36,022 bases of DNA from positions 1-36,022 of IMG/VR virus record IMGVR_UViG_3300042402_001959; one strand, given 5' to 3'. How positions within the stretch are numbered: position 1 is the stretch's first letter; every line of letters starts with the position of its first letter. The DNA is from a virus. This document shows, piece by piece, positions 1 through 36,022 of the stretch. The notes under the pieces are model-generated. The model searched no databases, was not told the origin of the DNA, and saw only the letters and a program-made list of their open reading frames with translations. The position numbers and the translations under genes were made by a program.

Positions 1-265
1 CTCAACGGCGGTGCGGATGTGTTCTTTGAAATCGTCGTAAGTGTTGATGGCGGTGGCGGACATATGCTTTCGAGTATAGCGCGAGAAGCGCGTGATGGAA
101 CAGGGCGACGCGAAACGCTGATAAGGTGCGGGATTTCTTTCGCGTCCTTGTCCTGCGCCCACTCCATGAGGAGGGCTATGCGTTCGCTGAACCAGTAGAT
201 TTCGGGTAAGCGCGGCTCGTACTCCTCGCGGAAGACTTTGAGTACGGGGTGGTAAATCTGTGCGC
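1..265. repeat. Left copy of imperfect terminal repeat (genome overlap)
   Basis: This segment matches 35758-36022 base for base in length (265 bp) with nine substitutions, at 16, 25, 31, 40, 55, 70, 93, 108 and 138; positions 139-265 are identical. The simplest reading is that the window is a linearised circular or circularly permuted genome whose overlap comes from two closely related strains. Five substitutions fall on third codon positions of the small HTH gene and three on third positions of the overlapping upstream gene, so they look like real polymorphism and not sequencing error. Confidence 0.9.
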
Positions 266-416
266 TGGTACGAAATGGGGAGGCTTGGATGACGACCCCG
301 TCCTCGTCTACGGCGACTAGCCCGGTATGGGTCAAGCCAACCGCAAAGCCCTCGCACTTGAGGTAGGCGGCTGCGCGTGCGAGTTTCGTTTTGTTCGGTT
401 TGCTTGCGTATCTCAT
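1..416 (-). CDS. Conserved-looking phage protein, runs off the left edge
   Basis: The ATG at 416 follows a good ribosome site (TAGGAG, about 6 bases away), and the frame stays open to the window edge. On the closed circle it continues into the right end and stops at 35745, giving 142 residues. The start is basic (MRYASKPNKTKLARAAAYLK), followed by a stretch resembling a small beta-rich domain (GLVAVDEDGVVIQASPF) and an acidic/aromatic helix (EIYWFSERIALLMEWAQD). I recognise no family. Its last 70 or so bases overlap the start of the next gene, the HTH protein, in another frame. Between the two end copies the three substitutions upstream of that overlap (93, 108, 138) are synonymous in this frame, which supports real translation. 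It is the third gene of the leftward operon after the winged-helix protein. Confidence 0.7.
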   Translation of the reverse strand, partial: MRYASKPNKTKLARAAAYLKCEGFAVGLTHTGLVAVDEDGVVIQASPFRTSAQIYHPVLKVFREEYEPRLPEIYWFSERIALLMEWAQDKDAKEIPHLISVSRRPVPSRASRAILESICPPPPSTLTTISKNTSAPPL

Positions 417-482
417 ATGTCTCCTAGATTGCCCTGTGCGGCGTTCCTTGGGGCGGGATGGGGTGGAAGGCGTATTTGTGGT

Positions 483-956
483 TCAAGCGCGGCTAGGGGC
501 AACCCTGCCCCGCTGCGAGCGGACGTAGTCAACGGCAACGGCGAGTACGCGGGAGGTGGTGGGGACGTAGGTCATCATGTCGCGCACGGCTTCGATCTCG
601 GCATCGGTCACGGTGGCGAGGGTCTTTGCTGCCCATGCCTCCCATTCTGCAAGCTCGCTCGCGCTGGGTGGGATGCAGGTCTGGGCGCGGGTGTCCTCGA
701 TCTCGGTACTCGCTACTCCTGCGGTGTGCGCGGTAGCGGTGATCTTGCAATACGCCTTGTGAATGGCGGACAGGTCGGGCTTGCTATCGCGTTCGAGGCG
801 GTGCTGCTTGATGCACTCGCGCAGGATGTCCTGCTTCAAAGATCCCCAGCGTTCGTTCAGGAGTTCGCCCTCCTCCGGGGTGGGCTTGTACTTCGGCCAG
901 AGTTTGCACAGATAAATCTTGTTGTCGATCCACGTTGTTGATGTTGTCGTTTGCAT
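483..956 (-). CDS. Hypothetical phage protein, 157 aa
   Basis: A mostly hydrophilic protein starting MQTTTSTTWIDNKIYLCKLWPKYKPT, with a basic middle (LRECIKQHRLERDSKPDLSAIHKAY) and a long helical C-terminal half rich in Glu and Ala. I recognise no family. It sits directly downstream of the winged-helix gene. I chose the ATG at 956, which has a weak purine-rich site upstream; a TTG at 977 would add seven residues and create a TTGA overlap with the stop of the upstream gene, so translational coupling is also possible. Its place between a probable replication initiator and the packaging genes suggests a role in replication or early takeover, but that is inference from position only. Confidence 0.7.
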   Translation of the reverse strand: MQTTTSTTWIDNKIYLCKLWPKYKPTPEEGELLNERWGSLKQDILRECIKQHRLERDSKPDLSAIHKAYCKITATAHTAGVASTEIEDTRAQTCIPPSASELAEWEAWAAKTLATVTDAEIEAVRDMMTYVPTTSRVLAVAVDYVRSQRGRVAPSRA

Positions 957-973
957 ATTGAAATCCCGCTCGC

Positions 974-1375
974 TCAAAAGGGTACTAGTCGAGGTTTTTC
1001 CGCCGCCGTTTTCCGAGTTCGTTTTGTTAGTTGAATGGACGAGTTAGGATCCCTGTCCGGATTCCGGACATCTCCTGTCCGGATTTCAGACATCTGATGT
1101 CCGGATTTTGGACAGGTTGGTGTCCGGATTTCGGACAGGTGAATGGTGTAGGTAAGAGACTTCCCCGTACCTTTGGTGGTCAAGATTCCGCGATTGCGGA
1201 GGTTGCTGATTATGGTGTTTACGGTCGTCCGCGCCATGCGACATTTCGCCGCCAGTTTCTTCTGACTGGGGTACGCCACTTCGCCGTAGTCGGCGAGGGC
1301 GAGGATGACCAGAAGCTCCCCCGCGCTCAAGTCTTGGACGGTTGCCCAGATGTCAGATGGTCGTAGTCGTGCCAT
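974..1375 (-). CDS. Winged-helix DNA-binding protein, probable replication initiator
   Basis: The 133-residue protein starts MARLRPSDIWATVQDLSAGE. Residues about 15-75 form a typical HTH_36-type winged helix: YPSQKKLAAKCRMARTTVNT is the helix-turn-helix, then a second helix (IISNLRNRGIL) and a wing (TTKGTGKSLTYTIHL). This arrangement is found in N-terminal domains of phage replication proteins (lambda O-like and DnaD-like initiators) and in some regulators. The C-terminal third is polar and is encoded by DNA that also holds four palindromic iterons (1054-1137), the same layout as lambda O with its internal origin. It is the first gene of the leftward operon, facing the divergent control region. 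A longer frame reaches 1651, but the upstream part is low-complexity and lies across palindromes and promoter-like DNA, so I start at the ATG at 1375. Role as initiator rather than repressor is inferred. Confidence 0.75.
   Translation of the reverse strand: MARLRPSDIWATVQDLSAGELLVILALADYGEVAYPSQKKLAAKCRMARTTVNTIISNLRNRGILTTKGTGKSLTYTIHLSEIRTPTCPKSGHQMSEIRTGDVRNPDRDPNSSIQLTKRTRKTAAEKPRLVPF
1054..1137. repeat. Four palindromic iterons, candidate replication origin
   Basis: Four 17-bp units lie at 1054-1070, 1076-1092, 1098-1114 and 1121-1137. The pattern is TGTCCGGATTYNGGACA with one or two changes, and each unit is itself an inverted repeat (TGTCC...GGACA). Start-to-start spacing is 22, 22 and 23 bp, about two helical turns, so bound protein would stack on one DNA face. 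Because 22 is not a multiple of three, the array is not a by-product of a protein repeat. It lies in the 3' part of the winged-helix gene, whose product is the obvious candidate binder. A bank of operators for autoregulation is the main alternative. Confidence 0.75.
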
Positions 1376-1515
1376 GTCTTTACCAAAGCCGCAGGTAGGG
1401 CGAGGAGCGGCTGCGGGCTGACCCGCCCCACCTACAGTTGTCGAGAATTTGAGCAGTTGCAGCCGCTCGGCTATCCCCACGTTGGGAGTCGCTGGAAATA
1501 TGATACCATAAACCT

Positions 1516-1545
1516 GCCACCATGTGGCGGGGCGGTCTTGACCGC
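1516..1545. promoter_or_regulatory. Paired palindromes, candidate operators
   Basis: Two perfect inverted repeats lie side by side: GCCAC-CAT-GTGGC at 1516-1528 and GCGGTC-TT-GACCGC at 1532-1545. They sit next to the AT-rich promoter-like TATGATACCAT stretch in the divergent control region. Their size and symmetry fit binding sites for a dimeric repressor or activator. Which protein binds is unknown; the winged-helix protein (974-1375) and the small HTH proteins of this phage are candidates. Confidence 0.45.
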
Positions 1546-1566
1546 TCCTTACCTCACCCCCGGAAG

Positions 1567-1607
1567 CGCGGCTCGGTCGACGAAAGTCCCGAGCCGCGTT
1601 TGTTTTT
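1567..1607 (+). terminator. Rho-independent terminator, plus strand, inside the control region
   Basis: A perfect 10-bp stem (CGCGGCTCGG at 1567-1576 with CCGAGCCGCG at 1589-1598) encloses a 12-base loop and is followed by TTTGTTTTT. This is a textbook intrinsic terminator for rightward transcription. No protein gene precedes it on the plus strand. It may therefore end a short non-coding transcript started near 1500, attenuate the rightward operon, or insulate it from read-through. Confidence 0.75.
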
Positions 1608-1621
1608 GGCGTACCAACCGC

Positions 1622-1647
1622 GCCAGCCGACCACCAGCGCGGCTGGC
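1622..1647. repeat. Inverted repeat (8-bp arms)
   Basis: GCCAGCCG at 1622-1629 pairs with CGGCTGGC at 1640-1647 around a 10-base loop. It lies just after the terminator and upstream of the rightward operon, and has no T-run. It could be an operator or a transcript leader structure; the sequence does not tell which. Confidence 0.4.
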
Positions 1648-1844
1648 ACACCGAGCGGCATCATAATCGGGCGCGGTGTCAATTTATTTGATGCGGGTTT
1701 CAGGCTAGGAATGTGCGATTGTGTGGAAATCCGTCAACAAACTTACAGATTGACCCCTTGCGAGCCGATGTACTTGTCAGTATCTTTCCGATGTCAGAGG
1801 CGCGTGCCGCTGACAAACGCACCCAGTTTGAGAGGACTGAGCAA

Positions 1845-2099
1845 ATGTCTACCAAGACCCAAATGACCGTCACCGATGCCTTGAACAGCGACCGTATTGC
1901 CAAGCAGTACAACGATGCCCTGCTTGCCGCCGCCCGTGAAATTAACGACGACGTAAGCCAGCGAGTGATCCGCGCAAACGCCGACCTTGCCGCCGTTGAC
2001 CACGATGACGAGAACGCCTTCGCCGCGTGCGTGGACGAGATCGACTCAGCCGAAGGCGCATTCATTGCTCGCCACGAGAACACGGTGGTGAGCCTGTGA
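1845..2099 (+). CDS. Hypothetical early protein, 84 aa, first gene of rightward operon
   Basis: Starts MSTKTQMTVTDALNSDRIAK with AGAGGA about nine bases upstream of the ATG, which fixes the start better than any in-frame upstream codon. The product is an acidic, almost entirely helical protein (DALLAAAREINDDVSQRVI, then DDENAFAACVDEIDSAEGAF). No family is recognised. Its stop overlaps the GTG of the next gene (GTGA), so the two are translationally coupled. As the first gene behind the divergent control region it is likely the earliest expressed of this operon. Confidence 0.75.
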   Translation: MSTKTQMTVTDALNSDRIAKQYNDALLAAAREINDDVSQRVIRANADLAAVDHDDENAFAACVDEIDSAEGAFIARHENTVVSL

Positions 2100-2428
2100 C
2101 CGCACGGCGTACCGACCCCGCGACCAGTCACGCGGCCGCCGATGACATGGCTCCCAAACTCGCAGGGCTTCAAGCCGCGCTCCTTGACGCGTTCAAGGCG
2201 GCGGGAGCGTATGGGCTGACCTCAGACGAGGCGGAGGCGAAAGCCCACCTACACGCGGGAGCGCGTCGCAGGGTCAGCGAGCTGCACGCGGCAGGGCTGA
2301 TTGCCCCTACTGGCGGCACGCGCCTTGGTCGCGCTGGTAAGGCGCAGCGCGTATTCATTGCCGTTGTTTCCTCCATCCCTGACAGCCTCTTTGCCACTAC
2401 CCCTACCGAAAGGAAGTTCCGCTCATGA
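2096..2428 (+). CDS. Small winged-helix protein with RTDPATSHAAA motif
   Basis: The GTG at 2096 overlaps the previous stop. The 110-residue product opens with the RRTDPATSHAAADD signature seen in a group of small phage proteins, followed by a winged-helix-like region: LQAALLDAFKAAGAYGLTSDEAEAKA, then RRVSELHAAGLIAP as recognition-type helix, then a wing (TGGTRLGRAGKAQRVFIAV). MarR-like architecture without known target. Probably binds phage or host DNA; the family's function is not established to my knowledge. Confidence 0.7.
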   Translation: MTARRTDPATSHAAADDMAPKLAGLQAALLDAFKAAGAYGLTSDEAEAKAHLHAGARRRVSELHAAGLIAPTGGTRLGRAGKAQRVFIAVVSSIPDSLFATTPTERKFRS

Positions 2429-2769
2429 AAGACGTGAAAAAGATCAAGTTTAAAGAAATCGAATACGACATCAACGTTGACCAGTTGTACGGAATCCCGG
2501 AAGTCGTTGCCGAGTACCTCATGTCCCACGCCGTGACCGTCCTCCTAGAAGGTCGCTACCAAGTCGATGGCGGCAACCCGGATGCGGGTGACCAGCCAGC
2601 ATGGCGCTTGCTCGACTGGAAGATCCTTTCTGTGAGCCTTGATAACGTGGTTCTAGATCACGACGAGCGCGTGCCGTCAGACTTCCCGATGGCGCTCGTC
2701 ATCAACAGCACCTACTCGCGCCATACCCGGGAGTACCTAGAGGCGCGACCGCCGGAGATGTACGAGTGA
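2425..2769 (+). CDS. Hypothetical protein, 114 aa
   Basis: Coupled to the gene before it by an ATGA overlap and preceded by AAGGAAG. The product starts MKDVKKIKFKEIEYDINVDQ and alternates short strands and acidic turns (KILSVSLDNVVLDHDERVP), suggesting a small alpha/beta fold. No family recognised. The composition is still GC-rich, unlike the next genes, so it may mark the left border of the AT-richer island. Confidence 0.7.
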   Translation: MKDVKKIKFKEIEYDINVDQLYGIPEVVAEYLMSHAVTVLLEGRYQVDGGNPDAGDQPAWRLLDWKILSVSLDNVVLDHDERVPSDFPMALVINSTYSRHTREYLEARPPEMYE

Positions 2770-3041
2770 GTTCAATACATGAAATGCAAAACAACGACGA
2801 TGGCGGCGACAAAGTTTTGTTAGCTGACGGGTTCGAAGATGCCTTTATTGGTCTGGCGCGACAATTCAATAAATGCTTTGCCGTTTATGACCATGAAAAA
2901 TGCATCAAGATATTGATTGACCGAGACGGCATGACACATGACGAAGCCGAAGAGTTCTTTGAGTTCAATGTCATTGGTTGTTATGTTGGCGAGTCAACAC
3001 CGTGCTTCTTTAATTGCGTGAAGATCGAAGAACTAAATTAA
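2766..3041 (+). CDS. Small conserved-type phage protein, 91 aa
   Basis: Starts at a GTG overlapping the previous stop. The core reads FEDAFIGLARQFNKCFAVYD, then CIKILIDRDGMTHDEAEEFF and EFNVIGCYVGESTPCFF. Proteins with this 'DAFIG...DGMT.EEA.E.FEFNV.G.YVGE.TP.F' pattern recur in many phages, usually beside DNA-metabolism or modification genes, and have no assigned function that I know. The DNA is distinctly richer in A and T than the preceding genes, marking the start of a composition island. Confidence 0.75.
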   Translation: MSSIHEMQNNDDGGDKVLLADGFEDAFIGLARQFNKCFAVYDHEKCIKILIDRDGMTHDEAEEFFEFNVIGCYVGESTPCFFNCVKIEELN

Positions 3042-3079
3042 AAACAACCTTTAAGTAAGACCAACAACGGATAACAAGC

Positions 3080-3310
3080 ATGGATAGCCTTTTTCCAACC
3101 GAAAAATCATGGCAGGCGGAATGGCAGGGGATGCCTGAATTTGTCCAGCCATGCAAAGAGTCAGTCATGTCGGTAGTAGTTCACTTTGAAACCTTTGAAG
3201 ACATGAGGGCTTTTGCAGCATTGATTGATGCTCGTATTGCGCCAACTACTAAAAGCCTGTTTTTCCCGGTGCGGTCTGTCGATAAAAAGGTATATGTCAA
3301 TGAACCCTAG
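3080..3310 (+). CDS. Glycosyltransferase companion protein, 76 aa
   Basis: The start MDSLFPTEKSWQAEWQGMPE contains the W..EW.GMPEF motif that I associate with small proteins next to phage ParB-like or DNA-modification genes. It is followed by a compact domain (VVVHFETFEDMRAFAALIDA, then TTKSLFFPV). Its 3' end overlaps the start of the glycosyltransferase gene by 11 bases, implying coupled translation and a shared task. Exact role unknown; a substrate or DNA-positioning partner is inference. Confidence 0.7.
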   Translation: MDSLFPTEKSWQAEWQGMPEFVQPCKESVMSVVVHFETFEDMRAFAALIDARIAPTTKSLFFPVRSVDKKVYVNEP

Positions 3311-4202
3311 ACACCCCGTTTATATCGTTAGCAAAGGGCGCTGGGAAACCAGAATGACGGCGCGGACACTTGAGTCGATGGGCGTGCCGTACTTTATTGT
3401 TGTTGAGGCACACGAATACGCCGAATATGCAGCGGTCATTGAACCGCGCAAAATCTTGATTCTGGATAAACAATTTCTTACTGATTACGTCACGCTTGAC
3501 AATCTTGGAGATTCAAAAAGCAAAGGGCCGGGAGCAGCGCGAAACTTTTGCTGGGCGCACGCCATAGCCAGCGGAGCTACTTGGCATTGGGTTCTCGACG
3601 ACAATATAAATGGGTTCGTCCGCCTAAATCACAACGAGCGCATTCGCGTTAATTCTGGCGCGATGTTTGCCGCTGCTGAAGACTTTGCAGAACGCTACGA
3701 GAATGTTGCTCAAGCGGGTTTTGAATATCGGTTTTTTGCAGGTGGTGGTCGCCGAGAAAAAGCACCATATCGAATAAATACTCGTATTTATTCATGCATT
3801 TTAATCCGCAACGACATTCCATTCAGATGGCGCGGACGCTACAACGAAGACACCATCCTGTCGCTTGACATTCTCACGCATGGATACGCGACGATTCTCT
3901 TTCAAGCGTTCTTGCAGAACAAAGCAGCAACGCAAACGGTCAAAGGTGGAAACTCAAAGGACTTTTACGACCACGAAGGCACGCGACCCAAGTCTGAAAT
4001 GCTGGTTAACACCTATCCCATGTACTCACACATAGTAACTCGCTACGGAAGATGCCACCATCACGTTGACTACTCATCGTTCCAGCAAACCAAATTGATT
4101 CGACGCAAGGGATTTATTGTTCCCGAAGGCATTAACAACTACGGCATGGTTTTGAAATCTGATATTGACACCAACAATCAAGTGGAGCAAGAAACGACAT
4201 GA
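3300..4202 (+). CDS. TET/JBP-associated-type glycosyltransferase (DNA hypermodification candidate)
   Basis: About 300 residues. The start is VYIVSKGRWETRMTARTLES, then a short strand-helix nucleotide-sugar fold, the GPGAARNFCWAHA segment, and WHWVLDDNINGF with the acidic DD pair expected of a GT-A-type metal/nucleotide site. A conserved acidic motif (RGRYNEDTILSLD) follows. This pattern matches the phage TAGT glycosyltransferases described by Iyer and Aravind, thought to put sugars on hydroxylated DNA bases. No base hydroxylase, hydroxymethylase or TET-like enzyme is visible here, so the acceptor is unknown. Start: ATG at 3300, nine bases after AAAAAGG; an ATG at 3294 is possible. It overlaps the companion gene and the next gene (ATGA). 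Confidence 0.8.
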   Translation: MNPRHPVYIVSKGRWETRMTARTLESMGVPYFIVVEAHEYAEYAAVIEPRKILILDKQFLTDYVTLDNLGDSKSKGPGAARNFCWAHAIASGATWHWVLDDNINGFVRLNHNERIRVNSGAMFAAAEDFAERYENVAQAGFEYRFFAGGGRREKAPYRINTRIYSCILIRNDIPFRWRGRYNEDTILSLDILTHGYATILFQAFLQNKAATQTVKGGNSKDFYDHEGTRPKSEMLVNTYPMYSHIVTRYGRCHHHVDYSSFQQTKLIRRKGFIVPEGINNYGMVLKSDIDTNNQVEQETT

Positions 4203-4426
4203 GCGACCTAAGAGACTTAGCGATATTGTGCAAGGAGATTGACTGCCTGACGGAACAGGTTGACGCGCTCCGCAAGGAGCGGGACGAGGCGCGGCGGGAT
4301 TTGTGCGAACGAATGACCGAAGATTTCAATTCAGAAAATCAAGGCGGTATGGTTTCGTTTACCACTAAGCCAGAATGGGTTGCCAAGGATCATGGCTGGG
4401 ATTGCTACAAGAACGGAGAACGATGA
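4199..4426 (+). CDS. Small coiled-coil protein, 75 aa
   Basis: ATGA overlap with the glycosyltransferase gene. The N-terminal 45 residues form a charged coiled coil (LAILCKEIDCLTEQVDALRK, then ERDEARRDLCERMT). The tail contains PEWVAKDHGWDCYKNG. The KERDEARRDLCERMT stretch is closely echoed in the gene at 4592 (YKERNDARLEVCKQLT), so the two may share a module. Function unknown. Confidence 0.65.
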   Translation: MSDLRDLAILCKEIDCLTEQVDALRKERDEARRDLCERMTEDFNSENQGGMVSFTTKPEWVAKDHGWDCYKNGER

Positions 4427-4605
4427 AAGAGATGATGTTGTTTCGTAACAACCAATGGGTGCAGTCAGACCTGAAAGAACTGCCGCCTCATGTACACGGC
4501 AAGCCAGAAGAATGCGACCGATGCAACGCGGAGCTGTATTGGGATTTAGAACGTATCGCAAATAGATCAAAATCAACTCAAGGAAAACAAAATGTTCAAG
4601 CATGA
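4423..4605 (+). CDS. Hypothetical protein, 60 aa, with CxxC pair
   Basis: The ATG overlaps the previous stop and follows GGAGAA. The product has an N-terminal MKEMMLFRNNQWVQSDLKEL and an ECDRCNAELYW motif, a single C-x-x-C that could form half of a zinc site. AT-rich relative to the early genes. No family recognised. Confidence 0.6.
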   Translation: MKEMMLFRNNQWVQSDLKELPPHVHGKPEECDRCNAELYWDLERIANRSKSTQGKQNVQA

Positions 4606-4921
4606 CATTGTTACTCGACTAAGAAATATTGCTGGATTTGGTTGGCAATGCGGTGAGCCGCTCAAAGATAAAGGAACGACATTCCGATGCTCCTGCGGAT
4701 GTAGCCAAGTTGGTGATGATTGGGATGGCAATCTGACTATTTCACAACCAACCATATTGAGAGAAGCCGCCGATGAGATTGAACGAGTTTACAAAGAGCG
4801 TAATGATGCGCGGCTAGAAGTGTGCAAGCAGTTGACAAAAAATGGCCCATCTCGCTTAACTGACAGAGAGCTTGCCATGTTGCGCGATTGGGGTTGGTTG
4901 GCACATATGGAGGTCAAGTAA
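4592..4921 (+). CDS. Hypothetical protein, 109 aa, Cys motif plus coiled coil
   Basis: Starts MFKHDIVTRLRNIAGFGWQC after AAGGA; overlaps the previous gene by 14 bases. It has a cysteine cluster (FRCSCGCSQVG), then a coiled coil ending in EIERVYKERNDARLEVCKQL, and a final RELAMLRDWGWLAHMEV. The coiled-coil end resembles that of the 75-aa protein at 4199. Such mosaic small proteins are common in phage early regions; no function assigned. Confidence 0.6.
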   Translation: MFKHDIVTRLRNIAGFGWQCGEPLKDKGTTFRCSCGCSQVGDDWDGNLTISQPTILREAADEIERVYKERNDARLEVCKQLTKNGPSRLTDRELAMLRDWGWLAHMEVK

Positions 4922-5097
4922 TGGAAGAGCGCGACCGCATGGCCGTTGAAATGCTTCGGGTTGTGTTTTATACGACCGAGTTTTGGGCGAAGCAGCAAGA
5001 GGATGATATATGGCATTGGGATGACATGAACTCAGCAGCGGTCGTTGCTTACCGCCTTGCCGATGCAATGCTCAAAGCACGAAAGGAAGAGCAATAA
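4921..5097 (+). CDS. Hypothetical protein, 58 aa
   Basis: Coupled by TAATG to the previous gene and with AGG seven bases upstream. Acidic, helical, tryptophan-rich (MEERDRMAVEMLRVVFYTTE, then DDIWHWDDMNSAAVVAYRLA). No family recognised. Confidence 0.6.
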   Translation: MEERDRMAVEMLRVVFYTTEFWAKQQEDDIWHWDDMNSAAVVAYRLADAMLKARKEEQ

Positions 5098-5486
5098 TGG
5101 AAGAAGAAGACAACCGTTGGGCGCGGCCTGTGCTGCATGACGTGGAATGGAATCGCAAGGATGGCTACCCCGCATGGCTGAGTGAGGATCGTGTCCAGCG
5201 CGGGCTGGCGGGGAAGTTTGACCGCCCGGTCTTGGTCATCGTGGGCGGCGACCCAATGCTGCACTCGGTGGACGAGTCGGACGGCAATACCCCGCTCGCC
5301 TACTGGCGGGCTTCGGTATACCTCTTGCAGACCAACCCCGAGGGTATCGAGGGGACGCGGTTCAGCAGCTTGTGCCTCTTTGAAGAGGGTGACACGCAGG
5401 ACGAGATACGCGAGGATCTGATGAACCGCGTTGTGAACTTCATCACCAAGTGCAACCCCAATACAAAGGTCGCCCATGTCAGCTAA
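5097..5486 (+). CDS. Hypothetical protein, 129 aa
   Basis: Coupled to the gene before by TAATG. Starts MEEEDNRWARPVLHDVEWNR and has a globular core (RPVLVIVGGDPMLHSVDE, then YWRASVYLLQTNPEG). Composition returns to GC-rich here, marking the right border of the AT-richer island. No family recognised; it overlaps the next gene by 11 bases. Confidence 0.65.
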   Translation: MEEEDNRWARPVLHDVEWNRKDGYPAWLSEDRVQRGLAGKFDRPVLVIVGGDPMLHSVDESDGNTPLAYWRASVYLLQTNPEGIEGTRFSSLCLFEEGDTQDEIREDLMNRVVNFITKCNPNTKVAHVS

Positions 5487-5691
5487 CACCATCGCAGGCG
5501 GCTTCCTGACCATCACCCTCCGTAAGCGTGACGAGTCGATCATCCTGCTTGACGAGGCAGGGGATCAGGTCGCGCAGATCTTTGCCAACCTGCAAGGATC
5601 AAGCAATCACGACCGCATCCGCGTCTCGATCCGCGCCGACCAGCGGTACAAGATCACGCGGTCAAAGGGGGAGTCCCGTGTTCAAGATTGA
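5476..5691 (+). CDS. Small beta-rich protein, possibly CsrA-like
   Basis: 71 residues: FLTITLRKRDESIILLDEAG, then VAQIFANLQG, then DRIRVSIRADQRYKITRSKG. The order of strands and the final I-x-I-x-x-D/P...I-x-R motif recall CsrA/RsmA proteins (I.AP.....R), which bind GGA in mRNA leaders. CsrA-like proteins occur in phages. The usual GxxI start and the KVRLGI core are not clearly present, so this is a weak resemblance; an unrelated small beta protein is equally possible. Confidence 0.55.
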   Translation: MSANTIAGGFLTITLRKRDESIILLDEAGDQVAQIFANLQGSSNHDRIRVSIRADQRYKITRSKGESRVQD

Positions 5692-5824
5692 CACCCTGAC
5701 GGTGGAAGGCATCCGCAAGGACAAGAGCAAGGGGATGAAGCAGTCAGACATCGCCCGGAAGTACCGGGTCAGCCGTTCAGCGGTGTGCCGTATCGTCTTG
5801 GGGAGTCGCCGCGTTGCGCGGTAG
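5678..5824 (+). CDS. 48-aa HTH DNA-binding protein
   Basis: Starts at a GTG at 5678 after GGGGGAG, overlapping the end of the previous gene by 14 bases. Residues 8-45 are a compact homeodomain-like/resolvase-type helix-turn-helix: VEGIRKDKSKGMKQSDIARK followed by YRVSRSAVCRIVLG. There is essentially nothing but the HTH. Likely a tiny regulator or accessory recombination factor. It is the last gene before a terminator. Confidence 0.65.
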   Translation: MFKIDTLTVEGIRKDKSKGMKQSDIARKYRVSRSAVCRIVLGSRRVAR

Positions 5825-5840
5825 TCAAGGTTTTTGCGGC

Positions 5841-5878
5841 GATCCCGCCGGGGGGCGTTCCCTCGGCGGGGTCGTTTT
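5841..5878 (+). terminator. Rho-independent terminator, plus strand
   Basis: GATCCCGCCG (5841-5850) pairs with CGGCGGGGTC (5864-5873), ten pairs with one G-U, followed by GTTTT. It closes the first block of the rightward operon after the small HTH gene. The genes at 5898 onward therefore need read-through, antitermination or their own promoter. Confidence 0.7.
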
Positions 5879-5897
5879 ACTATCAAATTCAAAGAAC

Positions 5898-6077
5898 ATG
5901 AAAACACCAATTACACTTAAAGAAGCAATGGAAGAAATCAAACGCCTTAATTTGGAATGCGATAGGCTTGCAAATCGAAATACGTTGCTCATGGTTGAAA
6001 TTGAAGAAAGAAATAAAGCCGTGGTAAAGCGTTTGAAATATGCAATAGTTCGGGCGCTTTATGAAGGTGAAGGCTGA
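5898..6077 (+). CDS. Small coiled-coil protein, 59 aa
   Basis: Starts MKTPITLKEAMEEIKRLNLE, with leucine-zipper-like heptads through residue 40 (CDRLANRNTLLMVEIEERNK). The DNA is clearly AT-richer than both neighbours, suggesting a recent insertion between the terminator and the next gene. The upstream sequence is AT-rich (ATCAAATTCAAAGAAC) with a weak ribosome site. Function unknown. Confidence 0.6.
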   Translation: MKTPITLKEAMEEIKRLNLECDRLANRNTLLMVEIEERNKAVVKRLKYAIVRALYEGEG

Positions 6078-6079
6078 CC

Positions 6080-6262
6080 ATGCGCGGGGATTGGGAAGAG
6101 GACATCATCGACCGCATCACGGCGAGCGAGTCCACCGACCCCCTGCTCAAAGAAGCCGCAAGCGAGATCACCTATATGCGCGAGCAGCTCACCGCCCAAA
6201 TCAAAGAAGTCAACCGCGCACGGCAGGCGCTTCTCGTATGCCAGCGGGCGCAACGTGCTTGA
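6080..6262 (+). CDS. Hypothetical helical protein, 60 aa
   Basis: MRGDWEEDIIDRITASESTD, then a long helix (LLKEAASEITYMREQLTAQI). ATG two bases after the previous stop, with GAAGG upstream. It overlaps the RusA gene by eight bases. The 'DPLLKEAASEI..LR' style is common in phage proteins of unknown role placed before RusA or other recombination genes. Confidence 0.6.
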   Translation: MRGDWEEDIIDRITASESTDPLLKEAASEITYMREQLTAQIKEVNRARQALLVCQRAQRA

Positions 6263-6665
6263 ATTCGTAGTCGTTGGAATCCCTGCCCCGCAAGGCTCAA
6301 AGCGTGCATTCGTGCGCGGCGGCCGTGTTTCGCTTGTGGAGTCATGCGCGAGGGTCAAGCCTTACCGCGCTCTCGTTTCCCTCGCCGCAAGCCAAGCGCG
6401 TAAAGACCCACCAACGCGGCTACCCGTAGGGATAGGGATTACCTTTGTCTTCGTTCGCCCCAAGAGCCACTACACCAGTAAGGGTGAACTCCGCGCTGGC
6501 GCTCCGACCCACCCCGGCAAGCCTGACATCGACAAACTTTGCCGCGCCGTCCTTGATGCCCTTACGGGAATCCTGTACCACGATGACGCGCAGGTCGTTT
6601 CCCTGAACGCTAGTAAGCGCTACGGGGTCGCGTCAATGACGGCTATTTCGCTTGTCACGATTTGA
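6255..6665 (+). CDS. rusA: RusA-type Holliday junction resolvase
   Basis: 136 residues from a GTG start. The family signature is plain: GIPAPQGSKR near the N-terminus, then the catalytic block HPGKPDIDKLCRAVLDALTG followed by YHDDAQVVSL and a conserved Lys (ASKRYG). Asp91, Asp93 and Asp110/111 correspond to the metal-binding acidic residues of RusA (D70, D72, D91 in E. coli), and Lys121 to its catalytic lysine. It cleaves four-way junctions, resolving branched recombination or replication DNA before packaging. It is grouped with ERF and Gp157, a coherent recombination cassette. Confidence 0.92.
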   Translation: MLEFVVVGIPAPQGSKRAFVRGGRVSLVESCARVKPYRALVSLAASQARKDPPTRLPVGIGITFVFVRPKSHYTSKGELRAGAPTHPGKPDIDKLCRAVLDALTGILYHDDAQVVSLNASKRYGVASMTAISLVTI

Positions 6666-6669
6666 CATA

Positions 6670-6691
6670 GAGGATACGGGGGCGTATCCTC
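6670..6691. repeat. Perfect hairpin between rusA and erf
   Basis: GAGGATACG (6670-6678) pairs perfectly with CGTATCCTC (6683-6691) around a GGGG loop. There is no T-run after it on either strand, so it is not a standard terminator. It sits a few bases after the resolvase stop and about 60 bases before the next start. It may protect or process the transcript, or bind a protein. Confidence 0.5.
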
Positions 6692-6753
6692 CTCATGCCC
6701 TAGCATTTCGCCGGGGTCGAGTGCGGCGAGCCGCGCAGTCTTGAGAGGACATT

Positions 6754-7536
6754 ATGCAACGAAGTGACACTATTGGGGAGCTGGCGAAAGCGCTGGCGGC
6801 GGCGAACTTGGAAATCGTGAACCCTAGCCTTGACGCGGTAAACCCGCATTTCAAGAGCCGATACGCCAGCCTTGGCGCAATCATCAACGCCGTCCGTTTG
6901 CCGCTTGCCCGTCACGGGATCAGCGCCGTGCAGACGGTCAGCACCGATGGCGGGGCGGTCGGAGTGACGACCACCTTGCTCCACGCGAGCGGGGAATGGA
7001 TGGCGGAGACGGCTATGTCCGCTTTGCCTGACCGCGCTACGGTTCAGCAGTTGGGATCGGTCATCACCTACCTACGCCGCTACGCGCTCGCGTCCATCAC
7101 GGGCATCGTTGGCGAGGACGATGACGACGGCAACGCAACCACTAGCCCAAGCGCACCGCGTAGCGAGCCGCGTAAGCCCTTCAAGCCGCAAGACCCACGG
7201 ACAGCCGTTCCGCCGCCTCCGACCGCTCCTAGGGCAACCAAGCCCGCTCCTGAGCCTGTGGCAGAAGTCAAGGCGGCAACCAAGGCGCTTGACGCGTACC
7301 CAGACGTATACGAGGGGACTTTCGACATCCTGCGGGTTGTTGATCGGGTCGGCAAGGCTCACGCCATTCAGGTGGACGGCCAGCACGGGAAAGCGTGGAT
7401 CGCCACAACCATACAAGAGTACGTCAACATGGCGAAAGAACACGTCAACGGCTGTATGCAGTTGCAGCTTGAGCGCGTCGGCGACACGCTCCAGATCATG
7501 AAGGTCATCGCATCTAAGCAGGAGGTTCCGTTCTAA
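6754..7536 (+). CDS. erf: ERF-family single-strand annealing recombinase
   Basis: 260 residues, ATG after GAGAGGACATT. Residues about 5-125 carry the ERF signature: IGELAKALAAANLEIVNPS, NPHFKSRYASLGAIINAVRL, HGISAVQTV, then VQQLGSVITYLRRYALASIT and GIVGEDDDDGN. This is followed by a Pro/Ala-rich linker (about 130-170) and a C-terminal beta-rich domain ending KQEVPF. ERF proteins (P22 Erf type) pair complementary single strands and support genome circularisation and concatemer formation, which fits a circularly permuted phage. It overlaps the next start at 7536. Confidence 0.92.
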   Translation: MQRSDTIGELAKALAAANLEIVNPSLDAVNPHFKSRYASLGAIINAVRLPLARHGISAVQTVSTDGGAVGVTTTLLHASGEWMAETAMSALPDRATVQQLGSVITYLRRYALASITGIVGEDDDDGNATTSPSAPRSEPRKPFKPQDPRTAVPPPPTAPRATKPAPEPVAEVKAATKALDAYPDVYEGTFDILRVVDRVGKAHAIQVDGQHGKAWIATTIQEYVNMAKEHVNGCMQLQLERVGDTLQIMKVIASKQEVPF

Positions 7537-8045
7537 TGTCGCTCTATCAAATTACGTCCGAAATGCAAGGTATACTTGAGGCGGTCTTAGACCATGGCAT
7601 TGACTCGCCGGAAGCGCAGGAAGCGCTTAACGAGCATCTGAGCGGTTTAGATGTTGCCCTTGACACCAAGGCGGAGTCCTACGCGGGGTTCATCCGCGAA
7701 TTGGAAATACGAGCGGAGGCGCGAGGCAAGGAAGCCTCCCGCATCCGTGCGCTCGCAGCGGCTGACGATGCCCTTGCCACACGCCTCAAGGAAGGGCTAA
7801 AGGCGGCAATGGAAACGACTGGGCGGTTGAAGATCGAAACGCCCCGGTTCAAGCTGTCGGTCGCTGGCAATGGCGGAAAGCAGTCGCTTCAGATTGACGA
7901 CGATGCCGTCAAGGGTCTTGAAGTCCCGCTCGTCAAGATCGTCACCGAGCCAAACAAGGAAGCGATCCGGATCGTCCTTGAGGCTGGCGGTGAGATCCCC
8001 GGATGCCGCTTGCTCCCTCGCGGGACAAGCCTCCGCATTCGCTAA
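7536..8045 (+). CDS. Siphovirus Gp157-family protein
   Basis: 169 residues. It matches the Gp157 pattern: MSLYQITSEMQGILEAVLD start, a central coiled coil in which KAESYAGFIRELEIRAEARG precedes RIRALAAADDALATRLKEGL, and a C-terminal beta domain (RLKIETPRFKLSV, then IPGCRLLPRGTSLRI). Gp157 proteins occur beside single-strand annealing proteins and SSB genes, and have been linked to phage resistance in Streptococcus thermophilus; the biochemical role is unclear. It is the last gene of the rightward operon and its stop abuts that of the convergent gene at 8046. Confidence 0.85.
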   Translation: MSLYQITSEMQGILEAVLDHGIDSPEAQEALNEHLSGLDVALDTKAESYAGFIRELEIRAEARGKEASRIRALAAADDALATRLKEGLKAAMETTGRLKIETPRFKLSVAGNGGKQSLQIDDDAVKGLEVPLVKIVTEPNKEAIRIVLEAGGEIPGCRLLPRGTSLRIR

Positions 8046-8474
8046 TTACTTTGCCTCTCCCTCGCCGTTGCCTTCGGGTGGCGGCGAGGTTTCTTTTTGC
8101 CCAAAGGGAACTAGGCGGTTGAGCGCCTCGCGCCGCTTCGCGCACGGGCCGCAGGAGTTCGCCTTGATCCCGACCGCGCTTGTCATCGCCGCGACTACGT
8201 CACCTAGTCCGCGCATCCGAGGAGGCGCAACCGTCCCCGGCGCGGGCGGCTGCATTTCGGTGGTCAGCTTAGTGCGGGCGCGAGCAGGCCCAGCGCCAAG
8301 GAAGAGGGGCGGGTCAATGATGTTGCCTTCCCGCGTTTCGCGCTGCTCGCAGGTATCGCACTTGGTCGCGTCAAGGTTGCGGGTGCAGAAGGGGGACGTA
8401 CCAGCCACGCGCCACGACTTGCAATCAATGATCGGGAGCGAGATGCCGGAGACGTTGAGCGTGCCGATGGTCAT
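8046..8474 (-). CDS. Hypothetical protein with CxxC pairs, last gene of leftward operon
   Basis: 142 residues, ATGA overlap with the large cysteine-rich gene before it. It carries two cysteine clusters: CKSW...FCTRNLDATKCDTCEQRE near the N-terminus and SCGPCAKRRE near the C-terminus, suggesting a zinc-ribbon-like or disulfide-linked fold. The C-terminus (TSPPPEGNGEGEAK) is encoded by the plus-strand terminator stem and may be a by-product of it. No family recognised. Its coupling to the 44-cysteine protein suggests they work together on the virion or cell envelope. Confidence 0.7.
   Translation of the reverse strand: MTIGTLNVSGISLPIIDCKSWRVAGTSPFCTRNLDATKCDTCEQRETREGNIIDPPLFLGAGPARARTKLTTEMQPPAPGTVAPPRMRGLGDVVAAMTSAVGIKANSCGPCAKRREALNRLVPFGQKETSPPPEGNGEGEAK
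8060..8098 (+). terminator. Rho-independent terminator with UUCG loop at operon convergence
   Basis: CCTCGCCG plus TTGCC pairs with GGTGG plus CGGCGAGG (8060-8072 with 8077-8089) around a TTCG tetraloop, followed by TTTCTTTTT. This strong plus-strand terminator ends the rightward operon. It lies inside the last coding bases of the leftward gene at 8046-8474, so those codons are constrained by both functions. Confidence 0.85.
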
Positions 8475-10315
8475 GATGTGAGGGCGACGATTGAGCCGTC
8501 AGACTTGCAGTAGATTTTGGGATCTTGGAACGAACGTAAGCAAGGTATCGGGAGGGGATGGTCAATATCCCATTGCCCGCCCGGTGAGCAGTCTTCTCCC
8601 TGTGGACAGCATGGCGCTGGCGTGTAGGTGAATGGGTAGGCGTAGCAACCCGTGCGCGGGTCAGGCATCCCGGGGCAGAGCGAAGACCAGCCGTAGACGA
8701 GGACAATGTCGTTTCCACCAATATTGACGGTGATGTCATCAAGCGGCCAACCATCGCGGGCTTCGCAGTTGGTCGCGTTTTGGAACAAAGCAATATCCAC
8801 GCAGATCGGGATAGTGCCGTTCCCGTACTCCTGCACGCGCTTCATGGTGTACCGCTCCCCGAACGAATACTCAGGGAAGGACAGGCATTGGATGACGTAG
8901 TTGTTTGGGGTGGCGGTGATTGCCGAAATGGACGCGTTGCAAGTGTTCTCGCTCGTCTTACGCCAAGGGTAATCAACGAGCAGGGTCTGCGAGGCGCACG
9001 CGTAGTAACGAGGGGACGAGCCAACGAGCGTGACGGTAATGTCTTGGTTCCCGTTCGTGAACTCCACGCGGTCAACCGTCAGGGTGTCGCCGTCAGAGAA
9101 CCCGGGGCGGTCGTTCGGGGTCTGCCAGTCGCAGGTCACGCAGGACTGGCGATTGCCGAACCAGAACCATGCCGACCAAGGCGGGATACCGGAAGCCGTC
9201 ACCAGCGCCCCGATGCGGTTGTTGATGCGCTCGGCAATGTGCGCCGCGTTGCCTGAGAAGATGACGATGTCAAGACCGCAGACACTCAGCTTGGGCGCTC
9301 CGAGCGTTCCCCAGCCCGTTGCGACTGTGTTGTTTTGGTCGATGTGGACAATCCCGGACGAGCCAAGGAACAGGGCATTGAGCGCCGCCTGAGCGCCCGG
9401 GCTTTCGGGGTCGATCCCCGGCGCAAAGCAGGCCGGGAAGACGATGGTCATGATGTCCTCTTCGTGAACGGGGCATCCAAAACTGCCGAGCGAGTAGCAC
9501 GTCCGCACGTCATACGTTTCAAAGCGATCCTCGAAACTGTCGCAATAGTCTGGCAGACCGTCACAGATCGGGGTAGCGCCACAGCAATCGCCCTCCGGCT
9601 CGCAGTCCGGGCAAGTCATGTATTGCACATAGGACTGCGTGACTTGGTTCGGGCAGTTGGCTGGGCTGACGGGGTCGCGCACGGTGCAGAAGCCCATTTC
9701 CTGCGACATACCTACGTCGAGGCTGACGATCTCGACTGGCGGGCCGTGATCGCAACGAACGTCCGCAGGAACGCCAATCGTCTCAATGCAGGTACGAGCG
9801 GAGCTTGCAATCGTGACGCTTTTCCCCTTGACCGTTCCGGCTTGATCCTTGAAGTCGTAGCACTCGGCTACCAATTCCTCGCAGGGCAGTTGCGTGTTGT
9901 TCGCAATGGCGGGGCCGTACTCGGGGATTTGAATGTTGGCGATCCCGCCCGGGTTCCCTTGCTGCTGGGGATCGGCATAGCAACACGGGTTCTCCCCTAC
10001 AACACGGTTCTTGACCTCGACCAAATAGCCCACATTGACCGGATAAATCGACAGCGGATTCGGGCAAGGCAACTGGTCGAATCCGGTCAAAATATAGATG
10101 CAACAGTCATAGCTGATGTAGTAGCACTTGGTCGCAATGTCTGGCGGGTCGGGAATGCCTATCGAAATCAGATAGCCGATGCAGAACTCAATGCGAGCAG
10201 GAGCCTGCGAGCAATCAGGCTCGCAGCAATAATTGGCAAAGTAGTCCTCGCACTTGAGGGCGTACCACAACACGCCGGGGTCGCAGCAACACGAAACCGC
10301 CGGGAGTGCGCTCAC
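8471..10315 (-). CDS. Large cysteine-rich protein (44 Cys in 614 aa), probable virion/tail protein
   Basis: I start it at the GTG at 10315, which overlaps the stop of the tiny ORF before it; a longer frame to 10420 has a low-complexity basic N-terminus. I count 44 cysteines, spread along the whole length and often paired (SCCCDPG, YCCEPDC, DCCIY, CPDCEPEGDCCG, APCCPQGEDC). Long beta-type stretches rich in Tyr, Asn and Pro (DSLEDR-like turns, VTVNIGGNDIVLVYGW) suggest an extracellular, disulfide- or metal-stabilised protein. No family recognised. Its place after the fibre and membrane genes points to a host-contact or tail-tip role. The lack of any signal peptide argues against a secreted bacterial-type protein. 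Confidence 0.75.
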   Translation of the reverse strand: MSALPAVSCCCDPGVLWYALKCEDYFANYCCEPDCSQAPARIEFCIGYLISIGIPDPPDIATKCYYISYDCCIYILTGFDQLPCPNPLSIYPVNVGYLVEVKNRVVGENPCCYADPQQQGNPGGIANIQIPEYGPAIANNTQLPCEELVAECYDFKDQAGTVKGKSVTIASSARTCIETIGVPADVRCDHGPPVEIVSLDVGMSQEMGFCTVRDPVSPANCPNQVTQSYVQYMTCPDCEPEGDCCGATPICDGLPDYCDSFEDRFETYDVRTCYSLGSFGCPVHEEDIMTIVFPACFAPGIDPESPGAQAALNALFLGSSGIVHIDQNNTVATGWGTLGAPKLSVCGLDIVIFSGNAAHIAERINNRIGALVTASGIPPWSAWFWFGNRQSCVTCDWQTPNDRPGFSDGDTLTVDRVEFTNGNQDITVTLVGSSPRYYACASQTLLVDYPWRKTSENTCNASISAITATPNNYVIQCLSFPEYSFGERYTMKRVQEYGNGTIPICVDIALFQNATNCEARDGWPLDDITVNIGGNDIVLVYGWSSLCPGMPDPRTGCYAYPFTYTPAPCCPQGEDCSPGGQWDIDHPLPIPCLRSFQDPKIYCKSDGSIVALTS

Positions 10316-10359
10316 GCCACGATCACAATGCAGAGGGCGAGGATCACAACGCGGATCAC
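10312..10359 (-). CDS. 15-aa hydrophobic micro-ORF
   Basis: GTG at 10359 overlaps the stop of the 37-aa membrane protein, and its own stop overlaps the GTG of the large cysteine-rich gene. The peptide is MIRVVILALCIVIVA, almost entirely hydrophobic. Two GTGA overlaps in a row suggest it is translated, either as a membrane peptide or only to carry ribosomes to the next gene. It is too short for any homology argument. Confidence 0.4.
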   Translation of the reverse strand: MIRVVILALCIVIVA

Positions 10360-10469
10360 TTGCTTGCCTTCTTGGTGGCGAGATACCAGCCTGCGCCGAA
10401 CGCAACGGCGGAGCAAGCAATTACTGCCCAAATCGAACCGAGGAGACTGGAGAGGTCTGCGAGGATCAT
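10356..10469 (-). CDS. 37-aa single-span membrane protein (holin-like candidate)
   Basis: ATG at 10469 follows AAAGG at eight bases. The product MILADLSSLLGSIWAVIACS continues into AVAFGAGWYLATKKASK: one hydrophobic span (about residues 8-29) with a short basic tail. Small proteins like this near lysis genes can act as holins or pinholins, but many other roles are possible. Next to it lie a lipoprotein/TM protein and a TM/coiled-coil protein, making this the likely lysis or envelope cluster. Confidence 0.6.
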   Translation of the reverse strand: MILADLSSLLGSIWAVIACSAVAFGAGWYLATKKASK

Positions 10470-10471
10470 GT

Positions 10472-10963
10472 CTATGCCTTTCGTCTGGTCTTTGATTTTC
10501 TAAACGCCGCATCAAACAAGGGATCTTGTGCCCGCATGACGGCCACCATTTCCCGCTCGCCTTCAGGGCGATCTTTATCTAGCATATCGACCGCAAGCTC
10601 CGCCGCAACTACTTTCCGGCGAGGAAGCCAACCAATAGCAACCCGTATCGCCGTCCCTAGCCCGGTCTGCCACAGAACAATGACGAGCGCCACGGCCACC
10701 ACGGCAATAGCCCCGTAGGTCAACATGGTCATCCATGCGGGGGTCTTGTCCTCCACCCCGGACAGGCTGACGTGAATCCCGGACGCGAGCGCGTCAATAC
10801 GGGTAGCCCGGGCAACGACCTCCGGATCTCCGGTTTCCGTCCCGCGCTGGATCAGCCCCTGAGCCTCGGCGCGGATGTCGTTCGACGACTGCGCGATCCT
10901 CTGCACGGGGCTACAACCCGCGAGGAGGGCAAGCATGGCGAAGGTGAGCCACCAACGGCTCAA
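10472..10963 (-). CDS. Lipoprotein with a C-terminal membrane span (unimolecular-spanin-like)
   Basis: Starts at a TTG (10963) that overlaps the previous stop (TTGA). The N-terminus SRWWLTFAMLALLAGCS is a lipoprotein signal with lipobox LLAGC (Cys17). A helical periplasmic stretch of about 60 residues follows, then one membrane span (about 78-98, TYGAIAVVAVALVIVLW), then about 65 charged residues ending FRKSKTRRKA. An outer-membrane lipid anchor plus a downstream inner-membrane span is the layout of unimolecular spanins (phage T1 gp11), which fuse the two membranes at lysis. The long C-terminal tail is unusual for that class, so this remains a topology-based call. Confidence 0.6.
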   Translation of the reverse strand: MSRWWLTFAMLALLAGCSPVQRIAQSSNDIRAEAQGLIQRGTETGDPEVVARATRIDALASGIHVSLSGVEDKTPAWMTMLTYGAIAVVAVALVIVLWQTGLGTAIRVAIGWLPRRKVVAAELAVDMLDKDRPEGEREMVAVMRAQDPLFDAAFRKSKTRRKA

Positions 10964-11223
10964 CGCTTCTCGATACGCGTGACGCGATCTTCTAGCCCGC
11001 GCACGCGCTCCCCAATGACCTGTATCTGTGCGTTGCCAGCGGTCGCTAGTTCTTGAATCTTGCCTAGCTCGCCCGCCATCTTTTCGAGGCTGCGGGTCTG
11101 CTGCTCGTCGCGTTCCGAACGGCTGCCAGCGTAGACAAGCGCGGCCACCAAAGCCGTGACCGCCACGAAGAACTGGGCAAAGCGAAGCCATCGGTCGATA
11201 GATGAGGCGGTTTCTAGGGTCAT
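10960..11223 (-). CDS. Membrane-anchored coiled-coil protein, 87 aa
   Basis: MTLETASSIDRWLRFAQFFV begins a single membrane span (about 15-34), followed by a long charged coiled coil (EQQTRSLEKMAGELGKIQEL, then IQVIGERVRGLEDRVTRIEK). This pattern is common in small phage proteins in lysis clusters and in DUF2730/hemolysin-XhlA-like proteins. It is directly coupled to the lipoprotein gene. A holin partner or inner-membrane spanin role is plausible but unproven. Confidence 0.65.
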   Translation of the reverse strand: MTLETASSIDRWLRFAQFFVAVTALVAALVYAGSRSERDEQQTRSLEKMAGELGKIQELATAGNAQIQVIGERVRGLEDRVTRIEKR

Positions 11224-11232
11224 TTGTATGCG

Positions 11233-12861
11233 TTAGAATTCTGAAATTACCACGATGATTCCTGCGCCGCCTGCGCCACCCGCGCCCGTCGCAACGGTAG
11301 CCGCGCCCGATCCACCACCGCCTGAGCCGTAAATGCCTGCGCCGCCTGCAACGCTCGTGCCGCCAATGGAGGGCGATCCGCCGCCACCTGAGCCGTAGTA
11401 CCCGACTGCCGAACCTGCGCCGCCCGTACTTGTTCCGCCTGTTCCAATATGGAGACGCGTGCCACCTGTGCCGCCAGCGAACGCCGTACCGCTACCGGGC
11501 ATCCCGCCACCACCGCCGCCGCCGGGAGCGCCAACGCTGTAGCCAGCCGTTGCGCCTACCGAGCTTGTTGTTCCGCCTGCGCCGCCTGCGCCGCCGATAT
11601 AGAGCGCGTCGCCCGCTGTGCTAGCCGCGCCACCCGCTCCACCGCTATTAGTACCTGCCGCGCCAGCAAGACCACCGACCGCGTACGCGTAGGTGATCCC
11701 CGCGCTAATAGCCGTAGAGATTCCGCCAGCCGCGCCATTATTTCCATTATTTGGAGCCGCTGCGCCTGCGCCGCCCGTTCCAGCCGCGCCGACTGTCAGG
11801 GTAAGGGTTGCCGGAAGGCTTGCCGCTGCGTATTTGATAGCAGTAATTCCTGCACCACCGCCACCACCGCCGCCGCCCTTGCTGCCAGACGCGTGCGCGT
11901 GACCGCTACCGCCGCCACCGCCGCCACCGATGCAGATGATTTCCACGGCCTTGCAGCCGATGGGTTTCGTCCATGTCGTCGTTCCTGCGGTTGTGAATGC
12001 TTGGACATCCGTCACGGGCTGTGACTGCCACTCAGTTGACCCAAGGACATAGACAAGCGAGTCGCCGCTTGCTGGGGCAGATGACTGCACCGCTACGCCT
12101 TGCAGTTTTGCCACCACGGGAGCCGGATATGTCCCGCTCAAATCCCCAGTCGCCGACCCGTTCGGGGCGCGTGAATCAGAAAGTCGGGCATCGTTGCCAA
12201 CGCACGCCGTACTACTGCTTGTGCCATAGGAAACCGTGAAGGTGCGGTTCGCGGACAGGTCGCCGCCGCCCGTCAAGCCCGTGCCAGCAATCACTTGGCG
12301 TGTTGACGGAACCTTTGCGGCAAGGTCAGACACTAAGCTCGTGACCTGCGACTGAGCTACCGTAATTGGGTCAGATCCTGCCGACCCATGCGATGCAGCG
12401 TGCGCTGTGGGGGTGCGGGAATTAGTTAGCCGTGCGTCGTCACCTTCGCAAACGGTGTCGGCATCGGTTCCGTAGATCACACTTATGACGCGGCTAGTTG
12501 ATAAATCACCGCCACCAGTCAACCCCGAGCCGCCAGCAATAGATATAGCCGTTGAGGCTTTCCCAGCAAGGGAAGTCACAAGGCTAGTGACCTGCGCCAT
12601 CGTAATGGTGACCGCGTCCGTTCCGCCCGCCGTGTGCGTGCTGGCATGGAGCGGAGGGGTAACGGCGGCCACAAGCCGCGAATCGGTCGCCCGAACCGCC
12701 TGCGAAGATGTCCCCGACCCGTTTGGGGCGAAGTCCACGGCTATCGTGCCAACCCCCGTAATCGTGCCGCCAGTCAACCCCGTCCCGGCGGTAATAGCCG
12801 AGACTGCTCCCGCGTTGATATCCACGCCTGAGGTGGTGATGTTGAGCGTTACGTCTGACAT
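11233..12861 (-). CDS. Glycine-rich tail fibre / receptor-binding protein
   Basis: 542 residues. The first half contains three imperfect fibre repeats: IAGGSGLTGGGDLSTSR..., IAGTGLTGGGDLSANRTF... and related copies, each followed by a CEGDDARLTNSR / CVGNDARLSDSR element, and ends with GDLSGTYPAPVV. A short beta domain (WTKPIGCKAVEIICI) leads to a C-terminal half that is mostly glycine runs (GGGGGGGS..., GGAGGAGG...). Polyglycine loops or polyglycine-II helices form the receptor-contact domain of phage adhesins such as S16 gp38. The position at the end of the tail genes agrees. Very strong codon skew creates many long shadow frames here. Confidence 0.85.
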   Translation of the reverse strand: MSDVTLNITTSGVDINAGAVSAITAGTGLTGGTITGVGTIAVDFAPNGSGTSSQAVRATDSRLVAAVTPPLHASTHTAGGTDAVTITMAQVTSLVTSLAGKASTAISIAGGSGLTGGGDLSTSRVISVIYGTDADTVCEGDDARLTNSRTPTAHAASHGSAGSDPITVAQSQVTSLVSDLAAKVPSTRQVIAGTGLTGGGDLSANRTFTVSYGTSSSTACVGNDARLSDSRAPNGSATGDLSGTYPAPVVAKLQGVAVQSSAPASGDSLVYVLGSTEWQSQPVTDVQAFTTAGTTTWTKPIGCKAVEIICIGGGGGGGSGHAHASGSKGGGGGGGGAGITAIKYAAASLPATLTLTVGAAGTGGAGAAAPNNGNNGAAGGISTAISAGITYAYAVGGLAGAAGTNSGGAGGAASTAGDALYIGGAGGAGGTTSSVGATAGYSVGAPGGGGGGGMPGSGTAFAGGTGGTRLHIGTGGTSTGGAGSAVGYYGSGGGGSPSIGGTSVAGGAGIYGSGGGGSGAATVATGAGGAGGAGIIVVISEF

Positions 12862-13214
12862 CAGACCGCCCCCGCATAGGTGTTGACTTGAGCAGCGCCG
12901 AGCGAGATAAGCCGCTTGGTGACGCTAGAAGGGAAGAAGATGTCAAGGTCGTACCGGGCGCTGCCAAGAGGCATAAGCGCCGTAACAGACGCGGGAACCT
13001 TGATGGTCGCCACGGTCATGGCTACATTGAGGGTGATTTTGGGGCTTGCGCCAATACTAGAGGCAACCAAGAACGCTGCCGTATTGGGCTGGGAGACGGT
13101 CAAGCGCCATTCTGTAGCCGTGTTGAGCGCGGGGTAGGTTGACGGCCATACGCCAACCGTGACAATGTCTTGAAACTCTGCACCCTGCGCGAAGATGACA
13201 TTCCACTTTTCCAT
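12861..13214 (-). CDS. Small tail-associated protein, 117 aa
   Basis: ATG at 13214 after AATAGGAGCC; its stop overlaps the ATG of the fibre gene (TGATG). The product starts MEKWNVIFAQGAEFQDIVTV and is beta-rich (WRLTVSQPNTAAFLVASSIG, ASPKITLNVAMTVATIKVPA). Similar small beta proteins precede fibre genes in many phages and are thought to link the fibre to the tail tip. No firm family. Confidence 0.7.
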   Translation of the reverse strand: MEKWNVIFAQGAEFQDIVTVGVWPSTYPALNTATEWRLTVSQPNTAAFLVASSIGASPKITLNVAMTVATIKVPASVTALMPLGSARYDLDIFFPSSVTKRLISLGAAQVNTYAGAV

Positions 13215-13222
13215 GCTGGCTC

Positions 13223-15019
13223 CTATTGCTGTTCGGTGCAAGTTACCTTAACGGCGTTCGGCATTGAGAACCAATACTGCGGTTCGTAAGGAGGAGTTGG
13301 CATTCCTTGATCCGTGTGCGTTGGGAACTGTTCAACCATATGAACGATGGTGTCGTTGCAGATCGGGAGCGCCTCAACGGTCGCGTTCAGGTAGTGCGAC
13401 TGAAGCACCCCCGGCGCAATGCGGGTCGGGCTGGTGTTCCCGTTCTCGGCCATGTTGCGGGCAACGATTGCGCCCGCTGCCGTGCGGGCGTATGCCCCAA
13501 TGGAGACGCTTGGAGTAGCGCCAACGGTCGGGTTCGGTTCGACTTCGACAAACGAATACGCCCAGCGCCAGTTTCCGTAGGACTCGTTACCCGTGATCTT
13601 TGCCGGGAAGGAGCGGCACATGGGCGGCGGTACGTCAATGATGGTTGCCCCAACGCAGTTTCGGTACGCCTGCGCGTTGCCCTTGGCGGTGACGATATCC
13701 CTCGGATCGTTCCAGCTCGTCCCCTGCAACCCGAAACGCCAGTCTGTCTCGTCCGCCGAGGAGATGGTGTAGGGCGACCACTCCCCATCAATGACCGCGA
13801 GGCGGTAGGAGACGTTCCCGAGCTGCCCGATGGTGACCGTTGTTGACGTGTACCACGGAATCCACCCAGCCCAGACCGTCCGCCCAAAGGGGATGTTTGA
13901 GTTCCGAGAGGCGTAGTCGTTCTCTATTTTGGCAAATAGTGGGTTTGGATCCCAGCCGGGTGCAGTTAATAAGAACAACCCAGCACTATCTTGAACGGTA
14001 ATCGACGCGTCTGTGATGTAAGCCGAGCCGATGTTGTTCGGGGCGCGAGAGAATGTAGCCGCCGTTTGCCACGGGAATATTTGACCTGTTGTAAAACTTT
14101 GCGAACCAGCGGGGACGTTGGCTAGCGTGCAATTATTGTAATAGGTCTGACCTTCAACCCTACGCATAGGCAACACGGTGGTGCAATTAAGCGGGACTCG
14201 TGCTTGATACCCCGTCTGGTTGTACAGGGAAACCAGCACGTTGCTGCTCGTGGATGCGCCGTTAACGGGCTGCATACCTCCACGCATGGCGGTCTGGTAG
14301 AGCTGCATCCGGGTGTTGTATTGCGCCTTCAGGTTCGACCGCGAAATGAATCGAGTCACCGACCCGTCGCTGATGATGATCTGCTGATTGGCTACCGCGA
14401 CAGCATCAAGCACCATAGCAAGGCTGACGTTCGGAGAGCCGTAAAGGTCACTCAGCCGCCTCATGTACTCCGGGCTTTGCACCGTAAACCCAGTTGGGGC
14501 GGTCAGGTTGACGTAGCTTACCGCCAAGCTGATTTGTGCAAGGAGTTCGGTGTAAGTCGTAATCGCGGGAGCGGCAGTCGCGCTATTGACTTGCCAGCGA
14601 CCATCGGACGACCACGTTGGGGCAATGGTAATAGTTTCAAGGCCACTAGTTAGCGAAGCCGCCGATGAGAACTGCCAGTACCAACGCTCGTCAACCAGTT
14701 CCACCAACACCGCGCCGCCCTGCTGCGTCCAAAAGAACGGCTGCGGGGGTCGGGCGTACAGGTTGTCAATGACAATCGACGAGCCGCTTGAATCCTCAAG
14801 GGTCAGGGAGACGGTGGTGACCGCAAACAGCGCCGCCACCTGAGTCGATGCAATCAGGAAGCTGGCGCGGGTGTGTTGCGTCATCCCGACCGGGACATCA
14901 ACCGAGAACAGGTCAGCCTCTGGTATGCCGATTTGTCGCGCCGTGTCCTGCATGACAGCGTCAGGCAAGAGGACGGGGATGATCGTCTGCCCTGCGGTGA
15001 TGTACGCTTGTACGCCCAT
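13223..15019 (-). CDS. Tail/baseplate structural protein, 598 aa
   Basis: Starts MGVQAYITAGQTIIPVLLPD at a TAATG junction with the previous gene. It is a large beta-rich protein with many aromatic residues (NLYARPPQPFFWTQQGGAVL, RTVWAGWIPWYTSTTVTIG) and no membrane spans or enzymatic motif that I recognise. Its size, its coupling to another 600-residue structural protein upstream, and its place between the tape measure and fibre suggest a baseplate or tail-tip component. Confidence 0.7.
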   Translation of the reverse strand: MGVQAYITAGQTIIPVLLPDAVMQDTARQIGIPEADLFSVDVPVGMTQHTRASFLIASTQVAALFAVTTVSLTLEDSSGSSIVIDNLYARPPQPFFWTQQGGAVLVELVDERWYWQFSSAASLTSGLETITIAPTWSSDGRWQVNSATAAPAITTYTELLAQISLAVSYVNLTAPTGFTVQSPEYMRRLSDLYGSPNVSLAMVLDAVAVANQQIIISDGSVTRFISRSNLKAQYNTRMQLYQTAMRGGMQPVNGASTSSNVLVSLYNQTGYQARVPLNCTTVLPMRRVEGQTYYNNCTLANVPAGSQSFTTGQIFPWQTAATFSRAPNNIGSAYITDASITVQDSAGLFLLTAPGWDPNPLFAKIENDYASRNSNIPFGRTVWAGWIPWYTSTTVTIGQLGNVSYRLAVIDGEWSPYTISSADETDWRFGLQGTSWNDPRDIVTAKGNAQAYRNCVGATIIDVPPPMCRSFPAKITGNESYGNWRWAYSFVEVEPNPTVGATPSVSIGAYARTAAGAIVARNMAENGNTSPTRIAPGVLQSHYLNATVEALPICNDTIVHMVEQFPTHTDQGMPTPPYEPQYWFSMPNAVKVTCTEQQ

Positions 15020-16860
15020 TACGCGTAGTCCTGTGCCGTACCGACTTGATAAGCCTGCCCATTGCTACCAAGCGCCAGCACGGAGCTTGCTTCGATTTGG
15101 TTATTCGCGTCGTACCCAAGAGCAAGCGGAGCGGCAACGCTGGGGCTTGAGCCTGAAGGCCACCATTGTCGGCGACCGCCCACGGTTGAATACCCATTGC
15201 TTGTTGACCCGCCGCCGTCATACGAGCGAAGCGTGCGCGTGTAGACCCCGATGAATGTGCGCTGCCCTGCCGGATCGACGTTTCCATGATTGACCTTCCA
15301 GTCGTCATGGATGACCATAAAACCAGCGGGGATGGGCCGGAATGTTCGGACGGGTGGGATGTTGACGCGAGAGACTACGGTCGTCTCTTCTAGCGTAACT
15401 GATGCCTTGCCTGTTTGAAACACGAAATCCGACCCCTCGGTGTAAAGCGTTTGCAGTCGGTGCATCCGCGTCTGGGTGCTGACGTTCGTAGTCGTCTTCG
15501 ACTGCTCTACGGATGTCGTTTGCCCGTCGCCATTAAACTGTGCAAGCGGCTGATCGGTACTAAACACGCCGACATTGATAACGGCGTTGATGGTGTCAAA
15601 TTGAGTCGCCGGAACCTCAATACTGATGGTTGGGGTTCCCGGGCTGCAATATTCGTTGATGACCGCAATACATGACGCAACCGCTATGGTCTGGGTGGTC
15701 TGTGTCTTGGCGCTTGTTTCATTACCGACCCAATGCGGGACACCAGCAACGCCGTTGTAGGGGCTATACGGGTCAGGAAGGGCTGGGCAAGAGCGACCAA
15801 CGGCAAAAAACTTACCAACAATTTGAGCAAGCGGAACGGCGTAAGACGAAACGCCAGCCGCGTCCGTAGCAATCGCCGGGGAAAGCGCGTCCATCTCAAA
15901 TCGGATCTTTGCCTTCTTGAGCATATCCTGCTCGGTCACCACTATCCGCATGATCTTGCAGCGAGCAAAGATGATGCGCGACTGAGCAAGAACAACGGCC
16001 GCCCAAATCAGACTCCGGACATCGCCGTTGACTGCACCTTCTAGATCACATGAGAAACGCAGTTGTCCCCATGCCAACATATTTGCATTGCGCTCGTAGG
16101 TGAATTCAGCCGAACCGGAGAACGCGGCATCGGGTAAAGCCGTCCGAGCCTGCGAATCGGTGATCTCGTAAATGAGCGAATTGCCCGCCTCGTTGTAGGC
16201 GTAGGTCTGAGACTCGCGCCGCCAATTACCTACGCCCGGGGCAACTGGAAGAATCGCTCGGCGAAAGAGATCCGCGTAGGGTGCTTTCCCGGTTACGGCT
16301 CCTGATGTTCCACTCGCGGCGGCTGTAGCGGTTGTCCCGGTTGCTGCAAGATCAACGACCAATACGCCCGACACCGTGCGCGTGATATGACCACCCGCAT
16401 CAAGAGCGAAGCGAGATGTCCAGCGGTGCGAAAGAATCGGGTACGGGCTTGGGTCTTGTGAGTTTCCGTCTAGTGCCAACGCCGCCGAAATCGTGAAATT
16501 GACAATACAAGCGCGGCGGCCATTGATTTCCGTCACCGCAAGCGACATTAGCGGCCCGCGCATGGTGTCGGGGTGGCTGATATTGAGAAGGTCTTCCGTA
16601 CCCTCTGGCGTTGTCACGCTGATATAGACATTGTCAACGCGTCCTGTGGCTTTTTGAAATCGAGCGACGAGGTCGGTGTAGGTATTTGTGCCGTCCGAAA
16701 TCAAGGCGCTGCCAGCAACGTGAACCTCGTACCGGATAAGCGTGTAGCCATCTTCCGCGTAGACGGGCTTATGCTCATACGCCGAAATGTTGGTGTAGGG
16801 AAGCGTGTAGGTCGTTGATTCAAACGTGAACGAGACAAAGGTGCTTCCGTTACTTGGCAT
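15019..16860 (-). CDS. Tail hub/baseplate-type structural protein, 613 aa
   Basis: Starts MPSNGSTFVSFTFESTTYTL. The first 150 residues (YTNISAYEHKPVYAEDGYTL, then EDLLNISHPDTMRGPLMSLA) look like a beta-barrel domain, as in distal tail or hub proteins. The rest is beta-rich with several conserved-looking Trp/Tyr patches (GGRRQWWPSGSSP). TAATG coupling to genes on both sides. It directly follows the tape-measure-like gene, the usual place of distal tail/hub proteins. No exact family. Confidence 0.7.
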   Translation of the reverse strand: MPSNGSTFVSFTFESTTYTLPYTNISAYEHKPVYAEDGYTLIRYEVHVAGSALISDGTNTYTDLVARFQKATGRVDNVYISVTTPEGTEDLLNISHPDTMRGPLMSLAVTEINGRRACIVNFTISAALALDGNSQDPSPYPILSHRWTSRFALDAGGHITRTVSGVLVVDLAATGTTATAAASGTSGAVTGKAPYADLFRRAILPVAPGVGNWRRESQTYAYNEAGNSLIYEITDSQARTALPDAAFSGSAEFTYERNANMLAWGQLRFSCDLEGAVNGDVRSLIWAAVVLAQSRIIFARCKIMRIVVTEQDMLKKAKIRFEMDALSPAIATDAAGVSSYAVPLAQIVGKFFAVGRSCPALPDPYSPYNGVAGVPHWVGNETSAKTQTTQTIAVASCIAVINEYCSPGTPTISIEVPATQFDTINAVINVGVFSTDQPLAQFNGDGQTTSVEQSKTTTNVSTQTRMHRLQTLYTEGSDFVFQTGKASVTLEETTVVSRVNIPPVRTFRPIPAGFMVIHDDWKVNHGNVDPAGQRTFIGVYTRTLRSYDGGGSTSNGYSTVGGRRQWWPSGSSPSVAAPLALGYDANNQIEASSVLALGSNGQAYQVGTAQDYA

Positions 16861-17630
16861 TAGATCCGCGCCCCCATCAGTCGTAGGTCGTTTAGGAAAG
16901 GTTTGTTGAGGTCAGACAGGGACATTTCCGCGTCTGCGCGGTCGGCTAACTTCTTTACGCCCTTGGAAATATTGATTGCCGCAGCGCCAAACTGAATAAG
17001 CCATGCGCCAAGCGTCATTCCGCCCACCCCAAATATCGCATGATTTTCAACTAAAGCCTGCCCGAATTTCATGGACATCGACCCGCCCGACTTGGCAGCT
17101 TCGTAGATAGCTTCAATGATTTCAGGAAGACGAACGACAATATTCTCAAGAATGTCGGCGACTGCCTTGGTAATTGGCTCAAGGAAGATAGCCCCAAGCG
17201 AAGCCGTAAACCCGCGAATCTCAAGCATGGCTCGCTCGACGCGTCCAGACTGCACCATCTGAGCGGCTATAAACGGACTTGTCACGGCGCTCATCCGCAT
17301 CTTCTTCGCCATCATTTCCAATTCGTTTCCCATTTCCGCCAACTGAATTGCGGGGCTGTATTCACGGATGTCGTCCGCAAAGCCCATGATGAACGAATGC
17401 AAGCGCATCAAAGAGTCGTAGATGTATCGCGCTGCCTTGGCGACTTCGTCGAATGCCTTCTTGACAACACTAGCAACGAAACTAAGGGCGCTGGCTGCTG
17501 CTGACATGATGGCTTGAATGTTGATTCCGCCACCGCCACCGCTGCCGCCGCTCGCACCAGATGGCGCTCCGCCAGCAGACGACCCGCCGCCCTCGTTGAT
17601 GTCGATGGTGATCTTGCCTAGGTCTTGCAT
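16860..17630 (-). CDS. Short tape-measure-like / tail hydrophobic helical protein
   Basis: 256 residues, ATG at 17630 with GGAGG seven bases upstream. After MQDLGKITIDINEGGGSSAG and a glycine linker comes a long helical region: an amphipathic stretch (QAIMSAAASALSFVASVVKK), a coiled segment (FIMGFADDIREYSPAIQLAE, NELEMMAKKMRM), a hydrophobic patch (GFTASLGAIFLEPITKAVAD) and a final amphipathic part (GGMTLGAWLIQFGAAAINIS). That matches tape-measure proteins but is far shorter than usual. If tail length scales with this protein, the tail would be very short. Alternatively it is a tail-tip or chaperone-type protein and the true tape measure is absent. Confidence 0.6.
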   Translation of the reverse strand: MQDLGKITIDINEGGGSSAGGAPSGASGGSGGGGGINIQAIMSAAASALSFVASVVKKAFDEVAKAARYIYDSLMRLHSFIMGFADDIREYSPAIQLAEMGNELEMMAKKMRMSAVTSPFIAAQMVQSGRVERAMLEIRGFTASLGAIFLEPITKAVADILENIVVRLPEIIEAIYEAAKSGGSMSMKFGQALVENHAIFGVGGMTLGAWLIQFGAAAINISKGVKKLADRADAEMSLSDLNKPFLNDLRLMGARI

Positions 17631-18094
17631 TACTGAACCTCCCATGTCATTTCAAACGCGCACAGGAAAGTCTCGGTTCCACGCATCCAACCGACCGCCT
17701 CGTCTACCGCTTCGATCTGCCCGCCGCTACGCCATGTAAGCGGGATGGTCAGCCGACCGCCGAGCGTGTTCTGGATCAGGAGCGTGCGTAGCCCGTCGAT
17801 GAATTGCTCAATTCCCTCATCCCCTGCAATGCGCTCGGTAGCCCGGTTGGTGTTGTCAAATAGGCCGCGCCACCAGACCGTAATTTGAATCGTTGACTCA
17901 AGCAGCCCAACGCCGCTACGAGGGTGCAGGGCAGCGTCTCCGCTCGGGACGATCTGTACCGCATACTGGGCAAGCATCTCGTCTCCGGGCTTCTCCGCCA
18001 CATAGACGGCATCCCCGTAGCCGCTCGTAGACATCCAATTACGGATCTCGTCACGCAGCGCAAGCCAGATGCCCGCGTTACTTTGCACGGTCAT
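17630..18094 (-). CDS. Tail terminator/connector-type protein, 154 aa
   Basis: Coupled on both sides (ATGA upstream, TAATG downstream). Starts MTVQSNAGIWLALRDEIRNW; beta-rich middle (AQYAVQIVPSGDAAL, STIQITVWWRGLFDNTNRAT) and C-terminus with strand pattern TETFLCAFEMTWEV. Size, fold pattern and position between tail-tube and tape-measure genes suit tail terminator proteins of the lambda U/DUF3168 kind, but no diagnostic motif is visible. Confidence 0.6.
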   Translation of the reverse strand: MTVQSNAGIWLALRDEIRNWMSTSGYGDAVYVAEKPGDEMLAQYAVQIVPSGDAALHPRSGVGLLESTIQITVWWRGLFDNTNRATERIAGDEGIEQFIDGLRTLLIQNTLGGRLTIPLTWRSGGQIEAVDEAVGWMRGTETFLCAFEMTWEVQ

Positions 18095-18324
18095 TGGTTT
18101 GCCGCCTTGTTGTGTTCCATGCTCATGCGGACGCGGAAGGCAAGATCGTTGTCCCCGGTAGCGGTTCGGATCGTGTGTTCCGTCAGCTCGGGCGAACCAA
18201 ACGCGATAGCAATACCCTGCGCGAGCATGAGGGCTTGCCGCGCTTCAATCATGGGGATGTTCTGCGCGAGTCCCATTGCTGTTAGTCCGTCAAAGTCTGA
18301 GGGGAGCCGTCCGTAGGTTGCCAA
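18091..18324 (-). CDS. Small tail-assembly protein, 77 aa, TTG start
   Basis: The frame starts at a TTG (18324) about 11 bases after AAGGGGG; there is no ATG until residue 17. The product continues ATYGRLPSDFDGLTAMGLAQ and is helical (IPMIEARQALMLAQGIAIAF). It follows the 84-aa gene at the usual place of tail-assembly chaperone pairs (lambda G/GT). The frame is +1 relative to the upstream gene and stays open across the upstream stop, so a frameshift fusion is conceivable, but the ribosome site also allows simple re-initiation. Confidence 0.6.
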   Translation of the reverse strand: MATYGRLPSDFDGLTAMGLAQNIPMIEARQALMLAQGIAIAFGSPELTEHTIRTATGDNDLAFRVRMSMEHNKAANQ

Positions 18325-18344
18325 GAATTGGGCAACCCCCCTTG

Positions 18345-18599
18345 TTATTTTCCCGCCTGCTCAACCGCCTTACCCATGCGAGCAAAGACTGCGAAGAGGA
18401 TCTCGTCCGACGCGTTAGCAGCTACTTCGGGCGAGCGTGCTACTTTTCGTAAGGCTGCTGCGACATCCGCGACTTGCGGTTGCCCGTCTTGCTTCCCGCT
18501 CAATGCGGCGAGCGCCTCGTTCCATTGGACTACCAACGCGCCGGACGGGATTTCTACGCGGAAGAGAAGCGGGTCGGTATCTGGGGTAAGGTCGATCAT
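18345..18599 (-). CDS. Tail-assembly chaperone-like protein, 84 aa
   Basis: MIDLTPDTDPLLFRVEIPSG, then VVQWNEALAALSGKQDGQPQ and a helical C-terminus (ASDEILFAVFARMGKAVEQA). It lies directly after the probable tail-tube gene, where lambda G-type chaperones are found. The last codons read GCG GGA AAA TAA, so a G GGA AAA heptamer sits right at the stop. The -1 frame there stops after about 22 codons, so a classical -1 shift does not lead into the next gene. Confidence 0.6.
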   Translation of the reverse strand: MIDLTPDTDPLLFRVEIPSGALVVQWNEALAALSGKQDGQPQVADVAAALRKVARSPEVAANASDEILFAVFARMGKAVEQAGK

Positions 18600-18600
18600 G

Positions 18601-19089
18601 TCAGGAAGTATAAGAGGCGGCGAGCAAATTGCTACCGTCTGGGATAGCGCGGAAGGTCAAACCCATACGCTGCTCGACGTTGCCGAATTGTGAGTGCGCG
18701 ATTGCGTCACCCATCAAGTAGCAGCGCCCAAAGGTGTAGCCCGTCTTGCCTGCCGTCGCCGGGTCAATTTGAACCCCGAACGTACCGCTATCGCCAACCA
18801 AGAGGCGGCCAACGGTCGAGGTGTACGCCGCACCGCGCTGGCGCACCTGAAGGCTTGTCAATACCGACGCGTCCCACTTAACCAGCGTGACGGTAATCGT
18901 TGCGCTCGTGTTTTGTACCACCATCTCCTCTGGGGTCGCACCCGACGCAACGGTCTTGATCTCATGGATGTTGTCCGAGTAGGAGACTTGCGGGAGGCTG
19001 TCGTTGTCGGTCTGCCCGAGTTCGACGTAGCCAGATCCCACATTGACGAAGATTGACGTTGGGCCAGCGACGAATATTGCGGTTGCCAT
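18601..19089 (-). CDS. Probable tail tube (major tail) protein
   Basis: 162 residues from ATG 19089 (TAATG overlap). Beta-rich throughout: AIFVAGPTSIFVNVGSGYVE, VQNTSATITVTLVKWDASVL, GRLLVGDSGTFGVQIDPATA. It has the size and strand pattern of small siphophage tail tube proteins and lies between the tail-completion gene and the chaperone-like gene, the standard slot. No exact family motif recognised. Confidence 0.65.
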   Translation of the reverse strand: MATAIFVAGPTSIFVNVGSGYVELGQTDNDSLPQVSYSDNIHEIKTVASGATPEEMVVQNTSATITVTLVKWDASVLTSLQVRQRGAAYTSTVGRLLVGDSGTFGVQIDPATAGKTGYTFGRCYLMGDAIAHSQFGNVEQRMGLTFRAIPDGSNLLAASYTS

Positions 19090-19778
19090 TACTTGAGTTT
19101 TCCTTTGAGGATCTTTGCTAGACCAATTTTGATCGTTTTGCCTATGGCACTAAATTCTACGGATGTCGGGACGAGGAACGGACGGGCGGGAACGTCTACG
19201 CCGCCCCACGCCATGACGTAATCCTTGCCTTGGGACAGGTTCTCGGTGTTGGGATTTGCCCCGGTCGCATGGGTGCGCTTGCCCTTGCGCGTCAGCGGGA
19301 TGAAGTTCGGGCCGCTAGTTGAGAAGCCCTTCTCATGATAGATGCCGTAGATAGCGCCCGACATCGTCACGGAGAGGCGGGCGGGGCCAGTCTGCTCGGC
19401 TTTCGCCCCAATCGACCGCAGTAGGTTTCCGGTATCCCGGAGGGGCTGACCGCCGTTTCGGTAGGACTGCCCGGACATCTTGTACTCGGTCACCATGACG
19501 TTCTTCACAACGAACGAGCCGTCCTTCTTCTTGCGGCTAACCGCCTTAAGGACTTGACGCGTTGCGCTGGCTGTCTGCCCCTCCCGGGGCTTCTTGGTCG
19601 TCCAAAACTCGCCCGACATGGGTTTGAGCGCCGCGAGGGCAACCGTCTCCCCGTTCGGGCCGCGTCCTTCGCTTTTTGCAATGTGCTGCTTGGCGTAAGA
19701 CGCAATAGCCGCCGCAATGCCGTTACGGATTGCATCGTTGGCAAGTGCCTTGCTGATTCTCTTGCGCCACGGCTCCAC
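19089..19778 (-). CDS. Mu gpG-like virion morphogenesis / tail completion protein
   Basis: 229 residues from a GTG at 19778, one base after the previous stop. A basic helical N-terminus is followed by the characteristic LRDTGNLLRSIGAKAE segment, IYGIYHEKGFSTSG, and a C-terminal VDVPARPFLVPTSVEF motif. The order 'L.DTG.L..S...yG..HE.G...VPARPFL' is typical of phage virion morphogenesis proteins (Mu gpG, P2 gpS). These complete the head-tail joint or tail terminus. It sits between the connector-like gene and the tail tube gene, as expected. Confidence 0.8.
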   Translation of the reverse strand: MEPWRKRISKALANDAIRNGIAAAIASYAKQHIAKSEGRGPNGETVALAALKPMSGEFWTTKKPREGQTASATRQVLKAVSRKKKDGSFVVKNVMVTEYKMSGQSYRNGGQPLRDTGNLLRSIGAKAEQTGPARLSVTMSGAIYGIYHEKGFSTSGPNFIPLTRKGKRTHATGANPNTENLSQGKDYVMAWGGVDVPARPFLVPTSVEFSAIGKTIKIGLAKILKGKLK

Positions 19779-19779
19779 G

Positions 19780-20274
19780 TCAGTTCCCCGGCATCGTGTT
19801 CGGGAGGCGAGGGCGGAAGAATGCGCTAGTGCTTACGCCGTTGTACCAAGCGTTGGTCATCGTTGGCGTAGCTTGCACTTCGGGTAACCCGGCGCTTGCC
19901 GCCTTGGCGACCGTCCCGAATATCATCTTCCCGTCCCGGAGTGCTTCCAGCATCGAGTACGCCTGCTTGAGACGCTGCTCCACGGCTGGGGTGATCTTCA
20001 TGGCGCGACGCTGAAAGAGCGCCTCGACTGCCAAGTCAACAACGAGCGTCATCAGCAGGGGGTCGTGAGCCGCTGAGAGCGTCGTCAAATCCAAATCGGT
20101 GTAGATGTTGCCTACCCGTGTGTACGCCTGCACGATCCCCGTAGCGCGTTCCAGCGCGTGCGTAGTCACCGGGTTGGAGCCGAGCATAGGGCTACCGAGG
20201 TCGCTGCACAGTTGTGCAATGATCTGAGCGTCGAGCGCGGCTTCCAAATCGGCGTAGGTGGCGTATGCGGTCAT
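19780..20274 (-). CDS. Head-tail connector-type protein (DUF1320/Mu gp36-like)
   Basis: 164 residues, starting MTAYATYADLEAALDAQIIA. The helical bundle contains HALERATGIVQAYTRVGNIY, PLLMTLVVDLAVEALFQRRA and VEQRLKQAYSMLEALRDGK, the pattern of DUF1320 proteins, which form the adaptor ring below the portal. It follows the major capsid gene after a small hairpin and precedes the gpG-like gene, matching the Mu-type order. Confidence 0.78.
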   Translation of the reverse strand: MTAYATYADLEAALDAQIIAQLCSDLGSPMLGSNPVTTHALERATGIVQAYTRVGNIYTDLDLTTLSAAHDPLLMTLVVDLAVEALFQRRAMKITPAVEQRLKQAYSMLEALRDGKMIFGTVAKAASAGLPEVQATPTMTNAWYNGVSTSAFFRPRLPNTMPGN

Positions 20275-20294
20275 AGGTTCCGCCTAGAGAGGGG

Positions 20295-20316
20295 GGTGGG
20301 AACCGAAGTCCCCACC
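20295..20316 (-). repeat. Hairpin with UUCG-type loop after the capsid gene
   Basis: Read on the minus strand, GGTGGGGAC and GTTCCCACC pair around a TTCG tetraloop (nine pairs with one G-U). There is no T-run, so it is probably a partial attenuator or a 3' stabiliser of the capsid message, separating very high capsid expression from the genes that follow. Confidence 0.5.
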
Positions 20317-20341
20317 GCCCTCATCCTGAGAGGCTGAAGAA

Positions 20342-21376
20342 TTAGCCCGTGACGTTGGCGCACAGGAACCCAGAGACTGGAGCAACCAGTTCCGAGGTGC
20401 TGTTGTCAATGACGCGACCTTCAATACGGCGATCCTTCGGATCGTCCCAGTTCTCAACCGTCATATCTTCGAATGCGAAGATCTGGCAGGTGCTGAACGA
20501 GGTCGAGCCTTCGACACCAATCAAGCCACCGGGGCGGCTCACGAAGATTGCCGAGTTGCCGTACACGAACGAACGAGTCGCCGAGGCTGCGCCCTTGCGG
20601 GTCGTAATCTTGACCGAGTCGTCAACGACAACCGAAACGCCGAACAGATTCGGCGGGAGGCCGTAACGGCTGAAGATGTCGCTACCTTGCAAGAACGGCA
20701 GCGCAGCTGGGTAGTTCTTGACGTAGTTGCGAATTTCATCCGACTGAGAAATGGTGTTTGCAATGGTCGGACTGATGACCATGCAAATGTCTTCGCTACG
20801 AACCGCGCCACCAGTAGCAAGCGAGATGCGCTGGAGCGCGTCTTGGATACTTGCCTGAATGACGTTGGTGGATGAACCCGACCAAACACCCTTCCAACCA
20901 CTAGCAGTAGCCTGATAGTTGCCTGCTGTGGTAAACGCGTTCACGGCTGCGGTGTTGGTCAGCGCGGTAGCCGTTCGCATTGAGCGAGCGGTCATAGCGA
21001 GCTGTGCCTTGCTGCGAGCGTGCTGGGCAACAATGTCCCACGCGGCTTGCTTAACCGTCTCGTTCGGAATGTAGAACGGGAAGGCAAAGCGTTGAGCCGT
21101 GAAGGTAACGAAGTCGTGCTGGTTCATCTTGCCGACCGGGCGGTCGTTACCAAGAGGCCAAGCGAATTCGTTAACGTCGGTCACGCGGACATTGTCGTCC
21201 GAATCAAGACGCAGGTAATACCCCGTCTGCTGATTGCAGGCAACGATTTGAGCATAACGGGTGATGGCAAACGAATTCACCGCACGGGTGAACTCAACTT
21301 GGAGAGCGCCAGTTGCGAGCGCGTTGGTGGAGGGGACGTAAGTGTTTAGACCGCCTCCGACTGTTACATAGGCCAT
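20342..21376 (-). CDS. Major capsid protein
   Basis: 344 residues. The ribosome site is nearly perfect (AAAGGAGGT five bases from ATG 21376), the strongest in the window, as expected for the most abundant protein. The start is MAYVTVGGGLNTYVPSTNAL, then FTAQRFAFPFYIPNETVKQA, a helical middle (ARSKAQLAMTARSMRTATAL) and a C-terminal beta region (GNSAIFVSRPGGLIGVEGST) with FEDMTVENWDDPKD. Order after the protease/scaffold and decoration genes supports the call; the fold is presumably HK97. The N-terminal GGGLNTYVP peptide recurs inside the protease/scaffold protein. Confidence 0.88.
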   Translation of the reverse strand: MAYVTVGGGLNTYVPSTNALATGALQVEFTRAVNSFAITRYAQIVACNQQTGYYLRLDSDDNVRVTDVNEFAWPLGNDRPVGKMNQHDFVTFTAQRFAFPFYIPNETVKQAAWDIVAQHARSKAQLAMTARSMRTATALTNTAAVNAFTTAGNYQATASGWKGVWSGSSTNVIQASIQDALQRISLATGGAVRSEDICMVISPTIANTISQSDEIRNYVKNYPAALPFLQGSDIFSRYGLPPNLFGVSVVVDDSVKITTRKGAASATRSFVYGNSAIFVSRPGGLIGVEGSTSFSTCQIFAFEDMTVENWDDPKDRRIEGRVIDNSTSELVAPVSGFLCANVTG

Positions 21377-21401
21377 TTGATGACCTCCTTTCGAGTGCTA
21401 A

Positions 21402-21821
21402 TTAAGCGATCCCACGAGTGGCTGGGAGGCGGTAAGCCCAGAAGATGACGCCATCAGCGGCGGCAGGTTCAAGGGAGACGAACATCGGAATAGTTCCGGT
21501 GGTGGCTGCGGTGATTGCCTTGCCTCCGGTGGTTGGCATCAAGCCAGTACCAGCGTTGGTGATTGCCGCACCAGCTTCGATCTGCACGCAGTTCGATGGC
21601 TGGAGGGAAATCGGGTCGGCGACCGTAGTTGACGTAGCCGCAAGTGCATGAGCGGTAGAGTCAAATCGACGGGTTGATCCGTCGGTTACACCGCAAACGT
21701 AGTCGGTCACGGCAGTTGCCGGAGCGCCAGCAAAGCTAACCGTCGAAGACGAGAAAACCTTGCAGATGCGGAAGGGGTTGATGTCAGCGCCAGCGATCAG
21801 ATTAGGAGAGAATTGAAGCAT
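21402..21821 (-). CDS. Capsid decoration protein, paralogue 1
   Basis: 139 residues, starting MLQFSPNLIAGADINPFRIC. Its core (CGVTDGSTRRFDSTAHALAA, CVQIEAGAAITNAGTGLM, VFVSLEPAAADGVIFWAYR) matches the protein at 25226-25612 and the N-terminus of the protein at 23333-25222. Small beta-barrel proteins encoded between scaffold and major capsid genes are normally head decoration (cement) proteins, like lambda gpD or phage L Dec. It is likely the main decoration protein because it lies next to the capsid gene and keeps a ribosome site (AAGGAAAAAAC). Confidence 0.75.
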   Translation of the reverse strand: MLQFSPNLIAGADINPFRICKVFSSSTVSFAGAPATAVTDYVCGVTDGSTRRFDSTAHALAATSTTVADPISLQPSNCVQIEAGAAITNAGTGLMPTTGGKAITAATTGTIPMFVSLEPAAADGVIFWAYRLPATRGIA

Positions 21822-21833
21822 TGTTTTTTCCTT

Positions 21834-22448
21834 TTAGCCCTTCATCCGGGCGTTGATTGCCTTGGCAAACTCTTCAGGCTTGCCAGCAAATTGCTTGACG
21901 AGTGAGCCAACGTCACCAATGTCCATGCCACGCGGCAAGGCTGCTCGGCTCATATCAATCTTGGTTCCGATTGGGTCGCGTGCGAACAGGTCGCGCCATG
22001 ACTCAAGGAGAGCAACTGGGTTGCGGGAAGCCTGCAACTGACCAACAAGCGCCTCGCGCTGTGAGTCTGGGATGCGGTAGCCCTCCTGCTCCATGATCTC
22101 CACTTCGCGCTCAAACTTCTCGCGCTTCAACTCGGCTTCGAGTCGGGCGAACCGCGACTTGAGGCGAGCGTTTTCCGAACGAAGAGCGTAGGTCGAACGA
22201 CGGCTGGCAATGACGGATTCGTCTTCCATCTCGTCCTCTTCGCCTGCCTCAACGTCATGGCTCTCGATGTCGATGTGAACTTGACCGTCTTCCTCGGCCA
22301 TCTCGTCCTTCATCTCATCGTCGTCCGCAGCCATCTCGTCCTTATCGTCCGAGTCGTCCGCAAACTTCTTCTTCATCATTGCCGAAAGATCGGAGATGGC
22401 GCACTTCATCGCCTCCAACTCCTCGCGCATATCGTAGCTGGATGCCAT
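21834..22448 (-). CDS. Nested in-frame scaffold protein (internal start)
   Basis: Inside the protease/scaffold gene an ATG at 22448 follows AAGGAGG (22457-22463) at exactly eight bases, one of the best ribosome sites in the window. Starting there gives a 204-residue protein, MASSYDMREELEAMKCAISD onward: the acidic, coiled-coil scaffold without the protease. This copies the lambda C/Nu3 and similar arrangements in which free scaffold is made in excess over the protease fusion. Confidence 0.75.
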   Translation of the reverse strand: MASSYDMREELEAMKCAISDLSAMMKKKFADDSDDKDEMAADDDEMKDEMAEEDGQVHIDIESHDVEAGEEDEMEDESVIASRRSTYALRSENARLKSRFARLEAELKREKFEREVEIMEQEGYRIPDSQREALVGQLQASRNPVALLESWRDLFARDPIGTKIDMSRAALPRGMDIGDVGSLVKQFAGKPEEFAKAINARMKG

Positions 22449-23336
22449 GCTGGCCTCCTCCTTGGTAGTCGTCGGGACAAAGGTATTGAGTCCGCCACCA
22501 GCCCCGACGAGGTCATGGTTGGACTTTGAACAAGTGATCTTCTCGCCCTTGCGGGTGAAATGGGTGTCCGGGAGAGGGCGGCGCGGGGTTTCACGCCCGA
22601 GCAACGCCACTTCGGATAGGTGGTTTGAGCCTGACCAAATCTCAGCCGACCGACGCGGGAAGGCGTTGGTAGCAATGAAGCGGTCGAAAATATCGCGGTT
22701 GACTTCCATGTCGCCCACAATGTACCCAATTCCATCGCGTTCTTCGTAGGAAATTGTCGGGAATCGACCGACCGCCGACTTCGGTTCCTTGCCGTCCTTC
22801 TCGTGCATGATGACGAGGCGAGGGAACGAACCGCGAGCCATATGCTTGCGCGTGGATGCAACGATGTCCTTCAGGCGCTTGTTGTTGAACCGCTTGAGTT
22901 CCGGGTCAGCCTCGCCGTCGTCGATGGCGGGGTCAAACGCCATGAACAGTTCAACGCGCTCAATCATGACCTTGTCGCCGTCTTCGGCGACTGTGTGAGA
23001 TGTCTTTGCGTTCACGGTCTTCTCCTCTTTGCGGTCGAGTTCCTTGTCCTTGCGCTCCGCCCATGCCTTGCCAGCATCGCCGCCCCACAAGAGCCAAGCG
23101 ATATACCCGGCGGAATCCTTGCCCCAGCCCTCGCCCTGCTTGTCAACCTCGTGCCGAGCGAAGTAGGACACCATCCGGCGCACGGTTTCAGGGGACAAGT
23201 TTGCCCGGTTCTTGATGTCACGCGCCCGGGCTACGCCGATCTCCGTGCCACCCCTGCCATGCTTTTCCCGTAGCTCAAGGCCACGGGCTGCATTGGATGC
23301 CATTTCGGTGGTTGGCTTTAGGTCGATTTCACTCAT
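21834..23336 (-). CDS. Capsid maturation protease fused to scaffold
   Basis: 500 residues. Residues 15-95 form the domain ARGLELREKHGRGGTEIGVA ... GYIAWLLWGGDAGKAWA seen at the N-terminus of several phage head proteins. Residues about 120-265 look like a prohead protease of the Mu gpI/HK97 type, with candidate His178 (VIMHEKDGKEP) and Ser230 (FPRRSAEIW). Residues about 300-500 are a scaffold: a long acidic run (DDSDDKDEMAADDDEMKDEM), a coiled coil (LRSENARLKSRFARLEAELK) and an SQREALVGQLQ region ending INARMKG. A strong internal start at 22448 should give a separate scaffold. It overlaps the SGNH gene by four bases. Confidence 0.8.
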   Translation of the reverse strand: MSEIDLKPTTEMASNAARGLELREKHGRGGTEIGVARARDIKNRANLSPETVRRMVSYFARHEVDKQGEGWGKDSAGYIAWLLWGGDAGKAWAERKDKELDRKEEKTVNAKTSHTVAEDGDKVMIERVELFMAFDPAIDDGEADPELKRFNNKRLKDIVASTRKHMARGSFPRLVIMHEKDGKEPKSAVGRFPTISYEERDGIGYIVGDMEVNRDIFDRFIATNAFPRRSAEIWSGSNHLSEVALLGRETPRRPLPDTHFTRKGEKITCSKSNHDLVGAGGGLNTFVPTTTKEEASMASSYDMREELEAMKCAISDLSAMMKKKFADDSDDKDEMAADDDEMKDEMAEEDGQVHIDIESHDVEAGEEDEMEDESVIASRRSTYALRSENARLKSRFARLEAELKREKFEREVEIMEQEGYRIPDSQREALVGQLQASRNPVALLESWRDLFARDPIGTKIDMSRAALPRGMDIGDVGSLVKQFAGKPEEFAKAINARMKG

Positions 23337-25222
23337 GATAAAAGCGCGTCAACCATGTAGCTTCCCAATACAAAATATCCGTTTTCAGAAGCTATTGCTG
23401 GCAATGACAATCCCGTTGATCCACCCGGTAACGGATTTGGAACAGTTGAAACTTGTGTTTCTGTAAATGTTGTTGTTGCTCCAATAGCGTAAGTTCTTAG
23501 GTGTACCGCGTATGGAGTTAGCGTTCCTGCATCTAGATAGAATGAATAATTAAACGAAGAATTCAGTTGAGATGCTGTTCTGTACGCTTCAAAATCGCAA
23601 TAGGTGATATTTCGACCATCATTAACATTTGTTCTCGCCCACGCTTGAGCATTTGTATTAAAGATAGGTCGATTTACAAACCAAGCTTCACCCCCTATTG
23701 AATTTGGAGTAGGGTGTGTACTGGTAATGAGGAAAGCAAGATCGGTAGCCGGATAACCAAGCCCTGCCCATGCTGTTGTAAATACTGAAATCAATGAATC
23801 AAGATTGGTCGTATAGGCTGCGCCTGTTGCTCCGTCGTTAATTCCTGAATTTGTCAGAACAAGCACACGTCCCGATCCTCCAGCAACTATTTGGCGCTCA
23901 CGCAATTCTCGCAATGTAGCGTTAATAAGCGTTGTATTGCTTGCCATGTCTGTAGCAAGTTGTGCAGTCGTTCGCCCGCTGTAATAACTAAGGTTGGTAA
24001 CCGAATAACCCTTCCTATTTTGGAACATAAGAGAATGCCAAAAGAATGCTGCCGGGCCAACAATGTAATCTGCTGTTGTTCCACTTTGAAACCCATCAAC
24101 ATTGCAAGCAAAAGGAACAGCAACATTTGATACTTCGGGCGCATTGAAATTAAGCGTTGCGGCTGTTGAGGCAATTCCATTTGTCCCAGTATTTGTTGAT
24201 ATTGGGGTTGCGGATCTTGCAACAATTGTATTCACATTACGCGCAACACTTAATTTGAATTGACCACTACCGGACGCAAATGTGCCATAAACAACTCGGT
24301 ATTGAAGAGGAACATTTCCGCTTCCATCTCCAGCGGCAAACGGAGTAGTTGCCGCCGGAACAATTCTTACTCCATTTGCGCCACTTGTATAAGTATTTGT
24401 TGGGCTTCCGACATTAACAAACGCCGCGTCAAATTCAAATGCGTTTGGTTTGAAATTTCCGAATGTTCCAACCGCCGTACTTAAAGCAATTGCGTTTGAA
24501 TCTGATGTTGCAACTCTTGCATTTAATGAACTAAACGTGCAATTGCCAGCACTACTAGCCGCAAGAGTGTTTCCCCTCCAAAGAAATTGCGTCATGTTGG
24601 TGAGTGTTCCACCAGCAGCATTGCTTCCATTACTAGCAATATTTTCTGCCAATTGAGTCAAACAAGTTGCGTATTGAGCCGCGCCACGGAACGCAAGTGC
24701 TTCACGAAATCCCGTAGAAACGCCACAATAGTTGTAGCCAATATTGGAATCTCCAACAGTCAATATGTCTACAGAATCCGTTCCGGCGACACAGTCTTTA
24801 ATGAACACATTGGCGCGGCGTGAACCGTACAACCCAACAGCTGTTGGGTCTACTGCTCCAATCTTCTTGCCCCAAAACACTTCGCCACTCGCGGCGCTTT
24901 CGCAAGCTACAAACTGGGCGCGAGAGGTTGCCGTCACCACCGTCCCGGTAGTATTTGGTCGCAAGCCATCGCCAACCGTGATCGTCCCGCCAGCGGTGAG
25001 CTGCACGAATTGACCATTCTGAAGGCTCAGGACACCGCCCGAAAGAGCCGCTGCTGACGAGTCAAACAAACGGCTAGAGCCGTCTGTGATGCCCACCACC
25101 ACGTCCGTCTCGGCTGTTGCGGGGTTGGCTTGAAAGCCAGTCGTCGTAGAAACCTTGACGCACGAGAATGGCTGAACCGTGCTAGCGGCTGTGAAGTTCG
25201 GGGTATTTCCTGCGTTGCTCAT
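23333..25222 (-). CDS. Decoration domain fused to SGNH/GDSL hydrolase
   Basis: 629 residues. Residues 1-120 are a paralogue of the decoration protein (VVVGITDGSSRLFDSSAAAL, FVQLTAGGTITVGDGLRPN, CESAASGEVFWGKK). From about 150 an SGNH hydrolase follows: LTVGDSNIGYNY carries the nucleophile Ser159 in a GDS block, LVLTNSGINDGATG looks like the G-x-N-D block, and a late His lies near TPYAVHLRTYA. The family removes acyl groups from polysaccharides or lipids. The decoration part is GC-rich, the hydrolase part clearly AT-richer, with the change near 24840, as if an acquired enzyme was attached to a duplicated capsid-binding domain. It would display an enzyme on the head surface. Confidence 0.75.
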   Translation of the reverse strand: MSNAGNTPNFTAASTVQPFSCVKVSTTTGFQANPATAETDVVVGITDGSSRLFDSSAAALSGGVLSLQNGQFVQLTAGGTITVGDGLRPNTTGTVVTATSRAQFVACESAASGEVFWGKKIGAVDPTAVGLYGSRRANVFIKDCVAGTDSVDILTVGDSNIGYNYCGVSTGFREALAFRGAAQYATCLTQLAENIASNGSNAAGGTLTNMTQFLWRGNTLAASSAGNCTFSSLNARVATSDSNAIALSTAVGTFGNFKPNAFEFDAAFVNVGSPTNTYTSGANGVRIVPAATTPFAAGDGSGNVPLQYRVVYGTFASGSGQFKLSVARNVNTIVARSATPISTNTGTNGIASTAATLNFNAPEVSNVAVPFACNVDGFQSGTTADYIVGPAAFFWHSLMFQNRKGYSVTNLSYYSGRTTAQLATDMASNTTLINATLRELRERQIVAGGSGRVLVLTNSGINDGATGAAYTTNLDSLISVFTTAWAGLGYPATDLAFLITSTHPTPNSIGGEAWFVNRPIFNTNAQAWARTNVNDGRNITYCDFEAYRTASQLNSSFNYSFYLDAGTLTPYAVHLRTYAIGATTTFTETQVSTVPNPLPGGSTGLSLPAIASENGYFVLGSYMVDALLS

Positions 25223-25225
25223 AGA

Positions 25226-25612
25226 TCAGTATTCCCAAGTCTGAACCCGGACGGCCCAAAGGATGTCACCAGACACGGCGCTTTCACACGCCTGATAGAA
25301 GGAACGATTGCCAGATGCAGAGATAACCACGCCCGCCGTGCTAACGGCTAGCAAGTCTCCTGCTGTGATTGCGCCGCCAGCCTGTAGTTGCACGAACTCG
25401 CCATTCTGCAAATTGACCAACCCGCCAGCAATGGCGTGCGCGGTTGAATTGAAGAGGTAGGTACTGCCGTCAGCCACGCCAAGAACAATGTCGTCCGGCG
25501 TGCCTGCGGCTTGTAGGGTGAAGTTCTGCCCACCCATCTTGCAGATGCGGAAAGGGAAAATCGTTTGCCCAGAGGCTGCTACGAAGTTGGGTACGTTTCC
25601 TGCGCTGCTCAT
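25226..25612 (-). CDS. Capsid decoration protein, paralogue 2
   Basis: 128 residues from ATG 25612, MSSAGNVPNFVAASGQTIFP. Nearly collinear with the first 120 residues of the SGNH fusion (MSNAGNTPNFTAASTVQPF) and more distantly with the protein at 21402. Conserved pieces are PFRICKMG, VLGVADGSTYLFNSTAHAIA, NLQNGEFVQLQAGGAITAGD and CESAVSGDILWAVR. Three tandem family members suggest competition for, or division of, capsid binding sites. The longer frame upstream (to 25687) lies in the previous gene and is rejected. Confidence 0.75.
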   Translation of the reverse strand: MSSAGNVPNFVAASGQTIFPFRICKMGGQNFTLQAAGTPDDIVLGVADGSTYLFNSTAHAIAGGLVNLQNGEFVQLQAGGAITAGDLLAVSTAGVVISASGNRSFYQACESAVSGDILWAVRVQTWEY

Positions 25613-25616
25613 AGGG

Positions 25617-26660
25617 TTACACAATCGACGAAAGGTTAGTAGCGATTTCAGACGAACCAAGATCATTAGGGTGAACGCCCGCCGCACCCTCGTAAAGCCG
25701 ATTGATGTTGTTTGTCATGATCGACAAACCATCAACGTAGAACGTGTTCGCGTCACCAGCAGCCAGCTCAGCCGCCTGTACTGCGCTTCGGTAATTAGAA
25801 AGCTGATACGTTGCGCCAGTATTTGGAGAGTAAATCGGTGAAATTACATAAATAGCAGCGGAAGGCAATGCCGCACGGGCGTTGGTAATCCATCCCTGCA
25901 CGGCAGTTTGAAATGTTGCTGGCAAAGTTTGCGCTACGAAATTGTTGTAGCCAATCATGTAGGTCACAACATTGCAGCCCGTGCCAGTCAATCCATTTGC
26001 ATCTGTTGCAACCGCCATTGCTCCGCCGTTTGCCAAATTTACCAACTGCTTGGTTTCAGCGATTGCTAGAAGGTATGGCCATGTCGTTGTGACCTTTGAA
26101 GCCGTTGCGCCTTGGGAAATGCTGTCCCCGCACACCGCTATTTTGTTGGCTGGTCTTGACGGGGCTGTGAATGTTGCGCCTATGTTGACTTCAATCTTTC
26201 GCAACTCAAACCCAGTCCAGTACGGCCAGACGATTGTGACCGTCTTAGAGCCTGCTGAAAGGCTTATTTCAATCGTCACGATTCCGGTTTCGTTCCACGC
26301 TTGCGCCCATTGATACGTTTTAACCTCTACGCCATCAACAAGAATCGCTCCAATACTGTATTGGTTATTGATGTCTCCGGTGAATCTCACAAGATCATTG
26401 TGAAACATAGACACGCGCACGGATGTAGCCGTTGTTGTAAACGACACACGGCTTCCCGGAGATGCATTTTGAAAGTCATAACCGGGCGAAGAAACCGGGC
26501 GAAGGAACCGAAGCGTGCTTGCCGACTGCTCCGCAATAGACGCGTAATCTGAGACGGTGAAGCTTGTCGAGTTCGGCAAGTATTGCGTCCATCCCGCTGC
26601 CGTCCCGCTTAATCCGGGGCGACGGAATCGTCTTATGGCGTTGGAGAGTCGGTTCCGCAT
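25617..26660 (-). CDS. SGNH hydrolase with N-terminal beta-sandwich domain
   Basis: 347 residues. Residues about 20-165 form a beta-sandwich (RVSFTTTATSVRVSMFHND, YSIGAILVDGVEVKTYQWAQ, GSKTVTIVWPYWTGFELRKI) like the jelly-roll domain ahead of many carbohydrate esterases. The catalytic domain begins at KIAVCGDSISQGATASKV (Ser180), continues with MIGYNNFVAQ as the Gly/Asn block, and ends with GVHPNDLG carrying the His. It probably deacylates capsule, LPS or another envelope glycan. Its place among decoration genes, not fibre genes, is unusual and suggests head attachment or an associated moron. Confidence 0.8.
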   Translation of the reverse strand: MRNRLSNAIRRFRRPGLSGTAAGWTQYLPNSTSFTVSDYASIAEQSASTLRFLRPVSSPGYDFQNASPGSRVSFTTTATSVRVSMFHNDLVRFTGDINNQYSIGAILVDGVEVKTYQWAQAWNETGIVTIEISLSAGSKTVTIVWPYWTGFELRKIEVNIGATFTAPSRPANKIAVCGDSISQGATASKVTTTWPYLLAIAETKQLVNLANGGAMAVATDANGLTGTGCNVVTYMIGYNNFVAQTLPATFQTAVQGWITNARAALPSAAIYVISPIYSPNTGATYQLSNYRSAVQAAELAAGDANTFYVDGLSIMTNNINRLYEGAAGVHPNDLGSSEIATNLSSIV

Positions 26661-27808
26661 TAGATGCTATACCACGCCGCGCCCATGCTTCCCGTGTTTG
26701 CCTTGAATTGCAATTGAACCAACTGAGATCCAACCGCGTCAACAAGGGCTGAAGCCGTTTCAGTCGCTGTAGCCGTTACCGTCGATGGGCGGTAAAGAGA
26801 AGCGTCTGGGCTGAGTGCCACCTGTGTGATGTTGGAGAAGACATACGAGGGGACATTGTTGACCGTGATAGAGGCTACGGTTCCCGTGCTGTAGGTCAGC
26901 GTCAAGTCTGCCAAGACGGTTGGAAGCCATCCAGTAACTGGCGGGACGGTCGTGTTCGTTGCTGTGGCGGCCGCAGTAGTGGTAGCAAGGTACGGAGATG
27001 CGGTCGTTCCCCACTCCACTTGTCCGCCCCACAACACAACACCCTTGGCGACATCTGAGGTATATGAACCCAAACCCCAGTTACTACCGCTTGCTGGTGT
27101 CGCTGTGTCACTTGGAGAAATCAGGAAATACTGTATTTGACGGCAGGTAACAGCCACGCGATACCACGAATTACCAACGCTCGTAACCGTTGCGGTTGGC
27201 GTAGTGGTGAACCATGTTCCCGTGTTGACAAGATCGGTCTGCGTAATATTGCCCGTATTTAGATCAACGGTAATTGTGTAGTAAGGGCCGCCCGAGGCGT
27301 TGCCACAGCAAATAGATGCGTATTGCCGACCCAGTCCACCCTTGACATAGACCGAGTGCGTGCGAATATCGGTAGATGCGCCGGGCGATCCTAAATCACG
27401 GCCAATGTAATGGTTGACAGTTGCGCCCGTTTCAAGAGCGTGATCTGCGGTTGTCGTTCCATCTGGCGCAACGGAGGCATCAATAGAGCCGCCCGTTACT
27501 GCAAGGTTCGACTTGATCCATGCAGCGTTATCAAAGGTTTGGCTGTAGGTGATGAGGTTCGTATAGGTGACCGGAATCGGACACGGGTTCCAGCCAACCA
27601 CGCGCATACCAACCCCAGTAGCGTTGTTCACGCTGCTCAATGGGGTGATCTTCAACAGGCTTGGGCATACGGCCGTTTCGAGGGTGTAAATGACCCCGGT
27701 CGTTGGCTTGGTGGTCGTAGGTGCAATTGATCCGTAACTTGCCGATGCAGCTGCGGGGGCAAGGAATTGCGACGCTGGTTGCGCAGTCGATAGAAATGAT
27801 TGTGGCAT
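26660..27808 (-). CDS. Structural protein carrying an inserted LamG/CBM-like lectin domain
   Basis: 382 residues, ATG directly after the previous stop. Residues 1-75 (SASYGSIAPTTTKPTTGVIY, VGMRVVGWN) and the last 100 or so (GWLPTVLADLTLTYSTGTVA, LVDAVGSQLVQLQFKAN) read like two halves of one phage structural protein. Between them, from TYTNLITYSQTFDNAAWIKS to YLATTTAAATA, is a concanavalin/LamG-type carbohydrate-binding domain of the sort common in phage fibres and head fibres. The insertion is inferred from the continuous sense of the flanks. With the two SGNH proteins it makes a glycan-binding and glycan-modifying set on or near the head. Confidence 0.7.
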   Translation of the reverse strand: MPQSFLSTAQPASQFLAPAAASASYGSIAPTTTKPTTGVIYTLETAVCPSLLKITPLSSVNNATGVGMRVVGWNPCPIPVTYTNLITYSQTFDNAAWIKSNLAVTGGSIDASVAPDGTTTADHALETGATVNHYIGRDLGSPGASTDIRTHSVYVKGGLGRQYASICCGNASGGPYYTITVDLNTGNITQTDLVNTGTWFTTTPTATVTSVGNSWYRVAVTCRQIQYFLISPSDTATPASGSNWGLGSYTSDVAKGVVLWGGQVEWGTTASPYLATTTAAATATNTTVPPVTGWLPTVLADLTLTYSTGTVASITVNNVPSYVFSNITQVALSPDASLYRPSTVTATATETASALVDAVGSQLVQLQFKANTGSMGAAWYSI

Positions 27809-28528
27809 TTACAGTTCTCCTCTGCGCTTCATATCGAGCGCGATTGCGACCGCTTGGTCTTGTGGCTTGCCTTCTTTGATGAGCTTGGCGATCTTCGCGC
27901 CGACGGCTGGGTCAGCGGCGGACATGATCTTCAGCCCTGCCTTCTGCTCCTCGGTCTGCTCGCGGGTCATGGTTGTCTTTGTGCCGGAGCGGGAGAAACC
28001 GCGCATTAAATCAGAAATTGCGTCTTTCTTTGTTGAAATCGCTTCTGCTTGTTTCTTCAACAAATCAACTTGACCTGTTGAAACAAGTCTTAAACCGCGC
28101 AATTTATCCCAGCGATACAACGAGCCAACACCTACGCCCGCGTGTGGCATTGTGTCAATCTTCCAAAGATCAATACCAATTTTTGCGGTGTGTTCTTCAA
28201 TAGGAACGCCGTTCTTTTTTGTTGGCGTTACTTCCCATTTTGCAAACGCCCCCTTCGCGCCGGGGCGGGTGGACTTTGCTTTGCCTTCAAATTGCAACCA
28301 TTTAGCATGAGCAAAGTCCGCAAGGCTTAGTGCTTTTTTTGCATTTGAATCAGCAGAAGAAAGCACCGCGTTGATTTCGTTTGGATGACTATTGATTACA
28401 TAAATCTTGTCTTCAAACTTAAACGCATCGCCAATTTCGTAACGCTCAAACGACACCTTCGCGCCGTTGCCAGCAGCAAATCCAAGACGGGCGGCGATTT
28501 CCTTGCGTGTGTTGCTCATGTCGTGCAT
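27809..28528 (-). CDS. RLGFAA-leader protein A
   Basis: 239 residues. I start at ATG 28528, nine bases after GGAG; alternatives are 28519 and 28543. The leader MHDMSNTRKEIAARLGFAAG matches those of the proteins at 32821 and 33318. The body contains KVSFERYEIGDAFKFEDKIY, SHPNEINAVLSS, a STRPGAKGAFAKWE block also seen in the protein at 32821, and a C-terminus EEQKAGLKIMSAADPAVGAK that resembles helical C-termini of minor head proteins (IAKLIKEGKPQDQAVAIALD). AT-rich in its 5' half. Function unknown; a virion-internal or head-associated protein is inferred from position. Confidence 0.65.
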   Translation of the reverse strand: MHDMSNTRKEIAARLGFAAGNGAKVSFERYEIGDAFKFEDKIYVINSHPNEINAVLSSADSNAKKALSLADFAHAKWLQFEGKAKSTRPGAKGAFAKWEVTPTKKNGVPIEEHTAKIGIDLWKIDTMPHAGVGVGSLYRWDKLRGLRLVSTGQVDLLKKQAEAISTKKDAISDLMRGFSRSGTKTTMTREQTEEQKAGLKIMSAADPAVGAKIAKLIKEGKPQDQAVAIALDMKRRGEL

Positions 28529-28553
28529 CGTAGCGATCTCCATTGCGATTTAT

Positions 28554-30464
28554 TTATGCGTTTACGAAACCGGGGTCAGGAACTTGGCGCGTGTCCACTA
28601 GCCGCTGACGCGCTCCGTTGTGCTTGGCAATAGCGGCTGGGTCTATCGTCCCGTTCGGGCGCGTCCATCGCTCGCGCAAAGCCTCGGCGGCAGGGACGGG
28701 AATGATGGCGCAGCGGCAGTTGCTTACGACTATACTGTCAGCAAGAAGAATGCCGCTGCTACTACGGAAGTCATACACATGGCCAGACCAATCAGAAACA
28801 ACATCGACATCGACGACATCGTCAAGCGTTACCGCGCTGGCGAAAGTACCAACCAAATCGCCAAATCTGTCGGCGTTTCTCGCCGTGCAATCGACATACG
28901 GCTCAAGCGCCGCGGCGTTCATCTCCGCACGCAAGGGGAGTCCGAAGCGTTGAAATGGAGCCGGATCAAGCAAGATCCTGCCGCTATCAAGCGCCAATGC
29001 GGAGCCGCTTGGGCTGCTTCTCGCGGTCGCAAACGAAGCATGGACGAGATGATTCGAAGTGCCAAGTCCTGCTCTCGGCGAACTAGCCCGGACGAGCTGC
29101 CGCTCTTTGATGCCATCCGTGCGCTCGGCATTGACGGTATCGAACACCAGCACGCGGTCGGCCCATACAACCTCGATTTCGCCCTGCATGGAAAGCGCGT
29201 CGCCGTAGAACACATGGCGGGAAGTCTTCGCATTGACAGTCGTTGCGGCTACAGCCTTCGCCGCAAGCGTGTCGAATACTTGCAGGGCTGTGGGTGGCAG
29301 GTGGTCGCCCTTGTCGTTTCCGGATCGTTCCGCCGTGTCCACGGCGTTGCCGCTGCGGCGCAGCATCTTGTCGCCAACCTTGACAGCATAAGCAGGCAAC
29401 CATCCTCGGCTGGTGAGTATTGGGTGGTTGGCTGTCGCTGTGACAGTATGACCAGACCGCGTATTGAGGTTTACCAACGCTCCGCGATATAGCGAACGGA
29501 AGCCGATATCGACCGCCCCTTCAACGGGTTGCCATCCGGGGAAGCAGTTGAAGCCAAGCGGCGGGGCAATCCCAAGGCGGTCAAAGTCTGCCATCGTCCC
29601 GACGTAGCCGTCAAAGGCTCGATGCGTGTCCCGCGTGCGCGGGTCTTTGGTGGCGCTGAATTGCACTAGCGGGACGAACGCCTGTACCCGCTCATCCCGT
29701 AGGACTTCGGCGCTGCCCTCGGTCATGGCGCGGTTCGTGTTCGTACGCAGGACGGTTTCAAGGCGGGAAGACGTTAGCCCTGTCCCGGTCATGAGTTGGG
29801 CGGTGGTCACGAAGTCGCCGAGGTTCATGGTCTTGATGAGCTTGCCGACCACGCTTTTGGTAGGGCGCTCTTCGATGACCTGCGCGATCAGTTCCTGCAC
29901 CATGCGCGTTTGAGCGGGGTTCATGGCAGTCACAAAGAAGGTGGTATCGACGATCCGCTTCACCCGGGAGATAGCGCCCTGCGGCCCTCGTGTAACACCG
30001 CGTAACAACGAATCGAGGATTGGGGACTGCTTGCGGAGGTCAGGAAGGGCGTTTTCGCGTTCGTGATCGGTCACGTCCCCAGCGCTGGCGGCGGCTGCCT
30101 TAATGAGCAGCTCCCAGTCGGCGCGTGAGATTGGGACGCGCTTCCTGAACCAACCCGTGATCGGAGCCATCCACTTCGTCCCGAAGCCCTCAAGGGAGAT
30201 CGGTACGTCCCGGTCGAACTTGACCGCGTCCCCATCGTCGAGCATTCCCTCAATAGCCCCATCCGGGATCTTGGCGGTGTCCACGGTGTCACGCGCCCCG
30301 AACAACCACGATGCCATTAGGAGCGCCGCCGTTGCCTCGTGAAACTCTGCCCACGCGGCGAGGGCATCTTCGCCCCTGACCTGCGCCGCGACCGCACGGC
30401 GGTACGCCTGCTGCGACTGGCGCAGGACTTTGCGGAGGTGCTTGTCTAGTTCGGCTTTTGTCAT
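28554..30464 (-). CDS. Mu gpF-like minor head protein interrupted by an intein
   Basis: 636 codons in one frame; residues 307-582 are an intein, leaving a 360-residue spliced product. The host part has a helical N-terminus (MTKAELDKHLRKVLRQSQQA) and the Mu gpF/SPP1 gp7 signature: RLETVLRTNTNRAMTEGSAE, then VQFSATKDPRTRDTHRAFDG, then APPLGFN joined after splicing to CRCAIIPVPA. In this family the block ends in PP..NCRC; the intein sits exactly between the Asn and the first Cys. The protein binds portal and head interior and is needed for head assembly, so splicing should be essential. ATGA overlap with the portal gene. The reverse strand of the intein carries another gene. Confidence 0.85.
   Translation of the reverse strand: MTKAELDKHLRKVLRQSQQAYRRAVAAQVRGEDALAAWAEFHEATAALLMASWLFGARDTVDTAKIPDGAIEGMLDDGDAVKFDRDVPISLEGFGTKWMAPITGWFRKRVPISRADWELLIKAAAASAGDVTDHERENALPDLRKQSPILDSLLRGVTRGPQGAISRVKRIVDTTFFVTAMNPAQTRMVQELIAQVIEERPTKSVVGKLIKTMNLGDFVTTAQLMTGTGLTSSRLETVLRTNTNRAMTEGSAEVLRDERVQAFVPLVQFSATKDPRTRDTHRAFDGYVGTMADFDRLGIAPPLGFNCFPGWQPVEGAVDIGFRSLYRGALVNLNTRSGHTVTATANHPILTSRGWLPAYAVKVGDKMLRRSGNAVDTAERSGNDKGDHLPPTALQVFDTLAAKAVAATTVNAKTSRHVFYGDALSMQGEIEVVWADRVLVFDTVNAERTDGIKERQLVRASSPRAGLGTSNHLVHASFATARSSPSGSALALDSGRILLDPAPFQRFGLPLRAEMNAAALEPYVDCTARNADRFGDLVGTFASAVTLDDVVDVDVVSDWSGHVYDFRSSSGILLADSIVVSNCRCAIIPVPAAEALRERWTRPNGTIDPAAIAKHNGARQRLVDTRQVPDPGFVNA
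28719..29546 (-). other. Intein (276 aa) inside the minor head gene
   Basis: The intein begins at Cys1 (CFPGWQPVEG, splicing block A). Block B is GHTVTATANHPILT with the T-x-x-H pattern (Thr38, His41). Block F/G is WSGHVYDF ... ILLADSIVVSN, ending in Asn276 followed by Cys+1 of the extein. The penultimate residue is Ser, not the usual His, a known but minority variant that can slow Asn cyclisation. Between B and F there are about 190 residues with no LAGLIDADG or HNH motif in this frame. Instead the complementary strand (28779-29492) encodes an HTH plus nuclease protein. The insertion point, N|CRC in the most conserved motif of the host protein, is typical for selfish inteins. Confidence 0.88.
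28779..29492 (+). CDS. Antisense-encoded HTH + Vsr/EDxHD-like homing endonuclease candidate
   Basis: 237 residues on the plus strand, wholly inside the intein coding region and the only plus-strand gene beyond 8045. ATG 28779 follows GGAAG at eight bases. Residues 8-48 are a clear HTH: NIDIDDIVKRYRAGESTNQI, then AKSVGVSRRAIDIRLKRRGV. Residues about 104-182 fit the Vsr/DUF559-like nuclease fold used by EDxHD homing endonucleases: DELPLFDAIRALGIDG, then QHAVGPYNLDFALHGKR (Asp133), VAVEHMAG (Glu144), and RRKRVEYLQGCGWQVVALVV. The His normally seen after the Glu motif (GGWH) is Arg here, so activity may be weakened. Its codons are exact reverse complements of intein codons. It would cut intein-free copies of the head gene and spread the intein. 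Confidence 0.72.
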   Translation: MARPIRNNIDIDDIVKRYRAGESTNQIAKSVGVSRRAIDIRLKRRGVHLRTQGESEALKWSRIKQDPAAIKRQCGAAWAASRGRKRSMDEMIRSAKSCSRRTSPDELPLFDAIRALGIDGIEHQHAVGPYNLDFALHGKRVAVEHMAGSLRIDSRCGYSLRRKRVEYLQGCGWQVVALVVSGSFRRVHGVAAAAQHLVANLDSISRQPSSAGEYWVVGCRCDSMTRPRIEVYQRSAI

Positions 30465-31954
30465 CGCTTGCGCTTGCGGACGGCGGCTACCTTCGGCGCT
30501 TCAGGGGCTGGCTCGTCGCCTTCGCTCTCGTTCCCCTGCCCAAGCATGGCGGAGAGCGGGTTGCTCGATGCGCCCGCGCTGCCTGCGGCTTGACCACCAA
30601 GGACGGATTCCCCGTCTTCCGGGTCGGACAGACCGAGGAGGTCGCGGACTTCGCGCTCGCTGACGCGCCCACCCATTTGGATGAACGTCTGAATTGCTTC
30701 CAGCCGCTCCTTGGGGTTCGGGCGCTCTGGGGCGAAGACGAACCGGATGCGGCGGGCATCCTCTTCGGAGGCTCCGAGCATCCCGGCAATGATGCGGACA
30801 AGGTCGGTGGTCAGGCTTTCTGCGAGGCAATCCGCGTGATAGCGGATTACGCGGGAAAGGGTATCGGCGTGGAGGTCGGCAACGCCTGACCCCATGCCCG
30901 TCCCGCCAGCCTCGCTAGAGAGCGACTGACCGAGGATCGCTTCCTTGAGTTTGCCAGAGAGCCAGTTGACCAACTCCATAAAGATCTGGGCGCGGCCACC
31001 GTTCGCGTCCTTGATGTCGATGTCGTACATGGACTCGGTTGGACTGATGCGGGGCAGGACGACCGAGTTGTCGTTGACCAAGTTCTGCAAGATGGTCATC
31101 ATCTCGCTCTTGGCGGCATCGTTCCCGGCTGGGTAGTACCCAACGCGGATGCCAAGGGCGTACCGCTCCACATAGGCGGCGGCGTTCTGTAGGACTTCCT
31201 GCTTCAAGAGCCAGATGTACCAACAGACATCTCGCGCCCCTACGCCACGGTAAACCGTCTCGGCGCTGTTCGGGTCGATGAAGTTAGGCGCGGTGGTGAA
31301 TACGCGGTGCAGGACGATGGCGCGGCGTTCGTTGTCGTCGAACAGGTGGACGAGCGAGTCAAAGCCGAGGTCGGTGACGGATGCCTCGTTGATGTAGGCG
31401 CTACCAACGCGCATCGCCACGTTCCCGGTCTGGTCAAAGGCGAGGGTGTCGGAGGCGAGCGGGAGCCATTCGCGGATGCGTACCCCCATGCGCGGGTCGC
31501 GGTCGTAGACCACGTTTACGGCGCTGCACCCGTACCAAACGGCTTCGTGCAGGGAGCGGAACATATCGCTACGGCGAGGGGCTGCGCCGATGATCTCGGC
31601 AATGCGCTCGGCGAGCTTGACGAGGCGGGGATCTGATTCGTCGTCGGAAAGGACGTTCCACTCCAACCCGGCAAGGGTCACGAGCAGGGAGCGCAGCACG
31701 CCCTCGATGTCCGCGTCTGCCCGCATCATCGCCTGATAGTTCGGGTCAAGGCGGTACGCGAGGCTGGAGTTCCGCAGCATCAGGCTGGCGGTTCGGAAGA
31801 ACGTCCGCTGCACTTCCACGGGCATGGCGAGCGGCCCGGTCAGTCCACGATCAATCGGAGGCGGCAGCGGCTTGCGCGGTCGCTTGGTTGGTGGCAATCC
31901 TGCGCCGGGGATCGACTGACGTTGCGAGAGCGGGTTGTTGATCGGGTCGGGCAT
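30461..31954 (-). CDS. Portal protein (Mu gp29/DUF935-like)
   Basis: 497 residues. A Pro-rich N-terminus is followed by helical portal pieces: NYQAMMRADADIEGVLRSLL, TLAGLEWNVLSDDESDPRLV, SLHEAVWYGCSAVNVVYDRD, and the signature GQSLSSEAGGTGMGSGVADL then HADTLSRVIRYHADCLAESL, typical of DUF935 portals. It forms the dodecameric DNA gate at one head vertex and contacts terminase and connector proteins. Acidic, glycine-rich C-terminus ending KVAAVRKRKR. It is followed by the gpF-like gene in the usual order. Confidence 0.88.
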   Translation of the reverse strand: MPDPINNPLSQRQSIPGAGLPPTKRPRKPLPPPIDRGLTGPLAMPVEVQRTFFRTASLMLRNSSLAYRLDPNYQAMMRADADIEGVLRSLLVTLAGLEWNVLSDDESDPRLVKLAERIAEIIGAAPRRSDMFRSLHEAVWYGCSAVNVVYDRDPRMGVRIREWLPLASDTLAFDQTGNVAMRVGSAYINEASVTDLGFDSLVHLFDDNERRAIVLHRVFTTAPNFIDPNSAETVYRGVGARDVCWYIWLLKQEVLQNAAAYVERYALGIRVGYYPAGNDAAKSEMMTILQNLVNDNSVVLPRISPTESMYDIDIKDANGGRAQIFMELVNWLSGKLKEAILGQSLSSEAGGTGMGSGVADLHADTLSRVIRYHADCLAESLTTDLVRIIAGMLGASEEDARRIRFVFAPERPNPKERLEAIQTFIQMGGRVSEREVRDLLGLSDPEDGESVLGGQAAGSAGASSNPLSAMLGQGNESEGDEPAPEAPKVAAVRKRKR

Positions 31955-31957
31955 TGC

Positions 31958-32773
31958 TTAATCCGGGAGTTTGTTGAGTGGTGGAAGCCCGCGCTGCTTG
32001 CGCTCTCGATTCACCATGCTGAGGGCTTGTTTGTTGGAGCGTGCAATGTCGGCAGCGCGTTTAGCCTCTGGGGTGTTCTGCGCTGCACGCTTCTCGCGCA
32101 TAGTACGCATTGCGGCTTCGCTTGCCTTGGCAGCGGCTTCATGCTGCTTGCGTAGGGTTTCCACGTCCTGCTTTGCCTTGTCGAGTTGACCTTCAAGGGC
32201 GCGGATGGTCTTCGCCTTTTCAGGCAACCCGCCAGCGCGTGCCTGTGGGCCTTGTCGCTTCACTTCAGCGAGTTCGGCTTCCTTCTTGCGAATGGTGTCC
32301 GCCGCCTTTTTTGCCTCCCGCGCATCGCGTTGGTCGTACTGGCGGGTAATGTCGGAGCGGGTTTCCGATAGCCATTGCTCCGTGAACGACTTCCCAGCCG
32401 CCTTGGCGCGGTCTTCAATGCCGCGCACGGTGTCGCTTGGCTTCGATGACGAACCACCGCCGCCGCCACCTTCGGCTCCGCAGGTGTTCCCGGGTTTGAA
32501 TCCGCCCTTACCAATGCCGCAGTTGCTATCGAACCTCGACCGCTGCATCAGGGCTTTGATCTGGTCTACCGTCATGCGCTTGACAACGCCGTTCGGCTGC
32601 TTCACCTCGTAGGAGGTTTGCCACGTTGGCGGATTGGTCTGCCCGCTGCGGAAGTCAAGCGTATACCCAAGGCGCTTGAGCGCCGCTTCGGCTTGGTCGA
32701 TGGTCAGCTTGCGCTTGCTTGTCGGCAGGGCGAAGATACCCAGTCGGCGCATGATCGCCTTGCGCTGGCTCAC
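31958..32773 (-). CDS. Coiled-coil minor head-region protein with degenerate RLG leader
   Basis: 271 residues from a GTG (32773) overlapping the stop of a 16-aa mini-ORF. The start SQRKAIMRRLGIFALPTSKR is a weaker version of the RLGFAA leader found in neighbouring proteins. Then comes a KLTIDQAEAALKRLGYTLDF domain, the cysteine/glycine motif FDSNCGIGKGGFKPGNTCGA, a polyglycine hinge and a long charged coiled coil (KKAADTIRKKEAELAEVKRQ, LEGQLDKAKQDVETLRKQHE). The CG..KGGF.PGNTC motif recurs in phage head proteins, role unknown. Its position between terminase and portal suggests a scaffold-like, virion-internal or packaging-associated protein. Confidence 0.65.
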   Translation of the reverse strand: MSQRKAIMRRLGIFALPTSKRKLTIDQAEAALKRLGYTLDFRSGQTNPPTWQTSYEVKQPNGVVKRMTVDQIKALMQRSRFDSNCGIGKGGFKPGNTCGAEGGGGGGSSSKPSDTVRGIEDRAKAAGKSFTEQWLSETRSDITRQYDQRDAREAKKAADTIRKKEAELAEVKRQGPQARAGGLPEKAKTIRALEGQLDKAKQDVETLRKQHEAAAKASEAAMRTMREKRAAQNTPEAKRAADIARSNKQALSMVNRERKQRGLPPLNKLPD

Positions 32774-32820
32774 GCCTTCGCCTTCGCGCCGAGGCGGAAC
32801 ATTTGATGTGAGGGAGTCAT
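32770..32820 (-). CDS. 16-aa leader-like mini-ORF
   Basis: An ATG at 32820 directly follows the stop of the previous gene and reads MTPSHQMFRLGAKAKA, stopping in a GTGA overlap with the next gene. It contains RLGAKAKA, similar both to the RLGFAA leaders and to the RPGAKAKF block of the adjacent protein; 15 bases (32776-32790) are identical to 33028-33042. It may be a real peptide, a ribosome-delivery ORF, or a decayed remnant of a duplicated gene. Confidence 0.35.
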   Translation of the reverse strand: MTPSHQMFRLGAKAKA

Positions 32821-33321
32821 TTAATACGCTTCCCCTAAAGCATCTTTCAATTCTTCGGCTAGATCATGCGATGATTTTGCCTTGGGATTTGGTCGATAAG
32901 GCTTATTGTTAAGTGCCAAATCGCAAGCCTTTTCAGCCTCACTTGTCTTGAACGCTAAACGATCTCCATTCATTGCCATTTGGTGATAGCGCATCAATTT
33001 CATGTAATCAGATTGCAAATACTCAAACTTCGCCTTCGCGCCGGGGCGGGAGGACTTCTTCTTTGGAGCCGGAAAGAAAATATTTGGTTGATGACGATCA
33101 TCTTCCATTCTTTCCAATGCGCCTGCTTTGTACAAGTAAGGTGCTGAATCGGGGTCGCTTGCCAGAATTCCGTACCATTCAAGGTCGCCAGCACTAATAA
33201 CACCCTTAGCCCTCATCGCCCTACGAAGCGCCCCGGCGGTAGTCATTCTGTCAGCAACAAACTCCGCCTTCACGCCTTGCGCCGCGAATCCCAAACGTTT
33301 CTCGATGTCTTGCTTGCTCAT
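32821..33321 (-). CDS. RLGFAA-leader protein B
   Basis: 166 residues from ATG 33321 (AAAGGA upstream; ATGA overlap with the previous stop). Leader MSKQDIEKRLGFAAQGVKAE, then GALRRAMRAKGVISAGDLEW YGILASD-type helix-strand region, a SSRPGAKAKFEYLQSDYMKL block shared with protein A, and a helical acidic end (SHDLAEELKDALGEAY). The DNA is AT-richer than the terminase gene. No family recognised; probably head-associated by position. Confidence 0.65.
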   Translation of the reverse strand: MSKQDIEKRLGFAAQGVKAEFVADRMTTAGALRRAMRAKGVISAGDLEWYGILASDPDSAPYLYKAGALERMEDDRHQPNIFFPAPKKKSSRPGAKAKFEYLQSDYMKLMRYHQMAMNGDRLAFKTSEAEKACDLALNNKPYRPNPKAKSSHDLAEELKDALGEAY

Positions 33322-33707
33322 GTGGTTCCTTTGTTCTTGCCGTGATTCTCGCCTTTGCAACTACAGTCGCAAGCAGGCCCAGCCGCGTTCCTGCACTTCG
33401 CGCCGCAGGTTGTTGGCTTGTTGGTTGGTGTGTACATGACGAAACGCGTGATCTCTCGCGGCGTGCCGCTCACGAATCCAACCCAGTAGAGTCGGTCGTC
33501 TTTGATAGGTTGCAATTTGTTGAAGTCGTAACTCCATCCGACCTGTGCGTCTGGGAAGAGCTTGCGGAATTCTGTCCCGCTTACCCGCTTCCGGTCGTTT
33601 GCGCCGAGTTTGCTTAGTCCCGCGTAATACTGCGGCTCCGGTGCGCCGCGCCATGCGGCTGCAAATCCAAGACGGCGCTCAATGTCGTTTCGGCACATGG
33701 AACGCAT
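33318..33707 (-). CDS. RLGFAA-leader protein C with Cys-rich tail
   Basis: 129 residues, ATG 33707. Leader MRSMCRNDIERRLGFAAAWR, then a small domain (SGTEFRKLFPDAQVGWSYDF, DRLYWVGFVSGTPREITRFV) and the cysteine tail CGAKCRNAAGPACDCSCKGE followed by NHG. That C..KCR.A.G..C.CSC.G.NHG tail recurs in phage head proteins and may bind metal. The 13 bases around the start (33704-33716, ATCGCTACGATGC) are identical to those around the start of protein A, so the leader region appears to have been copied. It lies just after the large terminase gene. Confidence 0.65.
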   Translation of the reverse strand: MRSMCRNDIERRLGFAAAWRGAPEPQYYAGLSKLGANDRKRVSGTEFRKLFPDAQVGWSYDFNKLQPIKDDRLYWVGFVSGTPREITRFVMYTPTNKPTTCGAKCRNAAGPACDCSCKGENHGKNKGTT

Positions 33708-33716
33708 CGTAGCGAT

Positions 33717-35183
33717 TCAACCGAACATTCTGCGCTTGACTGCGCGAGAATCGAACATCCTGCTCGTGTCCGTCGCCACGGTGACCGCGCCGCCCGATGT
33801 CACTACCGTCCCGCTCGACGCTGCGGTGCAGAGGTCAACGATGCAATCGACCGTGTCATCGTGACTGCCAGCGGGGAAGGCGAGCATTTCGTCAAGGGTC
33901 GAACGGAAGTCGGCGTGGACTTGCCCGTCATGGTTCTGCGGGAACAGGAGCTTCCCCTGCTCAACAAACGGCTGTGCGGCGGCGGCGCGTAAATGCTTGT
34001 CGGCGGTACGGGTGACGGCAATGACGGGCTGGTGGCAGTCTTGGCGGAATTGGTCGAACACGCCCTTCTGCGGCCCGTTCGCCTCCGCCAGCACCATGCC
34101 CACTCCTCGGCGCTCGACGAGGTCTTTCGCCATGCGGGCGAAGTCAGGGAAGGACTCGCGGACGCGCAGGATGTCGGTCAGGTACAGGTTGCGGGCTTGG
34201 TCGACCTCGCCCACGATGCAGACCGAGTAATCAGGGTCGTCGCGCTCTTGGCGCTTCTTTCCGTAGCCCCAGTCGATAGCGGCGACCGTGCGCGTACCGA
34301 GGGGAACCGTCCCGGAGCGGTAGTAGCGCGTCCACTCAGGTCGGAAGATCAGGAGGTCGGAGGACAGCGGGACGAGTTCGTAGGCGCGGGCGTATGCCAT
34401 CGGCCCCATCTCGCGGCGCTTCTGGTCGAGGATCTCAGGTGTGAACACGCTCGCCCACGGGCTAATCAGTCCCCGGCAAGGCTCGCGCAGGAGCGTGCCA
34501 GCGCGTTCGCATTCGCGTCTCCAGTCGGCGGTAATGTCGTCCGTATGGAAGGGGGTCGCCGTGCGCCAAATGCGGGCGGGGTGCTTGGCGGACGGGTCAA
34601 GCATGGGGAGCCAGATGTTGTTCATCGCCTCCTTGACCTGTGCGCGGAGGGTCGGCTGGAGGACGGCGTTGCGTAGGTCGCAAATGTCATCCGGCCAAAG
34701 AACGTCGGCGCGTCCGCCCGTTCTGCCGAAGATGCCGGAGGCTTGGACGGACGGGTCACGCCTCGCGCCTACCCCGGGCGCGGTGATCGACCACGCCATG
34801 ACGGTGTCTTCCCCGGGCTTCAGTTCAACGTGCGGGAAGGTGGCGCGGTAGATGGGGCTGCGGATGATGTCGCGCAGGAAGCGAGAGGTTGCCGACGCGG
34901 CTTCGTCGTTCTGACCGATCAGCTTAAACCGTGTCGCTGGGCGACGACCGAGCCACCACGCGGCAAGGTAGGTGAGGGTCGAGGTCTTAGCGTGTCCTCG
35001 GGGTAGTTCCGCGTACCAACTATGGTGCTTCAACCCATGCGCGAGCAGACTGCGTTGCAGGTCGGAGACGGGCTTTCCGAGGCACAAGGCAAGAAACGCT
35101 GCCGGGTTCTCCCGCGCTGCGGCGACCGCCTGCTCCGGGGTCAGGCTTTGCGCTTTGGTTTTCGCTTTGGCTTTGGAAGGCAC
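33717..35183 (-). CDS. terL: Terminase large subunit (TerL)
   Basis: 488 residues from a GTG at 35183. The ATPase domain has the deviant Walker A ELPRGHAKTSTL (residues 59-70) and a Walker B-like VLWPDDICD. The nuclease domain carries AAIDWGYGKK, a DDPDYSVCIVG strand, VLAEANGPQK, and SHDDTVDCIVDLC with the metal-binding acids. This is the DNA-packaging motor, cutting concatemers and pumping DNA through the portal. The basic N-terminus (MPSKAKAKTKAQ) is encoded by DNA that also encodes the Lys/Pro tail of the small subunit in another frame, a 43-bp overlap. Confidence 0.93.
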   Translation of the reverse strand: MPSKAKAKTKAQSLTPEQAVAAARENPAAFLALCLGKPVSDLQRSLLAHGLKHHSWYAELPRGHAKTSTLTYLAAWWLGRRPATRFKLIGQNDEAASATSRFLRDIIRSPIYRATFPHVELKPGEDTVMAWSITAPGVGARRDPSVQASGIFGRTGGRADVLWPDDICDLRNAVLQPTLRAQVKEAMNNIWLPMLDPSAKHPARIWRTATPFHTDDITADWRRECERAGTLLREPCRGLISPWASVFTPEILDQKRREMGPMAYARAYELVPLSSDLLIFRPEWTRYYRSGTVPLGTRTVAAIDWGYGKKRQERDDPDYSVCIVGEVDQARNLYLTDILRVRESFPDFARMAKDLVERRGVGMVLAEANGPQKGVFDQFRQDCHQPVIAVTRTADKHLRAAAAQPFVEQGKLLFPQNHDGQVHADFRSTLDEMLAFPAGSHDDTVDCIVDLCTAASSGTVVTSGGAVTVATDTSRMFDSRAVKRRMFG

Positions 35184-35563
35184 TTGGGGGGCTGGATCTG
35201 GTTGAGGCTTTGAGCGACGGCATCAAGGGCTTGATCTCCAAGGTCGTGGATCACTTCCACGCGGTCGGTTGCCGTACCAGCGTCAAGGCGCAAGATGCGG
35301 TCGAGCTGCACGGTCGCGTCTACGCGGTCACGGGACAGGGATGCAAGGACTTCCACGGCTCGCACGCGGGTGCGGGTATCCATGTTCGGGTCGTTCATCA
35401 CGTCCTGCAAGAAGGCGGGCGCAGACTTGGCTGCCTCGGCTGGAATGTCCCAACCGCCGTAGACGGCTCGCTCAAGGCAGGATAGGTGCAGGGTCTTCTC
35501 GCGGCGCGTGACGAGGTCGCGGACATCCCCCTTCCCCCTATCGAGGGGTGCGTCTTCTGTCAT
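35141..35563 (-). CDS. Probable terminase small subunit
   Basis: 140 residues, ATGA overlap with the HTH gene. Helical: RREKTLHLSCLERAVYGGWD, ESAPAFLQDVMNDPNMDTRT-like helix, VRAVEVLASLSRDRVDATVQ, then a basic Pro/Lys tail (PPKCLPKPKRKPKRKA). Position directly upstream of terL and the helix-rich, basic-tailed layout fit small terminases, which recognise the packaging start and stimulate TerL. No family motif is decisive. Confidence 0.7.
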   Translation of the reverse strand: MTEDAPLDRGKGDVRDLVTRREKTLHLSCLERAVYGGWDIPAEAAKSAPAFLQDVMNDPNMDTRTRVRAVEVLASLSRDRVDATVQLDRILRLDAGTATDRVEVIHDLGDQALDAVAQSLNQIQPPKCLPKPKRKPKRKA

Positions 35564-35820
35564 GATCGTACCTTCCGCTTTCTCAGAATCAACTCAAATC
35601 CGGCAGCGTGCGCGATTGCGAGCGCGGAGTCAAACGCGGGCTTGCGCCTTCCGTTGCGTGTTCCCGGTGTCCCGAGGAGGCAGCGGACGGTATGAGCGCG
35701 GAGGATGCCATCCGCATCCATGCGGTTTGCAAGCTCGCCTCTGGTCATGCCCTGCCCCTCAACGGCGGTGCGAATGTGTTCCTTGAAGTCGTCGTAGGTG
35801 TTGATGGCGGTAGCGGACAT
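35560..35820 (-). CDS. Small HTH regulator (XRE-like), 86 aa
   Basis: MSATAINTYDDFKEHIRTAV, then GMTRGELANRMDADGILRAH TVRCLLG as an HTH with a slightly long turn, then a helical end (PAFDSALAIAHAAGFELILR). This order matches small Cro/XRE-type proteins. I start at ATG 35820; five substitutions between the two terminal copies are all silent in this frame, which confirms both frame and start region. There is no clear ribosome site but a TATACT box ends nine bases before the ATG, suggesting a short-leader or leaderless message. Possibly controls packaging/late genes; target unknown. Confidence 0.75.
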   Translation of the reverse strand: MSATAINTYDDFKEHIRTAVEGQGMTRGELANRMDADGILRAHTVRCLLGTPGTRNGRRKPAFDSALAIAHAAGFELILRKRKVRS

Positions 35821-36022
35821 ATGCTTGCGAGTATAGCGCGAGAAGCGCGAGATGGAACAGGGCGGCGCGAAACGCTGATAAGGTGCGGGATTTCCTTCGC
35901 GTCCTTGTCCTGCGCCCACTCCATGAGGAGGGCTATGCGTTCGCTGAACCAGTAGATTTCGGGTAAGCGCGGCTCGTACTCCTCGCGGAAGACTTTGAGT
36001 ACGGGGTGGTAAATCTGTGCGC
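35745..36022 (-). CDS. Right-end copy of the left-edge gene (3' part)
   Basis: This is the C-terminal part of the gene whose start is at 416; it enters from the right edge and stops at 35745, inside the HTH gene. On the closed circle the two pieces join into one 142-residue protein. The last 76 bases overlap the HTH gene in a different frame. In that overlap the strain differences are silent for the HTH frame and change amino acids in this one, so the C-terminus of this protein tolerates variation. Confidence 0.65.
   Translation of the reverse strand, partial: AQIYHPVLKVFREEYEPRLPEIYWFSERIALLMEWAQDKDAKEIPHLISVSRRPVPSRASRAILASICPLPPSTPTTTSRNTFAPPLRGRA
35758..36022. repeat. Right copy of imperfect terminal repeat (genome overlap)
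   Basis: Matches 1-265 with nine substitutions in the first 138 bases and none in the remaining 127. A physical direct terminal repeat would be copied by the phage and should be identical; here the pattern of silent changes points to two strains merged at the closing point of the assembly. Removing one copy gives a circle of 35,757 bp. Confidence 0.9.
35830..35857 (-). promoter_or_regulatory. Candidate promoter with tandem operator upstream of HTH/terminase genes
   Basis: On the minus strand a TATACT box (35830-35835) stands 16 bases after a weak -35 (TTCCAT, 35852-35857). The spacer contains two exact tandem copies, read on the plus strand, of AGCGCGAGA (35835-35843, 35844-35852). The left terminal copy has one change in the second unit. 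The next gene encodes an HTH protein, so autoregulation is a natural guess. It lies within the coding sequence of the upstream gene, which keeps confidence modest. Confidence 0.4.

Follow-up and report, generated by a model that had tools for sequence, protein, structure and literature searches.

A phage head-gene intein with a predicted homing endonuclease encoded codon on codon on its complementary strand

Introduction

In the textbook arrangement the endonuclease of a mobile intein is an in-frame domain of the intein polypeptide (PMC3943268). The locus described here raises the question of whether an intein can instead share its DNA with an endonuclease gene on the opposite strand, and whether both of the overlapping frames are real genes. 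The locus is part of IMG/VR virus record IMGVR_UViG_3300042402_001959, from which 36,022 bases were analyzed (the window). The original prediction for this DNA placed a 276 residue intein in a minor head gene and, on its complement, a 237 codon ORF with an ATG start, a GGAAG 8 nt upstream and the same codon boundaries as the intein, all of which was correct (Table 1).

Table 1. Positions of the overlapping genes and their sequence elements in the window
Feature	Position	Strand	Evidence or remark
Host gene, Mu gpF-like minor head protein, intein-interrupted	28554..30464	-	Phage_Mu_F 7.7e-11; phrog_15127 head protein 5.7e-44; intein-less alleles with uninterrupted FNCRC
Exteins of the gpF-like host gene	29547-30464 and 28554-28718	-	
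Intein, 276 aa, Cys1 to Asn276, followed by Cys+1	28719..29546	-	Sequence; AlphaFold; Foldseek
Intein block A region CFPGWQPVEGAVD, outside the antisense gene	29508..29546	-	Sequence; C1 invariant in alignment A6
Intein block B VTATANHPILTS, opposite the C-terminal tail of the antisense protein	29409..29444	-	T38 and H41 invariant; sense-dominated conservation
Sense motif F-Y-G-D (FHGD in the family), opposite nuclease V-A-V-E	29199..29210	-	Both strands constrained
Intein block F HVYDFRSSSGILLAD; complement is the antisense start codon and ribosome-binding site	28737..28781	-	
Intein block G (VVSN), before Cys+1	28719..28730	-	Sequence; N276 invariant
Antisense gene, predicted homing endonuclease, 237 aa, codon on codon with the intein, stop included	28779..29492	+	
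Shine-Dalgarno-like GGAAG, 8 nt 5' of the ATG	28766..28770	+	GAGGTT in most relatives
Helix-turn-helix, residues 11-44	28809..28910	+	HTH_7 1.6e-5; helices 11-19, 24-31 and 35-44, pLDDT 95-98
Vsr/EDxHD-like nuclease core, residues 104-180	29088..29318	+	Conserved residues; AlphaFold model; PDB structure and profile matches
C-terminal tail, residues 196-237, opposite block B	29364..29489	+	GQYRVIRGDG-type motif in relatives; mainly reflects sense constraint

Results

The sense strand encodes an intein that splits a conserved head protein motif

The insertion point lies between FN and CRC of the Mu gpF-like protein, splitting its conserved CRC motif. The insert has a cysteine at position 1, the TxxH of block B (T38 and H41) and a terminal N276 followed by a cysteine. 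The product of 28719-29546 on the - strand has a Hint fold in its AlphaFold model, with pLDDT values of 94-98 at both ends, and its top Foldseek matches were inteins (Mtu RecA, RadA and others; best E 2.7e-3, probability 1.00). The middle of the model, residues 135-239, was poorly predicted (pLDDT 36-50) and lies opposite the helix-turn-helix (HTH) and linker of the antisense protein.

A predicted disordered middle that changes freely is what would be seen if the insert were no longer an intein, with the antisense endonuclease alone under selection and the sense frame merely kept open inside gpF. We consider this very improbable, as C1, T38, H41 and N276 were invariant across the 62 sequences of alignment A6, blocks A, B, F and G showed sense-dominated conservation and were confidently modelled, and the insertion splits a conserved motif. 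Among the four residues T38 and H41 carry most of the weight because some rows of the alignment were chosen by C1 and the terminal N. We retain the reading of an intein on the head gene strand.

The complementary strand encodes a predicted HTH-nuclease protein

The antisense ORF begins with the ATG at 28779, codes from 28779 to 29489, ends with a stop codon at 29490-29492 and uses the codon boundaries of the sense frame. Judged by profile matches and a predicted structure, its product looks like an HTH domain followed by a Vsr/EDxHD-like nuclease. Both domains had been called recognisable in the original prediction, with the nuclease core set opposite intein residues of about 110-131, and each was recovered; the HTH_7 match was better than the Pfam cut-off, the nuclease matched PDB entry 3r3p by fold and by profile, and the core motif GPYNLDFALHGKRVAVEHMA lies opposite intein residues 129-110. 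Other family matches were weak, with MTES_1575 (0.0014) and DUF559 (0.0023) below their respective Pfam cut-offs and PRK09767 at 0.00036. A phmmer search of the single antisense protein against the PDB gave nothing useful and matches came from the family profile alone, which detected 3r3p, the catalytic domain of the homing endonuclease I-Bth0305I, at 1.4e-6 and 3hrl, a DUF559-like, endonuclease-like protein, at 3.7e-6.

The AlphaFold model of the antisense protein (pLDDT 86.4) comprised the three HTH helices, linker helices and an alpha-beta-beta-beta-alpha-beta core (H104-115, E121-127, E130-136, E141-147, H155-170 and E174-180). Its best neighbour among 350,542 PDB chains was 3r3p, with a modest Foldseek E value of 5.7e-3 and a probability of 1.00. 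Residues E106, Y130, N131, D133, A142, E144 and R164 were invariant or nearly so in the family. Of the eponymous EDxHD catalytic residues, E106, D133 and E144 are conserved, also in the window protein, while the H and D of the motif have no assignment and the 3r3p residue aligned to D133 is Ala. The sense and antisense models taken together therefore indicate that each strand is ordered where the other encodes a loop, except at the nuclease core and at blocks B and F.

Both frames are open in relatives from diverse phages

A tblastn search with the antisense protein detected relatives in 106 phage records (best 5e-20), from phages of Salmonella, Pseudomonas, Gordonia, Vibrio, Haemophilus, Idiomarinaceae and others. 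Most matches lay opposite genes annotated as head protein or as hypothetical protein in the head operon, and in nearly all loci that were read the antisense homologue was opposite the intein of a head-type gene, with one in a dCMP deaminase. Haemophilus phage Aaphi23 matched the antisense protein better (94 bits) than the sense protein (63 bits). The antisense frame was open codon on codon over the intein for about 200-350 codons in 16 of 16 hand-read genes, AT-rich ones included; all of these frames had the YN[LI]D and VAVE-type motifs, and all except the short REQ3 copy had one or more HTHs. Scans of IMG/VR and GTDB genomes produced many further loci, and both frames were open in nearly all of the 139 examined. 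The element was not found in E. coli genomes by nucleotide search with one Salmonella-phage member as query, nearly all plasmids were without it, and in one actinobacterial family it was present in 3 of 301 genomes.

Several features of individual relatives were also noted. Intein lengths clustered near 270-290 and near 320 residues, and the longer inteins were paired with antisense proteins having an extra N-terminal HTH. In Salmonella phage PK1 two antisense ORFs (L070:2399-3208 and 2685-3131) are annotated as hypothetical proteins, and by feature names the same ORFs are called in PK2 and vB_StyS-sam; the endonuclease has thus been annotated in PK1 but not recognised. A single homologue (L173:1141-1860) had stops in both frames and is probably a decayed copy. 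One phage gene (L178, - strand) has two inteins near each other, with a second intein C-terminus, VYDLHIQDDHSFIASDVPVHN followed by S, near 3800-3975 just upstream of the antisense-coded intein.

Openness of the antisense frame is not explained by base composition

GC-rich DNA often has long open antisense frames in this same phase, a caveat that the original prediction had itself raised and that was borne out by other long antisense ORFs in the window and by open antisense stretches in the exteins of Gordonia genes. The antisense frame could on this account be a by-product, the intein alone being real and the nuclease its complement read backwards. Antisense stops in homologous inteins had been singled out as a check, and nearly none were seen. 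The antisense core of 106 non-redundant loci contained 1 stop as compared to about 748 expected under sense-only coding, an expectation obtained by recoding the same sense proteins with the codon usage found elsewhere in their genes. The estimate includes a pseudocount and is rough for short flanks, but its error is too small to account for this difference. The result also held for AT-rich members, as the 24 loci with GC3 below 0.5 had no antisense stops as compared to 343 expected. The sense frame likewise had no stops as compared to about 562 expected under antisense-only coding. When scored with an HMM built without the antisense proteins being scored, 91 of 91 real antisense proteins exceeded all 20 synonymous recodings of their own sense protein, with medians of 206 bits for the real and 52 bits for the recoded proteins.

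Synonymous recoding of the same sense proteins abolished both the openness and most of the HMM score, which rules out chance openness and compositional bias. Together with the substitution positions described below it also rules out antisense similarity being an echo of sense similarity. Most loci were retrieved via the antisense sequence, and ascertainment was checked with divergent loci that were retrieved with the sense protein; 7 of 7 carried the antisense protein (4e-42 to 9e-55).

The initiation signals of the antisense gene are selected

On the complement of block F (HVYNL), the conserved His codon reads as the antisense ATG and the Asn-Leu codons supply the GAGGTT ribosome-binding site of the relatives. 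The His codon was CAT in 67 of 72 loci as compared to 29 expected from the same genes, and in 31 of the 35 loci where CAT is otherwise rare. The Leu that follows in block F was encoded by CTC, which reads GAGG on the other strand, in 53 of 63 loci as compared to 13 expected. The window itself has Asp-Phe at the Asn-Leu site and the weaker GGAAG. The start codon and the Shine-Dalgarno bases are selected. A promoter scan of the region found no sigma-70-like site on the + strand.

Substitutions indicate selection on both strands

With codon boundaries shared, a base at sense position 3 occupies position 1 of the antisense codon, and vice versa. Comparison of the window with a close relative (L008) revealed 90 differences in 1911 nt. 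At sense positions 1/2/3 these were distributed 2/0/48 in the N-extein and 15/7/9 in the overlap with the antisense gene (Fisher 7e-8), and the intein ends outside of the antisense gene had 0/0/3 and 0/0/2. Nine independent pairs from other lineages showed 290/54/167 in the core as compared to 440/301/1062 in the exteins. The core of the Jerseyviruses PK1 and LPSE1 differed at 20/2/2, with 19 changes silent for the antisense protein only and 1 silent for the sense protein only. Further Fisher values for this flip of the substitution spectrum, from the nine-pair and Jerseyvirus comparisons, were 3e-6 and 8e-9. The shift from sense position 3 to position 1 stops at the borders of the endonuclease gene.

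A conservation map demonstrated antisense dominance over residues 16-185 of the antisense protein, sense dominance opposite block B, and conservation on both strands at the nuclease core and FHGD. The antisense frame is under purifying selection of its own, which is dominant in the nuclease and HTH part; selection visible in the sense frame only, another check named in the original prediction, was not what was seen. The reading of the antisense frame as a by-product is refuted by the recoding null, by the codon choice at the start and Shine-Dalgarno sites and by the excess in the core of nuclease-silent over sense-silent changes, and we assign it a negligible chance. The antisense frame is conserved and selected in its own right.

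The original prediction had also guessed that a whole family of inteins is dual-coded and recognisable by a sense signature of the type DFHGDG...DVDVV, and this was right. It had further proposed that the signature is a shadow of the enzyme on the other strand, which is in large part the case, the nuclease motif accounting for much of it but leaving a residual constraint on FHGD. The codons at nuclease V141, A142, V143 and E144 were GTC in 43/44, GCC in 62/64, GTG in 57/59 and GAA in 58/68 sequences. Their third bases are silent for the nuclease and are nearly fixed as compared to other positions, with p values of 4e-10 to 1e-41 that are optimistic as the rows are related. FHGD is therefore selected on the sense strand too, and these near-fixed antisense wobble bases rule out DFHGDG as a pure shadow of the nuclease.

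The element is present or absent at a single codon junction

In relatives that are 92-98% identical the element was absent exactly at FN|CRC, leaving FNCRC uninterrupted, so that close relatives differ by its presence or absence at one site. The N-exteins of PK1 and LPSE1 differed at 226 of 729 nt and their inteins by a few percent, as would be expected from a recent transfer of the intein. Portal-containing proteins were further hosts of the same intein type. The type was also observed in the zinc-binding motif of a dCMP deaminase of virus Rctr197k (L073:2129-3481) and in the UDG domain of a polypeptide with additional exonuclease and family A DNA polymerase domains (L118:1-4092).

These observations bear on whether the antisense gene, although real and selected, could have a role other than homing, for example as a DNA-binding regulator or as a nuclease acting against rival phages or in packaging. 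Its HTH matches are strong, its nuclease family matches fall below the Pfam cut-offs and cleavage is a prediction, all of which would suit such a role. However, the acid residues of the nuclease are invariant or nearly so across 68 diverse members, the top PDB match by structure is itself a homing endonuclease, and the gene is part of a predicted self-splicing element that interrupts conserved motifs, is missing from some alleles and shows evidence of having been transferred recently. We judge a role other than homing to be unlikely and favor a homing endonuclease.

Discussion

The locus has two conserved and selected frames with their own initiation signals, two predicted folds and an insertion polymorphism at one codon junction. 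In our view this is very probably a mobile intein that has its homing endonuclease gene on the opposite strand, the codons of the two genes sharing their boundaries, and the main doubt within this picture concerns the antisense protein as an active homing endonuclease, which we infer. The endonuclease would not lie in frame between blocks B and F, each codon instead being the reverse complement of one on the other strand. The head-gene strand would produce a Hint splicing domain with a long connecting loop, and the opposite strand a free-standing soluble protein in which an N-terminal HTH (two of them in longer members) precedes a Vsr/EDxHD-like nuclease. The sense product would excise itself from gpF by splicing, the antisense product would bind gpF genes that lack the intein and cut them near the FN|CRC codons, and repair from the intein-bearing copy would spread both genes as a single unit.

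If this is correct, phage inteins for which annotation shows no known nuclease may in fact be complete mobile elements, with an endonuclease that was overlooked on the other strand. The family would also offer a large natural set in which two folded proteins share DNA codon on codon, making the structural trade-off directly measurable, and a reservoir of new site-specific nucleases.

We lean somewhat towards regarding these elements as an old, widespread and undescribed class of phage intein that obligately has its splicing domain on one strand and a Vsr-like homing endonuclease on the other, in the same register. In such a class the start signal, the active-site motifs and the cores of two unrelated folds would lie face to face, under dual selection across diverse hosts and base compositions. 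A limited literature search found no antisense or overlapping endonuclease in inteins, and papers touching on the head-protein inteins of phages do not refer to an antisense gene (PMC7468147, PMC11162368). A passage of PMC11855218 cites, for overlapping reading frames, a 2025 preprint on actinophage inteins with 'non-canonical architecture'. This preprint could cover part of the present finding, several of the hosts here being Gordonia phages.

Canonical large inteins with in-frame LAGLIDADG or HNH endonucleases, such as PI-SceI, likewise combine a Hint domain in a conserved host motif with a homing endonuclease. Their endonuclease, however, is within the intein polypeptide, whereas here it is a separate protein of the complementary strand that overlaps blocks B and F. 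The EDxHD homing endonucleases (I-Bth0305I) are similar in having a Vsr-like nuclease with an extra DNA-binding domain, and they gave the best PDB fold match and a significant profile match. Dassa et al. reportedly described EDxHD homing endonuclease genes between split inteins in 2009. To our knowledge the DNA of the EDxHD enzymes does not also code for another protein, unlike the element described here. The ShiLan domain, an out-of-frame HNH on the same strand in a phage methylase insertion, is comparable in that an endonuclease ORF is concealed in an insertion through which the host frame also stays open, but differs in using another frame of the same strand and an HNH, and in having no splicing domain and no recognisable ribosome-binding site (PMC11855218). 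Antisense homing endonuclease genes have also been described in nuclear group I introns, and these share with the phage element an endonuclease gene on the strand opposite the host transcript but differ in that the host is an RNA intron in rDNA and no codons are shared with a translated protein (PMC9548176).
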